From positions 1 to 64,000 of the forward strand of contig WGMA01000041.1 in NCBI GenBank assembly GCA_016125285.1: a stretch of 64,000 bases of DNA, written 5' to 3'. The stretch is from Phycisphaera sp. Lineage in GTDB: Bacteria > Planctomycetota > Phycisphaerae > Phycisphaerales > Zrk34. Below are positions 1 through 64,000 of this stretch, piece after piece. The notes under the pieces were generated by a model. The model was not told where the DNA came from. It was given only the letters and a program-made list of their open reading frames with translations, and did not search any database. Numbering within the stretch: position 1 is the first letter of the stretch; every line of letters begins with the position of its first letter. A program made the position numbers and the translations under genes.

Positions 1-185
1 GCGCGCGGATCGGCCCGTTCGTCCAGTTTCTAAACTGATGGGATTCGCCCGGTCGCCCGGCCGTAAGTCCTGCCTACCTGTGCCCTTCCCGCCGTTTCCC
101 GCGCCTTCCCGCCCTGTCCCGTATTGATCGTGGGTTCATGATCGGTCGCGCGCACGGGATGGGAATCGGGCGTTGAGTTTTTGCG

Positions 186-1274
186 TCAGATCACCACGGC
201 GGGAAGCATGCCGAGTTCGACGAGGCAGCGCCAGGTCATGTAGGCGAAGTAGAGCAGCAGGGCGACGGCGCCTTCCCAGCGGGAGACGGTGTGGCCGCCG
301 GTGATCGCGAAGGGCAGCAGCAGCAGGGACAGCACGGTGACCATGATGAGGTCGGGCACGCCGCCGTTGGTGGGCACGTCGACGGGGTTGACGGTGGCGG
401 TGACGCCCATGATGAACAGCAGGTTCCAGATGTTGGAGCCGACGACGTTGCCGACGGCGATGTCGGTGTGGCCGCGGAGGACAGCCATGACGCTGGTGAC
501 GAGTTCGGGCAGGCTGGTGCCGATGGCGACGACGGTCAGGCCGATGAGGGCTTCGTCGATGCCCGCGGCGGCGGCGATGCCGGTGGCGCCGTCGACGGTG
601 AGCTTGCCGCCGAGCATGACGCCGACGAGGCCGCCGAGCAGGAACAGCGTCGCGGGGCCGGCCGAGAGGTTGCCGGTCTCCTCGATCTCCTCCTCCATGG
701 CGCTGACCAGATCCGCGTCGCCGTCCGCGGCGGCCTGGGCTTCGGCGGCGGCCTGCGCCTCGGCCTTCGCGTGCGCGTCGGCGCGTGTCTGCTTGCGCTG
801 ACTCATCGCCTGCGCGAAGATGTACATCATGAACCCGCCGAACATCGCCAGCAGGATGAAGCCGTCGCTACGCGAGATGATGTCCTTCTCGCCGCCGACC
901 TTCGTGTCGAGGCCCATCGCGACGACGGCGAACGTCGCGACGAGCATGAGCGGGATTTCGCGTGTGATGACCGAGCGCTGACACACCAGCGGGCGGATCA
1001 GCGCGGTGATGCCGACGATCAGGCCGATGTTCGCGATGTTCGAGCCGATGATGTTGCCGAAGCTGATGCCGCTCTGGTTCTTGTACGCGGCGACGATGTT
1101 GACCGCGAGCTCCGGCGCGCTGGTGCCGAACGCCACGACCGTCAGGCCGATCAGCAGCGTGCTGACGCCCACGGCCTTGGACAGCGACACCGCGCCGCGG
1201 ACGAGGACCTCGCCGCCGCCCACCAGCAGCAGGATGCCCACGACCAGCCACAGCACATCGAGGATCACGTCCAT
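186..1274 (-). CDS. Calcium/sodium antiporter, CaCA (YrbG-like) family
   Basis: This inner-membrane cation exchanger of 362 residues would export Ca2+ (or another cation) in exchange for Na+ or H+. Two inverted alpha repeats are visible. The first, about residues 30-95, carries GTSAPEL and a GSNIANIG helix. The second, about residues 235-295, carries GTSLPEL and GSNIWNLL. These Glu-containing motifs form the ion site in this family. The repeats are joined by a charged, Ala/Glu-rich cytoplasmic loop at about residues 158-205, which is longer than in the shortest family members. The length is normal for bacterial members. The ATG lies 13 bases after the purB stop, so the two genes probably share a transcript. 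The transported ion is inferred from family only. Confidence 0.9.
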   Translation of the reverse strand: MDVILDVLWLVVGILLLVGGGEVLVRGAVSLSKAVGVSTLLIGLTVVAFGTSAPELAVNIVAAYKNQSGISFGNIIGSNIANIGLIVGITALIRPLVCQRSVITREIPLMLVATFAVVAMGLDTKVGGEKDIISRSDGFILLAMFGGFMMYIFAQAMSQRKQTRADAHAKAEAQAAAEAQAAADGDADLVSAMEEEIEETGNLSAGPATLFLLGGLVGVMLGGKLTVDGATGIAAAAGIDEALIGLTVVAIGTSLPELVTSVMAVLRGHTDIAVGNVVGSNIWNLLFIMGVTATVNPVDVPTNGGVPDLIMVTVLSLLLLPFAITGGHTVSRWEGAVALLLYFAYMTWRCLVELGMLPAVVI

Positions 1275-1287
1275 GAAGGATTACGCC

Positions 1288-2724
1288 TCAGACTTTCAGT
1301 TCGACCGCCGCGCCGATCGCGTCGGCGTAGCGGGCGCGGATCGGGTCGACGACCTCGGCGATAAACGCGTCGACCTGCTGCGGGGCACGGCCGATGAAGT
1401 GCGACGGATTCAGCTCCGCGTGCAGGTCGATCCCCGCGAACATCGCTTCGCCGCCTAGCCGTTCGAGCAGGTCGTTGTCGGCCCCCTCGGACTTGACCTG
1501 CGCCGCGGCGTCCTGCGAGTGCTTGCGGATCACTTCGTGCGCCTCCTGCCGGTCGGCGCCGCGCCGCACCGCCGCCATCATCAGGTTCTCGCTGGCCATG
1601 AACGGCAGCTCCTTCGCGAGGTTCGCCGCGACGGTCTTCTCGTACACGACGATGCCGCGCGTCACGTTCACCATCAAATCTAGCACGCCGTCGATTGCCA
1701 GAAACGGCTCGGGCAGCGTGAGACGTCGCACGGATGAATCGTCGAGCGTGCGTTCCATCCACTGCTCGGCGGCGGTGACGAACGGCGTCTGCGTCAGGCC
1801 GATGACGAAGCGCGACAGCCCGCAGATGCGTTCGCAGCGCATCGGGTTGCGTTTGTACGCCATGGCCGACGAGCCGATCTGGTTCTTCTCGAACGGCTCT
1901 TCGAGTTCCTTGCGGTTGGCGAGCAGACGGATGTCGGTGGCGAACTTCGCGCACGCCGCGGCGACACCGGCCAGCGACGACGCGACGAGCCCGTCGACGA
2001 TGCGCGGGTACGTCTGTCCGCTGACGGGCAGGCGCTTGTTCACGTCCCAGCCCATCTTCTCGGTGACGAGCCGGTCGAGCTGGTCGACCTTGTCGTGGTC
2101 GCCGTCGAACAGCGCGAGGAACGACGCCTGTGTGCCGGTGGTGCCCTTGACGCCGCGGAAGCGCAGCGTGCTGATGCGGTGCTCGACCTCTTCGAGTGCG
2201 ATCGCCAGGTCCTGCGCCCACAGCGTGGCGCGTTTGCCGACGGTGGTCGGCTGGGCGGGCTGGTAGTGGGTGAACCCGAGCGTGGGCAGGGCGCGGTGCT
2301 CGGCGGCGAACGCGCCGAGCGCGTCGATGGCGTTGGCGATCTTCCCGGCCACGAGCCGCAGGGCGTCGCGGATCTGCAGCAGTTCGGTGTTGCAGTTGAC
2401 GAACTGACTGGTGGCGCCGAGGTGGATGATCGGCCGGGCGGTCGGGGCGACGTCGCCGAGGGCGTGCACGTGCGCCATCACGTCGTGGCGGAGGCTGCGT
2501 TCGTACTGGGCGGCGTTGTCGTAGTCGATGTCGTCGAGGTGGGCGCGGAGCTCGTCGAGCTGGGCGGGGGTGATGGCCAGGCCGAGCTCGGCTTCGGACT
2601 CGGCCAGGGCGAGCCAGAGGCGGCGCCAGGTGGAGAACTTGCGGTGGGGGCTCCAGATGTCCTGCATCGCCGCGGAGGCGTTGCGTGTGGCGAGGGGAGA
2701 CTCGTAGCGGTTTTTGCTATCCAT
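1288..2724 (-). CDS. purB: Adenylosuccinate lyase
   Basis: PurB catalyses two beta-eliminations in purine synthesis: SAICAR to AICAR, and adenylosuccinate to AMP. The 478-residue product has the fumarase/aspartase superfamily signature [11 protein letters not shown] near the middle. The SSxM..K.NP core is the mobile catalytic loop, with Ala where many members have Pro. A TSQ motif follows a conserved HLGA. The frame is open upstream to 2835, but the ATG at 2724 gives the expected N-terminus ([11 protein letters not shown]), and an AGGA-like site lies about a dozen bases before it. It is transcribed ahead of the cation antiporter. The sequence looks closer to the eukaryote-like PurB branch, but this was judged by eye only. 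Confidence 0.95.
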
Positions 2725-2823
2725 GCGTGGGGTCCTAGAATCATTCGTGCGACCCGCGGCACGCTGCGCACACCTTCGGGTTCCGATCGGTCGGTGGTTC
2801 AACCCCGGCCCTGACAGTCGAAG

Positions 2824-2852
2824 TTGACCGGTCACTGCAAGACCGTCATAGT
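2824..2852 (+). promoter_or_regulatory. Sigma-70-like promoter of the sigma/anti-sigma pair
   Basis: TTGACC at 2824-2829 is followed by a 17-base spacer and CATAGT at 2847-2852. This would start transcription near 2859 and leave a leader of about 88 bases before the sigma-factor ATG at 2947. It diverges from purB. Confidence 0.5.
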
Positions 2853-2946
2853 AACACTCACACGAGGGTTACGACAGCCCCGCGCGCCCCCGTGGCGCGT
2901 GCCCGGCCGACCACGACTCGCCAACACCACCGGGGCAAACTGGCCC

Positions 2947-3576
2947 ATGAAGTCGGACGACACGAATCTAACCCCAGAGCGCGAGACGGAGCTGGTCGAA
3001 GCCGCACTCGCGGGCGATCGCAATGCGCTGGGGACGCTGCTGACGTGCTACCAGAAGCGTGTCTACCACCTGTGCCTCCGCATGGTGTCGAACCCCGACG
3101 ACGCGGCGGATATCACGCAGGACGTGCTCGTCCGCGCGATCCAGCATCTCGGCGGTTTCCGACAGGGCAGCCGCTTCAGCACGTGGCTGTTCCGCATCGC
3201 CATGAACGCCGCGATCAGTCACCTCCGCCGCAGCCGCGTCCGCTCGGCCCTGAGCCTCGAAAGCACCTACGGCGGCGATGACACGGCCACCCCCCTCAAA
3301 GCAAAGATGGTTTCCGAACGGGAACCCGGACCCGCCGAGAGCGTCGAACAAGATGAGCAGGTGCAGCAGCTGATGCGGGCATTGGATGCCCTGGATACCC
3401 AGCTGCGGAGCGTCATCCTCCTAAGAGACTTGGAGGAAATGGATTATCAGCAGATCGCCGATGTGCTGAACGTCCCGCTGGGCACCGTGAAGAGTCGCTT
3501 GTTCCGGGCGCGATTGGCCCTGCGGCAGATTATGGAAGGCCGCATGGTGCTGAAATCGGAGGTTTCCGATGGTTGA
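2947..3576 (+). CDS. RNA polymerase sigma factor, ECF-like sigma-70 family
   Basis: This 209-residue alternative sigma factor recruits RNA polymerase to a dedicated promoter set. Region 2 spans about residues 25-95 and contains the DAADITQDV stretch and the FSTWLFRIAMN -10-binding helix. Region 4 spans about residues 150-200 and has a helix-turn-helix around DYQQIADVLNVPLGTVKSR. An acidic linker of about 50 residues separates them. The frame opens at 2824, but that would place the coding start on top of the promoter, so the ATG at 2947 is preferred. It has no strong Shine-Dalgarno. The last 8 bases overlap the next gene, whose ribosome site GGAGG lies inside this one. That coupling is typical of a sigma factor and its regulator. 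Confidence 0.9.
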   Translation: MKSDDTNLTPERETELVEAALAGDRNALGTLLTCYQKRVYHLCLRMVSNPDDAADITQDVLVRAIQHLGGFRQGSRFSTWLFRIAMNAAISHLRRSRVRSALSLESTYGGDDTATPLKAKMVSEREPGPAESVEQDEQVQQLMRALDALDTQLRSVILLRDLEEMDYQQIADVLNVPLGTVKSRLFRARLALRQIMEGRMVLKSEVSDG

Positions 3577-4885
3577 AGGATATGACGAAACATTGCTTCT
3601 GGGCTACGTCGAAGGCGAGCTGAACGACGCCGAGCGACAGTACGTCCAGCGTTGGCTGAACAAGGACCCGCAACTCGCGGAGCTGTTGCAGCAGATGGTC
3701 GACGATCGCAACGGCGTGCGTGTGCTGCCGGTGCCGGCGATGCCGCAGCGCGTCGTCGACGAGGTCGATCGCGAGCTGAACCGCGTCGCGGCGATGGAGG
3801 CGATGGCGTCGGCCGCATCGGGCGGCGCCGCGAGCGACACGCCGGGCGAAAGCGCGGCGGAGCTCGATGGCGAGCCGGTCTACGTCATGCCCGGCTGGAT
3901 GGGCGGCCTGGCTGTCGCGGCGAGCATCGTCATCCTGCTGACGCTGTTCCTCATCTCCATGCCCAACCCCAACAAGGCCAAGCCCGGCAGCCGCGACGTG
4001 GCGGACAACACACTCGTGACGGACCCCGGCGCGCTGGGCGGCGGGGCCGGTGGCCAGCCGGCGACGTCCGGCGGACCCGACTCCGCAGTCGCGCAGCGCA
4101 ACCCGGACGGCACGCTGCCGTACGCCGACGACAACAGCCGCGACCAGCGCGTGACCACGCCCCCGGCGATCGCCGAAACCACGCCCAGCGTGACCGATCC
4201 CGCGAACACGGGCGTCGACTCGAAACAGACGCTGGCCGACGCGGCCGACGCGGCCCGGCGCAATCCGCCCAAGCCCGACACGGCCAACACGCCCGTTAAG
4301 CCGGCGACCACCACGGTCTACGCGGCCGACGCGCCCTCCGCCGAGCTCAAGCGACTGCTCGAGCAGGGCGGCACCAAGCTCACCAAGCCTGCGGCCGGTG
4401 ACAACGGCGCACCGACAACACCGGACGAGCGCCGCACCGTGCAGGACATCGCCGCGATCGTCAAGTTCCTGCGTGACAACCCCGGCCGCTCCGGTGAGGT
4501 CGAGCTGCACATCGCCAGCCGCGACACGAAGCGCACGCTCCGCATGCTCAAGGACCTCTCGGCCGGCGATCAGCCCGTCGACGAGACCGCCAAGCCGCCG
4601 GTGACGTACCCGATGATGCTCGGCGTCGAGCAGCTCGACGCGGCGATCAACACGATCGCGACCGACGTTTTTCACGCCGATGTGTACTTCAAGGCCCGCC
4701 CGACGCTCGCCGCAGGCAGCGTCCCGCGCGACGCGTCCAAGCCCCGCGACACCGGCTACGCCCCGTGGCCCTCGCTCGCGCCCGACTACCAGGCGATCCT
4801 CCAGCAGCAGATCCCCTCGCGCGACAACCCGCTGAGCAACACGCAGCCGGTGATCAGCATCTCGGTCACCGTCGAAGCGCCGTAA
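3569..4885 (+). CDS. Putative membrane-bound anti-sigma factor
   Basis: The protein has 438 residues. The N-terminal 50 residues (LLLGYVEGELNDAERQ, then DPQLAELLQQM) resemble the short helical domain of cytoplasmic anti-sigma factors. They lack the HxxxCxxC zinc motif of the ZAS type. A single transmembrane helix follows at about residues 110-130 (GGLAVAASIVILLTLFLI), then a long Pro/Thr/Asp-rich linker and a C-terminal envelope domain with no family that I recognise. Translation starts at an ATG with GGAGG six bases upstream, overlapping the sigma-factor gene by 8 bases. The role is inferred from this overlap and the topology: it would hold the sigma factor at the membrane until an envelope signal arrives. 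Confidence 0.7.
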   Translation: MVEGYDETLLLGYVEGELNDAERQYVQRWLNKDPQLAELLQQMVDDRNGVRVLPVPAMPQRVVDEVDRELNRVAAMEAMASAASGGAASDTPGESAAELDGEPVYVMPGWMGGLAVAASIVILLTLFLISMPNPNKAKPGSRDVADNTLVTDPGALGGGAGGQPATSGGPDSAVAQRNPDGTLPYADDNSRDQRVTTPPAIAETTPSVTDPANTGVDSKQTLADAADAARRNPPKPDTANTPVKPATTTVYAADAPSAELKRLLEQGGTKLTKPAAGDNGAPTTPDERRTVQDIAAIVKFLRDNPGRSGEVELHIASRDTKRTLRMLKDLSAGDQPVDETAKPPVTYPMMLGVEQLDAAINTIATDVFHADVYFKARPTLAAGSVPRDASKPRDTGYAPWPSLAPDYQAILQQQIPSRDNPLSNTQPVISISVTVEAP

Positions 4886-4890
4886 GGGAA

Positions 4891-4915
4891 AATGACCAAT
4901 GACCAAGCACCAATG
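4891..4915 (+). repeat. Left arm of a perfect 25-bp inverted repeat
   Basis: The arm begins AATGACCAATGACC and ends CACCAATG. Its exact reverse complement lies at 5602-5626. The two arms bracket the small lipoprotein-like gene. This arm also supplies an apparent ATG at 4892 and an artificial N-terminus reading MTNDQAPMTN. The composition resembles short intergenic repeats that I associate with planctomycete genomes. Confidence 0.85.
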
Positions 4916-4966
4916 ACCAACAGCGCCAGCAGCGTGTTGGCACGGTATCGGTCTTCGGTCCAGGCA

Positions 4967-5578
4967 GTGGGGCACGTCGGTAGATCGATCGTGGCGTGCA
5001 TGATTGCGGCGTTGTTCGTCGGGTGCGCGTCCGTTCAGCCGGATGTCGATTGCGCACGGTGCGAAGCGAGACTGCGCATCACACGTCTCTACTCCGAGTG
5101 GCGCCACGCAACAGTTGAAAACGAGACGCAGCGTCTTGGGCGTCTGTACGTAGCGGTTGATCGCGAACTCGAAGCAACTGACACAGGGGGACTCGAAGGT
5201 GAAGACCTCTACTGGCGGGGACGCATGATCCTCATCCGGGCCGAAGTGGAGCTTTACTCAGTAGGGTCGACACGGGCGTATCGCGGCCTTGAGCGATACG
5301 CCGAAGTCTACGGTCGCTTCCCCGACCTGATTGCGCAGCATGGCGCCTTGGTTGTGATGAGCCTGATACATGCGCATGCATATGACGCCGCGCGTGATCG
5401 GGTTGAGCGTCTGTTGAAGCGGAAGGACTTCGATTCATTCGACGCATTGATGCAGATCGTCACGTTCACCGAGCGCGAGCGGCGAGACTTACGGGTCCTA
5501 CCCGGCGGCAGCAGCATCTCCGGTGAGATCGACCGATTTCTCGGGTATCTGCAGGATCGGCTCCGCGAATTGCGTTGA
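4967..5578 (+). CDS. Hypothetical lipoprotein-like protein
   Basis: I do not recognise the family. The frame is open from 4892, but its first ten codons are the inverted repeat, so a GTG at 4967 is the more credible start (203 residues). An ATG at 5000 is another option. From 4967 there is a basic residue, then a hydrophobic stretch ending ALFVGC, a lipobox-like site that would make this a lipid-anchored envelope protein. The rest is predominantly helical, with Arg/Glu-rich segments resembling TPR-like pairs but no clear repeat. Codon use looks less GC-biased than in the flanking genes. Together with the flanking inverted repeat, this suggests an inserted cassette. The function is unknown. 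Confidence 0.6.
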   Translation: MGHVGRSIVACMIAALFVGCASVQPDVDCARCEARLRITRLYSEWRHATVENETQRLGRLYVAVDRELEATDTGGLEGEDLYWRGRMILIRAEVELYSVGSTRAYRGLERYAEVYGRFPDLIAQHGALVVMSLIHAHAYDAARDRVERLLKRKDFDSFDALMQIVTFTERERRDLRVLPGGSSISGEIDRFLGYLQDRLRELR

Positions 5579-5601
5579 GGATGGTTTGTAGCCCGGTTGG
5601 G

Positions 5602-5626
5602 CATTGGTGCTTGGTCATTGGTCATT
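5602..5626 (-). repeat. Right arm of the perfect 25-bp inverted repeat
   Basis: This is the exact reverse complement of 4891-4915 (25 of 25 bases). It lies 34 bases upstream of the coaX -10 box. The 686 bases between the arms hold only the lipoprotein-like gene. No transposase is present. Confidence 0.85.
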
Positions 5627-5659
5627 CTCGGCTCGCGTGTCCATGCGGGCCGCGTCGTT

Positions 5660-5665
5660 TATACT
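5660..5665 (+). promoter_or_regulatory. -10 box of coaX, leaderless arrangement
   Basis: TATACT ends 7 bases before the coaX ATG at 5673. A start site 6-7 bases after a -10 hexamer would coincide with the ATG, giving an mRNA without a leader. No Shine-Dalgarno is visible. Confidence 0.5.
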
Positions 5666-5672
5666 CCCCGTC

Positions 5673-6443
5673 ATGAGTGTGAATCTGTTGGCTATCAGTG
5701 TGGGCAACACGCGGACGCAGGTCGGCGCGTTTATCGATGACAAGCTGGCGGGCATGCAGCACGTCGGCAACGACGCGCTGGAGACGCTGCCGGCGATCCT
5801 GCAGGAGCTCTGGCCGGGCGTGGAGCGCGGCGGTGACGCGGCGGTGTATCTCGCGTCGGTCAATCCCCGGGTGAGCGAGCGGGTCGGCGAGATCGTCATC
5901 GAGACGCTGCGCGTGCCGGTGGTGCGGATCGAGTCGGACGTGCCGGTGGCGATCGGGCGGCAGCTCGACCGCGAGGCGATCGTCGGCGAGGACCGGCTGC
6001 TGTGCGCCGCGGGCGCGTTCGATCGCGCCAAGGTCGCGTGTGCTGTGATCGACGCGGGCACGGCCGTGACGGTCGACTTCGTCGATGGCGCGGGCACCTT
6101 CCACGGCGGGGCGATCCTGCCCGGCGCTCAGCTCATGCTCGACGCGTTGCACGATCGCACGGCCCAGCTGCCGGAGGTGAAGTTCGATAAGCCCGACGAC
6201 ACGATCGGCCACAACACCGTGCAGGCGATGCGTACCGGCGCGTTCCACGGCGTGCGCGGCGCCGTGCGCGAGCTCGTCGAGAAATACGCCGAGACCTACC
6301 AGGCGTACCCCAAGGTGATCGCGACCGGCGGCGACGCCGAGACGCTGTTCAAGGACTACGACCTCGTCGAGGCGATCGTGCCCGAGCTGCTGCTGCTGGG
6401 CATCGCCGCGACGCACCGCCACCTGCTCGAATCCTCGGAGTAA
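5673..6443 (+). CDS. coaX: Type III pantothenate kinase
   Basis: CoaX phosphorylates pantothenate, the first step of coenzyme A synthesis. The 256-residue product has the ASKHA-fold motifs in order: a phosphate-1 motif (SVGNTRTQVG, residues 9-18), GEDRLLCAAGAF, the phosphate-2 motif DAGTAVTVDFV with GGAILPG, then a GAFHGVRGAV helix and ATGGDAETL. The first residue of phosphate-1 is normally Asp (DxGNT) and here it is Ser9. This is unusual because that Asp contacts metal or phosphate. All other motifs are intact and the length is normal. The frame opens at 5604 inside the repeat, so the ATG at 5673 is the real start. It is followed closely by two small membrane-protein genes. Confidence 0.9.
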   Translation: MSVNLLAISVGNTRTQVGAFIDDKLAGMQHVGNDALETLPAILQELWPGVERGGDAAVYLASVNPRVSERVGEIVIETLRVPVVRIESDVPVAIGRQLDREAIVGEDRLLCAAGAFDRAKVACAVIDAGTAVTVDFVDGAGTFHGGAILPGAQLMLDALHDRTAQLPEVKFDKPDDTIGHNTVQAMRTGAFHGVRGAVRELVEKYAETYQAYPKVIATGGDAETLFKDYDLVEAIVPELLLLGIAATHRHLLESSE

Positions 6444-6446
6444 CGC

Positions 6447-6950
6447 ATGGATGAGGCCACGCCGACGAAACTGAAGCAGGGCCTGATGACGATACGGGTC
6501 ATCTGGTTCGGGCTGGTGATGGGCCTGACGTTCTTCGCGCTGATCATGGTCTTCGTGGTCAGCAGCCCCGAGCCGCCCGCGACGGGCGTCGCCGCGACGC
6601 GCGAGCCGACGGAGATCCTCGGCCTGGACCTGATGGTCTTCATGGCCATCGCGATGGTCGCGGTCGTGGCGCCGACGGGGCTGGTGGTGCGGACGGTGAT
6701 CTTCAAACGCGCGGAGATCAACGGCGTCGTGCCGATTCAGCAGTACAACTCCGGGTGCATCATCGGGTGGGCATGCTGCGAGGGGCCAGCGTTTTTTTCG
6801 CTCGTCGCGGCGTTTCTGACGCACGACATGCTGCCGAACCTCTGGCCCGCGGCGATCGCGTATGTCGCGCTGCTGCTGCAGTTTCCCACGGGCAAACCGC
6901 TCTACCCCAAGCGCGATCAGTACGCGACGGGACCGATCCAAGAGAAGTGA
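6447..6950 (+). CDS. Hypothetical four-helix membrane protein
   Basis: The product is a 167-residue integral membrane protein of no family that I recognise. Hydrophobic segments lie at about residues 16-40, 58-80, 98-120 and 124-142, with a short basic C-terminus. Its ATG lies 3 bases after the coaX stop, with GGAG upstream inside coaX, so it is co-translated with coaX. Its stop overlaps the GTG of the next gene. That gene has the same layout and both share a VFKR-like segment (VIFKRAEI here, GEVFKRGW there), so the pair may be diverged paralogues. The function is unknown. Confidence 0.75.
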   Translation: MDEATPTKLKQGLMTIRVIWFGLVMGLTFFALIMVFVVSSPEPPATGVAATREPTEILGLDLMVFMAIAMVAVVAPTGLVVRTVIFKRAEINGVVPIQQYNSGCIIGWACCEGPAFFSLVAAFLTHDMLPNLWPAAIAYVALLLQFPTGKPLYPKRDQYATGPIQEK

Positions 6951-7432
6951 GCGACGAACCTTCGCAATCCGAGCAGACCGCCAACGATCGCGTCGCGGCG
7001 ATCAACGCGGCACTGCGTGCGTCGTGGGTCTTGTGGATGGGCATGACGCTGGCGCAGCTGGCGATGCTCGTGGTCGTCATCGTTGTGGGGTACAGCGACG
7101 TGGCGGTCGACGTGGACGAATCGATGCGCGCGGCGGCCGGTCCGCTGGCGTTGTTCGGCGGGGGGCTGCTGCTGATCGGCGTGCCGATCGCGCTGTGGGC
7201 GCGCGGCGAGGTGTTCAAACGCGGGTGGGTCGGCGAGGTGATTCGGCCGGGCGCGTTCCTGTTCGGCAACGTGATCGTCTGGGCGATGCTGGAGAGTGTG
7301 GGCCTGGCCGGATCGGTCGCGGCGCTGCTGGCGGGTCGGGCGCTGCCGCACGGGTTCGTGGCGGTGATCGCGTTCGCGCTGACGCTGTTCACCTGGCCGG
7401 GCGCGGGGCCGATGCGCCCGCGGCGTTTGTGA
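6947..7432 (+). CDS. Hypothetical four-helix membrane protein, GTG start
   Basis: The product has 161 residues with four hydrophobic segments, at about residues 24-47, 64-82, 100-120 and 128-146. Translation starts at a GTG that overlaps the previous stop (GTGA), indicating translational coupling with the 167-residue membrane protein upstream. It has the same size and layout as that protein and a similar EVFKR motif in the central loop, so it may be a second copy. The downstream GTPase gene has its own -10 box, so the transcript may end here. I see nothing that assigns a function. Confidence 0.75.
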   Translation: MSDEPSQSEQTANDRVAAINAALRASWVLWMGMTLAQLAMLVVVIVVGYSDVAVDVDESMRAAAGPLALFGGGLLLIGVPIALWARGEVFKRGWVGEVIRPGAFLFGNVIVWAMLESVGLAGSVAALLAGRALPHGFVAVIAFALTLFTWPGAGPMRPRRL

Positions 7433-7451
7433 GTTGCGCGGGGCGAAGCCG

Positions 7452-7457
7452 TACAAT
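7452..7457 (+). promoter_or_regulatory. -10 box of the MnmE-like GTPase gene
   Basis: TACAAT ends 7 bases before the ATG at 7465, the same spacing as for coaX. It predicts a leaderless mRNA. There is no Shine-Dalgarno. Confidence 0.5.
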
Positions 7458-7464
7458 CGCACGC

Positions 7465-8535
7465 ATGTCGCAGGTCCGTTTCAACATCACCACCGCGATC
7501 ACGCCGGGCGCGATCGCCATCGTGCAACTGCACGGCGCGGCGACGGCCGTCGGTGACCTCGTCGAGGCGCTGACGGGCGATCGTCCGACGGTGCGCTCGC
7601 GCCTGGTCGACATGGCGGGCATCGACGAGGGGCTGGTGGTCGGGCTGCGTGACGACTGGGTGCAGCTGATGCCGCACGGCGGGGTGCGCGTGGTGCAGCG
7701 GCTGGCGGAGAAGCTGCGCGAGCTGGGCGCGGTGGCGGAGCCGGACGCGTCGCCGCGCGACGTGTACCCCGAGGCGTCGAGCGACCTGGAGGCCGACATG
7801 CTCGCGACGCTGGCGCGTGCGGCGAGCCCCGCGGCGATCGATCGTCTGCTCGCGCAGCCGCGGTGTTGGGCCGACGCGCTCGCCGGTGACCTTGATGTCG
7901 ACGCGGTGATGCGACACAGCAACGCGCTCGACCGCCTCGTCACGCCGCCGACCGTCGTGCTGGTGGGCATGGCGAACGTCGGCAAGAGCACGCTGAGCAA
8001 CTGGGTGATGGGGCGTGCGTCGAGCATCACGGCGGATCTGCCGGGCACGACGCGCGACTGGGTCGCGGGGCTGGCGGAGCTGCCGACGCCGATCGGCGAG
8101 CTGGCCGTACGCTGGATCGACACGCCGGGCCTGCGCGGCGTCCATGAGGCGGACGCGATCGAGCAACGCGCGATCGACCTGGCTCGCCGTGTGATCACCG
8201 ACGCCGACGTGCTGATCAGCGTGCGCGACCCCGCGACGTCTCACCCGGCGGCGCACGCGTTGCCGCGTCGGCCCGACGTTTACGTCATCAACAAGGCAGA
8301 CCTGCTGTCCGCCGACGACGCCTCAGCCGCGGCGGTGCGCGACCCGGGCGTCGTCCGCGTGTCGGCGCTGCGTGGCGAGGGCGTCGACGAACTGGCGAGC
8401 GCGATCGTCGACGCGTTGGGGATCGACGTCGACGTGATCGACGCGCCCACGCCGTGGGCTTTCAGCGAGGCGCTGCGCGGGATGGTGCAGGCGCGCGACG
8501 TCGAGGCGTTGCGGCGATACGCGGGTGTGGCGTGA
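7465..8535 (+). CDS. MnmE/TrmE-related GTPase, shortened paralogue
   Basis: This 356-residue protein has the plan of the tRNA-modification GTPase MnmE: an N-terminal folate-type domain (residues 1-115), a helical linker, and an inserted G domain. The G motifs are clear: GMANVGKST (G1, about residue 168), PGTTRD (G2), DTPGL (G3) and NKAD (G4). It is about 100 residues shorter than true MnmE. It lacks the C-terminal C(I/V)GK motif, whose Cys is needed to modify U34 of tRNA. The N-terminal domain is also weakly conserved. It is probably a paralogue with another role rather than mnmE itself, so I give no gene symbol. It is followed by a strong hairpin. Confidence 0.75.
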   Translation: MSQVRFNITTAITPGAIAIVQLHGAATAVGDLVEALTGDRPTVRSRLVDMAGIDEGLVVGLRDDWVQLMPHGGVRVVQRLAEKLRELGAVAEPDASPRDVYPEASSDLEADMLATLARAASPAAIDRLLAQPRCWADALAGDLDVDAVMRHSNALDRLVTPPTVVLVGMANVGKSTLSNWVMGRASSITADLPGTTRDWVAGLAELPTPIGELAVRWIDTPGLRGVHEADAIEQRAIDLARRVITDADVLISVRDPATSHPAAHALPRRPDVYVINKADLLSADDASAAAVRDPGVVRVSALRGEGVDELASAIVDALGIDVDVIDAPTPWAFSEALRGMVQARDVEALRRYAGVA

Positions 8536-8548
8536 GGCGCACAAGAGA

Positions 8549-8570
8549 CCCACGGGGCGGAACCCGTGGG
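8549..8570. terminator. Bidirectional hairpin between convergent genes
   Basis: CCCACGGG at 8549-8556 and CCCGTGGG at 8563-8570 form an 8-bp stem with a 6-base loop. It sits between the GTPase gene and the convergent secreted-protein gene. There is no T-tract, so it is either a weak terminator or an intergenic palindromic repeat. Confidence 0.5.
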
Positions 8571-8613
8571 CTTGGGTGTGAGTGCGAGGGTCATCGCGTG
8601 TTGACGCAACCGA

Positions 8614-10521
8614 TCAGTTCGACGCCGGCGTCGCGCCCGCGGCGGGCTTGAGCAGCTTGCCCTTCGCGTGGATCTGGCGGCTCTTGAAGTGCATCGAGCC
8701 GTCGTAGATGTACAACGCGTTGATCGACGGGCCGAACGCGTCCTCGAAGACCTTCGGGTTCGGCATCATGCGGATGTCGATCACCTGCGCGACGCGTCCC
8801 GCGGCCTCGTCCGGCAGGAACGCCAGCATCTCGACGAGGCCCGACAGCACGCTCGCCACGTCGGTGAACCCGGTGTACACCGCGTCCGGCGGCAGACCCG
8901 CCAGCGCCTTCTTGAGGTCCGGGCGATCCCACAGCCCGCCGTTCGGTTCCTCCCAGCGGTCGATCACGCGGTTCATCAGTTCCGTCGAGCCGGTCGACAT
9001 CAGCGCGTAGCCGCCCTTCATCGTGTAGCTCAGCGCCCCGCGGTTGCCGTCGCGCCCCATCTTGCGCGTGTTGATCGTCGTGCCGTTGTGCGTGACCGGC
9101 TCCCACTTGCCTTCCTGCCGCGGGTCGGCGTCGATCATGCCCATCAGCGCGTCCTCGAAGCCCGCGGGGTTCTCGACCTTGATCACCCACATGTCGTCCA
9201 TCTTGTCGACGGACTCTTTGCGGCCGGGCTCGGGCGTCTGGAAGTCACGCATGTGCACGACGTGCGAGCCGAAGTTCGAGAGGATGTCCTGGTCGAGGTT
9301 GACGCCGCCCTTGGCGCCCGCGGTGGCGATCTGCTGGTTCATCATCGCCGCGGCGAGCGGGTTGGCCTCGCCGACGATGTTCTTGAGGCTCGACCAGCCG
9401 CGCGAGATGCCGAAGGTCGACGCCTCGGCCTGCGCCACGTCCGGCGGGATCCACGCCGGCAGTGTCACCGGCTTGTCGCCGAACGCGCCGACGATCAGCT
9501 CCATCAGCCCCTTGACCTCGTCGAAGTAGAACCCCGCGTCGAGGTCCGTGTAGTCCTCGTGGATGAACAGCCCGGCGTAAGCGCCGCGCGTGCGCTCCAA
9601 CGCCAGCGCCTTGACCGTCGAGTGCAGCGTGGCCAGCGCGGGGCTGTCCTTGCCGGCCGAGAGCTGGATGCGCGACTCCAGCGTGTTGACCACCGTGTGC
9701 ACGATCTGCTCGAGGTCGAGGTACATCGCCATGTCGGCCTTGGCGATGCGGACGCGCACGCCCTTGTAGTTCTTCGTGTCGTCGAGCGTCGGCTTGTCCT
9801 TCAGCGACTCGTCGCCGCGCACGCGGTCGATGGTCTCGGCGAGGCGCTCGACGGGGTCGGCGTAGACCATCCAGTTGTTGACCATCGCCCAGCCGAGCGT
9901 GTGCTTCAGGCCGTCTGTGCCGGTGCGGTCCATGAGGTGCATGGTGATGCCGCTGTGCTCTTCGGTGCGGGTCTCGAGCTTCACGTCGATCGGCGCGTCC
10001 TCGCGGGCGCGGTCGAGTCCCCACTTCATGATCTGCTCGACCTTGGCGCCGTCCGTGCCGACGTCCATGATCGCGACGAATCGCGGCCGACGCTTCTCGC
10101 GGATCGCACGCTGCGACAGGTTGGCGTCGGCGTCCTCCGGAGCGGGCGGACGCAGCAGGGCGATCGCCATCTGCCCCTTCGGCAGTTCGATCAGTTCCTC
10201 GGGCTTGAGGCCCAGCTCGCGGAACTGCGGGCTGTTGAACACCTCGGCCTCGAGCGTGCGTCGACCGGGCGCGGTGAATCGTTCGATCTGCGGATCGTCC
10301 CAGATCTGCGCCAGCGGGTGCTTCTTCCAGTTCTCACGCAGGGCCGGCACGTCGCGGCACATCACTACGAACAGCGTGTCCTCCGGCAGCAGACGCGTGA
10401 TGGGGGTCCGCTTGGTTTCCTCGGCGTGAGCGGTCGAGGTGGTCGCGAGCGTGGCGAGGATCGCGGCGAAGGTCAGGCACGCGGCCCAGGCCACGCCGCC
10501 CCGGTGACGGTCGATTCGCAT
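8614..10521 (-). CDS. Secreted hypothetical protein (DUF3352-like layout)
   Basis: This 635-residue exported protein starts at an ATG with AAGGAG six bases upstream. An ATG at 10527 sits directly against that site, so it is less likely. A signal peptide (basic start, then AACLTFAAILATLATT, cleavage after AHA) is followed by a long soluble region with no cysteine-rich or catalytic motif. Repeated blocks built around a hydrophobic strand, such as LFVVMCRDVPAL and AVYTGFTDVASVL, resemble DUF3352-type periplasmic proteins in which a protein monitors or scores a quantity. That resemblance is only suggestive. It stands alone, convergent with the GTPase gene and divergent from the ankyrin gene. Confidence 0.7.
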   Translation of the reverse strand: MRIDRHRGGVAWAACLTFAAILATLATTSTAHAEETKRTPITRLLPEDTLFVVMCRDVPALRENWKKHPLAQIWDDPQIERFTAPGRRTLEAEVFNSPQFRELGLKPEELIELPKGQMAIALLRPPAPEDADANLSQRAIREKRRPRFVAIMDVGTDGAKVEQIMKWGLDRAREDAPIDVKLETRTEEHSGITMHLMDRTGTDGLKHTLGWAMVNNWMVYADPVERLAETIDRVRGDESLKDKPTLDDTKNYKGVRVRIAKADMAMYLDLEQIVHTVVNTLESRIQLSAGKDSPALATLHSTVKALALERTRGAYAGLFIHEDYTDLDAGFYFDEVKGLMELIVGAFGDKPVTLPAWIPPDVAQAEASTFGISRGWSSLKNIVGEANPLAAAMMNQQIATAGAKGGVNLDQDILSNFGSHVVHMRDFQTPEPGRKESVDKMDDMWVIKVENPAGFEDALMGMIDADPRQEGKWEPVTHNGTTINTRKMGRDGNRGALSYTMKGGYALMSTGSTELMNRVIDRWEEPNGGLWDRPDLKKALAGLPPDAVYTGFTDVASVLSGLVEMLAFLPDEAAGRVAQVIDIRMMPNPKVFEDAFGPSINALYIYDGSMHFKSRQIHAKGKLLKPAAGATPASN

Positions 10522-10708
10522 GTCCATCTCCTTGTCAGTCGGCCCCATACGGCGCGCACCCTGTGACCGCGACCGCCGGGACATCACCGTACTTACCACC
10601 GGCGGGGTCGGGTGGTTGCAGCGCCGCTCGCGTTTGGGGCTGCGGGTTGACACGGCACGGCTCGGGGCCTGAAACTAAGGGTCGCGTCCCGCGGTTCCGG
10701 AGGTTTGA

Positions 10709-13700
10709 ATGGCAGATCGGCCGACCGAAGTGATCTGTTGCAGCAACTGCCAGGCACGCTTTCGTGTGCCCGTGGCGGACTATGCGCAGCGCGGCATGTG
10801 TAAGAAGTGCGGGGCGTCGATCGAGATACCCGCTACACCGGCGGCGCCACCCGCGGACCCGCCGCAGGGCGGTGTGGCGCAGGGCTACACGCCGCTCGAT
10901 CTGTCGGCGGACCTCGCCTCCGACGCCAGCGCGTACGGCATGCCCGGCGACATGACCGCCGCGGCGCCGATGGCGTTGCCGCCGCTTCCGACGGCCGATT
11001 CGCACGATCAAACCGAACCCGCTGGTTTTGCGGATCCCGGCCGGCCTGCCGGACCGCCTCCGCTGCCGACGTCGGCGGGGGCTGCGTCGTCACCGATGTC
11101 GGCGTATACGCCACCGCCACCGCCGCCACCGCCCACGTCACCGACCGCGCCCAAGCCGGGCATCTTTGACATCGAGCCCACGCCGGACGAGCCGCGCACG
11201 CTGGCTACACCACCGCTACCAGCCAGCTCTCCGCCGCCTCTCGTCGACCCGCCCGCGCCGCCCGCGTCGGTAACGCCGCCGCGCGCCCGACCGATCGACG
11301 AGCGCCCTGCGGCTCGTAGCGAGACCCCCGCGCCCGCGCCACCCAGGCGACCCGTGTGGCTCATCGCCGGGTCGATCGCAGCGATCGTCGGCGTGTGCGT
11401 GGCCGTGTGGTTCGCGTTGAACCGCGAGCCGCAGCTCACGTTCAAGCCCCCACGGGGATCGGGCCGCGACACGCTGAGCGTCAACGGCGTGTCGTTCGTC
11501 GCGTTCAACAAGAGCACGCATCGCGCCGACCTCGAGATTAGCCAGACACGCCTGACCAAGCTGAACGACCCGCTGTTCGAGATCAAGGCCAAACCTTATC
11601 GCTGGGTGTTCGTCTGGCAGGGCACCGGTCCGGTGCACGCGTCCGAGCTTCGGCCGCCGGGCCAGATCGTGGACCCCCACCTGATGTGGGTGCGTCAGAG
11701 TCACGGCGAACACGTGAGTCGCGGCGAACGGCAGCCGGCCGGGGCGTGGCGGCACGTGGCGGTGGTCGCGGCGCGTGACCCCGACGTGCCGATCTACGTC
11801 GCCGTCGTGTCGCATCCGGTCGACGACGCGACCGAAGGCGACGCGGTGCTCTTTCTGCGCGACGCGATCCGATACCCCGACGCGGTCCAGAACGCGCGCC
11901 CGGTCATGGCGCTGATGCGGGCGTGCTATCCGCGTGTCGAGAAGGGCTGGGTCGACTACGTGCGACACGTGCTGTCACTCTCCGACGAGACGATCGCGGC
12001 ACGCTATAGCTCCTATGTCGACAGCCGGCTGGAGAAACTCGTCGTTTCGCAGGCGCAGGCGATACGCACCGAAGCGGCGGCGACGCTTGCGCTCCTCAGC
12101 GATTTCAGCGACACCCAAGCGCTCTTCAAACTGCGCGAGGACGGGCTACAGCGCGACGAGGCGTGTGATCTGATCCACGCGGGCGTGATCGGCCGGCGGC
12201 TTGACGCGGACGTGGCGACGCGGCTGGAGAGCCTTGCGAAGTCGGAGCCGCGGCTGCGCATCGTGCTGTCCGAGGTGCACGCCTTTGCAACGTTGGAGAT
12301 GTTGGCGCAGGGGCGCGACGATCTGCCCGACACGGACGTCCGCACGGCCAGATTCTGGTTCGACAGGCAGTGCCATGACGCGCCGTGGGTACGGCGCCTT
12401 GCCGATCGATTTGCGCAGACGCTTGCGACGTTGCCCAATGACTCGCCGTCGTTGCGTACCGCCGTGGAGGTCGTCGGCGCACGCGATTATCCGCGTGCTC
12501 TGGCGCAGGTCTTCACGCGGACTAAGGCGTTGAATGGCAAGCCGATGCCGGGGCCCGTCGCCGATGCGTGGGAGGCGATCTTGTCGCTCGACCGCGACGT
12601 CGACCGCGCAGGTGACGCGGATCTGCAAGCCGAACGCGGTAAAGAAATCGAGCGATGGAAGTCGACCCTGCTTGAGTTGTACAAACTCGAACTGCTCGGG
12701 GATGAGCGTTCCGGACCGGCGGAACGCCTGGGTGCGCAGTGGAAGTTGCAGCGCGATCTGATGCGGGCGTATGACGCGGCGCAACGCCAACGCAGTGCGG
12801 CGCAAGCGCGAGAGCGAGCCGCGAAGCTTGCCGCATCGCGCGCCGCATTGGAAGAGGCCAAGCGGCGCGACATCGAGAGGGCACGCAGCGCAACGACGTC
12901 ACGCAAGGCCACTACGCCCACCGTCGATGCGCCGCCGACACTCGGTGACGAATGGCTGGACGGCTACAAGCGGCTGCTCGCCGCGATTGACGCGGGCGAC
13001 ACTCGGGGCTTTCGCCGCCTGCTCGCGAGTGCCGACTGTGCCCAGGATCTCAACGCGTCGGACCACACACACCCGCGTCTGCTTGCGTGCGCGATCACTC
13101 GCGGCAACATCGACATGGTCCGTACGCTGCTCGACTCGGGCGCGTCGGTCGAAGACTTGAGCGTCTGTCGCGCCGCGGCGATGGCGGTGAATCGCGGGGG
13201 CAGAGAACTCGTCGAGTTGCTGGTTCGCGCGGGTGTGCCCGCGTACCTGTCGCCGGACAACGCCGACGCGATGAAGACAAGCGACACGATGATCGGCCAG
13301 GCGCTGGTGAATGAGCGCTACGACATCGCCGAGTTCCTCCTTGGTCACATCGTCGACTTGCACTATGACCATGGCCGCCTGTTCAACGACATGGTCTGTC
13401 TGGCAGGCAAGCAAGGCAACGAAACACGCATCAAATGGCTGTTGGATCACGGCGCCGACATCGAACTTCCCCTGCGGTATACGCCGCTGGGAAATGCGAT
13501 TCGGCAACCGTGCGGGCCCGGCGTGACGGCGCTGTTGAAGTTCGGAGCCCGGACCGATTCTGTGCACCCCAACGGGCTGAGCGCGCTGGAACTCGCCGTG
13601 ATGACCGATTACTGGGTGCTGGTTCCCTACCTGATGCAGCACGGCGCCCGGTACGACGGCCAACCGATGCTGCCGGACCTGACGGCGCGGGACCCCGACG

Positions 13701-13933
13701 GCGATCCGTCGCATCTGGGACCGGACGCAGAGGGATTGCTCGGCATCGCCCGACTGGCTGTACGCTGCAACAGTCGGCAGGTGTTGAGTTGGGTTATCAA
13801 GCAAAGGATTGACTTGACGGTGAAACAGGGACCGCACCAGCGGACGCTGTTGCACTACGCCGCTCTGCCACCGATCGACGCGGTGCGGACCATGCCGGGA
13901 CGTGAAAACCGTGGGCCGATTAAGATCGATTGA
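10709..13933 (+). CDS. Zinc-ribbon / transmembrane / ankyrin-repeat protein, interrupted by an in-frame TGA
   Basis: The product has 1074 residues up to the TGA at 13931. The N-terminus is a CxxC...CxxC zinc ribbon of MJ0042 type (ICCSNC and MCKKCG, residues 9-35). A long Pro/Ala-rich linker follows, then one transmembrane helix (about residues 215-236), a large uncharacterised envelope region with a Lys/Arg/Ala coiled coil near 690-735, and ankyrin repeats from about residue 750 (for example NIDMVRTLLDSGAS and ETRIKWLLDHGADI). The start has GGAGG five bases upstream. The last ankyrin repeats continue in the same frame beyond the TGA for 58 codons, so the gene may be truncated by a recent nonsense change. 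Zinc binding and ankyrin-mediated protein contacts are family inferences. Confidence 0.8.
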   Translation: MADRPTEVICCSNCQARFRVPVADYAQRGMCKKCGASIEIPATPAAPPADPPQGGVAQGYTPLDLSADLASDASAYGMPGDMTAAAPMALPPLPTADSHDQTEPAGFADPGRPAGPPPLPTSAGAASSPMSAYTPPPPPPPPTSPTAPKPGIFDIEPTPDEPRTLATPPLPASSPPPLVDPPAPPASVTPPRARPIDERPAARSETPAPAPPRRPVWLIAGSIAAIVGVCVAVWFALNREPQLTFKPPRGSGRDTLSVNGVSFVAFNKSTHRADLEISQTRLTKLNDPLFEIKAKPYRWVFVWQGTGPVHASELRPPGQIVDPHLMWVRQSHGEHVSRGERQPAGAWRHVAVVAARDPDVPIYVAVVSHPVDDATEGDAVLFLRDAIRYPDAVQNARPVMALMRACYPRVEKGWVDYVRHVLSLSDETIAARYSSYVDSRLEKLVVSQAQAIRTEAAATLALLSDFSDTQALFKLREDGLQRDEACDLIHAGVIGRRLDADVATRLESLAKSEPRLRIVLSEVHAFATLEMLAQGRDDLPDTDVRTARFWFDRQCHDAPWVRRLADRFAQTLATLPNDSPSLRTAVEVVGARDYPRALAQVFTRTKALNGKPMPGPVADAWEAILSLDRDVDRAGDADLQAERGKEIERWKSTLLELYKLELLGDERSGPAERLGAQWKLQRDLMRAYDAAQRQRSAAQARERAAKLAASRAALEEAKRRDIERARSATTSRKATTPTVDAPPTLGDEWLDGYKRLLAAIDAGDTRGFRRLLASADCAQDLNASDHTHPRLLACAITRGNIDMVRTLLDSGASVEDLSVCRAAAMAVNRGGRELVELLVRAGVPAYLSPDNADAMKTSDTMIGQALVNERYDIAEFLLGHIVDLHYDHGRLFNDMVCLAGKQGNETRIKWLLDHGADIELPLRYTPLGNAIRQPCGPGVTALLKFGARTDSVHPNGLSALELAVMTDYWVLVPYLMQHGARYDGQPMLPDLTARDPDGDPSHLGPDAEGLLGIARLAVRCNSRQVLSWVIKQRIDLTVKQGPHQRTLLHYAALPPIDAVRTMPGRENRGPIKID

Positions 13934-14110
13934 GGTGGCGCCGACAGCCCCACGGCCATTCGTCGAGCGAATATTGAACGGCTTCTGCAGTCGGGCCTTT
14001 CCAATAATCAGGCCGACGCGAATGGCGAGACTCCGGCGGACCTTGCTCGCAAGCTAGAACAGCCGCGCGAGATCGTCGAGGCGCTTTCGATCAAGCCGGA
14101 CGGAAATTGA
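13934..14110 (+). pseudogene. In-frame ankyrin tail beyond the TGA
   Basis: Directly after the TGA at 13931-13933 the same frame continues with GGADSPTAIRRANIERLLQSG, then NGETPADLARKL, and ends at TGA 14108-14110. This is a complete ankyrin repeat. Restoring an Arg codon (CGA to TGA is a single transition) would give one continuous protein of 1133 residues. I see no recoding hairpin. Confidence 0.65.
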
Positions 14111-14139
14111 CTCGTGTGTCGGCTGATGTCGGACGTCGA

Positions 14140-14448
14140 CTAGACGCCGTCGTCGACCGAGTCGAAGATCAGCACGCGGTTCCAGCACTTCTCACACTCT
14201 TCGCGGAACTTGTCGTGGATGGGGTGCACCTGGTAAGCATCGTGACCGGCCTTGTCGTCGAAGGCGGCGATCAGCGTGTAGCTGTGCGAGCGTTCGATGA
14301 TGGGGCGGTCGGTGTCGGCCGGGACGCCGAGGAAGCCCTTCTTGACCGTGGGGCAGGTCAGCAGCGAGCGTGCGCCGTCGAGGAACTGCCGCTTGTCGTC
14401 GTCGCTGAGGTCGGGTTTGAGCCAGAAGTGTACAGAATGAACAAACAT
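14140..14448 (-). CDS. Dabb (stress-responsive alpha/beta-barrel) family protein
   Basis: This small 102-residue cytoplasmic protein has the ferredoxin-like Dabb fold, which forms dimers. The opening strand VHSVHFWLKPDLS, the middle SHSYTLIAAFDD strand and the HDAYQVHPIHDKF helix match the family pattern (FxLKP near the start, YxxHPxHxxF near the end). GGAG lies eight bases before the ATG at 14448. The frame is open slightly further upstream, but without a ribosome site. Members are often encoded as stand-alone genes of uncertain function. Nothing in the neighbourhood adds to that. Confidence 0.85.
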   Translation of the reverse strand: MFVHSVHFWLKPDLSDDDKRQFLDGARSLLTCPTVKKGFLGVPADTDRPIIERSHSYTLIAAFDDKAGHDAYQVHPIHDKFREECEKCWNRVLIFDSVDDGV

Positions 14449-14673
14449 GTCGAGGCTCCAGTTGTCTGAATATTGGCGAGGTTGGGCCACCTATTTACCA
14501 TTTGCACCGGGGCTTGCCAAACGGCCCCGCCGACAATGAAGGGCTGCGAGAGGCAACATAAAACCCGGAATTGAATCCAAGGTTTGCGTCAAATGGATCG
14601 ATTGGCCAGGCGGTCTGGCCGTACAGTAAGTGTCTACAAATGTGTGGTTTACAAAAAAATATCGCCATTGCCC

Positions 14674-14701
14674 TTGCAATCTGCTAACAGTTGGGCATAA
14701 T
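14674..14701 (+). promoter_or_regulatory. Promoter of a possible short RNA or attenuated leader
   Basis: TTGCAA at 14674-14679 is followed by 16 bases and CATAAT at 14696-14701. Predicted initiation near 14708 is only about 10 bases before the terminator stem, so the product would be roughly 55 nt. Confidence 0.45.
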
Positions 14702-14718
14702 AATTTCACCCCCGGAAC

Positions 14719-14763
14719 GCGGCGGGTCGTCTGGAAATCTTCCTGCGGCCCGCCGCTGTTTTT
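14719..14763 (+). terminator. Rho-independent terminator
   Basis: GCGGCGGG at 14719-14726 pairs with CCCGCCGC at 14749-14756 (8 GC-only pairs) around a 22-base loop. It is followed by TGTTTTTAT. Confidence 0.7.
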
Positions 14764-14802
14764 ATAGCCTTCCTACGATTCGTCTCGCACGCCGAAAAAT
14801 GC

Positions 14803-14831
14803 TTGGGTTCGCGCATCGCAGTCGATATTAT
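14803..14831 (+). promoter_or_regulatory. Likely promoter of the prepilin gene
   Basis: TTGGGT at 14803-14808 is followed by 17 bases and TATTAT at 14826-14831. This predicts a start near 14838 and a leader of about 50 bases before the ATG at 14888. Confidence 0.45.
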
Positions 14832-14887
14832 GGCTCTGGGCACAATCCTCTCCCAAACACGCTACCTCTGGAGCACAGGTAATCCAC

Positions 14888-15721
14888 ATGGCAAAGGGCG
14901 CACGACGTGCTGGCTTTACGCTGATCGAGCTGCTGGTGGTGGTTTCCATCATCGCGCTGCTGATCGCTATCCTGCTTCCCTCACTCAAGAACGCTCGCGA
15001 GTCCGCGAAGGCGACGGTGTGCCTCGCGCAGTTGCACGAGCTTGGTCACACGGTCCACATGTACGCCAACGAGTACAACGGCCGCATGTTTCCCTATTTC
15101 AAGAAGGGCGGCGTGAGTTCGGGCGGGCTGACCTACGCCAATTTCTGGATGACGCTGCTGGAGAAGTACCACGGCTACGAAGACGCGGTGCGTGTCTGTC
15201 CGTCGGCGCCGGTCAACCCGGAGGGGCGATGGAACTACACCACGGGCGCGCCGGACTCGACCTCGGTGTGGGGTTCCGTGAACGCGGCCTGGGGCAAGGA
15301 GACCGGAGCCGGTGGATTCCTGGGCAAGCACGTCGGCAGCTACACGTGGAACGCGTGGATGCACGGCGGTCGCAATTATGACATCAGCTTGTCGCCGTTG
15401 ACCAACGGCATCGATGACCACCGTCACTGGAAGCAACTGAGCTCGATCAAGGCCGCGTACGAGGTGCCGATGTTCGCTGACGGCGTCTGGGTGGATACGT
15501 GGTTCCAGAACCGCTCGGGTTCGTGGAGCGCGGTGCCGCCGACACTTCAGGGATGGAACTCCGCGGCGGGCCGCGTGTGCATCGACCGACACAAGATGGC
15601 GATCAACATCGCCTTCGCCGACGGCGGCGGCCGGCGCGTGGACCTGCAGGACCTGTGGCGTCAGCGCTGGAACACCGAATCGGAGCCGATGGATCCGCCG
15701 ACGCCTCTGCCGGCGGAGTAG
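14888..15721 (+). CDS. Type II secretion/type IV pilus-like prepilin (H-X9-DG-like)
   Basis: The protein has 277 residues. After a short basic leader (MAKGARRAG) comes the class III signal FTLIELLVVVSII, then a hydrophobic helix to about residue 33. A prepilin peptidase would cut after Gly and methylate the new Phe, and the Glu five residues on is the conserved assembly residue. The remainder is a pseudopilin-like domain with aromatic-rich segments. It ends with AFADGGGRRVDLQDLW, close to the C-terminal FxDGxV motif of the large planctomycete prepilin families. It stands alone, without pilus assembly genes. It would be inserted in the inner membrane with its globular domain outside. Confidence 0.85.
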   Translation: MAKGARRAGFTLIELLVVVSIIALLIAILLPSLKNARESAKATVCLAQLHELGHTVHMYANEYNGRMFPYFKKGGVSSGGLTYANFWMTLLEKYHGYEDAVRVCPSAPVNPEGRWNYTTGAPDSTSVWGSVNAAWGKETGAGGFLGKHVGSYTWNAWMHGGRNYDISLSPLTNGIDDHRHWKQLSSIKAAYEVPMFADGVWVDTWFQNRSGSWSAVPPTLQGWNSAAGRVCIDRHKMAINIAFADGGGRRVDLQDLWRQRWNTESEPMDPPTPLPAE

Positions 15722-15769
15722 CGCGACGCGTCGACGAATCCTGCGCCCCGGGTAGATAGCAATAAAATG

Positions 15770-15973
15770 CCCCGGGCCGCGGACTACTCGAGGCTAACTC
15801 ACTCGACCGCAACCCGGGGGTCTCGGGGTCTCTTGGATGCGTATAAAAAACTCCGGCCGCGAACTACTCGGGGCACATACACCCGACCGCGGCGCGGGGT
15901 CTTGGGGTCAAAAACCTGAGCCGTAGATTACGGGGCGAACTCACCCACTACGGCCCAGGCGTCTCGGGGTCTC
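15770..15973 (-). repeat. Three tandem covarying bulged hairpins (candidate structured RNA)
   Basis: Three units (15770-15819, 15851-15899, 15915-15959) share one architecture but little stem sequence. The outer stems are CCCCGGG/CCCGGGG, CTCCG/CGGGG and CCTG/CAGG. The middle stems are GCGG/CCGC, GCCGCG/CGCGGC and GCCGTAG/CTACGGC. A one-sided bulge reads ACTAC, AACTAC or ATTAC. The inner stems are TCGAG/CTCGA, TCGGG/CCCGA and GGG/CCC. The 9-base loops are GCTAACTCA, GCACATACA and GCGAACTCA. Each unit is followed on plus by a near-identical GTCTCGGGGTCTC-type motif. Read on minus, each hairpin ends in a T-tract (TTTT, TTTTTT, TTTTT), like a series of terminators, which is why minus is given. 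Pairing is kept while sequence changes, which supports selection on structure. Confidence 0.7.
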
Positions 15974-16274
15974 ATTTTGCGGGATGACCGACTGGCCAAA
16001 CGGCCAGCCGTGATCCTTCTCCACTCTCTGCGACACTCATCTCTCCCGCTGTACTCATTTCTCACCAGCGTGAACTTATGTTAGCAGCGCGTTTACTTGA
16101 GTACATGGGTTGAACTCCCCCATTTGATCTGTGGATATACGTAATCGGCGGTCGGGGCTGAAGGCGACCGACAGGCCGGGCGCACGCTGTTTGGACACGT
16201 GGGTCATCCCGGTTATTCTGGCCGACCCGTTGAACGTGTTTTGCCGCATTACCTCGAAGAATTCGCGTGATTTT
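15974..16274. other. Remainder of the prepilin-DUF1015 intergenic region
   Basis: No gene is seen. One further small hairpin is present, CTGGCC/GGCCAG at 15992-16007 with a 4-base loop. The rest holds no promoter that I can defend on either strand, although both the hairpin array (minus) and the DUF1015 gene (plus) would need one here. Confidence 0.5.
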
Positions 16275-17579
16275 ATGCCCGAGCTTCAGCCGATCCGTGC
16301 CATCCGTTTTCCGACTGACTCCGCGAACCACGACATCAGTTCGCGCATCGCGCCGCCGTACGATGTGCTCGACGAAGGGCCCAAGCGCAAGCTGCTCGAC
16401 GTCGACGCGCACAACATCGTGGCGATCGATCTGCCGGTCACGCCGCCGAAGACCGTCGGTCCCGACGCCGCGTACGCCGACGCCGGTGAGTTGTATCGTG
16501 CGTGGCGCGAGCAGAACGTGCTGGTGCAGGACGAGCGTCCCGCGGTGTACGCCTACGAGCAGGTCTACAACGTCGGCGACGAGAGCTACGCGCGGCGCGG
16601 GATGTTCGCGGCGTTGACCGTCGAGCAGTTCGGCAGGCCCGGCGGCGGTATCCATCGCCACGAGAAGACGATCAAGGCCGGTACCGACGATCGCTTCAAG
16701 CTGATGACCGCCACCGCGGCGCAGCTGTCGCCGATCTTCGGCGTGTACGACGACAAGGGCAACGCGGTCGCGGCCGTGCTCAACAAGCACTTCGACGCAC
16801 GCGAGCCCGACTTCCACGGCGTGACCGCCAACGACCGCGTCGACCACCGCGTGTGGATCGTCGACGACCCCGCCGACGTCGACGCCGTCCGCGCCGCGAT
16901 GGCGACCGCCGATGTGTTCATCGCCGACGGGCATCACCGCTACACCACCGCGTTGAACTACCACGAGGCGCACCCCGAGTCGGCCGCGGCCGCGGGATGC
17001 CTGTTCGTGCTCGTGCCGATTGACGATCCCGGCCTGCTCGTGCTGCCTACACATCGCGTGCTGTGCGGCGTCAGCGGCTTCGACATCGCGAAGCTGATCG
17101 AGATCATCAAGGCCGACGGACGGTTCACGATCCAGTTGACCGATCACGGCGCCGACGGCACACCGCAGATGGGCGACGATCTGCCGCGTTATGGTCACCA
17201 CGCGTTCGGCGTGTACAACCCGACGACCGGCAAGACCTACGCCGTATCGACGCCCGCCGAGGACCCGCTCGCGGACCTGATGCCCGAGCGTCCCGCGGTG
17301 TGGCGCACGCTCGACGTGGCGGTGTTCCATCACCTGTTCGTCGACGAACTGCTCCGCCCGAACTTCGGCGGCGACGCGATCACGTACAAGTATCCGCACG
17401 AGCTGTCGGAGCTGGTGCGGCTGAGCCACGACGAGCCCGATCGCGTCGGCGTGATCATGCAGGCCACGCCGCTGCGCAGCGTCTGCGAGGTGTCGCTGGC
17501 CGGCGATGTCATGCCGCCGAAGTCGACGTTTTTCTTCCCCAAGCTCGCGACGGGATTGGTGATCAACCCGCTCGATTGA
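16275..17579 (+). CDS. DUF1015 family protein
   Basis: This 434-residue cytoplasmic protein matches the DUF1015 family across its length. The N-terminus has an ALR-like strand (IRAIRFP), then RIAPPYDVLDE, the family hallmark PPYDV. Further on are HRHEKTIKAGTDDRFKLM, SPIFGVYDD, FIADGHHRYTTALNY and a VLPTHRVL segment. The GHHRYxTAL and ThR motifs suggest a phosphate- or nucleotide-handling active site, but the biochemical role of the family is not known to me. In other bacteria it is often found near serine or amino-acid metabolism genes, and here it is alone. The frame opens at 16131, but the ATG at 16275 gives the normal N-terminus. Confidence 0.9.
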   Translation: MPELQPIRAIRFPTDSANHDISSRIAPPYDVLDEGPKRKLLDVDAHNIVAIDLPVTPPKTVGPDAAYADAGELYRAWREQNVLVQDERPAVYAYEQVYNVGDESYARRGMFAALTVEQFGRPGGGIHRHEKTIKAGTDDRFKLMTATAAQLSPIFGVYDDKGNAVAAVLNKHFDAREPDFHGVTANDRVDHRVWIVDDPADVDAVRAAMATADVFIADGHHRYTTALNYHEAHPESAAAAGCLFVLVPIDDPGLLVLPTHRVLCGVSGFDIAKLIEIIKADGRFTIQLTDHGADGTPQMGDDLPRYGHHAFGVYNPTTGKTYAVSTPAEDPLADLMPERPAVWRTLDVAVFHHLFVDELLRPNFGGDAITYKYPHELSELVRLSHDEPDRVGVIMQATPLRSVCEVSLAGDVMPPKSTFFFPKLATGLVINPLD

Positions 17580-17606
17580 CGCGGCCCTTGATCATTCGTC
17601 GATAGG

Positions 17607-17636
17607 TTGTCAGAATGTTCCGCCTCAGCCTATGAT
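17607..17636 (+). promoter_or_regulatory. tRNA promoter
   Basis: TTGTCA at 17607-17612 is followed by 18 bases and TATGAT at 17631-17636. The predicted start near 17643 lies 12 bases before the mature tRNA 5' end. Confidence 0.6.
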
Positions 17637-17654
17637 CGAGTGCTGGCTGATACT

Positions 17655-17728
17655 GCCGACGTAGCTCAGTTGGTTAGAGCGTGGGATTCATAAGCCTAAG
17701 GTCGCTGGTTCAAATCCAGCCGTCGGCA
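17655..17728 (+). tRNA. tRNA with CAU anticodon (Met or lysidine-type Ile2)
   Basis: A full cloverleaf of 74 bases is present. The acceptor GCCGACG pairs with CGTCGGC, followed by A73. The D arm is GCTC/GAGC. The anticodon loop is TTCATAA, with CAT at the anticodon. The T arm is GCTGG TTCAAAT CCAGC. CCA is not encoded. The anticodon stem TGGGA/GCCTA has a G-T pair and an A-G mismatch at the loop-closing position, so it is a slightly weak stem. The T arm resembles tRNA-Ile2 at least as much as elongator tRNA-Met, so either identity is possible. Initiator tRNA is excluded because the acceptor ends in a full G1-C72 pair. Confidence 0.9.
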
Positions 17729-17736
17729 TTGACGAG

Positions 17737-17765
17737 AACCCCTGTGAGAGCAGGGGTTTTTGTTT
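17737..17765 (+). terminator. Rho-independent terminator of the tRNA gene
   Basis: AACCCCTG/CAGGGGTT forms an 8-bp stem with a 6-base loop, followed directly by TTTGTTT. Confidence 0.85.
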
Positions 17766-17795
17766 GCGCCGGGATCGCCTCCGGCGTACGCATGC

Positions 17796-17828
17796 GAGCG
17801 TGGGATCCATAAGCCTAAGGTCGCTGGT
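17796..17828 (+). repeat. Partial copy of the upstream tRNA
   Basis: This stretch repeats 17677-17709 (3' D-stem, anticodon arm, variable loop and first T-stem strand) with one change, TTCAT to TCCAT. It then diverges. The distance between copies is 119 bases. The acceptor and most of the T arm are missing, so it cannot be a functional tRNA. Confidence 0.8.
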
Positions 17829-17835
17829 CTGACGC

Positions 17836-18648
17836 TCAGGCGCCGCCGTGTGAGCGGGTGACGTCGGCGATGGCGACGTTGAACCGGCCGACGATCTCGT
17901 GGAGCGTCTTGACCTGGTCGGCGGTCGCTTGGGTCCGCGCCGCGGCGCGGGTGATCTCGGTCAGCAGCCTGGCGACCTGGGCAGGGTCCTTGAGCGCGTC
18001 GCCGTTTGTCGAGAGTGACACCTGTTTGTCGACGAGCCAGGCACGCACAACCTCCACTGCGCTGTCGGATGAGCCGGCGCCCAGCGGCACGCTCAGCGCG
18101 TGCCCCCTGGGGGCGTCCGGCTTTGTCGCGGCGGGTGTGGCCGGCGCAGGCGCGGCGGGTTTCGGTGGGGCGGGCGGCGGAGGCGGTGAACCGGGCGGAG
18201 GCGAAGGCGTCTCGGCTTTTGCGGGCTCTTCGTCGACCTTGGCCGGCTCGCTCGGCGGCGGCGGCGCGGGCGTCGCGGGCTTCGGCGGCGCGGCGGCCTT
18301 GCGGGCCAGTTCCTCGGTCGCGGCCGCCTCACGCGCCGCTTCCTCCGCGGCGCGCCGCTGGGCGCGGATGTGCGCCTTGCGGAGTTCCACGAGCCGGTCG
18401 CGGATCTCGTTCATCTCCGCCTGTTCCTTGGCGATCTCCTCGTCGCGCTTCTTCACCGACGCGTCGATCTGCGCCGCCATCGTGTCGACGCGCAGTGTCA
18501 GCTTCTGAAAGATCTCGCGCGGCTCGCCCTCCATGGTCTTGGGGTCCATGCGGTCGAGCAGCTTCACCGCCCGGTCGAGCTTGCCACGGATGGCGGTCTC
18601 GATGGCCGCGGACAGCTGCAGCAGAATCGGGTCTTCGGTCGCGCTCAC
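17836..18648 (-). CDS. Hypothetical coiled-coil protein with a Pro/Ala linker
   Basis: I recognise no family. The 270-residue product is taken from a GTG at 18648, which has AAGGGG six bases upstream. The frame extends ten codons further to another GTG at 18678. Residues 10-60 are helical and acidic/basic. Residues 60-115 form a charged coiled coil (KKRDEEIAKEQAEMNEIRDR). Residues 118-185 are a low-complexity Pro/Ala/Lys linker. The last 80 residues are a second helical domain. No signal peptide or membrane segment is present, so it is probably cytoplasmic. It diverges from the pseudokinase gene, whose promoter shares the same short intergenic space. The layout resembles a scaffold, but the function is unknown. 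Confidence 0.7.
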   Translation of the reverse strand: MSATEDPILLQLSAAIETAIRGKLDRAVKLLDRMDPKTMEGEPREIFQKLTLRVDTMAAQIDASVKKRDEEIAKEQAEMNEIRDRLVELRKAHIRAQRRAAEEAAREAAATEELARKAAAPPKPATPAPPPPSEPAKVDEEPAKAETPSPPPGSPPPPPAPPKPAAPAPATPAATKPDAPRGHALSVPLGAGSSDSAVEVVRAWLVDKQVSLSTNGDALKDPAQVARLLTEITRAAARTQATADQVKTLHEIVGRFNVAIADVTRSHGGA

Positions 18649-18771
18649 GATGCACCCCTTAGTCGACTGGACCGACACATCAGGTCGTCGGTGAACTCCT
18701 TATCGAATCATATCGAATGCGCAGACGCCTTCCAAGCGCGTCGAGCCGCTGTGGGGTCGGCGGGGCGGAAC

Positions 18772-18777
18772 TATAAT
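18772..18777 (+). promoter_or_regulatory. Consensus -10 box of the pseudokinase gene
   Basis: A perfect TATAAT ends 9 bases before the ATG at 18787, and no ribosome-binding site is seen. This is again a leaderless layout. Confidence 0.55.
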
Positions 18778-18786
18778 TGGACAGGC

Positions 18787-20166
18787 ATGCAAGGACCGTC
18801 ACCTCAACACCGCGGGCCCCGCAAACTGGTCGATCTTGTCGGCGAGATGGGGCTGCTACCCGAATCCCAAGCGGTCGAAATCATGCGGTCACTGGCGATC
18901 GGGGTTTACGACCTGCACTGCTCGGGCCGCACGCACCGCGCCATCAGCGTGCGATCGGTCGGCCTGGACGCCTCGGGGGAGGCCTCGCTCGGTATGCCGG
19001 CCCCGCCACGGGAGTTCGGCGGCGGCCTGCCGGACGCCGATTCCTGCCCGCCGGAGCTCGACGCCGAGCCGCCGCTGCTCATCCCGCTCGAAATCGACAA
19101 GGCTCGTCACGAACTCGCCGCGGCCCGGATCGACATGGACCCGCGCCGTGTCGACGTCTACCAGCTCGGCGCGTTGCTCTGCCACATCGTCAGCGGCCAC
19201 ACCGCATCGGTCTACCGTCGCAACCCCATGCTGCTGGCGAAGGTCTCGCTGCCCATCGTCGATGCTATCGACGGCGCGCTCGGCTACGAACCCGACAAAC
19301 GCTTCGCACGCGTGCCCGATTTCGTCGCCGCGCTCGCGCCACCCAAGCCCGCGTCGACCGCGCCGGGTTCGTCGCAGGCGCCACCGCCGCCGCCGCCACC
19401 TGCTGCGTCGGTACCGTCTGAGCCCCTGGTTCTGGACGGTCTGTCGGAGCCGACCACGCCAGCCCAACCGACGGTGATTGAATCGCCAAGCGAAGCGGTC
19501 GCCCAGGACGCGCGGGGCGCGGGTCGTAGCAAGGCGCGGATCGTGTTTGCGGTGATCGCGGTGTTGCTCCTGCTCGGCGGCGCGCTCACGTGGTATGTGG
19601 TGGGGACCGGCGATGACGCCGAGCCGCCGTCAATCGCTGAGGCCGAGCCGCCCGATGTCGAGCCCGACGCGGACGCGCCCGATACCACGGCGCCGCCCGC
19701 GAGTCTGACGCCGCTGAAACAGGTCTTCGCGTTCGACAACGTCGAAGCCACGAAGCGGCAGTGGCAGATCAAGGGCGATGTCACCTACAAGGCCGACGGC
19801 GCACACGCCGCACGCGGGCCCGACAACTTCCTCCGCAGCGCGTTTACGATGACGGGCGACTTCACGGTCGAGATCGACGTCAGCTGGGACCAGGCGAAGT
19901 ACTCGAACACCGGCCAGGTCTACATCAAAGCGTGCGGTGAACAGTTCAGCATCAACAACAAGTATTTCAAATTCCACTACAAGGGCACGCTGCGTCGCGC
20001 CGGTGACAAGCTGACGCTGACACGCGCCGGCGGCAAGCCGATCGAGCGAACGATCAAGCCGGAGAACCTCGACAAGTCTGCCGTGTTCTTCCTCCACTGG
20101 CGCAGCCGCAACTGTCACATCATTCGCGTTGCGGTCGATGCCGGGCATGCGTTCAATAAAGAATAG
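18787..20166 (+). CDS. Transmembrane pseudokinase-like protein
   Basis: The protein has 459 residues. The N-terminal 190 residues resemble the C-lobe of a Hanks-type Ser/Thr kinase. A helix AVEIMRSLAIGVYDLHCSG leads into HRAISVRSVGLD, the equivalent of HRDxKxxN. The catalytic Asp is Ala, the Asn is Val, and the DFG segment reads GMPAP. There is no glycine-rich loop or ATP-binding Lys, so it should not phosphorylate. The DVYQLGALLCHIVSG segment matches the alphaF region (DVYSLG). A Pro-rich linker leads to one transmembrane helix at about 250-272 and an extracytoplasmic beta-sandwich-like domain (about 315-459: GDFTVEIDVSWDQ, GQVYIKACG) resembling LamG/DUF1080-type ligand-binding folds. It may act as a receptor scaffold. 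Confidence 0.75.
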   Translation: MQGPSPQHRGPRKLVDLVGEMGLLPESQAVEIMRSLAIGVYDLHCSGRTHRAISVRSVGLDASGEASLGMPAPPREFGGGLPDADSCPPELDAEPPLLIPLEIDKARHELAAARIDMDPRRVDVYQLGALLCHIVSGHTASVYRRNPMLLAKVSLPIVDAIDGALGYEPDKRFARVPDFVAALAPPKPASTAPGSSQAPPPPPPPAASVPSEPLVLDGLSEPTTPAQPTVIESPSEAVAQDARGAGRSKARIVFAVIAVLLLLGGALTWYVVGTGDDAEPPSIAEAEPPDVEPDADAPDTTAPPASLTPLKQVFAFDNVEATKRQWQIKGDVTYKADGAHAARGPDNFLRSAFTMTGDFTVEIDVSWDQAKYSNTGQVYIKACGEQFSINNKYFKFHYKGTLRRAGDKLTLTRAGGKPIERTIKPENLDKSAVFFLHWRSRNCHIIRVAVDAGHAFNKE

Positions 20167-20188
20167 CGGGGCGCGCTGACGAGCGTGG

Positions 20189-21799
20189 TCACCACTTCAG
20201 CTTCTCGAGCACGCCCGTCGCGGCCATGCCCATCAGGCCCACGCCCAGCAGCGCCACGCCGAGCAGCAGCCGCCAGTCGGTGATCGACAGCTCCGCGCCG
20301 ACGATCATCACCGCGCCCGCGATCGTGAGGAACCCCGAGCCGATCGTGCGGATGATCAGCCGCACGGCGCGCTCGCGTTCCCCGGAAACGGACGGATGCT
20401 CACGAACCTGCACGGCGCCGAGGTCGCCCTCGTTGAGACGGCGGAGCACGCGACGCAGGTCGTGCGGCGCCTGTCGCACGAGGCGGTCGATGTTGCGGGC
20501 CATGTCGACGGCGTCGGCCGCCATCTGCGACGCGGAGAACCGCTTGCGCGTGAGCCCCGGCAGCTCTTCGCCGAAGACCTCGAGGATGTTCAGTTCCGGG
20601 TCGAGCTGACGGATCACCGCTTCGAGCGTGATGAACGCACGGGCGAGCAGCAGCAGCGACCCGGGGTTGCGCACGCCGTGCCGACTGCCCAGGCGCAGCA
20701 GCGACTCGAGCGTCCGGCCGACCGACAGCTCCGAGACCGGCTGTTCGCGCAGGTCACGCAGGAAGATGGAGATCTCGTCGCGCACGGCCTGGCGATCCGC
20801 GCCGGGCCCGACGTAGCCGAGGTCGAGGTACGCCTCGGCGGCGGTGCGGCTGTCGCCCTGCACCGTGGCGCGCAGCAGGTCGATCATCGTCTCGCGCTCG
20901 GACGCGTCGACCTCGCCGACCATGCCGAAGTCGTAGAGGAACAGCATGCCCGCGTCGTTGACGAGGAAGTTGCCGGGGTGCGGGTCGGCGTGGAACATGC
21001 CCTCGCGGAAGACCTGTCGCAGGAACAGGTGCAGGACGCGTCGCGCCAGCGCGTTGGCCGCCTCGGGGTGCGCGTGCACGTAGTTGTTGAGCCGCTCACC
21101 GTGGGCGCGTTCGATGGTGATCACACGCGACGTGCTGTGCGTCTCGATCACCGCGGGGATCGTCAGTCGTTCGACGTCCTCGAGCACGCTGCGGAAGCGG
21201 CGGATGTTGTGCGCCTCCCGGCGGAAATCCAGCTCGCGCAGCAGCGTCATGTGGAACTCACGCACGATCGACGGCGCGTCGTACCCGCGCGCCGCGGGCA
21301 CCAGCGCGTCGAGCGTCGCGGCGAGGAACGCCATGACCGCCAGGTCCTCGGCGATGCGTTGATCGAGCCCCGGGCGCTGCACCTTGATCACGACGTCGCG
21401 TCCGTCGGGCAGCACCGCGGCGTGCACCTGCGCGATGGTCGCCGCGGCGAGTGGCTCTTCGTCGAACGACCGGAACAGCCGCTTGATGTTGTCGCTCAGC
21501 TCCGACTCGATGGTGCTGCGGATGACCTGTGGGTCTTCGGGCGGCAGGCGGTCCTGGAGGTGTTCGAGCTCGGCGATGTACTCGCGCGGCAGCAGGTCGC
21601 CGCGTGTCGACAGCACCTGCCCGAACTTGAGGAACACCACGCCGAGCTCCTCGAACGCCTCGCGCAACTCGACGGGGGTCGGCCAGTGCTCCTCGCCGCG
21701 CAGCAGCCCCGCAAACCCGTGCTTCGCCAGCACGGTCAGCACGTTGCCGAACCGCACGGTCGAGTTGAGCCATTCTCGCGGCGCCGAGGCGAATCGCAT
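20189..21799 (-). CDS. ABC1/UbiB-type atypical kinase
   Basis: This 536-residue membrane-associated kinase-like ATPase belongs to the UbiB/ADCK family, linked to quinone or isoprenoid-lipid metabolism. Visible features are the family-specific KxGQ motif (FLKFGQ, about residues 57-61), the Ala-rich loop AAATIAQVHAA, the VVIKVQRPG Lys, the FHADPHPGNFLV catalytic loop and LYDFG. Two hydrophobic helices close the protein (about residues 485-530), the usual UbiB membrane anchor. The start is the ATG at 21799 with AGGGG six bases upstream. The frame extends nine codons further to a TTG. A TATACT -10 box lies at 21832-21837. It diverges from the haem dehydrogenase gene. The substrate is unknown. Confidence 0.9.
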   Translation of the reverse strand: MRFASAPREWLNSTVRFGNVLTVLAKHGFAGLLRGEEHWPTPVELREAFEELGVVFLKFGQVLSTRGDLLPREYIAELEHLQDRLPPEDPQVIRSTIESELSDNIKRLFRSFDEEPLAAATIAQVHAAVLPDGRDVVIKVQRPGLDQRIAEDLAVMAFLAATLDALVPAARGYDAPSIVREFHMTLLRELDFRREAHNIRRFRSVLEDVERLTIPAVIETHSTSRVITIERAHGERLNNYVHAHPEAANALARRVLHLFLRQVFREGMFHADPHPGNFLVNDAGMLFLYDFGMVGEVDASERETMIDLLRATVQGDSRTAAEAYLDLGYVGPGADRQAVRDEISIFLRDLREQPVSELSVGRTLESLLRLGSRHGVRNPGSLLLLARAFITLEAVIRQLDPELNILEVFGEELPGLTRKRFSASQMAADAVDMARNIDRLVRQAPHDLRRVLRRLNEGDLGAVQVREHPSVSGERERAVRLIIRTIGSGFLTIAGAVMIVGAELSITDWRLLLGVALLGVGLMGMAATGVLEKLKW

Positions 21800-21889
21800 G
21801 TGTAACCCCTGTGGTGTACGCTTCAAACATCAGTATAGCGGACGGGCGCGTTGGTCCGCTTTCGCCGAGACCTCAATCCACGGGACATC

Positions 21890-24800
21890 ATGACGCATAG
21901 ATTCTCCTGCCTCGCCGTCTTGCTCATCGCGACCACGTCGCTGCACGCCCAGAACTACGATCTCGACGCCGTGCCGAACGTGCCGGACGGGTTCAAGGTC
22001 AACATCTTTGCGAAGGAGCCGAACCTGCTGCACCCCGCGGCGATGTGCTTTGACAGCCAGGGGCGGATGTTCGTCGGCGGGGGCCCCCAGTTCCGCAAGC
22101 CGATGCCCGACACGCCGCCGGACTCGATCAAGATCGTGCTCGACACCGACGGCGACGGCGTGGCGGACAAGTTCAAGACGTTCGCGACGGGGTTCAACTG
22201 CATCCAGGCGCTGGCGTGGAAGGGCAACGATCTCTACGTCGCCAACTGCCCGGACCTCACGATCGTGCGCGACACCGACGGCGACGATGTCGCCGACGAG
22301 TACGAGCTCGTGTACACCGGCCTCGGACACCTGCGTCACGGACTGCACGGGTTCAACTTCGGGCCGGACGGCAAGCTGTACATGACGCAGGGCAACGCCG
22401 GGGCGCAGCCCAACGCGCCGATGGCGTTCCGCGAGCTGATGCACATCGAGTCCGATCTGCCCGACAACCAGCCGATCAACAGGGTCTACAAGCCCGGCGA
22501 GTACAAGCACAGCTACATCGACAAGTGGCCGACCACCGAGGGCGGCATGCTGCGGTGCGACCCGCACGGTCACAACCTCGAGATCTACTCACGCGGCAAC
22601 CGCAACCCGTGGGACGCGGCGTTCGACGACGGGTTCAACTGGCTCGCGACCGACAACGACGACGGGCCGGAGTCCGACCGCATCATCTCGCCGTTCTGGG
22701 GTTCGCACTTCGGCAAACGCCACACGTGGAGCTACTCGTGGACCGGCGAGGACAACCCCTGCACCGTGCCGATGTCCGGCATCTTTCCGTCGGCGAACGG
22801 CTCGGGCGTCGGCGTCGTGTTCTACACCGCCGAGCAGTTCCCCGAGAAGTACCGCAATACGTTCCTCATCGGCGACTGGACACGCAAGGAGATCTACGCG
22901 TTCCGCCGCAGGTGGGACGGAGCGCTGCTGACCGGCGACCTGGAGATCATGGTCACCGCGGGCGGCACGAAGTCGCTGTTCCGTCCGACCGACATCGAGG
23001 TCGGCCCCGACGGCGCGCTCTACGTGCTCGGCTGGGGCGCACAGTACGGCTCGATCCAGGCGCCGTACCAGGGCGGCGACAAGAACGCGAAGTTGAACGA
23101 GGGGCGGGTGTTCCGCATCTGGTACGACAAGAACCCGCTGATCCCGCGCAGCAAGTGGCGCCCCGCGAAGCGCGACAAGCCTTACGCGCAGTGGACCGTC
23201 GACGAACTGATCGCGGACCTCGACAACCAGGTGCCGGTCTGGCGTGTCGATGCGCAGGACGAACTGGTACGGCGCGGCGACGACAAGGCGGCGCAGCAAC
23301 AGCTCCTCGACGTGCTCGGCGACAAGCGGTACTCGTCGATGCAGCAGACCTGGGCGATGTGGACGTTGGGGCGGGGCGCGGCGTTGACGAAGCAGGCGAG
23401 TCAGGCGCTGGTCGGCTACGCGGCCGATCGCGAAGCGGACCTGAACCTGCGTATCCAGGCGATGCGCGTGTTGGCGCGTCAGAGTGGCGAGCCGTCGACG
23501 TTCGCGAAGCTGCTTGAGGATCCCGAGCCGCGTGTCCGCTTCGAGGCGGTGCAGGCGATGCGGCAGACGGACTCGGCGGGGCAGGTCGACGCCGTGCTTA
23601 ACGCCGCGGTGAAGGAGACTGACCGGCTGTGCCGATACGCGCAGTTCCGCTGGCTCAGCGAGAAGATCGCACCCGAAAAGCTGCGGGAGCTGCTGCGCGA
23701 CGAGCGTGCGGGTGTGCGATACGTCGCGATGCTTGCGCTGGCGGAGATCGACAAGCTCGACGGCGGCGACGCGCTGCTGCTGACGATCGACACCGACGAG
23801 GCGACGGCGAAGGTCGCGACGCTTTGGATGAGCAAGACGGGCAAGTCGCAGCTCTCGGCGATCGTGATGAACCCGTCGGGCGGCGAGTTCTTCGACCCGG
23901 TCGACGTGACGCTGTCGACGCCGATCGAGGGCGCGGTCGTGCGTTACACGACGGACGGCTCGACGCCGACCGCGCAGAGCCCCGCGGCGAAGAAGGGCGA
24001 GCCGTTTCGAGTGACGGACACGTCGGTCGTCACCGCGTCGCTGTTCCGCGACGGCAAGCCGCTCGGCGGGGCGCTGCGGGGCGAGTTCACGAAGGTCAGC
24101 GAGGCCGAGTGGAAGAGCCGGATGAACATCGCGGGGCTCAAGGCCGCGAGCGGCGCGCCGTACCGCCTCGTGACCGGCGGCGTGCACGAAGGTGAACTGG
24201 CGTACATCGACCGCTCTTACATCCTCAAGAAATTTCCGAGCGAGCTCGAAGGGAATGAGACCGCGTTCATCCGCACGGCGAACAACGACTCGGGCAAGAA
24301 GTCGAAGGGCGAGCAGATCGGCTTCGACGTGAACCGCGACGTGTGGGTCTACGTGGCGCACGACGCGCGGACGAAGGACAAGCCGGGCTGGATGAACGTC
24401 GGCAAGGACGGCGGGTTTGAGAAGGTGAAGGGCGATGTCGTCACGACCGACACGAAGTTCGGCGTGTACCGGAAGAAGTTTCCGGCGGGGCGCGTGACGC
24501 TCGGGGACAACGGCGCGGGCAAGTCGATGTACATGGTGTTCGTGACGAAGGCCGACGCCGCGCCGCGCAAGACGTACAACACGAAGGTCGCCGACGTGCT
24601 GCCGCTGCTGAAGACCGGCGACGCGACGCGCGGCAAGGCGGTGTTCAACAACGCGGCGGGCGTGAAATGCACGATCTGTCACCGGCTCGACGGGCACGGC
24701 GCCGCGGTCGGACCCGACCTGTCCGACATCGGCCTGCGGCACGCCAACGACGCGGAGTACATCGCCGAGTCCGTTGTCGACCCCAACGCGAAGCTGATCG

Positions 24801-25081
24801 AGGGATACCTGCAGGCGGTGGTCGTGACGAAGGGGGGCGACCAGTATTTCGGCATGATCCGCGAAGAATCCGCGAAGGTGCTGACGCTGTACCAGGCGGA
24901 CGGCAAGCTCGTGACGGTGAACCAGAGCGACGTCGCGTCGCGCACGCTGCTGAACGTCTCGGCGATGCCGCCGGTGTTCGGCACGCTGCTGAGCCCGCGG
25001 GAGGTCGCGGACCTCGTGACGTACCTGCTGACGCAGAAGCACAAGCAGGCGCCGACGAGCGTGCCGCCGAAGGGCGACTGA
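21890..25081 (+). CDS. PVC-type membrane-bound dehydrogenase with HEAT-like, CHB and cytochrome c domains
   Basis: This large secreted multidomain protein has 1063 residues. After a signal peptide (cleavage after LHA) comes a beta-propeller dehydrogenase domain (about 20-420) with calcium-type DTDGDGVADKF and DTDGDDVADEY loops. HEAT-like alpha repeats follow (about 440-640), then a chitobiase-C-terminal-like sandwich (VRYTTDGSTPT), an unassigned beta domain, and a mono-haem c domain. The haem site CTICH is at about residues 927-931. The probable axial Met is in SAMPP near the C-terminus. The family is typical of planctomycetes and is thought to oxidise a sugar-like substrate and pass electrons to the haem. 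The substrate is unknown. It diverges from the UbiB-like gene and converges on the nine-gene minus operon. Confidence 0.9.
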   Translation: MTHRFSCLAVLLIATTSLHAQNYDLDAVPNVPDGFKVNIFAKEPNLLHPAAMCFDSQGRMFVGGGPQFRKPMPDTPPDSIKIVLDTDGDGVADKFKTFATGFNCIQALAWKGNDLYVANCPDLTIVRDTDGDDVADEYELVYTGLGHLRHGLHGFNFGPDGKLYMTQGNAGAQPNAPMAFRELMHIESDLPDNQPINRVYKPGEYKHSYIDKWPTTEGGMLRCDPHGHNLEIYSRGNRNPWDAAFDDGFNWLATDNDDGPESDRIISPFWGSHFGKRHTWSYSWTGEDNPCTVPMSGIFPSANGSGVGVVFYTAEQFPEKYRNTFLIGDWTRKEIYAFRRRWDGALLTGDLEIMVTAGGTKSLFRPTDIEVGPDGALYVLGWGAQYGSIQAPYQGGDKNAKLNEGRVFRIWYDKNPLIPRSKWRPAKRDKPYAQWTVDELIADLDNQVPVWRVDAQDELVRRGDDKAAQQQLLDVLGDKRYSSMQQTWAMWTLGRGAALTKQASQALVGYAADREADLNLRIQAMRVLARQSGEPSTFAKLLEDPEPRVRFEAVQAMRQTDSAGQVDAVLNAAVKETDRLCRYAQFRWLSEKIAPEKLRELLRDERAGVRYVAMLALAEIDKLDGGDALLLTIDTDEATAKVATLWMSKTGKSQLSAIVMNPSGGEFFDPVDVTLSTPIEGAVVRYTTDGSTPTAQSPAAKKGEPFRVTDTSVVTASLFRDGKPLGGALRGEFTKVSEAEWKSRMNIAGLKAASGAPYRLVTGGVHEGELAYIDRSYILKKFPSELEGNETAFIRTANNDSGKKSKGEQIGFDVNRDVWVYVAHDARTKDKPGWMNVGKDGGFEKVKGDVVTTDTKFGVYRKKFPAGRVTLGDNGAGKSMYMVFVTKADAAPRKTYNTKVADVLPLLKTGDATRGKAVFNNAAGVKCTICHRLDGHGAAVGPDLSDIGLRHANDAEYIAESVVDPNAKLIEGYLQAVVVTKGGDQYFGMIREESAKVLTLYQADGKLVTVNQSDVASRTLLNVSAMPPVFGTLLSPREVADLVTYLLTQKHKQAPTSVPPKGD

Positions 25082-25086
25082 GGTGG

Positions 25087-26196
25087 TCACTTCGCGGCGT
25101 CGGCGATCAGGGTGAACGCCTCGTTGCCCAGGTCGCGGCCGTGCAGTTCCTTCGCGTCGTTCCAACTGACGATCAGATCCAGCGACGGGAACACCGCGAC
25201 GCCGCGCTTGCCGCCGTGGCCGAGGCAGCAGTACATGTCGGTTGGCGCGTCGGGCCACCACCGCCTGCCGTCGCGAGCCACACCGTTGAGCCACCACAGC
25301 CAGCTGTACGAGCCGTTGTGGTCGGTCTGGTTGTTGCCGCCGCCGATCGATCGCTGGCCGGGCAGCATCTCCGCCTCGCGACCGGCGGTGCGCGGGATCG
25401 ACAACGGCAGCGGGCTGGTCACGGCCATCACGGCGTGCTCCTCGCTGATCACCTGCGTGTCGCCCCAGCGTCCCTTACGCAGGTAGAGCAGACCGAAGCG
25501 TGCGAAGTCTCGCGGGCTGATCGCGAGGCGGCCGGGGCGGTTCTTCGTGCCGAACGCCATCATCGTGGGGTTGTCCTCGCAGCCCAGCACGTCAGTCAGC
25601 ATCGGATGCAGCACGATTGCGTCTACGTTCGTGTAGGTCGCGCCGTAGACGCGTGTGAACAGCAGGTCCCAGAACAACGCCATCTGCATGTCGGAATAGT
25701 CGAAGGCCTCGCCGGGCTTTTCATTGACGCCGTAGCACGAGACCTGATTCGCGAGGTGACGCCAGGTGATCTGGCGGTCCTTGTGGTCGAGGTCGGCGTT
25801 GAGGTCGGCGAGGCGCGGCTCGTACTTGACCACGGCCTCGTCGAGCGACGGGATACGGTTGGCCTCGAGCGCCGCGAACAGGAAGTGGCTGTAAACGGGC
25901 TTGCAGGCCGACGCGACGTCGGCGCGCTGCGCGGCGTCACCCCACGTGTAAACCAGGTAGCCGTGCCGGATCACGCAGCCGCGACCCTCTGCGAGCCTGG
26001 CGAAGGCGTCGAGTTTCGCAGCGTCGAGGCTGACGTCGGCGGGCTTCTTCGTCGTCCACGTCTTGCCCGGGTAGACCGGTGATGTGTTGGCATCGGCCCC
26101 GCGGGCGGCCGATGCGTTAAGCGCGATCGCGCACGCAAGCATCGTGGTCAGCGTGTGACGGTTCGCGAGGGAACGTGATGGGTGACGGCGTGTCAT
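25087..26196 (-). CDS. Secreted serine hydrolase, class C beta-lactamase-like
   Basis: The protein has 369 residues, with an N-terminal signal (hydrophobic ACAIALNASA, cleavage after ARG or nearby). The penicillin-binding/beta-lactamase fold motifs are present: SACK (Ser96-x-x-Lys99) for the nucleophile pair, YSD (Tyr167-Ser-Asp) in place of the usual YxN, and a GHGG block near the C-terminus in the HxG/KTG position. It could be an esterase, a D-amino-acid peptidase or a peptidoglycan-related hydrolase. Sequence alone does not decide. It is the last gene of the nine-gene operon and overlaps the preceding caspase-like gene by 4 bases (ATGA). Confidence 0.85.
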   Translation of the reverse strand: MTRRHPSRSLANRHTLTTMLACAIALNASAARGADANTSPVYPGKTWTTKKPADVSLDAAKLDAFARLAEGRGCVIRHGYLVYTWGDAAQRADVASACKPVYSHFLFAALEANRIPSLDEAVVKYEPRLADLNADLDHKDRQITWRHLANQVSCYGVNEKPGEAFDYSDMQMALFWDLLFTRVYGATYTNVDAIVLHPMLTDVLGCEDNPTMMAFGTKNRPGRLAISPRDFARFGLLYLRKGRWGDTQVISEEHAVMAVTSPLPLSIPRTAGREAEMLPGQRSIGGGNNQTDHNGSYSWLWWLNGVARDGRRWWPDAPTDMYCCLGHGGKRGVAVFPSLDLIVSWNDAKELHGRDLGNEAFTLIADAAK

Positions 26197-27293
26197 TTCG
26201 ACGTGTCGGGTTTCGGCTGCGAGTCCTTTGCCGCGGCGCGTTCCGCCTGCCGATAGACGCGCGCCAGGTCGATTAGCAGCGGCTCGACGCGGCGGAGGTA
26301 CTCGTCCTCGGCCATGCTGTCCTGTGCGTCGCGGAGCTTGACGACCTGCAACTCCAGCGCGTCGCGCTGTGCGCGGAGGTCGGCGGGCATGTGTCGCTCG
26401 AAGTCCGACGGCACCAGCGCCAGCAGGTGGGCGCGGTAGCCGTCGGGTTCGGCATCGGACGCGGCCTTCTTGACGGGGCGGACGCCGCGGTAAAACTCGG
26501 AGCGCGTGCCCAGGCCGTCGCCGTTGTCGTCGAGCAACGCGTGCTCCGTGGCGAGGCGTTTGTCGGCGTCGTAGAACTCGGCGACGCGCCGCGACGCGAC
26601 GAGAAACGCCTCGAGCAACGACGTCTGGCCGTCCTTGTCGAGGTCGGCGTCCGGGTCACCGATGGCGTGGCTGATGTACTCGCCAAACCGGGCGTAGTTC
26701 TGTTCCGAGCCAGCCTTGGTCGCGGTGATGATTACGCGGCCCGGCGCGGACAGCGGCTTGAGGTACGGCGCGCTCGACGACGCGGCGTTGATCACCACGA
26801 CCGGACGCTCGAACGGACGCAGCCACTCGACCAGGTCGTCGGCGGTGATGTCGGGGCCGGTGAGATTGAACTTGGCGGCCCGCCCGTCGTACGTGCCGTG
26901 GCCGAGCATCACGACCCACAGCGGGTGCGTCGATCGGTGCGGCAGTTGCTTGAGCGTGTCGATCACGCGATCGCGATCCGTCGGTTCGGCCTTCGCGTCG
27001 GGCGCGGGCTTGTCGGTTGGGTCGGTCTCGAGCGACGCGTTGCCGATGCGGATCGACAGCGCGTCACCGGCGTCCGCGGCCTTGCTCCACGCCTGCGCCG
27101 AGTCGTTGAACACCTTCGCGTATTCCGATGCGCCTGGCGCGCCGACGAGGATCAGCACGGTGGTCTTGTCGGGGTACGCCTCGGCGGCGCGGGTCGCGGG
27201 TGTAAGTACGCCGACCGCCACACACGCGAGCAGCGACAGCGCGGCGCTGCGGAGCGTCGCGGATAGGCCATCGGACTGTCGACGGTCACGCAT
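26193..27293 (-). CDS. Caspase/C13-like exported pseudo-protease with EF-hand loops
   Basis: The protein has 366 residues and a signal peptide (SLLACVAVGVL, cleavage after TRA). The central fold looks like a caspase/legumain domain. The catalytic His is present in MLGHGTYDG (His132). The position of the Cys, normally in a DACxSG-type strand end, reads INAASSS, with Ala171 replacing Cys. Two EF-hand-like loops follow (DADLDKDGQTSLLEAF and DDNGDGLG), then a helical Arg/Glu-rich tail. It would fold and bind but not cut. It overlaps its neighbours on both sides (TGATG upstream, ATGA downstream), so it is made together with the VWA membrane protein and the serine hydrolase. The role in the operon is unknown. 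Confidence 0.75.
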   Translation of the reverse strand: MRDRRQSDGLSATLRSAALSLLACVAVGVLTPATRAAEAYPDKTTVLILVGAPGASEYAKVFNDSAQAWSKAADAGDALSIRIGNASLETDPTDKPAPDAKAEPTDRDRVIDTLKQLPHRSTHPLWVVMLGHGTYDGRAAKFNLTGPDITADDLVEWLRPFERPVVVINAASSSAPYLKPLSAPGRVIITATKAGSEQNYARFGEYISHAIGDPDADLDKDGQTSLLEAFLVASRRVAEFYDADKRLATEHALLDDNGDGLGTRSEFYRGVRPVKKAASDAEPDGYRAHLLALVPSDFERHMPADLRAQRDALELQVVKLRDAQDSMAEDEYLRRVEPLLIDLARVYRQAERAAAKDSQPKPDTSK

Positions 27294-29713
27294 CACGGCA
27301 GTCCTTTCAGCCGACGCAGGCTCCACTCGCAGACCAGGCAGCCGACGACGATCAGCAGCACCAGCGGCAGATGCCACAGCGGACGCGTCCACGTCTCGGT
27401 GACCGGCGCCTCGCGCTCGGGCAGGCTGGCGACGAACGAGTCGAGGTCCGCGGCGTCGACCATCTCGCCTCCGGTCTGCGACGCGAGAGTTTCGAGCAGC
27501 GGGCGGTTGACGCCGAGCGAGCGGAACTCGTCGGCGAGCAGGTCGGTGGTCCAGCCGGTCTCCGCGTCGCCGATGGGCTTGAGCTTCTCGTCGGTGACGG
27601 TGGCGTCGGCGTGATATCCGCCGGTCGTGCGCGGGATATACGTCGCGGTGAACAGGCCCGGCTCGTTGAGCGCGAGCTCGGCGACGAGTTCGACGGTCTT
27701 CTTGTCGGGGCCGGTGACCTTCACCGTTACGGTCGCGTTGTCGATCGGTTCGAACGCCTCGGTGCGTGCGCGGACACGCAGCTCGACAGGCTGATTGGTC
27801 TCGTCGCGTTGCTCGACGGCCTCGATCTCGACGCGCGACGGCACGTCGGCGATGAGCCAGCGCAGCGTCTGCCGCCACGCCTTGGCCATGTCCTCTTGCT
27901 GATCCGGGTCAGCGAAGCCCCAGTGCCAGAGGTCGGCGATGGTCATCGCGGCCGAGCGGCCGTGGCCGAAACGCTGAACGACGAGCGCGGGGTATTGCAC
28001 GCTGTCTGGCCCGGTGACGGTGGCGATGGCGGTGGCGCCGGGTTTGATCGCGGCGAGGCGATTGACGGAGCGGAACGCGGGCACGCCCGCGAGTCGCGTG
28101 CGCTCGGCGCCCTCGGTGTCACGCAGGCGCGCCCACGGTTGCAACCAGCCCTCGCGCGTGAGCGTGAGGCTGTACCGCGACGATTCCGCCGACGGCCCGT
28201 CGAGGTCGGTCGTGCGGTTGAGGTATACGGGCAGCGCCTGCGCGATCGGCGTGCGGTCGTACCCGCCGAACTGCATCGACTCGGCGCCGCCCAGCATCAG
28301 CAGTCCGCCGCCGCGCTCCGCGACGTAGCGTTCGAGCATCGCTTGCTGGTCGGTGGTGAAGAACGACGCCTCGAGGTCGTCGATGATCACGGCGTGATAC
28401 GCGAACAACTGCTCGGGCGTCTTGGGGAATCCGTCGATCAGTTCCTTGTCGTCACGCGTGCCGAGGCGGACGAGTACGGGCTGGTCGTAGTCGGCGGTCT
28501 CTTCGGGGTCCTTGCCGTCGAATCCGCGGAACAACGGGTTGGACGACTCGCCGTTGCGGCCGAGGAACGCGAACTTCGGCTCGCGCTTCGCAATGCGGAT
28601 CAGGCCCACGAGGGCGACCTGCTCGTCGGACTCGATAGACCGTCGGAGGAACTTGTATTCCCAGTTGGGTCGGCCCGACACGTAGAGGATGCGGTAGGGG
28701 CCGCGACCGCGGTCGATCGCGACGGTGCGCGCGTTGTTCGCCAGCGTCGCTTCGGGGCTCTGCTTGAGCTGCTCGGCGGGGGCGAGGTCCGTCTTCTCCG
28801 TGACCTCGACACGGTAGAACGACACGCCGGGCTTCGCCGGCTTGATGCGGTAGCGCAGGGCGAGCGTCTTGCGGTCTTCGTCGACGGGGATGGTCCGCGA
28901 CTCGACCACGGCGCCGGACTCGTCGACGAGCTGCGCGAGCAGTTCGCGGCCCTTGTAGCCGGTGACGACGGCCTCGGCCTGAAGCGTGACGGGCGCGTCT
29001 TCGAACGAGGTCTGGTTCACGCCGACGTCACTGAGCGCGATGTCCTTTTCCGGCTCGGCGTCGCCCACGACGACGGGGTACACGGGCGGCAGGCCGGACA
29101 ACGCGGCGAGCGCGGCGGCGGGGGAGTCGCCGGTCAGGTCGGTGGCGTTGCCGTCGGTCAGCAGGATGACGCCTGCCAGCGGACGGCCGGAGAATCGCTC
29201 GGTGACGGTGCGCAACGCCGCGCCGATCGCGGTGGCGTTGCCGTCGAAGCGGAGGTCGGCGAAGTCGTCGCTGCGACGCAGACGCGAGTCGAACACGTAG
29301 CGGCGCACCTGGAAATCGCCCGACAGCTTGTCGAGCCAGGCGGCGTGTTGCTCGTCGGTCAGCAGGGCGCGCATCGCGTCGCCGCGCGGCGTGTCGGCGC
29401 CCGCGTCGAGCGTCCGCATGCCCTCGCTGTTGTCGGCCAGCACGACAAAGATGTTCGCGCCCTTGCGCGGCGAGGTGCCCGTCCACAGCGGGTCGAGCAG
29501 GCAGAGCACGAGGATGAGGATCGCGGTGAGCTTGACGTAGAACGCGATCGTGCGTGTGCGGTGCGCGCCCGGCGCGCGGCGGTACGCCCAGATCAGCACG
29601 CCCAGCGCGATCGTCAGCAGCGCCAGCGCCGGCCACAGCCAGTCCAGCCCGGCGATGAGCAGGGCCGCGAGCGTGGACGCGTGCATGGTGATGGCGGCGC
29701 CGAACAACGTCAT
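27293..29713 (-). CDS. VWA / glutamine-amidotransferase-like membrane protein
   Basis: The protein has 806 residues. Two transmembrane helices near the N-terminus (about 18-45 and 57-77) and one at the C-terminus (about 780-798, LVLLIVVGCLVCEW) bracket an extracytoplasmic region. This starts with a VWA-like domain (about 85-250). Its metal-site motif reads DNSEG (Asp94, Ser96, Gly98), where DxSxS is canonical, although LLTDGNATD supplies the later Asp. A Rossmann-like GATase-1 segment follows (AVIIDDLEASFFTTDQQ, then GGGLLMLGGAES). Such VWA/GATase fusions are common in planctomycete MoxR operons. The ATG at 29713 overlaps the previous stop (TGATG). The coding frame is open further upstream only inside the neighbouring gene. 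Confidence 0.85.
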   Translation of the reverse strand: MTLFGAAITMHASTLAALLIAGLDWLWPALALLTIALGVLIWAYRRAPGAHRTRTIAFYVKLTAILILVLCLLDPLWTGTSPRKGANIFVVLADNSEGMRTLDAGADTPRGDAMRALLTDEQHAAWLDKLSGDFQVRRYVFDSRLRRSDDFADLRFDGNATAIGAALRTVTERFSGRPLAGVILLTDGNATDLTGDSPAAALAALSGLPPVYPVVVGDAEPEKDIALSDVGVNQTSFEDAPVTLQAEAVVTGYKGRELLAQLVDESGAVVESRTIPVDEDRKTLALRYRIKPAKPGVSFYRVEVTEKTDLAPAEQLKQSPEATLANNARTVAIDRGRGPYRILYVSGRPNWEYKFLRRSIESDEQVALVGLIRIAKREPKFAFLGRNGESSNPLFRGFDGKDPEETADYDQPVLVRLGTRDDKELIDGFPKTPEQLFAYHAVIIDDLEASFFTTDQQAMLERYVAERGGGLLMLGGAESMQFGGYDRTPIAQALPVYLNRTTDLDGPSAESSRYSLTLTREGWLQPWARLRDTEGAERTRLAGVPAFRSVNRLAAIKPGATAIATVTGPDSVQYPALVVQRFGHGRSAAMTIADLWHWGFADPDQQEDMAKAWRQTLRWLIADVPSRVEIEAVEQRDETNQPVELRVRARTEAFEPIDNATVTVKVTGPDKKTVELVAELALNEPGLFTATYIPRTTGGYHADATVTDEKLKPIGDAETGWTTDLLADEFRSLGVNRPLLETLASQTGGEMVDAADLDSFVASLPEREAPVTETWTRPLWHLPLVLLIVVGCLVCEWSLRRLKGLP

Positions 29714-32700
29714 CAATCGCCGCTCCCGAGTTTCTGGTAGTAACGACGGACCAGCTCTTCGTAGCGTCCCGGCACCGGGTCGCGATCGATCGGCACGAGT
29801 TTGCGGTCGGGCTCGCGACGCGCCAGTTCCTCCGAGACCATGTCGCGCAGCTCGATCAGCGGATCCATCACCTTCGACTTCACCAGGTCCCACTGCGGCT
29901 GCTTGCCGTGCCGCTTGAACTCCGCACGCATCGCCTTCGCTTCGTCGCGGACCTGCGCGGCGCGCCGACTGAGGTCGGGCTGTTGGACCAGCTCTTCGAC
30001 GTCGCGCAGCGTGTCGGAGAAGTCGCGGAACTGCTCACCGGTGATCGGATTGCCCGGGCCTCTGCCGCCCCAGCCTTCGACAAACGAGCCCCGTCCGTCA
30101 CGAGAGCCCTGTCCCGGCTGTTGCCCAGGCTGCTGCCCCTGTCCTTGCTGGCCTTGCTGTCCTTGTCCGGGCTGCTGTCCTTGACCCTGCTGACCTTGCT
30201 GTCCCTGTCCAGGCTGCTGGCCCTGACCCTGCTGGCCTTGCTGCTGTCCGGGTTGCTGGCCTTGTCCCTGTTGACCTTGCCGTTGTCCGGGCTGTTGGCC
30301 TTGTCCCTGTTGACCTTGCTGTTGTCCGGGCTGCTGGCCTTGTCCCTGTTGACCTTGCTGCTGTCCGGGCTGCTGTCCTTGTCCCTGCTGACCTTGCTGC
30401 TGTCCGGGCTGCTGTCCTTGTCCCTGCTGACCTTGCTGCTGTCCGGGCTGTTGTCCTTGTCCCTGCTGACCTTGCTGTTGTCCGGGCTGTTGACCCTGAC
30501 CCTGTTGACCTTGTTGCTGACCAGGTTGTTGGCCCTGACCCTGCTGACCTTGCTGTTGTCCGGGCTGTTGGCCTTGTCCCTGCTGACCTTGCTGCTGTCC
30601 GGGCTGCTGACCTTGTCCCTGCTGGCCTTGCTGCTGTCCGGGCTGTTGCCCGGTCTGTTGGTTGGGTTGCGGTTGTCCACCGGCTTGTGCGAGTTCACGA
30701 CCGGCCTGCTGGATCAGATTGTCAAGCTGCTTGCGCGCGAGTCGCAGCGACTCGGTCTCGTTGCCGAGCACGCCGCGTGCCGCTTCCTCGACGCCTTCCT
30801 TGAGCTGGTCGATGCCTTCGCGGGCACGCTGCTCCGTGGTCTGGGCCTGCTGCGTCAGACCGTTGCGGAGCATCTGTCCGGTCTGGTCGAGATTGCGTTC
30901 GACGTTGTTCGATCGCTGCTGCCGCAGCGTATCGTACAGCTTGCGTGAAAGGATCGGCTCAGACGTCTCGGACTGCTCGACGACCTTGCGCATCTCCTTG
31001 GTCAGGTCTTCGACGCTCTGCTTCTGCTGCTGCACGCGCTCGGCGATCTCCTGATTCCGCGGCGCATCCGCCAGCGTCTTGCGCGGCTTGCTCTCCTGCT
31101 GCGCGATGTCCTCGGCGATCTGCTTCTGGCTCTCGGCCACGCGCCGCGCCTCGTCGCGCATCTGCCGCATCTGCTCGGTGAACTGGCTCGACGTCTGTTT
31201 CTGGAAGTCGTCACGCAGCTTCTGCAGCTCACGCTCGGCGCGCGTGCCCGAGTTCGTCGCCTGCGACGTCTGGCCGTCCTGCAACTGCTCCGACGCCTTG
31301 CGGACGTTCTCGCGTGTCTGGTCGAGTTGCTTGCGAGCCTCGTCCATCCGCTGGCGGTTCTCCGGCGTGTCCATCCGCTGACGGAGCTCGTCCACGTCAC
31401 GCAGCATCTGCTGCTGCTCCTCCTGCAGCCGCTTGAGCTGGCGGAGGATCTCCTCGCGTTCCTCCTTCGTCTTCGCCTCCTGCAACGCCGCCTCGAGCTC
31501 CTTGATCTTCTTGTTGAGATCCTGCTGGCGACGGGCGAGTTCCTTGAGGCGGCTGAGCACCTGCAGGTCCTCGCGCTGCTGGGCCGACTGCTGTGCCTGG
31601 CTCGCCTGCGACTCGGTCTCGTAACGCTTGTCTTCCTGCTTGAGCTCCAGGTTCGCGAGCTGTTCCTGCGTGCGGCTGTTCTTGGCGCGTCCCTTCGACT
31701 GCTGCTGGCGGATGATCTCGTGCTCGCGGGCGCGCATGCGGAGCAACGCCTGGTACGATCGCTGCTCGGCGTCGAGGCCGGGCGTCAGCGGCTCCAGCGC
31801 CGACTTCTCCGCGGCCGCGGTCAGCTGCGTCAGCGCCTCGCCCATGAAGCCGATCGCCTCCTGCAACGCGGCCAGCGCGGCCGGATCATTCACCTTCTCC
31901 TTCGCCGCCTCGGCCTTTCCGATCAGCGCCTGCTGCGCGTCGCGGATCACCTCGACGTCGGGCTTGTACTCCGCCGACGGATCGCCGCCGCGCGCCTCCT
32001 CGCGGCGCTTGACCTTCCACGTCGCGTTGATGATCTCCTTCTGCGCCTTGACCAGTTCCTCGGCCTGCGGCGGTTCGCTCTCGCCCTCGCTCGGCGGCGG
32101 GGCCTGGCCCTCGCGGAAGATCTCCTCGAAGTGGCGCACCTCGGCGAAGTACATGTCGCTCATCGCGCGACGCACCTTGCCGTCCGGCCCCGTGTCTTCC
32201 GCCCAGAAGTAATACGACACGAGCTGGTTCGGCTCGGCGTTGAGCTTCTCCATCGCCAGCAGGTAATCGATCTCGCCCTTCGACTTCGGCTCCTTCGCCG
32301 CGGGGTCCTCCTCGCCGAGCGTCAGCACCTTCGGCGACTGACCGGCCACGCCGTAGATCAACCCGTAGGCGTGCAGCCCGTAGTCGTCCGTCGCCTCGGC
32401 CTGGAGCGTCAGCTCCTCGATCGGCGACACGCGCATGTCCTTCCGCGGGAACACGAGCTTCAGGTCCGGCGGCATATTCTCGTGCACCTCGATGACGAAC
32501 CGCGGCGGCAGCTTGTTCGCCCGTCCCTGCTCGTCAACGAGACGCAGCTCATACCGATCGCTCGCGGCCAGTGTCATCGACGTGACATAGTCGGCCGGGT
32601 TGTCCGCGTCGCGTGTCAGCGCGATCTCAGCGCCCTTGTCGTCGACGAGCGTCGCGTCGGCGACCGGCTTGTTGAGGTGGAACTTGAGCTTGAGGTCCGA

Positions 32701-33627
32701 GCCCTCGACCGCGGTCACACGCAGCGTGTCTTCGATCGTCTTGCTGCCGAGCTTGGTGTACTCGGGGAACTTGATCGTCGCGTCGGCGGTCTTGAGCTCG
32801 GGGTGGTTGTAGGTGAACAGCGAGTAGGCGTCGGACTTGCTGTCGTCGAACTCGATGTGGTACTTCAGGTCCGCGTTGACCTGCGGGACGGTGACGCCGA
32901 ACACGGGGTCTTCGAGGTTCTTGGTCAGCTCGAGCCGCTGCTCGGGTCCGTTGTCGGGGCCGATGACGAGCGTCGCGCCCGCGGGGAGCTTGCCGTCGAA
33001 CCGCGCCAGCACGACAACCGACGAACCCTGCTCGACCGAGGCGTCGCCCGGCGTCACGGTGACCTTGTAGGGGTCGGCGGGATCGAGGTCCGCGACGTTG
33101 CCCGGCTTCGCGTTGTGGTCGAACGCCGGGGCGATGACGGTGCCGATCACGCCGAGCAGGAAGCCCAGCGCGATGCCCTGCCACGCGGTGGCCCACATCA
33201 TGCGTCGGGCGGGCACGGTGTTGATCCAGCTTGACCGCTCGGCGTGCCCCAACGCCTCGGCGATCACGCGCTCCTGCATGTAGCCGTAGCGTCCCTCGGC
33301 GTTGGGTTGCTGCTCGACGGCGGCCAGCAGCAGGGCCTGGAGTTCGGGGTGCGACTGCTCGATGTGACGGGCGATGGCGCGGTAGTCGAGGCCGCCGCCG
33401 CGCGCCGTCTGGTAGACCAGCCACGTCAGGCAGCCCGCGCACGCGGCGAGCGCGAGGGCGGCGAGCATCCACGCCGTGCTCTGCGACACGGCCATCGCCA
33501 TGGCGACGCCGATGCCGACAATACCCACGGCGGTCCAGCACAGCGACGAGTCGCGTTTGACACGCAGCTTGCGCTGGCGCGCGGCGACCGGTTCGAGGCG
33601 TTGACGCAGCAGTTGTTCGATGGTCAT
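29713..33627 (-). CDS. DUF4175-like giant membrane/coiled-coil protein with Q/G-rich tandem repeat
   Basis: The protein has 1304 residues. Two or three hydrophobic helices lie near the N-terminus (about 30-75 and 140-165), followed by beta-rich extracytoplasmic domains to about residue 500. A very long Arg/Gln/Glu coiled coil follows (about 560-980), with segments such as REDLQVLSRLKELARRQQ. About 13 copies of a 13-residue Gly/Gln/Pro repeat come next, then a C-terminal helical domain with an RYYQKLG ending. The plan matches DUF4175 / low-complexity membrane proteins. The start at 33627 overlaps the BatA-like stop (ATGA) and has GGGAGGG upstream. A structural or tethering role in the envelope is plausible, but nothing shows it directly. 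Confidence 0.85.
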   Translation of the reverse strand: MTIEQLLRQRLEPVAARQRKLRVKRDSSLCWTAVGIVGIGVAMAMAVSQSTAWMLAALALAACAGCLTWLVYQTARGGGLDYRAIARHIEQSHPELQALLLAAVEQQPNAEGRYGYMQERVIAEALGHAERSSWINTVPARRMMWATAWQGIALGFLLGVIGTVIAPAFDHNAKPGNVADLDPADPYKVTVTPGDASVEQGSSVVVLARFDGKLPAGATLVIGPDNGPEQRLELTKNLEDPVFGVTVPQVNADLKYHIEFDDSKSDAYSLFTYNHPELKTADATIKFPEYTKLGSKTIEDTLRVTAVEGSDLKLKFHLNKPVADATLVDDKGAEIALTRDADNPADYVTSMTLAASDRYELRLVDEQGRANKLPPRFVIEVHENMPPDLKLVFPRKDMRVSPIEELTLQAEATDDYGLHAYGLIYGVAGQSPKVLTLGEEDPAAKEPKSKGEIDYLLAMEKLNAEPNQLVSYYFWAEDTGPDGKVRRAMSDMYFAEVRHFEEIFREGQAPPPSEGESEPPQAEELVKAQKEIINATWKVKRREEARGGDPSAEYKPDVEVIRDAQQALIGKAEAAKEKVNDPAALAALQEAIGFMGEALTQLTAAAEKSALEPLTPGLDAEQRSYQALLRMRAREHEIIRQQQSKGRAKNSRTQEQLANLELKQEDKRYETESQASQAQQSAQQREDLQVLSRLKELARRQQDLNKKIKELEAALQEAKTKEEREEILRQLKRLQEEQQQMLRDVDELRQRMDTPENRQRMDEARKQLDQTRENVRKASEQLQDGQTSQATNSGTRAERELQKLRDDFQKQTSSQFTEQMRQMRDEARRVAESQKQIAEDIAQQESKPRKTLADAPRNQEIAERVQQQKQSVEDLTKEMRKVVEQSETSEPILSRKLYDTLRQQRSNNVERNLDQTGQMLRNGLTQQAQTTEQRAREGIDQLKEGVEEAARGVLGNETESLRLARKQLDNLIQQAGRELAQAGGQPQPNQQTGQQPGQQQGQQGQGQQPGQQQGQQGQGQQPGQQQGQQGQGQQPGQQQGQQGQGQQPGQQQGQQGQGQQPGQQQGQQGQGQQPGQQQGQQGQGQQPGQQQGQQGQGQQPGQQQGQQGQGQQPGQRQGQQGQGQQPGQQQGQQGQGQQPGQGQQGQQGQGQQPGQGQQGQQGQGQQPGQQPGQGSRDGRGSFVEGWGGRGPGNPITGEQFRDFSDTLRDVEELVQQPDLSRRAAQVRDEAKAMRAEFKRHGKQPQWDLVKSKVMDPLIELRDMVSEELARREPDRKLVPIDRDPVPGRYEELVRRYYQKLGSGD
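30118..30660 (-). repeat. 39-bp tandem repeat coding for a Gln/Gly/Pro-rich tract
   Basis: About 13 units of 39 bases (13 codons, consensus GQQPGQQQGQQGQ) lie inside the DUF4175-like gene. Most units are nearly identical. One carries a Gln-to-Arg change, and the last few are altered or shortened. The repeat keeps frame throughout. Such arrays change copy number easily. Confidence 0.9.
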
Positions 33628-35939
33628 GTCGTCGGTCCCTCCCCGGGAGCATCGCCGGTTGCGGCGGCGTGTTGATCTCCCGACGTATCGGCCCCGTTCG
33701 TCGAGTCGTTCGTGCCCGTCGTGCCCGCGACGGGACGTGACAGCCGACCGGCCAGCCACGTCTCCGCCATCACAAAGCATAGCGCCGCGAGCAGCGTCCA
33801 TCGCCACACCTTCTGGCGGTTTTCCTGCTCGTTGCGACGCAGTTGCCGTTCGTGCTCCTTCGCCTCGGCGTCGTCCTTCGGCTTCTGCGACCCGGCCAGC
33901 AGCACGCCCGACTGCTCGAGCTTCTCGCTCGCCAGCGGCGCCGTGCGCATCTCGGCCGGGGCGATGTTCACCGCGAACCGGTACGGGCGACGCGGTCCGC
34001 TGACCTCGTACACGCCCGGCTGGTCCGCCTGGTAGAACACGAAGCGATCGTCCGGCGTGCGCGTCGCCGTGGTCGGGTCGAGCGTGACGAACACGCCGTC
34101 GGGCTTCCTGATCTTCAGCGTCGCGCTTGCCTCGGGCGAATCGATGGGCACCGGGTCGCCCACGAAGTATTGCAGGCGTTGCGATCGCAGCCCGCCGCTG
34201 CGCTCGAGGATCGAGTAAAGCAGCGGGACGAATTTCGTCGACAGCGCCAGCTGGCTGTCATCGGGTCGCCACCCGGCGGTCATGATCAGCAGGCGGCCGC
34301 CGGTATGTGCGTTCTCTTCGTCGGTTGACGCTTTGCCGTCGTCGCCGACCGGCGCCTCGATCCACGCCGCATCGCCGAGTCGGCTGGACTGCGTCGCGTC
34401 GGGGTCGTCGAACCGCGCGATCACGTGGGCGGATTTCGGCAGCGTGTCGGGGCTGATGCGGCGGTAGCGCCACGTGTGGATCTTCGTGAAGTCGCGGAAA
34501 CGCGGGTCGTCGAACGCCGCGAGGAGCGGGTGGGTGAAGTCGAGCTGCGACAGCATCGCGTATCCGCCGCGCGATCCCGGAGCGGACTCGGTCACGCCGA
34601 GGCTGTCGACGCCGAGCAGCTTCGCGGCGGTGGCGGCGGTCGCGGTGTCACGCAGCAGCAGCAGGGCGGTGCGCCCCGTGGCGACGTACCTGCGGACGGC
34701 TTCGAGGTTGGCGTCGCCGAGCGGGCCGTTGACGATCATCAGCTGCACCGCCGCGGCGTCGAACCCCGACAGGTCCTCGCCGGGCGCGCGGGCGACGATG
34801 TGCGGCGTCTGCAACGCGGTGTTGGACAGCGCGCGGTTGACGTAGAACAGCGTGCCGCCCGAGTCGTCGGGCTTGTCGTCGCCGACGTACACGATGTTGA
34901 TGCGCTGCGGCGTGAGCGGAGCGAGGTAGAGCGTGTTGTCGAAGGATTGCGCGTCGCCATCGACGATGAGCCGCTGGCCGGTCATGCCCGCGGGCGTCGG
35001 CGGGGCGCGCACCACGCGGCTGTGACCCGGCGGGACGTACACCGGCGTCGCGCCCACCCCATCGGCCGTCGGCGGGTGCTCGGCCCAGTACACGCGGAAC
35101 TGCTCGGAACCCGCGTCCGCCGCGCTGCTCACCCTAACGCGCGGCTGGGCGAGGTCACGCTCGGTCGGCACGCCGTCGGCGTCGAGCACGAGCTGAAGCC
35201 CGGCGTTGGTCGGCTTGTCCGTCGTCACCGCGTCGACACGCAGCTCGATGTGCTTCGGCCACTCGTACGTGTGCAGCGCGTCGAGCGCCGCGCCGTCCTG
35301 CACGTCGCTGATCAGCACGACGCGCCGATCGCCGCCGAGCGCCGCGTTCGCTTTGCCGTCGTCGCCCGCCTCGTCGTCTTCGATCGACTCCGCCGCGGTG
35401 ACCAGCGCCTTGCCGAGGTCCGTCGCCGCCCACCCCGGCTTGAGCTTCGCGACGACCTCACGCGCGAGCGCCACACGTTGTGACGGGTCCGTCTGCTCCC
35501 ACAGCTCGAAGCCCAGCAGCGGTTGCGGCTGACGGTCGAACGCGAACACCGCGACGCGATCGATTGGCTTGATATCATCGAGCGCCGCGGCCGCCTTCTT
35601 CGTCGCCTGCTCCCACAGGCCGTCACGCTGCATCGACGCGCTAACGTCGATCATCAGCACGATGCGCCGACCCGAGTCGCCGCCTTCCACTTCCGTGATG
35701 CTCTGCAGGAACGGCCGCGCGAACGCCAGCGCCAGCAGCACGAGCACCGTGCAGCGCAGGATCAGCAGCAGCACGTTTTCAAGACGGCTGCGGCGCTGGA
35801 TGCGCGGCGGTGACGGCGTGAGGAACATCAGCGAGCTGAACGGCCGCGACTCCTTCGTGTGCCGGCGGATCAGGTGGAGCACGATCGGCCCGACGACCGC
35901 GAGCCCGGCCAGCAGATAAAGCGGGAACAGGAAGCTCAT
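33624..35939 (-). CDS. BatA-like VWA membrane protein
   Basis: The protein has 771 residues. The N-terminus is the BatA signature: a first membrane helix (FLFPLYLLAGLAVVGPIVLHL), a loop with a SRPFSSLMFL strand, and a second helix. It is followed directly by a VWA domain with an intact metal site DVSAS (Asp98, Ser100, Ser102). Beyond the VWA domain is a long extracytoplasmic region with a GATase-like segment, then one C-terminal helix (about 720-740). The start has GGGGAGG five bases upstream and overlaps the DUF58 stop by 4 bases. In the Bat system such proteins work with a MoxR ATPase and a DUF58 protein, both encoded immediately upstream. Confidence 0.9.
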   Translation of the reverse strand: MSFLFPLYLLAGLAVVGPIVLHLIRRHTKESRPFSSLMFLTPSPPRIQRRSRLENVLLLILRCTVLVLLALAFARPFLQSITEVEGGDSGRRIVLMIDVSASMQRDGLWEQATKKAAAALDDIKPIDRVAVFAFDRQPQPLLGFELWEQTDPSQRVALAREVVAKLKPGWAATDLGKALVTAAESIEDDEAGDDGKANAALGGDRRVVLISDVQDGAALDALHTYEWPKHIELRVDAVTTDKPTNAGLQLVLDADGVPTERDLAQPRVRVSSAADAGSEQFRVYWAEHPPTADGVGATPVYVPPGHSRVVRAPPTPAGMTGQRLIVDGDAQSFDNTLYLAPLTPQRINIVYVGDDKPDDSGGTLFYVNRALSNTALQTPHIVARAPGEDLSGFDAAAVQLMIVNGPLGDANLEAVRRYVATGRTALLLLRDTATAATAAKLLGVDSLGVTESAPGSRGGYAMLSQLDFTHPLLAAFDDPRFRDFTKIHTWRYRRISPDTLPKSAHVIARFDDPDATQSSRLGDAAWIEAPVGDDGKASTDEENAHTGGRLLIMTAGWRPDDSQLALSTKFVPLLYSILERSGGLRSQRLQYFVGDPVPIDSPEASATLKIRKPDGVFVTLDPTTATRTPDDRFVFYQADQPGVYEVSGPRRPYRFAVNIAPAEMRTAPLASEKLEQSGVLLAGSQKPKDDAEAKEHERQLRRNEQENRQKVWRWTLLAALCFVMAETWLAGRLSRPVAGTTGTNDSTNGADTSGDQHAAATGDAPGEGPTT

Positions 35940-36934
35940 GCCGACCTCCCCGCGCCGCTCACGCCCGCGCCGCCGTGGGCCGTGGCGCTGCCCGCCCGGC
36001 GGACCTCGCGTCCCCGCCGCATGCGATCGGTGAAGAAGTCGAACAACGCCAGCTCCAGCGGGCGGTCCGTCGGCAGCAGGTGGTAGTCGATGCCGAGGTT
36101 GCCGCACGCGGTGGCGGCGCGTTCGAGGTGCTCGTTGAGCTTTTGCTGGTACTGCTTGCGCGCCAGGTCGGGGTCGACGTAGAGATCGCGCCCGGACTCC
36201 ATATCGCGGATGAGCGACGCGTCGCCGATGTCGAGGCTGAGTTCCGCGGGGTCGAGCACGTTGAACAGCACCACCTCGTGACCGACGGCGCGCAGATACG
36301 CAAGGTGCGCCTCGAACGCGTCGACGGGCGCGAGCAGGTCGCTGATCAGCACGAGCAGGCCACGCTTCGTGAGCATCTCGCTGATGCGCTTGAGCGGGGC
36401 GGCGAGGTCGGTCGCATCGCCGGTCGGCGTGCCTTCGAGGGTGAGCATGATCTGCCGAAGGTGACCCGGGCGGTTGCGCGCCGGGATGTAATCGCGGACG
36501 GCGTCGTCGAAGGTCGTGACGCCAACGGCGTCGCCCTGACCGAACAGGAACCACGCGAGGGTCGCGGCGAGCGTCCCGGCGTACTCGGCCTTCGTGTAGC
36601 CGCGCGAGCCGTAGGCCATCGAGGCGCTGTGGTCGACGAGCATGTGGCAGCGCACGTTCGTCTCGTCCTCGAACTTCTTGATCACCGTGCGGTCGCTGCG
36701 CGCCAGCACCCGCCAGTCGATGTAGCGGGGGTCGTCGCCGGGGCTGTACTGGCGGTACTCGGTGAACTCGACGCTGAATCCGTGGTAGGGGCTGCGGTGG
36801 ATGCCATGCCAGAACCCCTCGACGACGACCTTGGCGCGCAGCTCCATCGACTTGATCCGCATCAGCGCGACGGGATCGATGGGGCCGGCCGAGCGGCGTG
36901 TCGATTCGGGATGGGGCGGGGCGGCGTCGGGCAT
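35936..36934 (-). CDS. DUF58 domain protein (BatB/CoxE-like partner of MoxR)
   Basis: This 332-residue soluble protein carries the DUF58 core, a YRQYSPGDDPRYIDW block followed by a VWA-type fold. The metal-site motif DHSAS (Asp101, Ser103, Ser105) is intact. It lies 42 bases downstream of the MoxR stop, with GGAG close to its ATG. Proteins of this type are thought to be the substrate or adaptor side of MoxR ATPases, with the VWA domain contacting the ring. No membrane segment is visible, so it is cytoplasmic or peripheral. The C-terminal 25 residues are Arg/Gly-rich and probably disordered. Confidence 0.9.
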   Translation of the reverse strand: MPDAAPPHPESTRRSAGPIDPVALMRIKSMELRAKVVVEGFWHGIHRSPYHGFSVEFTEYRQYSPGDDPRYIDWRVLARSDRTVIKKFEDETNVRCHMLVDHSASMAYGSRGYTKAEYAGTLAATLAWFLFGQGDAVGVTTFDDAVRDYIPARNRPGHLRQIMLTLEGTPTGDATDLAAPLKRISEMLTKRGLLVLISDLLAPVDAFEAHLAYLRAVGHEVVLFNVLDPAELSLDIGDASLIRDMESGRDLYVDPDLARKQYQQKLNEHLERAATACGNLGIDYHLLPTDRPLELALFDFFTDRMRRGREVRRAGSATAHGGAGVSGAGRSA

Positions 36935-36976
36935 GGTTCTCCAAGCCGCTTGCGGCTCAGCACGTAAGGCAGTGGT

Positions 36977-37981
36977 TCAGAGTCCGGGCACAGTTTCGAG
37001 CAGCTTGTCGATGACCTGTTCGACGCCGACACCCTCGGCCTCGGCGCGGTAGTTGACCAGCACGCGGTGTCGCAGCACCGGGTGTGCCAGGGCGCGGATG
37101 TCGTCGGGGGTGACGTGCGATCGACCGGCCAGCAGCGCGCGCGCCTTGCCGCCGAGCACGAGGTTCTGCCCGGCCCGCGTGCCCGCGCCCCAGTTGACCC
37201 ACTCGTTGACGAACTCCGGCGACCCGGCGCGGTGCGGCCGCGTCGCCTTCGCGATGCGTACCGCATAGCGCACCACGTCCTCCGCGATCGGCACCTTGCG
37301 CACGACCTCGTGGAACCGCAGCACGTCCTCGCCGCTGAAGATCGGCTCCAGCGGCGCGGGCCTGCCCGACGTCGTCTGCTGCACGACGGCGACCTCGTCG
37401 TCCTCGGGCAGGTAGTCGATCACCACGTTGAACATGAAGCGGTCGAGCTGCGCCTCGGGCAGCGGATACGTGCCTTCCATCTCGATCGGGTTCTGCGTGG
37501 CCAATACGAAGAACGGCTCCTCGAGCTTGTGCCGCACGCCCGCCGCGGTGACCTGGTGCTCCTGCATCGCCTCGAGCAGCGCGGCCTGTGTCTTTGGCGG
37601 CGTGCGGTTGATCTCGTCGGCGAGGATCATGTTCGCGAAGATCGGCCCCTTCACAAACACCATCCGCCGACCCTCCGGCGTGTCCTCGAGGATCTCGGTG
37701 CCCGTGATGTCCGCGGGCATGAGGTCCGGCGTGAACTGGATGCGGTTGAATCTCAGGTGGAACAGCTCGGCCAGCGACTTGATCAGCAGCGTCTTGGCGA
37801 GTCCCGGCGCGCCGGTGATCAGGCAGTGCCCGCCCGAGAGCAGCGCGATGAGCATCTCCTGGATCACCGCCTTCTGCCCGATGATCACCTGCGACAGCTG
37901 CTCGTCGATCTGCGTCTTCGCCCTCGCGATCGCTTCGACGGCCTGCTGCTCGGCTTCGTACGATTCGGTCTGTGTGGTCAA
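36977..37981 (-). CDS. MoxR-family AAA+ ATPase
   Basis: This 334-residue AAA+ chaperone has Walker A GAPGLAKT (residues 57-64), Walker B ILADEIN, a sensor-1 ATQNP, and the Arg-rich C-terminal lid. The PLPEAQLDRF motif is diagnostic of MoxR. It would use ATP to remodel or insert metals into VWA-domain partners, here the DUF58 and BatA-like proteins encoded just downstream. Translation probably starts at a TTG (37981) with AAAGGA eight bases upstream, because no ATG or GTG fits the N-terminus. The gap to the preceding DUF4159 gene is only 16 bases, so it is an internal operon gene rather than the first. Confidence 0.95.
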   Translation of the reverse strand: MTTQTESYEAEQQAVEAIARAKTQIDEQLSQVIIGQKAVIQEMLIALLSGGHCLITGAPGLAKTLLIKSLAELFHLRFNRIQFTPDLMPADITGTEILEDTPEGRRMVFVKGPIFANMILADEINRTPPKTQAALLEAMQEHQVTAAGVRHKLEEPFFVLATQNPIEMEGTYPLPEAQLDRFMFNVVIDYLPEDDEVAVVQQTTSGRPAPLEPIFSGEDVLRFHEVVRKVPIAEDVVRYAVRIAKATRPHRAGSPEFVNEWVNWGAGTRAGQNLVLGGKARALLAGRSHVTPDDIRALAHPVLRHRVLVNYRAEAEGVGVEQVIDKLLETVPGL

Positions 37982-37997
37982 CGTAACGTCCTTTCGA

Positions 37998-38861
37998 TCA
38001 GTGCGTCATCGCGTAGAACACGATGTTGATGCCCATCGGGTACGCCTGCTTCTCGGAGTATTCGTGGAAGTAGTTTTCGTCTTCGCCCTCGCGTTCCCAG
38101 CCGTCACCGAGGTCGGTGTTGTGGCAGATCATCACCATGATGCGGCCCTTGTCGTCGAAGATCGCGCGGTAGTGGACCTGGCTGCCGTCGTCGGGACCGG
38201 GCCGCCACTCGTAGTGCTCGCCGCGTTTGCCGTGCTCGATGCTCGGCACCTGGGGCTTTTTCTTCAGGTCGAACACGGTGTGGAAGATCGGGTGCGAGAT
38301 GTCCAGGTCGACCGGCTCGCGGTCGGGGAAAACGCGCTTGATCTCCTGGTGAAAGTTCTCGTATTCATCACCGCCCCAGAAGTCGTCAACCATGAGGAAG
38401 CCACCGTTGAGCAGGTACTTCCGCAGCACTTCGACCTCGGGGGGATTGAACGCGAGGTTGCCGGTTTCGAGCATGTAGATGAACGGGTAGTCGAACAGAC
38501 GGGGATCGGTCAGCCGCATCTGGATCGGCTCGGGCGCGACCTTCAGCGAGGTGAGCTGCTGGAGGCGGAACGAGAAGTTCAGGTCGCTGTCGGGGAAGTC
38601 GGTCTGCCACGCGCCGAAGCGTCCGCCGTAGGAGTCGTACTCGATGCGCACGAAGGTGAACAGGTCGTGCGGCATCTGCTTGTTGACTTCCCACACGGGC
38701 ACGCCGTTGCGATCGACGATCGGCCCGCTCGTGTTGCGGTAACGCCGCTGGGCTTCGACGGTCACCGCGGCGGCGACCACGATCGTAAGCATCATCGCCA
38801 GACGCCCGGCGGTGAGGCCCATCGGCAGTCGCGCGCGGCGGAGTGTCGGTTCGGGTGTCAT
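37998..38861 (-). CDS. DUF4159 domain protein
   Basis: The protein has 287 residues and a single N-terminal membrane/signal helix (MMLTIVVAAAVTVEA). The rest matches DUF4159, a Rossmann-like GATase-related fold common in MoxR operons. Recognisable blocks are FIYMLETGNLAFNPPEVE, YLLNGGFLMVDDFWG and PIFHTVFDL. The GGFLMVDDFWG loop is the family hallmark. It sits outside the membrane if the helix is a signal anchor. Its ATG overlaps the preceding TPR gene by 4 bases, with GGGAG inside that gene. The biochemical role is not known. The association with MoxR/DUF58 is consistent across planctomycetes, as far as I recall. Confidence 0.9.
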   Translation of the reverse strand: MTPEPTLRRARLPMGLTAGRLAMMLTIVVAAAVTVEAQRRYRNTSGPIVDRNGVPVWEVNKQMPHDLFTFVRIEYDSYGGRFGAWQTDFPDSDLNFSFRLQQLTSLKVAPEPIQMRLTDPRLFDYPFIYMLETGNLAFNPPEVEVLRKYLLNGGFLMVDDFWGGDEYENFHQEIKRVFPDREPVDLDISHPIFHTVFDLKKKPQVPSIEHGKRGEHYEWRPGPDDGSQVHYRAIFDDKGRIMVMICHNTDLGDGWEREGEDENYFHEYSEKQAYPMGINIVFYAMTH

Positions 38862-41446
38862 TCCGAGTCTCCCTTCTCCGTCAGTTCGAGCAGCAGTCGG
38901 TGCGCATCGCGGAAGCGCGGCGCCTCGGTCAGGGCGAGCAGCACGTGACGCTTGGCCGCGGCCGGGTCCTTGTCACGCAGCAGCAGGGCGAGGCGGTAGT
39001 GCACGCCCGCGGGGTCCGGCGTGTCGAGCAGCAGCAGGCGGCGATACGTGTCGATCGCTTTGTCCGTCTTGCCCAGCGCCTCGGCCGCACGCGCCATCGG
39101 CTCGTACGGCGTGGCGATCAGCGGGTTGACCGCCGTGTATCGTTCGGCGTTTTTCAGCACCACGTCCCACTCGCTCTTCGCCTCTGCCAGCTCGATCAGC
39201 CGACCGAACGTCGCGGTCGACGACGCGTTGATCGCGGCGAACGTCTCCAGCGTCTTGCGTTCGTCGGCGGTGCGGTCGAGGCGACGATACACCTCGGCGA
39301 GCGCCGGGTACGGGCCGTCCAATTCGGCGCAGTCCGGGTAGAGCTTGATCACTTTATCGAGGATACTGACGAGCGTTTCGAGATCCTGTTGGGTCAGATC
39401 GTCATGGGCGAGCATCGCCTGCGTCTGCATCATCAGGCCGTAGAAACTCGTGGGGTGCTGCGCGACCCACGCGTCGATCGTCTTGGTGTCGTGGACGTTG
39501 ACTTCGTCGGGGCTCGGCTGCGTCCAGTCCACGAGCGGCGCCAGGTCTTCAGCGCGTCTTTTCACGAACGCCGCGAAGCCCGCCTCGATCTTGTCCATGC
39601 GGTCGGCGTGACGCGAGATCGCGTCGTTGATCTTCACGCCCTCGCCGAGGTCCTTGAGGATCCCCCGCAACGCTTCGACGCCGTAGGTCTTCACGAGGTA
39701 CTCGACCACGAGGTTCGACTCGTAGTAGGCGAACATGACGTGCGTGCCGCTCTTGGGGTTGAGGAACGCGCTGCTCAATTCGCCGACGGGCGTCAGCTCG
39801 CCGTTGAGGACCATCTGCCGGTACGTCGGGGTCATCGTCTGGCCCCACGTCGGGTTCCGCTCGAGCTCCTCGTACACGCTGATGCCTTCGCTGAGCCAGC
39901 GCGGCATCTTGTTCTTCGTCAGGTGCAGCGTCACGACGTGGCAGTACTCGTGCCACAGCACGCTGCGCCAGTTGACCTCGCGGCTCGTCACCGACGCGGG
40001 GCTGTTGGCCGTCACGACGTTGCCGAAGCACACGCCGAGGTAGCCGATGCCGCCGGGCATGCCGAACGTGCGGATCGCGAAGTCGCGCTGGTCGGGGTAG
40101 ATCTCGACGATCGTCCGCTCGTCGAGCTTCAGGCCGTATTTCTTCGTCAGCACGTCGTGCGCCGCGGTGAGCAGTTCGACGACCTGGTCGCCGTAGACCT
40201 TCGCCTCGCGCTTGTCCATGCGGACGTCGAAGTAGGGGGTCTTGATCGTTGTGAAGTTCGCGAGCTGATCCTTGAGCGTCGCGAGGTTGTACGCCAGCAC
40301 GTTGTACGGGTCCGCGGCCTGCACCTCTTCGACGAGCTTCCAGCCCTCGTCGAGCTGTCCGAGACGCAGCAGGTCCTGCGCCAGCGCGATCTTCGCGGGC
40401 AGGTACGCCGGGTCGAACTCCATCGCCTTACGCTGATACGCCGCGGCCTCCGCGAAGCGGTACTTCTGCGACAGCTTGCGGCCGATGAGGTAGTCGACGC
40501 CGGGGTTCTTCGGGGCGAACTTCAACGCGTGCGTGCGGGCGTTGAGCTCGCCCTCGTGGTTGTTGTCGAGGTGGGCGAGTACGGCGCGATACGCCCACGC
40601 GTCGGGGTGGTTCGGGTTGATCTCGAAGATCTTGTCGAGCGTCTTTACAGCCGGGTCGTACTGCTCGGAGTCGATCATGTGGTCGACGGTCATCAGGCGG
40701 GCGGGGATGTGGTTCGGGTTGAGGTGGAACACGGCGTCGAGCGCCCGGACGCCCGCGACGCGGTCCTCCGCGTAGATCGCGCGGGCCATGCCGAAGTGCA
40801 TCTCGGGATCGTCGCCGAACTTCTTAAGTCCCTCGGTGAATCGCTTGGCGGCGAGCGCGTAGTCCTGCTTGTCGAGGGCGAGCTGACCGGCGGCCAGGTA
40901 CGCGTCGCGCGCGTCGGCGTTGCGCTTCAGCGCCACATCAAAGAACAGGTCGAGCACCTGCTTCGGATCCGCGCCCATCTTCAACGCCGCGCGCCCCAAG
41001 GCCGTCAGTTCGTTGGCGTCCCAGAACTCGGTGCCGAACGATCGGCCGAGCTGGTCGATACGCGTGAGCATCTTCTGGGCGTCTTCCGCCTGGCCGTTGA
41101 GCGTGTAGACGTCGTACGCGGTGATCAGCATGCGGACGCTCGTGGGGTAGCGTTGGAGCATGCCGTCCATCTTGATCGCCGCGTCGTCGTATCGACCGGT
41201 GGCGATCATCGACTCGGCCAGAAGGATGCGCCAGTCGTGCCCGAAGGCGTGGTTGTCGACCGCCTGCTGCGCCATCTCCGCGGCCGCGGCGTACTGACCG
41301 GTCATGTAGAGCTTGCGGCAGACCTCGACGTCCTGCGCGTGGGCGTGGCGTGTCGATGCGGCGAGCAGCAGCGTGGCGAGCGCGATGGCGACAACGACAC
41401 CGCGTGGGATCCGGCGTTCGCTGGCGGCTGGCAAAAATTGACTCAC
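38858..41446 (-). CDS. Secreted TPR protein with a peptidase MA-like (HExxH) domain
   Basis: The protein has 862 residues. A signal peptide (VVVAIALATLLLAAS, cleavage after AHA) is followed by about ten TPR-like helical pairs (residues 40-420). A zinc-metalloprotease-like domain comes next with HEYCH (His499, Glu500, His503) and a downstream WLSEGISVYEE, whose Glu would be the third ligand. This is the gluzincin layout of peptidase MA/DUF1570-type proteins. More TPR pairs fill residues 640-862. The start is a GTG with AGAGGTG five bases upstream. It is the first gene of the nine-gene minus operon. It may act on, or bind, envelope proteins handled by the MoxR module, but this is inference. Confidence 0.85.
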   Translation of the reverse strand: MSQFLPAASERRIPRGVVVAIALATLLLAASTRHAHAQDVEVCRKLYMTGQYAAAAEMAQQAVDNHAFGHDWRILLAESMIATGRYDDAAIKMDGMLQRYPTSVRMLITAYDVYTLNGQAEDAQKMLTRIDQLGRSFGTEFWDANELTALGRAALKMGADPKQVLDLFFDVALKRNADARDAYLAAGQLALDKQDYALAAKRFTEGLKKFGDDPEMHFGMARAIYAEDRVAGVRALDAVFHLNPNHIPARLMTVDHMIDSEQYDPAVKTLDKIFEINPNHPDAWAYRAVLAHLDNNHEGELNARTHALKFAPKNPGVDYLIGRKLSQKYRFAEAAAYQRKAMEFDPAYLPAKIALAQDLLRLGQLDEGWKLVEEVQAADPYNVLAYNLATLKDQLANFTTIKTPYFDVRMDKREAKVYGDQVVELLTAAHDVLTKKYGLKLDERTIVEIYPDQRDFAIRTFGMPGGIGYLGVCFGNVVTANSPASVTSREVNWRSVLWHEYCHVVTLHLTKNKMPRWLSEGISVYEELERNPTWGQTMTPTYRQMVLNGELTPVGELSSAFLNPKSGTHVMFAYYESNLVVEYLVKTYGVEALRGILKDLGEGVKINDAISRHADRMDKIEAGFAAFVKRRAEDLAPLVDWTQPSPDEVNVHDTKTIDAWVAQHPTSFYGLMMQTQAMLAHDDLTQQDLETLVSILDKVIKLYPDCAELDGPYPALAEVYRRLDRTADERKTLETFAAINASSTATFGRLIELAEAKSEWDVVLKNAERYTAVNPLIATPYEPMARAAEALGKTDKAIDTYRRLLLLDTPDPAGVHYRLALLLRDKDPAAAKRHVLLALTEAPRFRDAHRLLLELTEKGDSE

Positions 41447-41466
41447 GCACGCACCTCTGGGGGGAC

Positions 41467-41517
41467 CCGGAATCGAACCGGACCATTTTACCTGTCACGG
41501 GCCCCGGTATCGAACCG
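41467..41517 (-). repeat. Two T-arm-like hairpins (tRNA-remnant-like) in the operon leader
   Basis: On minus, CGGTTCGATACCGG (41517-41504) and CCGGTTCGATTCCGG (41481-41467) both look like a tRNA T arm. The second is followed by a TCCCCCC-A-like acceptor end just before the ribosome site of the TPR gene. No matching 5' acceptor or anticodon arm is present, so neither is a tRNA. Confidence 0.5.
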
Positions 41518-41618
41518 ACGTGGCGGAATGTCGGTACGGGTGGGCTATACTGCAACGCCTGGGCCGCAAGGTGTGGCCGGGCTATGTGAGATTGTCGACG
41601 ATTCGGCGAGGGTTACGG

Positions 41619-42917
41619 ATGAGACGGATGCCGCGGTGGGTGTGGGGAGTGATGTGGGTCTGGGTGGCGGCGACGGCGTCGGCGAAGAGCCCGCCGAACG
41701 TCGTGATGATCATCTCCGACGATCAGGCGTGGACGGACTACGGCTTCATGGGCCATCCGCACATCCAGACGCCCGCGCTGGACAAGCTCGCGGCCCAGTC
41801 GCTGACCTTCACACGCGGCTACGTGCCCGACTCGCTCTGCCGCCCGTCACTGGCGACCATGGCCACCGGCCTCTACCCGCATCAACACCGCATCGTCGGC
41901 AACGACCCGCCGGGTAAGCGTGAGCTCAGCAAGGCCGACTACCTGCAGAACCGCATCAAGTACCTCGACCACATCACCGACGTGCCGACGCTGCCGCGTA
42001 TGCTCCAGCCGCTCGGCTACCTCTCGCATCAGTCCGGCAAGTGGTGGGAGGGCAGCTACCAGCACGGCGGCTTCACGCACGGCATGACGCACGGCGATCG
42101 CACGAAGGGCGGGCGTCACGGCGACCTCGGCCTGAAGATCGGTCGGCAGGGCATGAAGGAGGTGTTCGACTTCATCGACATGGCGACCACGGAGGACAAG
42201 CCGTTCTTCATCTGGTACGCCCCGTTCATGCCGCACACGCCGCACACCCCGCCGAAAGAGCTGTTCGAGAAGTACATGAAGGTCGCGCCGTCGGAGTCGG
42301 TTGCGAAGTACTGGGCGATGTGCGAGTGGTTCGATCAGACGTGCGGGCAGCTGCTGGACTACCTCGACGAGAAGAAGGTCAGCGACAACACGCTGGTCGT
42401 GTACATCTGCGACAACGGGTGGATCCAGGACCCCAAGGCAAACAACTACGCGCCGAAGAGCAAGCGGTCTCAATACGACGGCGGGACGCGCACGCCGATC
42501 ATGTTCCGCTGGCCGGGGCACATCGAACCGAAGATGGACATGACGCACCTGTGCAGCGAGGTCGATCTGGCGCCGACGATCCTCGCGGCGTGCGGGCTGA
42601 AGCCGACGCCTCAGATGCAGGGGCTCAACGTCATGGACAGCGCGGCGGTCGACGCACGCAAGGCGATCTTCGGCGAGATCCTCGAGCACGACATCGTGGA
42701 CATGAACGAACCGTCGCCGAGCCTGAAGTGGCGCTGGGTGATCGACGGCGACATGAAGCTGATCGTGCCGTACACCGAGCGCGACGCGATGAAGAGTGCG
42801 CCGGTCGAGCTGTACAACCTGACGGCCGATCCTCTGGAGGAAGATAACCTCGCGAAGGACAAGCCCGAGCTCGTCAAACAGTTGACGGCGAAACTCGACG
42901 CGTGGTGGAAGCCTTAA
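41619..42917 (+). CDS. Secreted sulfatase-family hydrolase with a non-canonical signature
   Basis: The protein has 432 residues. The signal peptide (WVWGVMWVWVAATASA) is followed by the alkaline-phosphatase-superfamily metal site VVMIISDDQAW. The active-site signature reads C-R-P-S-L (Cys74 to Leu78). Formylglycine sulfatases have C-x-P-x-R, so the Arg that binds the sulfate and guides the maturing enzyme is missing. Further conserved blocks are FFIWYAPFMPHTPH, VVYICDNGW and GGTRTPIMFRWP. A TATACT -10 box lies at 41546-41551 and GAGGG six bases before the ATG. The substrate could be a sulfated polysaccharide, or the enzyme could be a variant esterase. It sits two bases before the birA frame. 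Confidence 0.85.
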   Translation: MRRMPRWVWGVMWVWVAATASAKSPPNVVMIISDDQAWTDYGFMGHPHIQTPALDKLAAQSLTFTRGYVPDSLCRPSLATMATGLYPHQHRIVGNDPPGKRELSKADYLQNRIKYLDHITDVPTLPRMLQPLGYLSHQSGKWWEGSYQHGGFTHGMTHGDRTKGGRHGDLGLKIGRQGMKEVFDFIDMATTEDKPFFIWYAPFMPHTPHTPPKELFEKYMKVAPSESVAKYWAMCEWFDQTCGQLLDYLDEKKVSDNTLVVYICDNGWIQDPKANNYAPKSKRSQYDGGTRTPIMFRWPGHIEPKMDMTHLCSEVDLAPTILAACGLKPTPQMQGLNVMDSAAVDARKAIFGEILEHDIVDMNEPSPSLKWRWVIDGDMKLIVPYTERDAMKSAPVELYNLTADPLEEDNLAKDKPELVKQLTAKLDAWWKP

Positions 42918-42918
42918 G

Positions 42919-43986
42919 ATGTTGACGAAGCCCGTACGGAGCGTAGCGCCGTCCCGGGTAGTTGTCCGCGAAGACCCGTGGTCAATCCGGGACGCCGCTG
43001 CGCTTTGTCCCGGTTTGAGTGCCGATGGGGAGCATTTGTCAGAACCCGAGATCCATATCGACCTGCTGCACCGCCTGCTCGAGGCCGAGGGGCCGATGGC
43101 GGTGATGGCGCTGGGGGACCCGGCGAGCGTGCCGGGGCGGTTGTCGCTGCTGCGCGACGCGGGGTGTGTGATCGACGGCCATCCGCAGCACGGCGTGCGG
43201 CTCGTCGCGGCGGGGCTCGGCTGCTGGGCGGACTACATCGAATCGCGGCACGCCGGTCGGCTCGGGCGCAGCGTCCGCGTGTATCAGCAGACGACCAGCA
43301 CGCAGCAGGTCGCACGGCAGCTCGTTGAGATCAACGCCGCGCCGCACCACGGCACGGTCGTCGCGGCGGATCACCAGGCGGCGGGGCGCGGACGGCGCGG
43401 TCGACAGTGGTTCGCTCCGCCCGGCGCGGCGCTGCTGACGACGGTGATCGCCGACCCGCGCGGCGCGTCCGCCGACCGGCTCGTGCTCGCGTCGTGCTGC
43501 GCGCTGGCCGAGGCCGTCGAGTCGCTGACCGATGCGCGTGTGCAGGTCCGCTGGCCGAACGATCTCCTGATCGACGGCGACAAGCTCGCGGGCATCCTCG
43601 TCGAGGCGGTGAACGGCGCGGCGCTGATCGGCGTGGGGGTCAACGTGTCGGTCGACCCGGCCGACCTGCCGCGTGCCGACGGCGACCGCGCGGTGCACGC
43701 CACGAGCCTCGCCGCCAGGGGCTACGCCGTCGATCGCCTCCGCCTGCTCGACCGCCTGCTGGATCGGCTCGACCACGCCCTGTACCACGCCGACGACGAA
43801 CTGCTGCGCCGCTACTGGTACGAGCGGTCTTGCCTGCTGCAGCAGCGTGTCACGGTCGACAGCGACGGCACGCGGCTGACGGGTCGCGTGATCGACCTCG
43901 ACCCGCGCGACGGCCTGCTGCTCGAGGTCGAGCGCGGCCCGGTCGTCACCCTCCGCGCCGAGACCACGTCGCTCGTGTTCGACTGA
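42919..43986 (+). CDS. birA: Biotin--[acetyl-CoA-carboxylase] ligase
   Basis: BirA attaches biotin to the carboxyl-carrier protein of acetyl-CoA carboxylase. Recognisable blocks are TTSTQQVARQL, GRGRRGRQW (biotinyl-AMP loop), VRWPNDLLIDGDKLAGILVE and GVGVNVSV, then a C-terminal SH3-like domain (GTRLTGRVIDLDPRDGLLLE). A winged-helix-like N-terminus (about residues 40-95) suggests a repressor-type BirA. The first 38 codons fall on a palindromic repeat (42941-43003) and do not look like protein of this family. The true start may be a TTG at 43036 or 43015, giving about 316-323 residues. The frame opens one base after the sulfatase stop, so co-transcription is possible. Confidence 0.85.
   Translation: MLTKPVRSVAPSRVVVREDPWSIRDAAALCPGLSADGEHLSEPEIHIDLLHRLLEAEGPMAVMALGDPASVPGRLSLLRDAGCVIDGHPQHGVRLVAAGLGCWADYIESRHAGRLGRSVRVYQQTTSTQQVARQLVEINAAPHHGTVVAADHQAAGRGRRGRQWFAPPGAALLTTVIADPRGASADRLVLASCCALAEAVESLTDARVQVRWPNDLLIDGDKLAGILVEAVNGAALIGVGVNVSVDPADLPRADGDRAVHATSLAARGYAVDRLRLLDRLLDRLDHALYHADDELLRRYWYERSCLLQQRVTVDSDGTRLTGRVIDLDPRDGLLLEVERGPVVTLRAETTSLVFD
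42941..43003. repeat. Palindromic intergenic-type repeat overlapping the birA start
   Basis: The arms at 42941-42957 and 42987-43003 are inverted copies matching at 15 of 17 positions, separated by 29 bases. If the ATG at 42919 were used, the repeat would be translated as the BirA N-terminus. Confidence 0.7.
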
Positions 43987-44027
43987 GGTCGATTGACGCT
44001 GCGACCCCGCCGCTGAATAATCGAACC

Positions 44028-45179
44028 ATGCCCGCCACCACCGTCCGTATCGATCACGCCACCCGGGATCACGAGGCCGTGCAACGCGCCGCGCAGGCCC
44101 TGCGCGACGGCGGGCTCGTGGTGTTTCCCACGGAGACCGTCTACGGCGTGGGCGCGTCGGTCGCCAGCGACGGCGGCGTGGCCCGGCTGCGGAAGGTCAA
44201 GGGCCGCCCCGACTCTCAGCCGTTCACGCTGCACCTGCCCGACCGCGACGCCGTGGCGAAGTACGTCGACCTCGACGCCTCGCCGACGCTGCGTCGCCTG
44301 GTCCGAAAGACGATGCCCGGCCCGATCACGATCGTCGCGGAGGTAGACGACGAGACGATCGCACGCAAGGTCGCCGACATGGGCCTGCCGCCGGAGGCCG
44401 CGGGCGAGTTGTACCACGAGAACACGATCGGCCTGCGCTGCCCGGCGGACGCGATCGCGTGGGCGTTGCTGTCGCTGGTCGACGGGCCGGTGGTCGCCAG
44501 CAGCGCCAACCGCGCGGGGGGCGCCACGCCGCTGAACGCCGACCAGGCCGCGGATGCGCTCGGCGACGACGTGGACATGATCCTCGACGGCGGGGCGGCG
44601 CGGTACGCCAAGGCGTCGACGATCGTGCGGTTGCGCGGCGACGAATACGAGGTGCTGCGCGAGGGCGTGATCGACAAGCGTTACCTCGACAAGCTGATGC
44701 AGCGGATGTTCCTGTTCGTGTGCACGGGCAACACGTGCCGCAGCCCGATGGCCGAGGCGATCGCGCGCGCGGAGATCGCCAGCCGGTTGAACGTCGCGCC
44801 GGACAAGCTGGGCGACGCGGGGGTGACGGTGCTCAGCGCCGGGGCGTTCGCCGGGTCGGGCTCGCCGATCACGCTCGAGGCGCTGCAGGCGTTGCGGGCG
44901 CTGGGGGTGCCGGAGGGCAAGCCGCACCGCTCGCGTCCGCTGGACCGCGGGATGCTCGAGCAGGCCGACGCGATCTTCTGCATGACCGAGTCGCACCTGA
45001 TGGCGGTGCAGGGCATGGCGCCCTGGGCGGCGGACCGGGCGATGCTCCTCGACCCCGATGGGCAGTCCGTGGATGATCCGATTGGTGGCTCGGCGGAGCT
45101 TTACGTAGAATGTGCCAAGCAGATCCAGCGGATGGTCCGCAAGCGCGTGGACGCGATGGACCTGCCGACCGGGGCATGA
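44028..45179 (+). CDS. Fusion of L-threonylcarbamoyladenylate synthase (TsaC/Sua5) and low-molecular-weight protein phosphatase
   Basis: The protein has 383 residues in two domains. Residues 1-222 are a YrdC-type domain (GLVVFPTETVYGVGA, KGRPDSQPFTLHL, GPVVASSANRAGG). It would make threonylcarbamoyl-AMP for the t6A37 modification of tRNA. Residues 228-383 are a low-molecular-weight phosphatase with the P-loop CTGNTCRSP (Cys232, Arg238) and a late DDPIGGS loop supplying the general acid Asp. The two run in one uninterrupted frame with no internal start that looks preferred. An AATAAT box ends 6 bases before the ATG, again leaderless. The phosphatase substrate is unknown, perhaps arginine- or tyrosine-phosphorylated proteins. 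Confidence 0.9.
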   Translation: MPATTVRIDHATRDHEAVQRAAQALRDGGLVVFPTETVYGVGASVASDGGVARLRKVKGRPDSQPFTLHLPDRDAVAKYVDLDASPTLRRLVRKTMPGPITIVAEVDDETIARKVADMGLPPEAAGELYHENTIGLRCPADAIAWALLSLVDGPVVASSANRAGGATPLNADQAADALGDDVDMILDGGAARYAKASTIVRLRGDEYEVLREGVIDKRYLDKLMQRMFLFVCTGNTCRSPMAEAIARAEIASRLNVAPDKLGDAGVTVLSAGAFAGSGSPITLEALQALRALGVPEGKPHRSRPLDRGMLEQADAIFCMTESHLMAVQGMAPWAADRAMLLDPDGQSVDDPIGGSAELYVECAKQIQRMVRKRVDAMDLPTGA

Positions 45180-45227
45180 CGTTGCTTGTCACTCGGGTTT
45201 CGGGGACCGATACGGAGTACGTGTGCC

Positions 45228-45698
45228 GTGAAGATCGCCATCAGCTGTGACCATCGCGGGGCGCCGGTGTACCCGATCCTGCGCAAGCTGGTCGAGGAGA
45301 CCGGCCACGAACTTGTCGAAGTGCCGACGTGCGGTGAGACGGCGACGCACTGCGATTACCCGGACATGGCGTGGGGCGTGGCGATGGCGGTTTCCGAGGG
45401 CCGCGCCGACCGCGGCGTGCTGATCTGCGGGTCGGGCATCGGCATGTGCATCGCCGCGAACAAGGTCCGCGGCGTCCGCGCCGCGCTCGTCCACGACGAC
45501 ATCTCCGCCGAGATGGCCCGACGCCACAACGATTCCAACATCGTCTGCCTCTCCGCCGACCTGCTCGGCCAGCCGCTCATCCGCAAGATCGTCCAGATCT
45601 GGCTGTCGACGCCCTTCGAGGGCGGCCGCCACACCCGCCGCGTCAACAAGATCACCGCGATCGAGAACGGCGAGGATCCGACGACAGTCACCGAGTAG
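45228..45698 (+). CDS. rpiB: Ribose-5-phosphate isomerase B
   Basis: RpiB interconverts ribose 5-phosphate and ribulose 5-phosphate in the pentose phosphate pathway. The 156-residue product has the family pattern: ISCDHRGAP at the N-terminus, DYPD (residues 43-46), and the catalytic CGSGIGMCIAANK with Cys67. A HNDSNIVCLSA block and an RHTRRVNKI tail follow. Translation starts at a GTG (45228), with GGAG ten bases upstream. The frame is open to 45186, but that would add 14 residues without similarity to the family. It is followed 14 bases later by a hypothetical membrane-protein gene. Confidence 0.95.
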   Translation: MKIAISCDHRGAPVYPILRKLVEETGHELVEVPTCGETATHCDYPDMAWGVAMAVSEGRADRGVLICGSGIGMCIAANKVRGVRAALVHDDISAEMARRHNDSNIVCLSADLLGQPLIRKIVQIWLSTPFEGGRHTRRVNKITAIENGEDPTTVTE

Positions 45699-45712
45699 CA
45701 CCGGACCGGGGC

Positions 45713-46378
45713 ATGAAACAAACCGACAACAAGCGACGTCGCGTCGCCCGCTGGTTGATGGGCAGCGGCATCGTCACCGTCGTGCTGGCGGTCGCGATCA
45801 CCGCGCTGCTGCTCTGGTGGCCGTACTACATCGAGCGGCAGGAGTATTCGCAGGCACTCGACCAGTATCGGTATTCCAAAATCTACTGTACGTCGAGCGG
45901 CAGCCCGCTGTTTACGTGTGTGACCCATTACGTCGACGGGCCGATACGCAGCGTCGTACTACGCGAGAACCTCTTCGAGATGCGCGCCGGACGATGGCAG
46001 ATTGTCAATGATGACCGGCACATCCCCGATGAGCTTTACGCAGTTCTCAGCTTCTGGGATTGGCATCAGCACCAGAAGGCCGTCGTGACACTACTTGACG
46101 GGCTGATTCAAGCGGAGCATCGCGATGAGGCCATAACCTGGGCGCGACGCAGTGTGAGCAGCCCAAATGCCACGCCGCAGTTGGAAGGCATACTGCGGGC
46201 CGCTGGATTTCCGTACGGTGGCTTCGAGACGAAGGCAGAATTCGAGGCGTGGTGGGACGGGCCGGTGGACATTCGCCTTCCGGGTAGCGACGAGCCGCTG
46301 TATTTCTCGTCCAGCGGCAGGGACTGCCTCAACACACTATGGAACCGGCAACAGGCGGTGCAGTCGAATGGCGATTAG
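45713..46378 (+). CDS. Hypothetical single-pass membrane protein
   Basis: The protein has 221 residues and belongs to no family that I recognise. A basic N-terminus (MKQTDNKRRRVARW) leads to one transmembrane helix (GSGIVTVVLAVAITALLLWW, about residues 18-37), then a soluble extracytoplasmic region rich in Trp, Tyr and Asp. GGGG lies just before the ATG, 14 bases after the rpiB stop. Codon use is noticeably less GC-biased at third positions than in rpiB (for example runs such as acactatggaac), so it may be a more recent arrival. No signal-peptidase site or catalytic motif is apparent. Confidence 0.7.
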   Translation: MKQTDNKRRRVARWLMGSGIVTVVLAVAITALLLWWPYYIERQEYSQALDQYRYSKIYCTSSGSPLFTCVTHYVDGPIRSVVLRENLFEMRAGRWQIVNDDRHIPDELYAVLSFWDWHQHQKAVVTLLDGLIQAEHRDEAITWARRSVSSPNATPQLEGILRAAGFPYGGFETKAEFEAWWDGPVDIRLPGSDEPLYFSSSGRDCLNTLWNRQQAVQSNGD

Positions 46379-46495
46379 TCTTACGGTCGCGCGAAGCGTG
46401 ACACGACGACGGCGAAGTTTTACATTGGTGGACAACGATCTATGGCGCGCGGGCTTACGCCGCGGGCGACGCACATCGGGGGACTCCGCGTGTTC

Positions 46496-47752
46496 ATGCT
46501 GGTGCCGTACAAGGTCGACGTGACGTTGCACCGTCCGCCGCTGGCCAATCCGGTGTTGATCATGTTCACGGTGCTCGCGTCCGCGTTCATGATGAATCCG
46601 GTGATGGAGGGCGGCGACGCGTACAACGCGATGGTGCTGCACGGGTTTTCGCCGATCGGCCTGCTGGGTCACATGCTGCTGCACGGCGGATGGATGCACC
46701 TGCTCGGCAACATGCTGTTCCTGTGGGTGTTCGGCAACGCGGTCAACGCGAAGGTCGGCGACCGCTGGTATGTGCCGATCTATATCTGGCTGGGTCTGGC
46801 CGCGGCCCTGACGCACGTGTGCATGGACGGGCACCCGGCGATCGGCGCCAGCGGGGCGATCAACGGCATCGTCGGCATGTACATCGTCCTCTACCCGCGT
46901 AACCAGGTCACGTGCCTGCTGTGGATCCTGTGGAAGTTCCGCACGTTCGACGTCAGCGGCTATGTCCTGCTCGGCGTGTTCTTCCTGTTCGACCTGCACG
47001 GCGCGATGACCGGCGGGGGAGGCGTGGCGTACTTCGCACACGTCGGCGGGTTCATCGCGGGCGCACTGACCGCCGCCGTGCTGCTCAGCCTCGGCCTCGT
47101 GCGGATGCGGGCCGACGAGGAATCGGCGTTCGACGCGCTCGGCGTCGAGCACGGCAACGATCTCGCGGCGATCCGCAACGACGCCGCGACGATTGTCGCC
47201 GCGGCGGGATTCGTGCGGCCCAACGCGGGGGCTAACGCAACCCCGAACGTCGCACCCGTCGCCGCCGACCCACCCACCGACCCGTCGCTGTTGACGATCG
47301 ACGCGTGGCTCGCGCCGCCGCCGGGGTCGCCACGCGCCGCGCCCGCGTCGCCCGCACCACCCACCCCGCCAGCCGCGCCCACGCCTGCCGTCGCTGCGCC
47401 GCCGCCACCGGCGAGCCCGCCGCAGCAGTCCCTCGCGTTTCTCCCGCCGCCCGATCCCTCGCTGACGCTCGACACGACAACGCTACCTGCGCCACCTGCG
47501 TCGCCTGCAGTACCCGCGTCACCTACGCCACTCACACGTTCGGCTCGCCCACCCGCGTCGGCCTCGCCGTTCCTGCCGCCTGCCGATCCGACACTCTGCC
47601 TGCCGGGTCAGGCGCCCGCGCCGACTCCGCCCGCGTCGCACCTCCAGTTCACCTGTCCCAACGGACACGTCTTGCGCGTGCCCGCCGCTCACGCCGGTCA
47701 GACCGGCCCGTGCCCCGTCTGCGGCGTGCCGGTCACCGCGCCGCACGCCTGA
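46496..47752 (+). CDS. Rhomboid-family intramembrane serine protease with a C-terminal zinc ribbon
   Basis: The protein has 418 residues. Six hydrophobic helices span residues 15-215. The rhomboid motifs are present: HLLGNMLFLWVFG in helix 2, the nucleophile GASG (Ser119) in helix 4, and the catalytic His in AHVGGFIAG (His182) in helix 6. It would cleave membrane-anchored substrates. A long Pro/Ala-rich cytoplasmic linker (about 245-375) ends in a CxxxH/CxxC ribbon (CPNGHVLRVP, CPVCGVP). This resembles the MJ0042-type ribbon at the head of the ankyrin protein at 10709. The ATG at 46496 gives the normal N-terminus. The frame is open to another ATG at 46442. Confidence 0.85.
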   Translation: MLVPYKVDVTLHRPPLANPVLIMFTVLASAFMMNPVMEGGDAYNAMVLHGFSPIGLLGHMLLHGGWMHLLGNMLFLWVFGNAVNAKVGDRWYVPIYIWLGLAAALTHVCMDGHPAIGASGAINGIVGMYIVLYPRNQVTCLLWILWKFRTFDVSGYVLLGVFFLFDLHGAMTGGGGVAYFAHVGGFIAGALTAAVLLSLGLVRMRADEESAFDALGVEHGNDLAAIRNDAATIVAAAGFVRPNAGANATPNVAPVAADPPTDPSLLTIDAWLAPPPGSPRAAPASPAPPTPPAAPTPAVAAPPPPASPPQQSLAFLPPPDPSLTLDTTTLPAPPASPAVPASPTPLTRSARPPASASPFLPPADPTLCLPGQAPAPTPPASHLQFTCPNGHVLRVPAAHAGQTGPCPVCGVPVTAPHA

Positions 47753-47841
47753 TCCGCCGCCTTTTTTCGCGAACGCTTGAACACGACGCCTTTTCGTTCG
47801 TCTATCTGGATGAACCCGCAAGACGAAAGGGGCGACACGTC

Positions 47842-48480
47842 ATGGTCACCAGCACGCACGCCAACGAATCAGCCACGAAGTTTTCACTCGACGTGATCCA
47901 CGTCGCCAAGCCCTGTCCGGCGGACTGGGATCAGATGACGGGCGACAGCCGCGTGCGTCACTGCGACATCTGCGACCTCAACGTGTACAACCTCAGCGAG
48001 ATGACACGCGACGAGGCCGAGCGATTCGTCCAGCGGGTCGAGGGGCGGAAGTGTGTGCGGTTCTACCGGCGTGCCGACGGCAAGGTGATGACGGCGGACT
48101 GCCCGAAGGGCGTCGCAGCCGCGGCGCGGTGGGTATGGATCAAGACGCTCACCGCCGCCTCGCTGATCCTGCTGGCGGTCGGCTCCGTCGCGGCGCTGGC
48201 GACGCGTAAGCTGCCCGAAGGGGGTGGCGAGGGAGAAGGGATCGACGTCATGGATCGCGTCACATCGGTTGAGCCGATCCGCACGGTTTCGGGTTGGTTC
48301 GGCGTCAATCATTCGCCGCCTCCACCGGCGACTCCGTCGACGCATACCGTTACGATGGGAATGGTCTGCCCGGCGCCGCCCTCGCCGACCGTCACGCCGA
48401 CGCCCGCGCCCACACCGGCGCCTGCTCCCACGCCCGCGCCCGGCGTGACCCCCGAGTCGCCCGCGTCGGAAATCAACTGA
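47842..48480 (+). CDS. CxxC-containing membrane-anchored protein
   Basis: The protein has 212 residues. The first 85 match a widespread small domain with CPADWDQMTGD, RVRHCDICDLNVYNLS, a DEAERFV helix, CVRFYRRADGKV and a final DCPKG. The spaced cysteines suggest a metal or iron-sulfur site, but the function of the domain is not established. One transmembrane helix follows (about 100-122, TLTAASLILLAVGSVAAL), then a disordered Pro/Thr-rich tail with a PTPAPTPAPAPTPAP tract. The domain faces the cytoplasm if the helix is a simple anchor. AAGGGG is 11 bases upstream of the ATG. It converges on rlmN. Confidence 0.8.
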   Translation: MVTSTHANESATKFSLDVIHVAKPCPADWDQMTGDSRVRHCDICDLNVYNLSEMTRDEAERFVQRVEGRKCVRFYRRADGKVMTADCPKGVAAAARWVWIKTLTAASLILLAVGSVAALATRKLPEGGGEGEGIDVMDRVTSVEPIRTVSGWFGVNHSPPPPATPSTHTVTMGMVCPAPPSPTVTPTPAPTPAPAPTPAPGVTPESPASEIN

Positions 48481-48489
48481 GAACCGTCC

Positions 48490-49572
48490 TTACCCCGCGG
48501 CGGCCTTCGCTTCGTGCCGCAACTGCCCGCACGCCGCGGCGATGTCGCGGCCGCGGCTGGCGCGGATGTGCACGTTGACCCCGCGGTTGCGCAGCGTTTC
48601 CTGGAACTGGTGCACGTCGGCGTTGTCCGGCCGACCGTACGGCAGGCCGCGCACCTCGTTGTAGCGGATCAGGTTCACGTTGCACCGCATCCGCTTGCAC
48701 ACGTCGGCGAGTTGGCTGGCGTGCTCCGGCCGGTCGTTGACGTCCCGCAGGAGGATGTACTCGAGCGTGACCTCGCGGCCGGTCTTGTCGAAGTAGTACC
48801 GCGCCGCCTCGGCCAGCGCGTCGATCGTCGTGTACTCCGCCCAGGGGATCAGCTGACGCCGCACGTCGTCGTTCGGCGCGTGCAGCGAGATCGCCAGCGT
48901 GACCGGCGCGTCGATCTGGTCGGCGAGGCGACGGATCTGCGCCGGCACGCCGACCGTGCTGATCGTGATCTTGCGGGCGCCGATATCAAACGCCCAGTCC
49001 GCGTTCAGCGTCCGCACGGCCCGCAGCACGTTGGCGAAGTTGTTCAGCGGCTCGCCCATCCCCATGAACACGATGTTGGAGATCCGCTCGCCGGTCGCGC
49101 GTTCCAGCCACCACACCTGCTCGACGATCTGTCCCGCCGTGAGGTTCGCCTCCAGCCCGCCGAGGCCCGACGCGCAGAACCTGCAGCCGACGGGGCAGCC
49201 CACCTGCGAGCTGATGCACGCCGTGCGGCGCGACTTACCCGTCGGGCTCTCCGCCGGGATCATCACGCACTCGGTCTGCGACTTCGGCTTGCCGGCGTTG
49301 GTCGGCGCGTCACGGTCTTCGAGCAGCAGCTTCTGCGTGTCATCGGTCGCGTGCTGGTGCTGCACGACGTTCCACCGCGTGAACGTCAGCTTCTCGGCGA
49401 GGTCGGCGCGGTCGCGCTTCGACAGGTCGGTCATCTGCTCGGGGTCGGTCACGCCGCGCTCGTACACCCACTTGATCAGCTGCCCGGCGCGGAAGCGCGG
49501 CCAGCCCCACGACTGGACCAGCTGCTCCAGTTGCGTCTTGTCGAGATCGAAGAAGTGGGGGCGTTGTGACAT
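48490..49572 (-). CDS. rlmN: Dual-specificity 23S rRNA/tRNA (adenine-C2)-methyltransferase
   Basis: RlmN methylates C2 of A2503 in 23S rRNA, and A37 of some tRNAs, by a radical-SAM ping-pong mechanism. The 360-residue product has the 4Fe-4S motif GCPVGCRFC (Cys126, Cys130, Cys133). The two mechanistic cysteines are Cys119 in ACISSQ and Cys348 in AACGQL. SAM-binding segments are FMGMGEPLNN and TISTVGV. The length is normal. The ATG at 49572 is preceded by a small hairpin (ACGTCG/CGACGT at 49586-49601) in the 105-base gap to ispH, which is transcribed in the same direction. Confidence 0.95.
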   Translation of the reverse strand: MSQRPHFFDLDKTQLEQLVQSWGWPRFRAGQLIKWVYERGVTDPEQMTDLSKRDRADLAEKLTFTRWNVVQHQHATDDTQKLLLEDRDAPTNAGKPKSQTECVMIPAESPTGKSRRTACISSQVGCPVGCRFCASGLGGLEANLTAGQIVEQVWWLERATGERISNIVFMGMGEPLNNFANVLRAVRTLNADWAFDIGARKITISTVGVPAQIRRLADQIDAPVTLAISLHAPNDDVRRQLIPWAEYTTIDALAEAARYYFDKTGREVTLEYILLRDVNDRPEHASQLADVCKRMRCNVNLIRYNEVRGLPYGRPDNADVHQFQETLRNRGVNVHIRASRGRDIAAACGQLRHEAKAAAG

Positions 49573-49677
49573 GGTACGTTGAGCGACGTCGCTTGCGACG
49601 TGTTCTCGATAGGCCAGGGTTGATCAGGGCGCCACACGGCGAGCCGCGTCGCGAAACGACACGCTGCTCGCCGACGG

Positions 49678-50619
49678 TCACGCCGACGCGTTGGACAGCA
49701 CGCGCAAACTCCGCGGCAGCTCGAAGTGCATGTCCTCGTCGATCGTCTTGTGCTCCTCGACCTCCGCGCCGAACTCCGCCTGGAGCATCTCGAGGATCTC
49801 CTGCACGAGGTGCTCGGGCGCCGACGCGCCGGCGGTCAGCAGCAGCTTGTCCACGCCCGCGAGCCACGTCGGATCGATCTCGGACTTGTCGTCCACAAGG
49901 TACGCCCGCGTGCCGGAGTTCTCGGCGATCTCGGTGAGGCGGACGGAGTTGGAGCTGTTCTTCGAGCCGACGACGAGCACGACGTCCGCGTCGTGCGCCA
50001 GTGCGCGGATGGCGTGCTGACGGTTCGTCGTGGCGTAACAGATGTCTTCGCTCGGCGGGGGCTTGATGCCCTCGTAACGCTTCTTCAGCGCGTCGATGAT
50101 CTTGTTCGCGTCGTCCATCGACAGCGTGGTCTGCGTGAGGTAGCAGAGCTTCTCCTCGCCGGTGAACGGCAGGTTGTCCACGTCCTCGGGGCTCTCGACG
50201 ATCGTGATCGCGTCCGGCGCCTCGCCGACGGTGCCGACGACCTCGTCGTGACCGGCGTGTCCGATCAGCAGGATCTTGAAGCCCTGCTTGGCGTAGCGGC
50301 GGGCCTCCATGTGGACCTTGGTCACCAGCGGGCAGGTCGCGTCGATCATGACGCAGCCGCGCTCCTTGGCGCGGTCACGCACCGCCGGGCTCACGCCGTG
50401 GGCGCTGAAGATGACCGTCGAGTTGGCCGGGACCTCGTCGATCGTGTCGACGAACACGACGTCGCGCTTCGTGAAGTACTCCACGACGTGACGGTTGTGC
50501 ACGATCTCGTGATAGACATACAGCGGGGCGCCGACGATCTTCAGCGCTTCCTCGACGGTATCGATCGCCATGTGCACCCCGGCACAGAATCCACGGGGGT
50601 CGGCGAGCAGGATCTTCAT
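49678..50619 (-). CDS. ispH: 4-hydroxy-3-methylbut-2-enyl diphosphate reductase
   Basis: IspH is the last enzyme of the MEP pathway, making IPP and DMAPP with an iron-sulfur cluster. The 313-residue product has the three cluster cysteines Cys12 (RGFCAG), Cys96 (DATCPLV) and Cys194 (DICYATTNRQ), and the substrate-binding SAHGVSP and GHAGHDEVVGT motifs. The C-terminus has GASAPEHLV (TxGASxP type). GGAG lies eight bases before the ATG and a TATACT -10 box at 50651-50656. It diverges from hpnC-hpnD-hpnE, which use its isoprenoid product. Confidence 0.95.
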   Translation of the reverse strand: MKILLADPRGFCAGVHMAIDTVEEALKIVGAPLYVYHEIVHNRHVVEYFTKRDVVFVDTIDEVPANSTVIFSAHGVSPAVRDRAKERGCVMIDATCPLVTKVHMEARRYAKQGFKILLIGHAGHDEVVGTVGEAPDAITIVESPEDVDNLPFTGEEKLCYLTQTTLSMDDANKIIDALKKRYEGIKPPPSEDICYATTNRQHAIRALAHDADVVLVVGSKNSSNSVRLTEIAENSGTRAYLVDDKSEIDPTWLAGVDKLLLTAGASAPEHLVQEILEMLQAEFGAEVEEHKTIDEDMHFELPRSLRVLSNASA

Positions 50620-50698
50620 GCGTGTTTCTCCAAATGCCTGTTCAGCCCCCAGTATAGCGGCGGGGCCCCGGGGATGACAGACGTGAGGAGACAGGGAA

Positions 50699-50770
50699 CA
50701 GGAGGCAGGGGACAGGAGTGGCCGGTCGCGGCGCATGCGCATCTGACTGTTACCTGTCCCCTGTCTCCTG
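50699..50770. repeat. Imperfect inverted repeat between ispH and hpnC
   Basis: CAGGAGGCAGGGGACAGG at 50699-50716 is inverted at 50753-50770 with 17 of 18 bases matching, around a 36-base loop. Further CAGGG-type repeats extend both arms. It lies between the two divergent promoters, and the right arm ends 8 bases before the hpnC -10 box (TATACT, 50779-50784). Confidence 0.8.
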
Positions 50771-50815
50771 ACCCCTGTTATACTGTCGGCTTTGACCCGA
50801 AACGCTCCGCGCACC

Positions 50816-51805
50816 ATGGCTTCCATCGTTCTCCAACAGCTCGACAGGTACGGCCCGGACCGATGCGACCAGCTCTCCTTCGAGCAGGCCAGCGCGTACG
50901 CCCACGACCTGGTCCGTCGCCAGTACGAGAACTTCAGCGTCGTCAGCTGGCTCGTGCCGAAGCGCCTCCGCAATGACTTCGCCCACGTCTACGCCTTCTG
51001 CCGCTGGGCCGACGACCTCGGCGACGAGACCGGCGACCGCAATCGCTCGCTGGAACTGCTGGCGTGGTGGCGACGCGAGCTGGCGGCGTGCTACAAGGGC
51101 AAGCCGCGCCACCCCGTGTTCGTCGCGCTGCACCCGACCATCACCAGGCACGACATCCCCGCCAAGCCGTTCGAGGACCTCATCGACGCCTTCGAGCAGG
51201 ACCAGCGGGTGCACCGCTACGAGACGTGGGAGCAGGTCATCGACTATTGCAAGCGCAGCGCCGACCCGGTCGGCCGGCTCGTGCTCTACCTGTGCGGCTA
51301 CCGCGACGAGGCCCGCCAGCGTCTGAGCGATCAGACCTGTACGGCGCTCCAGCTGATCAACTTCTGGCAGGACGTCCGCCGCGACATCGTCGAACGCGAC
51401 CGCATCTACGTCCCCGCCGACGTGCTGACGAAGCACGGCCTGCGGCACGGCAACCTCGTCGCGCACGTCAGCGGCGAGCGCCCGCTCGACAACGAGCAGC
51501 GGCAGGCGTACCGCGAGGTGATCCGCGAGTTGGTCGACCGCACCGAGCCGATGTTCAAAGAGGGCCGCATCCTCTGGCCGAAGCTCGCGGCGGACGTGCG
51601 GCTGAGCATCCAGCTGTTCACGTTCGGCGGCGAGTCCGTGCTCAAGGCGGTGCGTCGCATGAACTACGACACGCTGGACACCCGCCCGTCGGTCAGCAAG
51701 GCGACCAAGGCGATGCTGATGCTGCGTGTGTTGTTCGAGAAGTGCTTCGCGACGGGCGACGGCGGGCAGGGCAGGCGGGTCACGCAGGGAGGCGACGCCG
51801 GATGA
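50816..51805 (+). CDS. hpnC: Squalene synthase HpnC (hydroxysqualene synthase)
   Basis: HpnC converts presqualene diphosphate to hydroxysqualene, the second step of the HpnCDE squalene route. The 329-residue product has the all-alpha prenyl-synthase fold with two Asp-rich metal motifs, DDLGDE (about residues 64-69) and DVRRD (about residues 187-191). FCRWADD and RYETWEQVIDYCKRSA are also typical. The ATG at 50816 is preferred over an in-frame TTG at 50792. The stop overlaps the hpnD start (ATGA). The last 20 residues (GDGGQGRRVTQGGDAG) are low-complexity. Confidence 0.92.
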   Translation: MASIVLQQLDRYGPDRCDQLSFEQASAYAHDLVRRQYENFSVVSWLVPKRLRNDFAHVYAFCRWADDLGDETGDRNRSLELLAWWRRELAACYKGKPRHPVFVALHPTITRHDIPAKPFEDLIDAFEQDQRVHRYETWEQVIDYCKRSADPVGRLVLYLCGYRDEARQRLSDQTCTALQLINFWQDVRRDIVERDRIYVPADVLTKHGLRHGNLVAHVSGERPLDNEQRQAYREVIRELVDRTEPMFKEGRILWPKLAADVRLSIQLFTFGGESVLKAVRRMNYDTLDTRPSVSKATKAMLMLRVLFEKCFATGDGGQGRRVTQGGDAG

Positions 51806-52755
51806 GCAGCACCGCGGCCGAGAGCGCGATGTCGGGCGAGGCGTGGGAGGCGGCGTTGGCCGAGAGCCACGCCGTGTGCCGCGAGGTCTCCCGCATGCGC
51901 GCCCGCAACTTCTATTACGGGATGAAGCTGACGCCGGAGCCGCGCCGCTCGGCGATGTTCGCGCTGTACGCGTGGAACCGCGAGGTCGACGACCTGGCCG
52001 ACGAGGCGGGCGACGTCGAGGCGAAGACCGAGGCGCTGGACAGGTTCAGGAAGGACACCGACCGCGCGATCGACCCGACGCTCGACGACGTGTCACAGCT
52101 GCCGAAGGGCAAGATCTGGCCCGCCGTCCGCGAGATGGTGCTGCGGTACAACCTGCCGACCGAATACCTGTACGACATGGTTGCCGGTCAACTGATCGAC
52201 CAGACCAAGACGCGATATACGACGTTCGAGGAGCTGTACGACTACTGCTACAAGGTCGCGTCGCTGGTGGGGCTGTCGTGCGTGGAGATCTGGGGCTACG
52301 ACGGCGGGGCGGAGACGCGCCAGCTCGCCGAGTGGCGCGGCATCGCGTTTCAGCTGACCAACATCCTCCGCGACGTGCTCGAAGACGCCGAGCGCGACCG
52401 CGTGTACCTGCCCGCCGAGGACTTCAACGTCTACGAGCTGAACCCCTCGATGTTCACGCTGAAGGTGCACGACGACGCGTTGAAGGGCATCGCGCGCGTC
52501 GCCCAGCGGGCGCGCGAGTATTACGAAAAATCGGCCCCGCTCGACGCACGCGTGCACGGCTGCGGACGCGCCTGCCTCTGGGCGATGACCGAGATCTACC
52601 GCCGCATACTCGACAAGATCGAACGCGACCCGGCGATCGTGCTCAGCGGCCAACGTGTCCGCCTCGGCAGCGCCCGCAAGGGCATGATCGCGCTGCGGGC
52701 GTCGGTCGGCAGCGTCATCGGATTCCCCTCCGCGAACGGAGGCGCGCGTGGGTGA
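51802..52755 (+). CDS. hpnD: Presqualene diphosphate synthase HpnD
   Basis: HpnD condenses two farnesyl diphosphates into presqualene diphosphate. The 317-residue product has the phytoene/squalene-synthase motifs EVDDLADE (first Asp-rich motif) and DVLEDAERDRVYLP (second), and the SLVGLSCVEIWGY segment. It is a paralogue of HpnC, encoded immediately upstream with a 4-base overlap. Its own last 8 bases overlap hpnE. The three genes are therefore translated as one unit. Confidence 0.92.
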   Translation: MSSTAAESAMSGEAWEAALAESHAVCREVSRMRARNFYYGMKLTPEPRRSAMFALYAWNREVDDLADEAGDVEAKTEALDRFRKDTDRAIDPTLDDVSQLPKGKIWPAVREMVLRYNLPTEYLYDMVAGQLIDQTKTRYTTFEELYDYCYKVASLVGLSCVEIWGYDGGAETRQLAEWRGIAFQLTNILRDVLEDAERDRVYLPAEDFNVYELNPSMFTLKVHDDALKGIARVAQRAREYYEKSAPLDARVHGCGRACLWAMTEIYRRILDKIERDPAIVLSGQRVRLGSARKGMIALRASVGSVIGFPSANGGARG

Positions 52756-54271
52756 GACGGCGATCGTGATGGGCGGCGGGCTCGCGGGGATCGCCGCGGG
52801 TGTCCGACTCGCCGAGCGCGGCGTCCGCGTCACGCTCGTCGAAACCTCGCGCCGCATGGGCGGTCGCGCCTCCAGCCACGTCGATCCCGACTCCGGCGAA
52901 CAGACCGACAACTGCCAGCACGTCGTGCTCAAGTGCTGCGTCAATCTCCTCGACCTCTACCAACGACTCGGCGTCGCCGACCGCATCGAGTGGCACGAGG
53001 TCATGCACTTCCTCGACAAGCAGGGCCACCGCGACCGCTTCGCCCGCTCGTGGCTGCCCGCACCGCTGCACCTCGGCGGGTCGCTCGGCAGATTCACCAC
53101 GCTCGACCGGCACGAAAAGAAGGCCATCGAACGCGCCATGCTCGCGATGATGCGACTCGGCGCGAAGGGACGGGCGAACTACACGGACGTGTCGTTCGGG
53201 CACTGGCTGCGCCGCCTCGGCCAGCCGCAGCGCGCGATCGAGCGGTTCTGGGAGGTCGTCGTCGTCAGCGCGTGCAACGAGAGCGTCGACCAGTGCAACG
53301 CCGCGTACGCCATGCACGTGTTTCAGGACGCGTTCATGAGCCACCGCGACGGCTACGTCATGGGCACCGCGACCGTGCCGCTCGCGCAGCTCTACGACCC
53401 GGCCGAGCAGCTGATCACCGACGCCGGCGGCGAGGTCCGCTTCGGCACGTCCGTCCGCCAGATCGAGTGCGAAGGCTCGGCCGTCACCGGCGTGACCGTC
53501 GGCGACGACGAACGCCTCACCGCCGACCACTACGTGTCGGCGTTGCCGTTCGATCGACTCGACAAGGTTGTCAGCGACGACATGCGCGTGCGCGACTCAC
53601 GCCTCCAAAGCCTCGGCGTCTTCCGCCACAGCCCGATCATGGGCATCCACATGCTGTTCGAATCCGCGGTGATGGACGACCCCCACGTCGTGTTCGTCGA
53701 CTCGCCCGTGCAATGGGTGTTCAACAAGGGGCTGACCCCTCTCCACCAAGTGGGGGAAAGGTTGGGTGAGGGGGATGGATCTGCGGACGCGTCGTCATCC
53801 TCGAGCAGCGCTGAGCAATCGAGCGATTCACCCTCACCCCAGCCCTCTCCCTCCAGGGAGAGGGGGAACGGCCAGTACCTGCACCTCGTGATCAGCGCGT
53901 GCGACGCGTGGGTCGACAAGCCGAAGGACGAGATCCTCGACATGGCCGTCAGCGAACTGGGCGCGTACCTGCCGAAGGTGAAGGACGCGAAGCTGGTGCG
54001 CGGGCGGGTGATCAAGGAGAAGCGTGCGACGTTCCGCGCCGAGCCGGGCATCGATCAGTACCGCCCGCGACAGGTGGGCGCGACGACGAACCTGTACCTC
54101 GCCGGCGACTGGACCCGCAGCGGCTGGCCGGCCACGATGGAAGGCGCCGTCCGCAGCGGCTACCTCGCGGCGCACGCGGCGGGGGGCGGTCGCGGCGAGG
54201 CACTCGAACCCGAACTGCCCGCGGCGCTGCTCTATCGCATGATCGGCAAGCTGTTCCCGTTGCGCGGGTGA
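52748..54271 (+). CDS. hpnE: Hydroxysqualene dehydroxylase HpnE, with a translated repeat insertion
   Basis: HpnE is the FAD-dependent amine-oxidase-family enzyme that reduces hydroxysqualene to squalene, which feeds hopanoid or sterol synthesis. The 507-residue product has the dinucleotide-binding VMGGGLAGIAAG at the N-terminus, an ETSRRMGGRASS motif, and the C-terminal YLAGDWTRSGWPATMEGAVRSG FAD motif split over two conserved stretches. Residues of about 330-373 (reading through SSSSSS and SPSPQPSPSRERG) have no place in the family. They are encoded by an inserted palindromic repeat kept in frame. Without it the length would be close to normal. The start is a GTG with GGAGG upstream. Confidence 0.9.
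   Translation: MGETAIVMGGGLAGIAAGVRLAERGVRVTLVETSRRMGGRASSHVDPDSGEQTDNCQHVVLKCCVNLLDLYQRLGVADRIEWHEVMHFLDKQGHRDRFARSWLPAPLHLGGSLGRFTTLDRHEKKAIERAMLAMMRLGAKGRANYTDVSFGHWLRRLGQPQRAIERFWEVVVVSACNESVDQCNAAYAMHVFQDAFMSHRDGYVMGTATVPLAQLYDPAEQLITDAGGEVRFGTSVRQIECEGSAVTGVTVGDDERLTADHYVSALPFDRLDKVVSDDMRVRDSRLQSLGVFRHSPIMGIHMLFESAVMDDPHVVFVDSPVQWVFNKGLTPLHQVGERLGEGDGSADASSSSSSAEQSSDSPSPQPSPSRERGNGQYLHLVISACDAWVDKPKDEILDMAVSELGAYLPKVKDAKLVRGRVIKEKRATFRAEPGIDQYRPRQVGATTNLYLAGDWTRSGWPATMEGAVRSGYLAAHAAGGGRGEALEPELPAALLYRMIGKLFPLRG
53736..53867. repeat. Palindromic repeat element inserted inside hpnE
   Basis: Two units of about 40 bases (53736-53775 and 53827-53867) are inverted relative to each other. Each is built from CCCCTCTCC / GGTGAGGG-type blocks with an internal hairpin. 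The intervening 51 bases are a Ser-rich coding stretch. The frame is preserved across the element. Confidence 0.8.
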
Positions 54272-54511
54272 TCAGCCGGTCGGTCCACCGCGTGTTTCCA
54301 ACTGATCTTCGAGCCAGGCGCGGTTGATTTTGATGTGTCCGTGATGTGCGAGCAGTTGGATCTCGCCGCTTCGATAACGGCCACTCGCTGCGCGGATACG
54401 AAACGCCAGGGCGCCATTGGGCGCATCGACGAACACCGCCACACAGCCGGGCATGACATTCTGCACGACCTGTTGAATCCTGCGCCGACGTTGAGGTGTA
54501 TCGACACTCAT
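54272..54511 (-). CDS. Small hypothetical protein coupled to the dipeptidase gene
   Basis: The protein has 79 residues and belongs to no family that I recognise. It begins MSVDTPQRRRRIQQVVQNV and contains a hydrophobic strand (CVAVFVDAPNGALAFRI), then a charged segment GHIKINRAWLEDQLETR. The ATG follows the dipeptidase stop by only 5 bases on the same strand, so it would be translated by re-initiation. It converges directly on hpnE with no intergenic space. The codon pattern looks coding, and the antisense frames over the same stretch are weaker. A small basic regulator is possible, but nothing proves it. Confidence 0.55.
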   Translation of the reverse strand: MSVDTPQRRRRIQQVVQNVMPGCVAVFVDAPNGALAFRIRAASGRYRSGEIQLLAHHGHIKINRAWLEDQLETRGGPTG

Positions 54512-54516
54512 CGTAA

Positions 54517-55884
54517 TCAGGTTGCCAACTCCGCCAGCAGCGCCGCGTGCGTGCGACACCCCATCAGGAAGTTGTCCAGATCGAACTTCTCGTTCGGCGA
54601 GTGCAGCGCGTCGTCGTTCAACCCGAAGCCGATCAGCAGCGTGTCCGCGCCGAGGTCGGTCTTGAACTGCGCGACCACCGGGATCGTCGCGCCCTCGCGC
54701 ACCAGCACCGGCGCGATGCCGCAGCCGGCCTCCACCGCACGCTTCGCCGGCGCCATCCACGGCGAGTCGATCGGCACGATCACCGGGCTCGCGCCGCCGA
54801 ACTGCGTGATCTCCCACCGGCAACCGGGCGGCGTCTGCAACTCCAGCCAACCGCGGAACGCGTCGGCGATCTTCGCCGGGTCCTGGTTCGCCGCGAGCCG
54901 GAAGCTGACCTTCGCGCCCGCGAAGCTCGGGATCACCGTCTTCGCGCCCTCGCCCATGTACCCGCCGTAGATGCCGTTGACGTCGCAGCTCGGCCGGGCC
55001 CAGCGGCGCTCGAGCGTCGTGAAGCCCGCCTCGCCGTTCACCGCGTCCATGCCGATCGACGCCGCGTATTTCATCTCGTCGAAGTTCAGCGTGTCCCACT
55101 GCGAACGCTCCGCCGGGTCGATCGGCAGCACGTCGTCGTAGAACCCCGGCACCGTCACCGCGTGCTTCTCATCGAACAGCCGGCCGAGCACGAGCACCAG
55201 CTCCGTCGCGGGGTTGCTGATCGTTCCGCCGTACACGCCGGAGTGCAGGTCGCGGCCGGGCCCGTGCAGCTTCACGTCGAAGTACAGCAGGCCGCGCAGC
55301 GCGTACGTGATCGCCGGCTGACCCTTCGCCCACATCGACGTGTCCGACACCACCGCGATGTCCGCCGCGAGCAGGTCCTTCTGCTCCGGCACGAACTTCT
55401 CCAGCGACACGCTGCCGCACTCCTCCTCGCCCTCGATCATCACCGTCACGTTCACCGGCGGAGCGCCCGCGATCGCCTTCCACGCGCGCAGCGCCTCGAT
55501 GAAGCACATCACCTGGCCCTTGTCGTCCGACGCGCCGCGCGCGTACAGCTTGACGTCACGCACCGTCGGCTCGAACGGCGGCGTGTGCCACTTGTCGATC
55601 GGGTCCGGCGGCTGCACGTCGTAGTGTCCGTAAAACAACACACGCGGCGCGCCGTCGCCCGCGCCGTCGTATCGGCCCACCACGATCGGATGCCGCTCGG
55701 TCTCGTGCGTCGTCACGTCGAGCCCGCACGACGCGAGGTCGTCGTGCACCCACTTCGCCGCCGTCCTGCAGTGCGAAGCGAACGCCGGGTCGGTGCTCAC
55801 GGACTGGATCCGCAGCAGGTCCTTGAGCCGCCCGAGCGCGGCGTCGTGATCGTCGTCGATATGCTTGAGAATCTTGTCAATCAT
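54517..55884 (-). CDS. M20-family dipeptidase/deacylase
   Basis: This 455-residue cytoplasmic metallopeptidase is of the M20 (carnosinase/CNDP-like) type. Zinc-site motifs are visible: FYGHYDVQPP (first His and Asp), ARGASDDKGQ (bridging Asp), EGEEECGS (catalytic Glu pair) and VVSDTSMW. LHGPGRDLHSGVYGG marks the dimerisation domain. The family removes an N-terminal amino acid from dipeptides or deacylates related compounds. A TACAAT box ends exactly 7 bases before the ATG at 55884, which favours this start over ATG 55893 (GAGGGG nearby) and fits the family N-terminus MIDKILKHIDDD. It is followed by a coupled 79-residue gene. Confidence 0.9.
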   Translation of the reverse strand: MIDKILKHIDDDHDAALGRLKDLLRIQSVSTDPAFASHCRTAAKWVHDDLASCGLDVTTHETERHPIVVGRYDGAGDGAPRVLFYGHYDVQPPDPIDKWHTPPFEPTVRDVKLYARGASDDKGQVMCFIEALRAWKAIAGAPPVNVTVMIEGEEECGSVSLEKFVPEQKDLLAADIAVVSDTSMWAKGQPAITYALRGLLYFDVKLHGPGRDLHSGVYGGTISNPATELVLVLGRLFDEKHAVTVPGFYDDVLPIDPAERSQWDTLNFDEMKYAASIGMDAVNGEAGFTTLERRWARPSCDVNGIYGGYMGEGAKTVIPSFAGAKVSFRLAANQDPAKIADAFRGWLELQTPPGCRWEITQFGGASPVIVPIDSPWMAPAKRAVEAGCGIAPVLVREGATIPVVAQFKTDLGADTLLIGFGLNDDALHSPNEKFDLDNFLMGCRTHAALLAELAT

Positions 55885-56028
55885 GCGGGGCATTGTAACC
55901 CCTCGCCGAGGGCGTGCACGGCGGGGCGTCACGCGAAAAGTCAGTGTGTGTAACCGAAGGCGTGCGACTTACAATATCCGGATAAGCCGCGGCGTGGAGA
56001 CGTCGCGTCGGCTCACGGAGGCCCGTTT

Positions 56029-57372
56029 ATGCTGAGCTTCTCGGATCCGTTACAGCCCGAGCGACTGACGCGGCGACGCTTCATTCAGGTCGGGGCGATG
56101 TCCGCCGTCGGCCTGACGCTGCCGCAGTTGCTGCGCGCCGAGGCCGCGGGCGCGACGAAGCGGCACAAGTCCTGCATCCTCATCTTCTGCAACGGCGGGC
56201 CCAGCCAGCTCGACACGTTCGACATGAAGCCCGAGGCGCCGTCCGACATCCGCGGCGAGTTCCGTCCGATCCCGACCACCGTGCCCGGCATGCAGATCTG
56301 CGAGCACCTGCCGCGCCTCGCCAGGCGCGCCCACGACTTCGCACTCATCCGCACCGTCTCCCACACCGACGCGCTGCACCCCTCGGCGACCTACTGGGCG
56401 CTGACCGGTCACCGGCCACCGGCGTCGACGCTCAACCTCAAGCCCGCGCCGTCGCACATGCCCGCGCTCGGCTCGGCGCTGAGCCGCTTCATGCCCTCGC
56501 GACGCGACCTGCCGTCGTACGTGCTCGCGCCGCAGCTGTGCTACGACGTGGGCAACACCCAGCCCGGCCAGCACGCCGGCATGCTCGGCGGGGCGTACGA
56601 TCCGTTCGTCGTCGAGGGCGAGCCCAACGACAGCGATTTCCACGTGCAGGGCCTGGCGCTGAACGACCACATGTCGCTCGCCCGGCTCCGCACGCGCTTC
56701 GAGCTCAAGCAGCAGCTCGAGGAACGCCTCGACTACCTCGGCGCGTCGATGTCCGCGCAGGCGATCGACGCGTTCAACGAACAGGCGTTCAACCTGCTTA
56801 GCTCCCCGGCGGCGAAGAAGGCCTTCGACCTCAACCAGGAGCCCGACACGCTGCGCGCCCGCTACGGACGCAACCGCTACGGGCAGAGCTACCTGCTGGC
56901 GCGGCGGCTCATCGAGTCCGGCGTCCGCACCGTGATGATCAACGACAACATCGGCTCGGCCAACGACCGCTGGGACACGCACAGCAACAACTTCCCCACG
57001 CTCCGCAAGAACCTGCCCGAGACCGACGCCGCGCTCGCCACGCTGCTCGAAGACCTGCGCGACCGCGGCCTGCTCGACACGACGCTGGTCATCTGGATGG
57101 GCGAGATCGGTCGATCGCCCGTGCACGACCACCAGGACCACTGGCCGCAGTGCTACTCCGTGCTGATGGCCGGCGGCGGCGTGCAGGGCGGCGCGATCTA
57201 CGGCGAGTCCGACAACCACGCCGCGTACCCGCTCAGCGGCGGCTGCACGCCCGGCGACGTCCTGGCCACCGCGTACACCGCGATGGGCCTGCCCGAGGAC
57301 ACCGAGATCCACGACCAGCTCGGCCGCCCGCTTCAGCTGTTCGCCGGCAAGCCGATCCGCGAGATCCTCTGA
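56029..57372 (+). CDS. DUF1501 family protein, Tat-exported
   Basis: This 447-residue protein is of the DUF1501 family, abundant in planctomycetes and related to the alkaline-phosphatase/sulfatase fold. The N-terminus LTRRRFIQVGAMSAVGLT is a Tat-like signal with the twin Arg. Family blocks are CILIFCNGGPSQLDTFDMKPEA, SHTDALHPSATYWALTGH, NDRWDTHSNNFPTLRK and WMGEIGRSP. CGGAGG lies seven bases before the ATG and a TACAAT box at 55970-55975. Such proteins are often encoded beside DUF1553/DUF1549 cytochrome-like proteins. No partner is present here, so it may act alone or with a distant gene. Confidence 0.92.
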   Translation: MLSFSDPLQPERLTRRRFIQVGAMSAVGLTLPQLLRAEAAGATKRHKSCILIFCNGGPSQLDTFDMKPEAPSDIRGEFRPIPTTVPGMQICEHLPRLARRAHDFALIRTVSHTDALHPSATYWALTGHRPPASTLNLKPAPSHMPALGSALSRFMPSRRDLPSYVLAPQLCYDVGNTQPGQHAGMLGGAYDPFVVEGEPNDSDFHVQGLALNDHMSLARLRTRFELKQQLEERLDYLGASMSAQAIDAFNEQAFNLLSSPAAKKAFDLNQEPDTLRARYGRNRYGQSYLLARRLIESGVRTVMINDNIGSANDRWDTHSNNFPTLRKNLPETDAALATLLEDLRDRGLLDTTLVIWMGEIGRSPVHDHQDHWPQCYSVLMAGGGVQGGAIYGESDNHAAYPLSGGCTPGDVLATAYTAMGLPEDTEIHDQLGRPLQLFAGKPIREIL

Positions 57373-57474
57373 CCGCGGCGATCCCCCGCGCGGCGGGTGT
57401 TTTGTCGACGGGGAGCCCGGGTTAGAATACGCCGCAGACGGGTTGGGCCAGTCTCACATGCCGGGGGATTCGCG

Positions 57475-58047
57475 ATGCATCCAACGTTGAAGGGTACGCT
57501 CTACGCCGCTGTCGGCGCGCTGGTCGGCGCGATGATCTGGTACACCGTGGCGCGGGCCACGCAGTACGAGGTGGGCTGGATCGCGTGGATCGTCGGCGCG
57601 GTCATCGGCCTGGGTATGGCGATGGGGGCCGGCGACAAACGATCGCTCCGCGAAGGCATGATCGCCATCGCGCTGGCGATCGCCTCGATCATGTTCGCCA
57701 AGTATCTGATCTACCGCGCGATCTCCGGCCCCGAGATCACCGACGAGGAAATCGTGGTCCAGATCCTCGCCGCCGAGACCATCCGCAGCCACGGCAGGGA
57801 CCCGGCGAAGGCGCCCGACGCGGTGTGGATACGCGAGCTGGGCGCGGCGCAAGAGAAGGTCAAGGTCATGCCGCCCGAACAGGTCGCGGGGATCGCCGAC
57901 GCGGCGCGCGACGAATACTTCACCGCGGGGCGGGCGTGGTCCAACTTCATGCGCGCCATGCTCGGCAGCCCGATCAACGGCCTGTTCTTCTTCCTCGCCT
58001 GCGGCAGCGCCTTCCGCATCGGCGCGGGGTCCGGAGAGGACACGTAA
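57475..58047 (+). CDS. Hypothetical membrane protein
   Basis: The protein has 190 residues and no family that I recognise. Hydrophobic segments lie at about residues 9-28, 33-52 and 60-80, with a short one near 165-182 (LFFFLACGSAFRIG). An acidic, helical cytoplasmic loop sits between (EITDEEIVVQILAAE). The start is the ATG at 57475 with GGGGGA about six bases upstream. TAGAAT at 57423-57428 may be the -10 box. The frame is open further upstream to 57397, but without a ribosome site. It converges on the DUF6263 gene. Confidence 0.7.
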   Translation: MHPTLKGTLYAAVGALVGAMIWYTVARATQYEVGWIAWIVGAVIGLGMAMGAGDKRSLREGMIAIALAIASIMFAKYLIYRAISGPEITDEEIVVQILAAETIRSHGRDPAKAPDAVWIRELGAAQEKVKVMPPEQVAGIADAARDEYFTAGRAWSNFMRAMLGSPINGLFFFLACGSAFRIGAGSGEDT

Positions 58048-58105
58048 CCGAGCCGCGGGCGTCCCGGCGTGACGCGTGCGACGGCGATCGTCCAACGGCG
58101 CCCGC

Positions 58106-59050
58106 TCACTGCTTGATGAACGTCGCCTTCGACTTGATCTCCATCGGCATCTCCATCTTGTTGCCGCCGAGGTCCATGGTGACCGAGCCGCTCATCGCCT
58201 GGGTGACGTCCGTGTTGATGATCCAGCCGGTCTTCGCGTCGAGCTCGATGGTGCCCGTCTGCGACCCCTTGAGGTTGAACTTCGCGTTCTGGCCGGCCCC
58301 CTTGGCCTCGGCGTTGTCGTCCGACTTGATATCGCTGGACGTGTCCACCTTGGCCTTGCCGTCCTCCACCGACTTCAGCGTAAACTTGTTGACGAGCCTG
58401 ATCGGCATGATGGCGCTGCCTTCGGTGGTCTTCGTCCAGCTTTCGCCGACGCTGACGGGCTTGGCGGGGTACAGGCCGGTCATCTGCGTCATCATCTCCT
58501 TCAGCGCCTCGTTGTTGAACTGCTGCTTGAGCTGCTGGACCATCATCGGCTTCATGGCCGGGGGAACCTTCAGGCGGGCGGTCATCTTGTCGACCATCTC
58601 GTCGACGCCGCGCACCGACGTGACGCCGCCGTCCGGCAGCATCGTCAGCTCGAAGGTCGCGCCGAGCAGGGCGGCCATGCCCGCGGCGGGGGCCGGCGGA
58701 TCGCCCTCGGGCTTGTCCGAGTCGTACTTGAAGCTCATCATCGTCGACTGCATCTCCACCATCGCCCAGGTGTAGGTGAGGCTCAGGTCCGCCGAGCCGT
58801 CGTCGTTCAACTTCAGCGTCTCGTACTTCATCCCCATGCCCGTCTTCTGCTTGATCTTCTGCGCCGCGCCGGCGATCGACTGCGTGACGTCCTGATCGGT
58901 GATCATGCGGTACTCTGCGACCTGTCCCTTGACGAAGCTCAGCTTCAGCTCGACCTGCGCCCGGGCCGCGGGCGTGAGCGTTGTCGTGGAGAGGAATGCG
59001 GTGATCGCCGCCAGCCAGATCGTCGTCCGCTTACCGCTGATGAATCGCAT
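58106..59050 (-). CDS. Secreted DUF6263-like protein
   Basis: The protein has 314 residues and a signal peptide (MRFISGKRTTIWLAAITAFL, cleavage after AARA). The mature part opens with VELKLSFVKGQVAEYRM and continues as beta strands. Helical Met/Gln-rich segments follow (MKPMMVQQLKQQFN), then a SVGESWTKT block and a closing strand MEIKSKATFIKQ. This matches the DUF6263 layout of planctomycete envelope proteins. No catalytic motif is evident, so it may bind a lipid or another ligand. AAGGG lies about eight bases before the ATG. A TATACT box at 59127-59132 would give a leader of about 70 bases. Confidence 0.75.
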   Translation of the reverse strand: MRFISGKRTTIWLAAITAFLSTTTLTPAARAQVELKLSFVKGQVAEYRMITDQDVTQSIAGAAQKIKQKTGMGMKYETLKLNDDGSADLSLTYTWAMVEMQSTMMSFKYDSDKPEGDPPAPAAGMAALLGATFELTMLPDGGVTSVRGVDEMVDKMTARLKVPPAMKPMMVQQLKQQFNNEALKEMMTQMTGLYPAKPVSVGESWTKTTEGSAIMPIRLVNKFTLKSVEDGKAKVDTSSDIKSDDNAEAKGAGQNAKFNLKGSQTGTIELDAKTGWIINTDVTQAMSGSVTMDLGGNKMEMPMEIKSKATFIKQ

Positions 59051-59221
59051 GGTCGGTACCCTTCGGTGTGTGGAGGTGTTGGTTGTGTGGTCCGCGCCCG
59101 GGGCGCGGTTCCCTGATCGGGGAATAAGTATACCGCGTGGGGATCACGGTCGTGCGGGGGCTGTACGCGCGCACAGGCGTAGGCCCGTGCCGCTCAGGCG
59201 GTGGTCGGTCTCTGCGCGTGT

Positions 59222-59437
59222 CTAGGCGACGGAGGCGCGCACGGGTACGACGTGGCGTGCCTGGTAGCCCTTGTCCGATTTGACCAGTTCGTACTCGACG
59301 CGCTCGTTGTCGACCAGGTCCTTGAACCCGTCGCAGTCGATCTGCGTGTAGTGGACGAACACGTCGATGCCGGTCGGGCCGATGATGAACCCATAGCCCT
59401 TCCGCGTGTCAAACCATTTGACCTGTCCTCGTGCCAT
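59222..59437 (-). CDS. Cold-shock-domain protein
   Basis: This 71-residue single cold-shock domain binds single-stranded RNA or DNA and melts structure. The RNP1 motif is KGYGFI (residues 13-18) and RNP2 is DVFVHY (about 25-30). The opening GQVKWFDTRKG is typical of CspA-like proteins. The RNP1 middle residue is Tyr where Phe is usual, which is acceptable. GGGAGG lies five or six bases before the ATG. The transcript probably begins about 224 bases upstream, a long leader as in cspA-type mRNAs that refold with temperature. A housekeeping or stress role cannot be told apart here. Confidence 0.93.
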   Translation of the reverse strand: MARGQVKWFDTRKGYGFIIGPTGIDVFVHYTQIDCDGFKDLVDNERVEYELVKSDKGYQARHVVPVRASVA

Positions 59438-59661
59438 GTCGTGCCTCCCGTTGCTCCATGCGCTCAGATGAATGAGACGTGATCAAACGCATGCGTAGCT
59501 CTTTGCCCCGAGCGGGGCGCCCTAATGAATTGATACTCACCGAACCGACTCCCGCAGCTTCACTCCGCTTCACTGATTCGCCCGAAATGCTCGGTGGGCG
59601 TCGCGGAACTCACGTGTCGCTGTCTATTCCCGAAAGGTACTGATCCTCACCGTGTGGTGTG
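59438..59661 (-). promoter_or_regulatory. Long 5' leader of the cold-shock gene
   Basis: The promoter at 59668-59695 predicts a leader of about 224 bases without a coding frame. Its length fits a temperature-responsive mRNA leader. I see several possible short stems but could not define one fold. Confidence 0.4.
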
Positions 59662-59667
59662 GTGTCT

Positions 59668-59695
59668 ATTGTACTAGAGCGGCGGCGAAATCCAA
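59668..59695 (-). promoter_or_regulatory. Cold-shock gene promoter
   Basis: On minus, TTGGAT (59695-59690) is followed by 16 bases and TACAAT (59673-59668). This is the best promoter match on this strand in the region. Confidence 0.6.
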
Positions 59696-59782
59696 TAGAA
59701 AAGTTTAGGTATTGGCGAAATGCGGTCATCAATTGAGTTACCCATCACAAAACCGGAAGAGCCCATCAGGTTAGGTTTTTGA

Positions 59783-59812
59783 TTGGATATTCGGCGGCGA
59801 TTCTGCTATAAT
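59783..59812 (+). promoter_or_regulatory. Strong promoter without an obvious gene
   Basis: TTGGAT (59783-59788) is followed by 18 bases and a consensus TATAAT (59807-59812). Initiation near 59819 would read rightward into 59820-60053. Confidence 0.5.
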
Positions 59813-60053
59813 CGATAGATTGCGGGCGGTTCAACCGACGTGTTGGCATGTCCCGTCTGGGCGCCGTGCGCCCCGGCCGGGTGAGCGCTGCGCAGATCGA
59901 GATTTGGGGGGGCGGCATGCGCATGAAATGTGAGTGTCGGGGGGCGCGGTGTTCGACGTGCGCGGGGTGCTTACGTAGTCCGCCAGCGCGGAACGGCACG
60001 AATCGGTACGGTTGGCGCGGGTACCCCCCCCAGCGCGGTCGTGCGGGGCGAAG
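59813..60053 (+). other. GC-rich intergenic segment downstream of the orphan promoter
   Basis: This stretch has no convincing gene. An ATG at 59917 after GGGGGGG opens a 53-codon Cys-rich frame (MRMKCECRGARC...), but it runs into the antisense of the ElyC gene. Local self-complementary stretches (for example CAACCG near 59833 and CGGTTG near 60009) leave room for a structured RNA. None of the standard RNAs (RNase P, tmRNA, SRP) is recognisable. The whole 616 bases between the cold-shock and ElyC genes (59438-60053) hold only this, the two promoters and the csp leader. Confidence 0.35.
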
Positions 60054-61151
60054 TCAGCCCAGCAGCGGGCCGGCGTAGTACCACCACAGAGCGACGACCT
60101 CGCGGCCCATGTTGTAGGGCAACTGTGTCAACGGATACGCCTCGCGGGCGGGGACGGTGTAGACGTCGAGTCCGGCCTGCTGATACGCGAGCTTGATCCG
60201 CGGCAGGTGGTAGAAGTGGCTGACGGCGATGACGCGGCGGAGGTGAAGATCATGGAGCAGGGGGACGGTGTTGTCGACGGTGGCGCGGGTGTTGATCCCG
60301 GCGGGGTCGCACACGATCGCGTTGTCGGGCACGCCGAGCCGCACGGCGTAGCGGCGCATCGCCTCGGTCTCGTGGATGTCGCCGTCGCCGGGCCCGCCGG
60401 AGAACACGAGCCTGCGCGTCAGGCCGGCGTGGTAGAGGTCGCACGCGGTGCGGACCCGGTCGGCCAGGGCCTGCGAAGGGGCGCCGTTGGCGTAGGCGCG
60501 GGCGCCGAAGACGACCGCGGCGTCGGCGGGGCGGCGGTAGTCGGTGTGCCCGAAGCAGAGCATCTGCATCAGCGGAAACGCGACGGCGCACGCCGCGGCG
60601 ACCGCGAGCACGACCGCGCGGCGCAGCCAGCGGTGACGCGGCGGGCCGTGTGGCGAATCGAGCGCTGGATCATGCGGCGCGCCACACGCGGCCGCTTCGT
60701 CCGCCGATCGATTCGCGATGATGACGCCGGTCAGCATCACGCCCAGCCCCGCCATGACCAGCAGCGAGAAAGGCAGCGGGAACCCCGCGTCGATCACGCC
60801 ACGCCCAAGCAACCGCACGAACACCGCGGCGTTACCGGTGGCGATCGTCAGCAGCACCGCGAGCGTACCGATCGTGCCCCATCGGCGCACCGGGCGCATC
60901 GCCGGCCACGACGCGAACCCGAGCATGACGATCGCCGCGGCCCAGGTCAGCGGCAGCGCCATCGCCGCGGGCAGGCGTCGCAGGTCGATCCACCACAGGT
61001 TCGCGTCGTAGCCGGGCCGCGCCAGATCACCCAGCAGATTGAGCAGCGTAAACAACCCGACGAACAGCGCCACGCCGCGCGCCGCGTCGACAGCCGTCCC
61101 GCGGAGCAGCCTGCGGGAAAGACGCGGAAATCGGCGGGATTTGAGGGGCAT
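60054..61151 (-). CDS. ElyC/SanA/YdcF (DUF218) membrane protein
   Basis: The protein has 365 residues with about five membrane helices in the first 195 (for example AAAIVMLGFASWPAM, LLVMAGLGVMLTGVII, AVVLAVAAACAVAFPLM). A cytoplasmic-type Rossmann DUF218 domain follows from about residue 205: DAAVVFGARAYANG, RLVFSGGPGDGD, HETEAMRRYAV, INTRATVDNT and VIAVSHFYHLPRIKLAY. ElyC and SanA homologues affect envelope integrity and lipid-carrier use. SanA-like proteins share the VFGARAYANG motif. It diverges from the FtsW/RodA gene with a 90-base gap, so both may be envelope genes under shared control. Confidence 0.85.
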   Translation of the reverse strand: MPLKSRRFPRLSRRLLRGTAVDAARGVALFVGLFTLLNLLGDLARPGYDANLWWIDLRRLPAAMALPLTWAAAIVMLGFASWPAMRPVRRWGTIGTLAVLLTIATGNAAVFVRLLGRGVIDAGFPLPFSLLVMAGLGVMLTGVIIANRSADEAAACGAPHDPALDSPHGPPRHRWLRRAVVLAVAAACAVAFPLMQMLCFGHTDYRRPADAAVVFGARAYANGAPSQALADRVRTACDLYHAGLTRRLVFSGGPGDGDIHETEAMRRYAVRLGVPDNAIVCDPAGINTRATVDNTVPLLHDLHLRRVIAVSHFYHLPRIKLAYQQAGLDVYTVPAREAYPLTQLPYNMGREVVALWWYYAGPLLG

Positions 61152-61241
61152 TTCAGTAACATCGAACGATCAACGCGTCTGTCATTAGTTAAGCTCGTTG
61201 GCGATTCAAGCGATCCGGCCGCGCCGACCGATAAGTCCATC

Positions 61242-62414
61242 ATGCTCACCGCCGGACAGACGCTGCAGTGGATCGTCATCTCGTTGCTTTGCATCGCGGT
61301 GATCATGGTGCATTCGGCGGGCATGAGCATCAGCGGCGAGCCGGCCACCATCGACAGCCTGCTGTACGGACGCCCGACGCTCTACGCCGTCGCGGCGATC
61401 GCCGTGATGTGGGTGCTGAGCTGGGTCGACGTGCGCAGCTTCGACGCCCGGCTTGGCATGTGGAACCCGATCGTGTGGATGACGGTCGTCTCGATCGGCC
61501 TGTGTGTCGCGGCGCTGGTGCCGGGCCTTGGCCGCAACGTCAACGGCGCGAGCCGGTGGCTGTCGCTCGGCCCGGCGAGTTGGGGCCTGAGCTTTCAGCC
61601 CAGCGAGCTGGCGAAGTGGGTGATGATCGCCGCGATGGCGTGGTGGGGGGCACGGCACGCGGGGTCGATGAAGAAGTTCTTCAGCGGGCTGGCGCCGCCG
61701 CTGATGCTGCTGGGCTTTGTGATGGGCCTGGTGGTGATCGAGGACCTCGGCACGGCGTTGCTGATCGGCGTGGTCGGCACGATCGTGCTGATCGCCGCGG
61801 GAGCGCGCATCTGGCAGTTCATGCTGCTGCTGCCCGGCGCGTGCGCGGTGCTGTGGTACATGATCGCCTCCGAGCCGTACCGCGTGCAGCGCCTGACCGC
61901 GTTCCTCGATCCGTGGGCCGACCCGAACGGCGTCGGCTACCACCCGATCCAGTCGATGGTCGCGATCGCCGGCGGACAGATCACCGGGCGCGGCCTCGGC
62001 AACGGCCTGCAGAAGTTCGGCTACCTGCCCGAAGACACCACCGACTTCCTGTTCGCGATCATCTGCGAGGAGCTCGGCATCGCCGGCGCGTGCCTCGTCG
62101 TCGGGCTGTACCTGCTGCTGCTGCTGACGGGCCTCGGCATCGTGCGCGACTGCCGCCGGCCGTTCTGTCGCCTGCTGGGGCTCGGCGTGCTGGCGACGAT
62201 CGGCATCCAGGCGGTGATGAACATCGCGGTGGTGACGGTCGTGGTGCCGACGAAGGGGATCGCGCTGCCGCTGCTATCGAGCGGCGGCACGGGCTGGGTG
62301 ATGTGCGCCGGAGCGGTGGGGCTGCTCGTAGCGATCGACCGCATCAACCGCCTCGACGCCGAGGAAGCGGCGGATGAGATCGACGCGATGGTCGCGCGGC
62401 CCGCGCTGGTCTAA
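61242..62414 (+). CDS. FtsW/RodA/SpoVE-family glycosyltransferase
   Basis: This 390-residue SEDS-family polytopic membrane protein would polymerise lipid II into glycan. Ten or so helices are visible. Conserved family blocks are NGASRWLSLG, SFQPSELAKW, LVVIEDLGTALLIG, GRGLGNGLQKFGYLPEDTTDFLFAIICEELG and TKGIALPLLSSGGT. These decide the family, but not FtsW versus RodA. No division or penicillin-binding gene is adjacent. The ATG at 61242 is used. The frame is open further upstream, but that part overlaps the divergent ElyC gene. Confidence 0.9.
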   Translation: MLTAGQTLQWIVISLLCIAVIMVHSAGMSISGEPATIDSLLYGRPTLYAVAAIAVMWVLSWVDVRSFDARLGMWNPIVWMTVVSIGLCVAALVPGLGRNVNGASRWLSLGPASWGLSFQPSELAKWVMIAAMAWWGARHAGSMKKFFSGLAPPLMLLGFVMGLVVIEDLGTALLIGVVGTIVLIAAGARIWQFMLLLPGACAVLWYMIASEPYRVQRLTAFLDPWADPNGVGYHPIQSMVAIAGGQITGRGLGNGLQKFGYLPEDTTDFLFAIICEELGIAGACLVVGLYLLLLLTGLGIVRDCRRPFCRLLGLGVLATIGIQAVMNIAVVTVVVPTKGIALPLLSSGGTGWVMCAGAVGLLVAIDRINRLDAEEAADEIDAMVARPALV

Positions 62415-62477
62415 CGTCGGGGCTTGTCGGACCACGGGTTTCGAAACCGGCCGGTTGCGCGTACAATCCCGCGTCTT

Positions 62478-62876
62478 ATGGCAGACGAAACCAACAAGAA
62501 CGATACCGCCGACAACACGCCCGCGCAGCTCCAGGGCTGGGTGCCGGACGTCGAAGATCACTGCGAGCTGTTCAAGGCGCTGGACAAGGCGTTCGACTAC
62601 CGCGGCGACGTCACGCTCGAGCTGCGCGACGGGCGCACGATCGAGGGCTACGTCTTCGACCGCCGCACGGGCCAGGGGCTCGACGATTCGGTCATCCGGC
62701 TGATCCCCAGGGACAGCGACGACCGTCTCGAAGTGGTCTACGCGGACATCGCGCGGCTCGAGTTCAGCGGCAAGGACACCGCCGCGGGCAAGAGCTGGGA
62801 GAACTGGGTGCGCCGCTACGTCGAGAAGAAGATGGCCGGGGAAGAGGCGAGCATCTACCACGACGAGGCGCACTGA
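62478..62876 (+). CDS. Small hypothetical protein with an Sm/SH3-like strand pattern
   Basis: The protein has 132 residues and is soluble and acidic. The middle (DVTLELRDGRTIEGYVFDRR, then SVIRLIPRDSDDRLEVVYADIARLEF) has the alternating strands of a small beta-barrel such as an Sm or SH3 fold. This is suggestive only. The C-terminus is a basic helix (SWENWVRRYVEKKMAGE). TACAAT at 62462-62467 ends 10 bases before the ATG with no ribosome site, a leaderless arrangement. It is probably expressed separately from the upstream FtsW/RodA gene. Confidence 0.7.
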   Translation: MADETNKNDTADNTPAQLQGWVPDVEDHCELFKALDKAFDYRGDVTLELRDGRTIEGYVFDRRTGQGLDDSVIRLIPRDSDDRLEVVYADIARLEFSGKDTAAGKSWENWVRRYVEKKMAGEEASIYHDEAH

Positions 62877-62923
62877 CCCGACGCGTCACGCCGACACCGC
62901 GGAGCGCTCCGACACGGGGCGCT

Positions 62924-63838
62924 TCACTTCGTATACATGTAGACGCCGATGGCGATGATCATCATCACCGCGGCGGCGGCGCGCCGCACGAGGATGGGCG
63001 TCGAGACCTTCTGCTCGAGGTGGACCATGCCGAGGCGTGCGAGGCACGCGCCGAGGATGATGGAGAACACGCCGCGCGTGGCGAGGATGATGTTGCCGAG
63101 CACCGGGCCGATCATCGCCAGCGCCCCGAAGAAGCAGAACATGCCCACGAGCCAGGCGCCGGCGAAGGGCGCGGCGGCGTACCAGTCGCCGCGTCGCCTC
63201 GATCCGAACCACGGCAGCGCGGCGGCGGCGACCAGGCCGCAGAGCACGTAGGTGGCCAGCGCGGCGATGACCGACGCGTGCATCTTGGTCTCGGCGGCGA
63301 CGTCCGCGCCGCCGCCCATCGCGCCGACGAGCCTGATGATGTCGATATCGGCCAGGGCGTAGGCGACGCACGCGGTCAGCGAGCCGACGACCGCGGGCCA
63401 CGGCAGCCAGCCGCCCGACGCGTTGAGCACGAACGCCGCCGCGACGCTCACGCCGACCGCCAGCCACTGCCACGCGTTGATCTCGATGCCCAGGACGAGC
63501 ATCGCCAGGATCGCCACCGCGCCGATCTTCAGGCCCAGCAGGGGCGACACGCGCGACGCGTCGGCCTTGCGCAGCGCGACGAAGAACGCGCCCTGGCCGA
63601 CGAGGTACCAACCGGCCGATCCGGCGAGCGGCACGGCGTAGCTCGCGACGTCGCGCAGGTGGTCGTCCCACATCAACGACAGGCCCACCGCGGCGAACAC
63701 GCCCATGATCAGGTGCGCCATGACCATCAGCTTCATCACGCTGCCGTGCTTGGACACGACGAACTGGCGCGTGAGCACGTACGCGACCGACTGACTCGTG
63801 GCCGTGCCGAACGCAAGGATGACGCCGAGGGTGCCCAT
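62924..63838 (-). CDS. EamA/DMT-like membrane transporter
   Basis: The 304-residue product has about ten membrane helices in two halves, matching the drug/metabolite transporter fold (EamA repeats): residues 1-145 and 150-300. Typical segments are GTLGVILAFGTATSQSVAYV, GWYLVGQGAFFVAL and VSPLLGLKIGAVAILAML in the first half, and LATYVLCGLVAAAALPW in the second. The ATG at 63838 is preceded by TATGAT (63853-63848) with 9 bases between, a leaderless layout. An in-frame GTG at 63847 is an alternative start. The substrate cannot be told. Confidence 0.85.
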   Translation of the reverse strand: MGTLGVILAFGTATSQSVAYVLTRQFVVSKHGSVMKLMVMAHLIMGVFAAVGLSLMWDDHLRDVASYAVPLAGSAGWYLVGQGAFFVALRKADASRVSPLLGLKIGAVAILAMLVLGIEINAWQWLAVGVSVAAAFVLNASGGWLPWPAVVGSLTACVAYALADIDIIRLVGAMGGGADVAAETKMHASVIAALATYVLCGLVAAAALPWFGSRRRGDWYAAAPFAGAWLVGMFCFFGALAMIGPVLGNIILATRGVFSIILGACLARLGMVHLEQKVSTPILVRRAAAAVMMIIAIGVYMYTK

Positions 63839-63878
63839 GGGTCGCACATCATACGGTTCGTGGTGGGGATCGCACTTC

Positions 63879-63901
63879 GGGCCGGCGCGCGCCGCCGGCC
63901 C
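63879..63901. terminator. GC-rich hairpin upstream of the transporter gene
   Basis: GGGCCGGC and GCCGGCCC form an 8-bp stem with a 7-base loop. It may end transcription from the partial gene at the right edge. There is no T-tract. Confidence 0.4.
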
Positions 63902-63955
63902 GTTGACTCAGATGCAACGCTGACGCGTTGGTCACAACGAAAATGCCCGCGGGTC

Positions 63956-64000
63956 TCACTCGGCGTCGAGTTCGGGATGGTCGTACAGCATGCTCCACTC
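63956..64000 (-). CDS. 3' end of a gene continuing beyond the window
   Basis: Minus-strand reading gives EWSMLYDHPELDAE followed by TGA at 63958-63956. The composition fits a coding end, and the gene runs off the right edge. Its product cannot be identified from 14 residues. Confidence 0.35.
   Translation of the reverse strand, partial: EWSMLYDHPELDAE

Follow-up and report, generated by a model that had tools for sequence, protein, structure and literature searches.

Three tandem bulged hairpins with minus-strand T-runs in one intergenic gap of a planctomycete-like genome

Why would one intergenic gap hold three tandem copies of a bulged hairpin, each ending in a T-run? The question arose from a 64-kb stretch of a planctomycete-like genome, which we refer to as the window. 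The gap (15722–16275) is located between a pilin-like gene on the plus strand (14888–15721), which codes for an N-terminal methylation motif (PF07963, E=3.6e-7), and a DUF1015 gene on the same strand (16276–17579), whose ATG at 16276 was judged by its orthologues; the neighboring proteins are of the pilin-like, DUF1015, Dabb and ankyrin types. The stop codon of the pilin-like gene lies 43 bp to the left of the array. The first-pass annotation had the array filling the gap before the DUF1015 gene, which proved incorrect, as about 300 bp are left between the array and the ATG. Because a sigma-70-like promoter of the DUF1015 gene was predicted by a promoter scan to the right of the array (plus strand, 16192–16219), the array is probably not part of the DUF1015 leader, provided that the prediction is correct. 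Similar -10-like elements (TATTCT or CTATTCG) were recognized by eye upstream of the DUF1015 orthologues. Upstream of the array, the nearest gene on the minus strand does not end until 17836, beyond a tRNA gene and the DUF1015 gene, which are both encoded on the plus strand, and this leaves the array without an immediately preceding gene on that strand.

Several other features of the window were recorded in passing. A 13-nt inverted repeat (12 of 13 matching; 15980–15992 and 16199–16211) links the edge of the array to the DUF1015 promoter and may be due to chance. A strong plus-strand hairpin with a TTTTTA tail (−30.1 kcal/mol) is present just before the pilin-like gene (14703–14764), a bidirectional terminator-type hairpin (ACCCCTG...CAGGGGT) with its T-run mainly on the plus strand just after the tRNA gene (17740–17770), and, at 50674–50781, a strong inverted repeat whose heptamer-like units (CCTGTCC/CCTGTCT/CCTGACC) do not resemble the array. 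The pilin-like N_methyl families are very large, with 73, 95 and 108 matches in the genomes G000, G004 and G006, respectively.

On the minus strand, the units follow each other in the order U3 (15908–15975), U2 (15844–15913) and U1 (15764–15834). They are 68–71 bases long and built on one plan: a flank and a T-run enclose a hairpin with about 13 pairs in the outer stem, 3–5 pairs in the inner stem, a 9-base loop of the TGAGTTNGC type and, on the 3' side, a 5-base bulge that reads GTAGT or GTAAT. The flank, GACCCC(G/A)AGAC, consists of two octamers in tandem, (RAGACCCC)2, the second of which partly pairs with the T-tract. In U3, the flank extends over 15961–15973 (GAGACCCCGAGAC), the bulged hairpin over 15960–15914 and the T-run over 15914–15910, running without any spacer directly into the flank of U2. 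The respective parts of U2 are found at 15899–15909 (GACCCCAAGAC), about 15902–15850 and 15850–15845, and those of U1 at 15820–15832 (GAGACCCCGAGAC), 15819–15770 and 15767–15764. The hairpin energies were calculated as −29.1 kcal/mol for U3 (onto TTTTT), −27.4 kcal/mol for U2 (onto TTTTTT) and −32.6 kcal/mol for U1, whose short tail (CATTTTATT) is the weakest T-tract of the three. An extra copy of the U1 stem foot, CCCCGGG, occurs at 15746–15752 and may compete for the 5' arm of U1 on the minus strand, but a chance occurrence is possible.

All three hairpins described in the first-pass annotation are thus present, and the architecture ascribed to them is indeed common to the units, as is the bulge with the inner stem, with some deviations in detail: the bulge of U3 reads GTAAT, its inner stem is shortened to 3 pairs, with U-G and G-C added in the loop, and the outermost stem of U2 is imperfect. 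The units are homologous, since all three pairwise local alignments (scores of 33, 24 and 17) exceeded 2000 of 2000 dinucleotide shuffles, whose maxima were 19, 14 and 15. The shared structure pairs 94% of its cells and contains five pairs changed on both sides, which was equaled by 0 of 500 shuffles, and pairing fell to 53–57% after shifting the partners by one base. In the outer stem, 15 of the 26 columns are variable, yet 92% are paired, and the earlier statement that the stem bases change while pairing is kept therefore holds. The bulge, loop and flank had been regarded as conserved, which applies to flank and bulge (2 of 16 columns variable vs. 15 of 26 in the outer stem, Fisher p=0.0045) better than to the loop (4 of 9 columns variable; p=0.023 if added to flank and bulge), these p-values being indicative because the regions were picked after seeing the data and only three sequences were compared. 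The covariation rests on three paralogous units because every search outside the array failed, and at a single locus it is not proof of selection on an RNA because template switching can also compensate palindromes. Together with the strand preference described below, these results characterize the array as a constrained structured element, more likely of RNA than of DNA.

The strand preference became apparent from folding the whole array, which yielded a z-score of −4.26 for the minus strand (matched by none of 300 shuffles) and of −2.29 for the plus strand (matched by 7 of 300), whereas the z-scores of single units were modest. Every unit hairpin is more stable on the minus strand, five G-U pairs are formed there vs. 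one on the plus strand (a count which alone is not significant, about p=0.11), and a T-run closes all three hairpins on the minus strand and none on the plus strand. In combination, fold z-scores, G-U pairs, stabilities and T-runs make a minus-strand RNA more likely than a DNA palindrome. The T-tracts predicted for the minus strand were accordingly located at the end of each unit, the last one being short. A stricter promoter scan revealed no convincing minus-strand promoter for the array, and only a relaxed scan produced a weak candidate, TGTACT-16-TAACAT with an extended TG (minus strand, 16078–16105; expected start at about 16071). A candidate ORF of 28 codons on the minus strand (15972–16058) has its stop codon at the start of U3.

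We searched for further copies of the unit using a covariance model, R1, which scored U3 with 83.8, U2 with 83.0 and U1 with 91.5 bits. Apart from the three units, R1 recovered nothing noteworthy in the source genome (6.09 Mb), and neither a DNA query nor a motif pattern added another copy. R1 found nothing noteworthy either in 40 relatives, 396 other genomes of the class and 391 other genomes of the phylum (overlapping with the class set; about 800 sampled class and phylum genomes in all), scoring the best 12 candidates per genome, so that diverged copies could be missed in these wide scans; deeper scoring of eight other family genomes with R1 was equally negative. The motif pattern, allowing for up to 3 mismatches, gave a single unconvincing match in the other class genomes, and a strict pattern gave three matches in 84,980 GTDB species and two in IMG/VR, none of which was a hairpin by R1. 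No copy was found in the phage and plasmid collections, in the DUF1015 orthologue neighborhoods of eight family genomes or next to the nearest pilin-like orthologues (G004 and G006). Rfam contained no family reaching its gathering score, in agreement with the earlier statement that no named RNA class matches the array. The homologues that the first-pass annotation had proposed to find by a covariance model were not obtained by any search outside the array, which is one of the two outcomes it had named as speaking against a functional element; the other, recurrence as ordinary dispersed palindromic repeats, does not apply because no further copy was found in the genome. While a new structured RNA family is recognized by homologues with covariation in other species, the units were found in this one array only.

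Candidates rejected from these searches were an R1 match of 21 bits on C44 (L013) and one of 25 bits in G022 (L014), both in coding sequence, as well as the best sub-threshold matches that R1 gave in sister genomes (L103, L104 and L107), which are ordinary single terminators with a hairpin and U-run and not bulged units. Scanning 1.15 Mb with a structural descriptor yielded 952 unselective matches, many of them in coding sequence, and the DNA of the entire gap, used as a query, retrieved only matches of 20–40 bases, one of which (L110) is a WD40-type coding motif. In L104 (1380–1455), CAAGACC heptamer repeats precede the terminator-type hairpin, and AAGACCC can pair with its GGGTTTT; this heptamer flank resembles the doubled RAGACCCC flank of the array. 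The source genome also carries (GGATGCT)n heptamer microsatellites (L071, about 16760–16834 on the minus strand; L087, near 144; L068, 8565; L076, 1100), and (GGATGCT)2 was matched 36 times in 1.15 Mb, often inside one run.

To see how the array compares with intrinsic terminators of the same organism, we turned to a 1.15-Mb sample of the genome. Perfect stems of at least 9 pairs adjoining a T-run occurred 50 times vs. 11 times in reversed controls, which makes intrinsic termination plausible for this organism. In the same sample, T-run hairpins with an energy of −15 kcal/mol or lower rarely lay less than 200 bases apart on one strand, and nowhere else in these 1.15 of 6.09 Mb did three strong signals of this kind follow each other as they do in the array. 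In all three units, a stable hairpin is followed immediately by a U-rich tract, with a short run in U1. The other terminators passing the same filter have uninterrupted stems of 9–12 bp and loops of 3–10, and the array departs from this simple form by its 5-nt bulge and the inner stem. Of the earlier proposal of serial terminators or processed small RNAs, the terminator-like minus-strand ends were borne out, with the reservation of a poor U-run in U1.

We therefore favor, with a probability of about one half, a lineage-specific minus-strand RNA with three serial intrinsic-terminator modules that arose by tandem duplication and probably constitute the 3' portion of a small non-coding transcript. 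Each module would consist of the C-rich RAGACCCC flank, the GC-rich stem of about 13 bp, the 5-nt bulge on the 3' side (GUAGU), the inner stem-loop and the U-run. Two tandem duplications in this lineage would have produced the three modules, which kept their pairing while the stem letters drifted. Homology of the units, kept pairing, the preferred strand, the U-runs and uniqueness are read from the sequence itself, whereas transcription, promoter, termination and any function in trans are inferred. RNA polymerase would enter from the gap of about 300 bp at the right, in which the transcript would also have to start, and would halt first at U3, next at U2 and finally at U1, leaving nested 3' ends on a short RNA, either non-coding or with a very small coding part. 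The array would also prevent antisense transcription from running leftward into the pilin-like gene. This explanation is further supported by the terminator form of the weak sister-genome matches, and it is weakened because there is neither a convincing minus-strand promoter nor an upstream minus-strand gene, because the U-run of U1 is poor and because the single units fold with modest z-scores only.

Termination alone does not explain the conserved bulge, the loop and the doubled flank octamer. Because the conservation of the bulge, the loop and the first flank octamer exceeds what termination needs, there is room for an sRNA or protein-binding role. It is possible, at a clearly lower probability, that the locus encodes a triplicate trans-acting or protein-binding sRNA, in which the flank ACCCCGAGAC, the bulge GUAGU and the loop UGAGUUNGC would do the work, as a seed or as a protein site, with the U-runs merely ending each RNA. 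This would agree with single-stranded parts being more conserved than the stems and with the precedents for tandem sRNA copies, including read-through forms, but the loop is variable, the second flank octamer may be conserved simply by pairing with the U-run, no per-unit promoters were found and other genomes offered no homologue in which to test the motifs. A CsrA sponge was rejected, since the GGA motif is absent from the loops. Rather unlikely, in our view, is a lineage-specific structured RNA class in which the three modules, with their doubled flank, bulge and loop, would bind a protein or base-pair with mRNAs, while the proportions of RNAs with one, two or three modules would depend on the terminator ends.

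Readings without a selected minus-strand RNA also have to be weighed. The near-perfect, GC-rich arms would suit a DNA-level palindrome array, either protein-bound or hairpin-forming, whose arms were homogenized by quasipalindrome template switching, and mutation by template switching in imperfect inverted repeats is well established for E. coli (PMC7202029). We consider this improbable given the 5:1 excess of G-U pairs on the minus strand (small numbers), the T-runs on one strand only, the bulge on the same side in three of three units and the lack of copies elsewhere that would point to a general DNA-binding site; nothing specific was found in favor of the protein-bound cruciform considered earlier. 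Plus-strand 3'-UTR hairpins that stabilize or end the pilin-like mRNA are slightly less probable still: the array directly follows this gene and no other plus-strand terminator was found between 15721 and 16190, but no U-run follows the hairpins on the plus strand, the plus-strand fold is weaker and the two pilin-like orthologues lack the array. Palindromic repeat units in an intergenic gap of one lineage finally recall a relic of a mobile or repeat element, which is largely refuted and very improbable, with no second locus in the genome and none found in phages, plasmids or IMG/VR. An integron attC array was dismissed by inspection, as the outer arms (CCCCGGG/CCCGGGG and similar) lack the RYYYAAC/GTTRRRY core, a REP/BIME or MITE-like dispersed palindrome for want of many genomic copies, type III antitoxin repeats because no ToxN/TenpN/CptN-type toxin gene follows the array, and a CRISPR array because the units are diverged throughout, vary most in their stems and have no spacer. 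The minus-strand terminator modules remain our preferred reading.

At present, with no homologue found, the array stands as a single-locus curiosity. If transcribed, it would offer a clear natural example of how a terminator or sRNA module diverged after triplication without losing its pairing, and one could test directly whether selection acts on the series of three stops or on the unpaired parts that are conserved.

Among known systems, REP/BIME elements and dispersed palindromes likewise form clustered intergenic palindromes, whereas the array has no second locus in the genome. The best sub-threshold Rfam match is the F6 sRNA (RF01791), whose long GC-rich terminator-type hairpin aligns over U1 only, with 23.6 bits vs. 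a gathering score of 46 (E=0.08); F6 has no bulge, and the family is named for mycobacteria. With intrinsic (Rho-independent) terminators, the array shares a GC-rich hairpin followed by a U-run and an A-containing flank able to pair with the U-run on the same strand, but it differs from them in its three serial copies, the stem of about 13 bp, the conserved one-sided bulge of 5 nt, the inner stem, the 9-nt loop, the doubled RAGACCCC flank and the lack of a same-strand gene upstream. LhrC1-5 of Listeria are tandem sibling sRNAs. Further tandem sRNA systems are CcsR1-4 of Rhodobacter (PMC7866481) and PrrF/PrrH of Pseudomonas (PrrF1/PrrF2/PrrH; PMC6794450). While the array differs from tandem sibling sRNAs in being known from its sequence alone, in one lineage only and without an Rfam match, it resembles CcsR1-4, PrrF1/PrrF2/PrrH and LhrC1-5 in consisting of tandem homologous units from which nested or read-through products are possible.

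Follow-up and report, generated by a model that had tools for sequence, protein, structure and literature searches.

How a gene for a conserved enzyme can carry a palindromic repeat within its reading frame, and whether such a repeat is on its way to becoming protein sequence in its own right, are the questions raised by the hpnE locus in the 64-kb window (the whole stretch of 64,000 nucleotides that was analysed). We consider it highly probable that a non-autonomous, REP-dimer-like (MITE-like) element inserted in hpnE and is translated there as a tolerated loop of 44 residues, as one copy of a repeat that is spreading genome-wide.

The repeat within hpnE

The gene lies in a cluster in which hpnC and an hpnD-like gene stand ahead of it. 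The features are as follows.

50792–51805, + strand: hpnC, upstream of hpnE in the same cluster (TIGR03464, 314 bits, above its cut-off)
51895–52707, + strand: hpnD-like domain, given as the domain span and not the gene start (TIGR03465, 215 bits, below the cut-off of 278.6)
52748–54271, + strand: hpnE, the hopanoid enzyme hydroxysqualene dehydroxylase, 507 codons with the insert (TIGR03467, 429.5 bits, profile positions 2–428 of 430)
53735–53866, + strand: in-frame insert of 44 codons in hpnE, a full copy of a dispersed repeat of about 131 bp
53736–53774, + strand: left hairpin unit with GGGTGAGGG tail, translated PLHQVGERLGEG
53775–53830, + strand: variable spacer of the repeat, about 55 nt, coding for a Ser run
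53831–53866, + strand: right hairpin unit, inverted, translated SPSPQPSPSRERG

In the profile search HpnE scores well above the TIGR03467 cut-off of 283. The insert runs from an ACC codon at 53735 to a GGG codon ending at 53866, and its 44 residues are TPLHQVGERLGEGDGSADASSSSSSAEQSSDSPSPQPSPSRERG; the whole repeat copy occupies 53736–53866, of which the repeat model matches 53736–53864. As a single strand the repeat stretch folds at -35.6 kcal/mol (z -2.56), and the repeat unit occurs once within the window against 0.00 expected. The earlier note had described a palindromic repeat of two inverted units lying in frame inside hpnE, and both its sequence and its frame agree with that description. 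An inverted-repeat search at default settings saw no inverted pair in the hpnE repeat, because the two units have diverged here; their inverted relation is evident from other copies and from the family model.

The repeat is probably a late addition to a protein that is otherwise complete. It is absent from all 29 HpnE proteins of relatives in our alignment, which came from genomes that gave a match (56 out of 61, the host's included); HpnEs of the family are 50–57% identical to that of the window, and it is by the nearest named HpnE alone that the host is assigned to the neighbourhood of Phycisphaerae. At the insert site the loop measures 0–14 residues in 27 of the 29 relatives, compared with 45 in the window's HpnE, and the remaining two carry other inserts (L032, 25 residues; L034, 34 residues), neither of which is related to the repeat. 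Thus the empty site that had been expected in relatives is found, and the contrary outcome, in which HpnE of unrelated bacteria would ordinarily include this segment, was not seen among the 29 aligned. No close relative with an empty hpnE site at the DNA level was found, and for this reason the target site and any duplication of it are unreadable at this locus.

The suggestion that the insert occupies a surface loop is consistent with an AlphaFold2 model of HpnE built with 34 homologues. Its mean pLDDT is 91.3, and the sole stretch below 50, residues 339–369, falls within the insert, which is placed at a beta-hairpin turn between strands 323–331 and 374–383. Compared with the solved relative 5mog (Z 43.6, rmsd 2.1, 438 aligned), which has just a short connection at this site, the alignment breaks at the insert. 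The insert is therefore predicted to be a disordered loop. We propose that the element inserted after the lineage had split from the sequenced relatives of the family. With a repeat length that fits the frame, and with the first unit read as GGT-GAG, the ribosome would translate through it, the product would be a hydrophilic, disordered loop of 44 residues at a hairpin turn tolerant of length change, and the enzyme would stay whole.

The repeat family and its copies inside genes

With CCCTCACCCCAGCCCTCTCCC as the search unit and up to three mismatches allowed, the host genome (6.09 Mb in 90 contigs) contains 134 sites, whereas the reversed-pattern control gives 0. A nucleotide profile of 131 positions finds at least 91 distinct loci, at least 76 of them full length. 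The copies listed for analysis come from the flanks of 100 listed among the 134 unit sites, with further ones from a second pattern. Among the listed copies outside genes, 81 gene 3' ends face a copy as against 49 5' ends, and 65 of the 81 have a stop codon no more than 10 codons away, so that the earlier characterization of the repeat as a kind usually found between genes is borne out: most copies lie just behind stop codons.

The two end units form terminal inverted repeats, being inverted and diverged copies of different hairpin variants. AA or GA often precedes a copy, a loose preference that is seen outside genes as well, and no target-site duplication is obvious in the flanks of the listed copies. 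Four Y1_Tnp loci are present in the genome, and near them the repeat model finds nothing at E 100, although gaps could hide another such locus; mobility would on our reading be provided in trans by a transposase. The Rfam search of five loci gave nothing near a gathering score, the weak matches to microRNA families (E 0.16–0.57) being attributable to chance. An exact 32-base signature had no match in a genome contig database that may omit records near the window's genome. Across the phylum the unit is present in 120 of 392 genomes drawn, very unevenly, with 379 sites in G141, 202 in G200 and 0 in most, and weak matches covering about 30% of the query occur in plasmids of other phyla (212 records, E ≤ 10). 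In G141, six unit copies stand in a row, about 173–200 bases apart (G141:C1:569368-570282). At contig ends of the host genome, designated G000, the repeat's hairpin loop is interrupted by an IS-like element with ends GCAGGATATTGC (L129, L121, L153, L152, L103, L093, L170, L172); it probably breaks the assembly, since one of its ends recurs at nine contig ends.

Membership of genes was decided by the codon-usage score of 240-base flanks, which is blind to the frame of the repeat, for the 85 listed copies with both flanks readable (a contig end cuts off six others); a copy was counted as in-gene if one open frame ran through it. Thirteen of the 85 are inside genes, in frame and open, and each has 71 or more codons of that frame on either side. 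Ten share one orientation: those in HpnE, a heavy-metal P-type ATPase, a hydrolase matching PRK10985 (which we take to be YheT-like), a PMT_2 glycosyltransferase, the C52 protein, a PfkB-HAD protein, a Wzy_C protein (a partial repeat), a YpdA-like reductase, a dockerin protein and valyl-tRNA synthetase (valS). The other three, in the opposite orientation, are in a FabA-domain protein, DnaE and a ThiF protein. Pfam or NCBIfam matches are found for 12 of the 13 host proteins; the C52 protein belongs to no known family, and there the call is one of composition alone. Alignments to solved relatives break at the inserts (5mog for HpnE, besides 7a76, 4e84 and 3j09); around the insert such a break is seen in the YpdA-like reductase, the PfkB-like protein, the ATPase and ValS, and in the last three it is wider than the insert. 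A genome-wide search for further copies, especially inside genes, had been proposed earlier; what the earlier reader missed is the scale, since insertions of this kind number at least 13 in the genome, the hpnE copy among them.

Ten further copies, in ten regions of the same genome chosen by peptide search, include none inside genes by the same rule. Kept out of the count were C38 and C41:73121 (partial, with an internal stop), C30:98767 (flank frames differ) and C12:1791 (at an ORF edge). The copy at C51:65193, in an ORF of 1364 aa, was rejected as an in-gene case since its flanks read in different frames. A full-length copy at C74:86825-86954, with long flanks in the same frame and a stop, was considered as a candidate for a broken gene and rejected: it follows truB (L126:3087-4169), to which it gives the stop codon, and a SIR2-family gene comes next.

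The recurrence across 13 loci also bears on whether hpnE might be decaying, or might be a chimera that assembly formed across a repeat. Repeats do break this assembly, and the ends of several contigs fall within or next to copies. However, both halves of HpnE fit one family end to end with the invariant residues kept, and at all 13 loci the two flanks share a single coding frame, where chimeras would join unrelated genes. We regard decay or chimerism as extremely improbable.

Reading frame and fate of the in-gene copies

On its sense strand the first unit has three readings: one is closed by the TGA of GGGTGAGGG, and the other two give ..GRGWVRG and ..GERLGEG. Outside genes these two are open about equally often, GERLGEG in 39 of 57 copies and GRGWVRG in 36 of 57 in one orientation, and in 35 and 37 of 58, respectively, in the other. 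Inside genes the GERLGEG frame is used in 13 of 13 copies and GRGWVRG never; the chance of 13 out of 13 in one of two equal frames is 0.00012. The second unit, by contrast, is read in all three frames among the in-gene copies. The left-unit variant GATGGATC is carried by eight of the nine full-length, same-orientation in-gene copies and by 18 of 67 others (Fisher p 0.0006, a value that is indicative since copies share ancestry), and this variant may be better suited to life inside genes.

These patterns are what a filter acting on translated copies would leave. Between genes, copies would be kept freely; within genes, they would survive solely where the frame is kept, TGA is avoided, the peptide is hydrophilic and the loop is tolerant. 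The single frame might instead reflect the manner of insertion, through a target preference linked to codon phase and not through selection on the peptide. The AA or GA ahead of many copies could bias the phase in this way, but so loose a preference, present outside genes too, together with a second unit in all three frames, makes this explanation unlikely.

A different possibility is that the protein never carries the repeat, which would be removed before or during translation by RNA excision or ribosome bypassing. The strand does contain strong hairpins, and such hairpins are known in some bypassed or excised elements. Removal would need no open frame, and stops would not matter, yet all 13 in-gene copies are open in one frame while about a third of the outside copies are closed in the GEG frame (39 of 57 open). 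The in-gene set is itself defined by an open frame, but none of the cases checked proved to be a copy that breaks a single gene. We therefore judge removal very improbable and retain translation of the repeat as a tolerated loop.

Are the in-gene copies more than tolerated? Nine in-gene and 61 outside copies have similar folding energies per base, and there is no difference in hairpin erosion within genes, whether compared with the same variant (p 0.37) or with all copies (p 0.89). As the insert is predicted to be disordered and the in-gene hairpins are as stable as intergenic ones, adaptation to a protein role is not visible, and the earlier portrayal of a repeat being domesticated as protein sequence is not supported. 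Retained hairpin stability could also be read as a sign of function, with in-gene copies under selection as elements of the mRNA or DNA, or as linkers adding something new to the proteins, and core genes are indeed among those hit (valS, dnaE, hpnE). Against this, no common site, gene class or pathway is apparent, the HpnE insert is lacking in relatives, and its peptide is a predicted disordered one. A functional role of this kind thus seems quite improbable, and toleration remains our preferred account.

Comparable elements in other genomes

Palindromic elements that keep the frame of their host gene are best known from Rickettsia; elsewhere, the accounts drawn on here give scattered cases of REPs. 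The Rickettsia palindromic elements (RPEs) are palindromes of about 150 bp that occur within unrelated genes, keep the frame and encode a conserved peptide, nearly half of them being described as in genes (PMC10969869). By that description the present repeat resembles them in its in-frame insertion in unrelated genes and its one preferred frame (13/13 GEG), and differs in host phylum and in that most of its copies are extragenic, with 13 of 85 in genes. The GTAG/CGTC REPs of Opitutus terrae, Thauera, Thioalkalivibrio and others are inverted hairpin dimers mostly behind genes; in the section on intragenic REPs, some lie wholly within ORFs, including dnaE and tRNA synthetase genes, stop codons are sometimes supplied, and encoded residues are listed for several genera (PMC3733652). 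That section does not describe a single-frame rule such as is seen here. Our repeat is likewise high-copy (134 sites), mostly extragenic and near gene 3' ends, but has GGGTGAGGG beside the hairpin instead of a GTAG or CGTC tag, and no RAYT flanked by it was found at the four Y1_Tnp loci.

REPINs and BIMEs consist of two inverted units with a spacer and are dispersed and apparently non-autonomous. The present repeat shares the paired inverted units, the spacer and the dispersal, whereas its end units are different hairpin variants and no cognate RAYT is linked to it. With MITEs it shares terminal inverted repeats, and no parent transposase was found beside it. A search of mainly open-access papers turned up no description of repeats that lie in frame within proteins of Planctomycetota. 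The kind of element is already known from intragenic REPs and RPEs, while the present repeat family and its host appear undescribed in the literature searched. With 13 or more in-gene copies, some of them in core enzymes and all in one frame, this planctomycete offers a further, independent case for testing mere tolerance of the peptides.

The same process is not confined to the host genome. In regions fetched from G005, G006 and G007, 13 copies were seen, of which four are in-gene by the rule given above: in G005 within genes for a nucleoside hydrolase, an aspartase and a TlyA-like methyltransferase, and in G007 within MiaB. These copies, located by peptide-profile search, extend the process to further genera and to different genes. 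That search, which covered 18 genomes, favours the GEG frame, so the four cases, having been found by the GEG peptide, are silent on frame preference and were kept out of the frame count.

A second, unrelated repeat has entered the same loops. In G004, the best-scoring relative by HpnE, the HpnE loop holds a palindrome of 87 bases (L032:2470-2556, z -6.56) of the CACTCCCC heptamer kind, unrelated to the CCCTCACCC repeat of the window. The heptamer pattern has 64 matches in G004, some overlapping, and 0 in G000. In-frame heptamer copies occur in G004 also in dnaE (L333 / L352), rlmN and ubiD, and the dnaE copy lies in the loop where DnaE of G000 has its own CCCTCACCC repeat. This DnaE segment has 117 residues in G000, 99 in G004 and 66–95 in the 13 other relatives with sequence (in eight of the 23 rows the stretch covered contained no sequence). 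As the loop is naturally variable, the coincidence in HpnE and DnaE speaks for tolerance and not for targeting, and it points directly to where these proteins accept insertions. Whether palindromic repeats in genes are a recurrent source of new protein loops in this planctomycete family, with the unrelated CCCTCACCC and CACTCCCC repeats arriving independently in the same HpnE and DnaE loops, we hold to be an evenly balanced question; if they are, the repeats serve as natural probes of loop tolerance.

Two further observations concern the heptamer repeat, for which the papers listed on cyanobacterial heptamer repeats offered nothing of use. In rlmN its inserts in two genera, L319 (G001) and L334 (G004), are apparently in different places. 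A group of G004 membrane proteins (L315, L321-L323, L325, L327, L330, L336) has TPHSALPTPHS-like peptides in common, which are translated heptamer repeat and directly follow a hydrophobic segment; these are probably duplicated genes (paralogues) with one old insertion.
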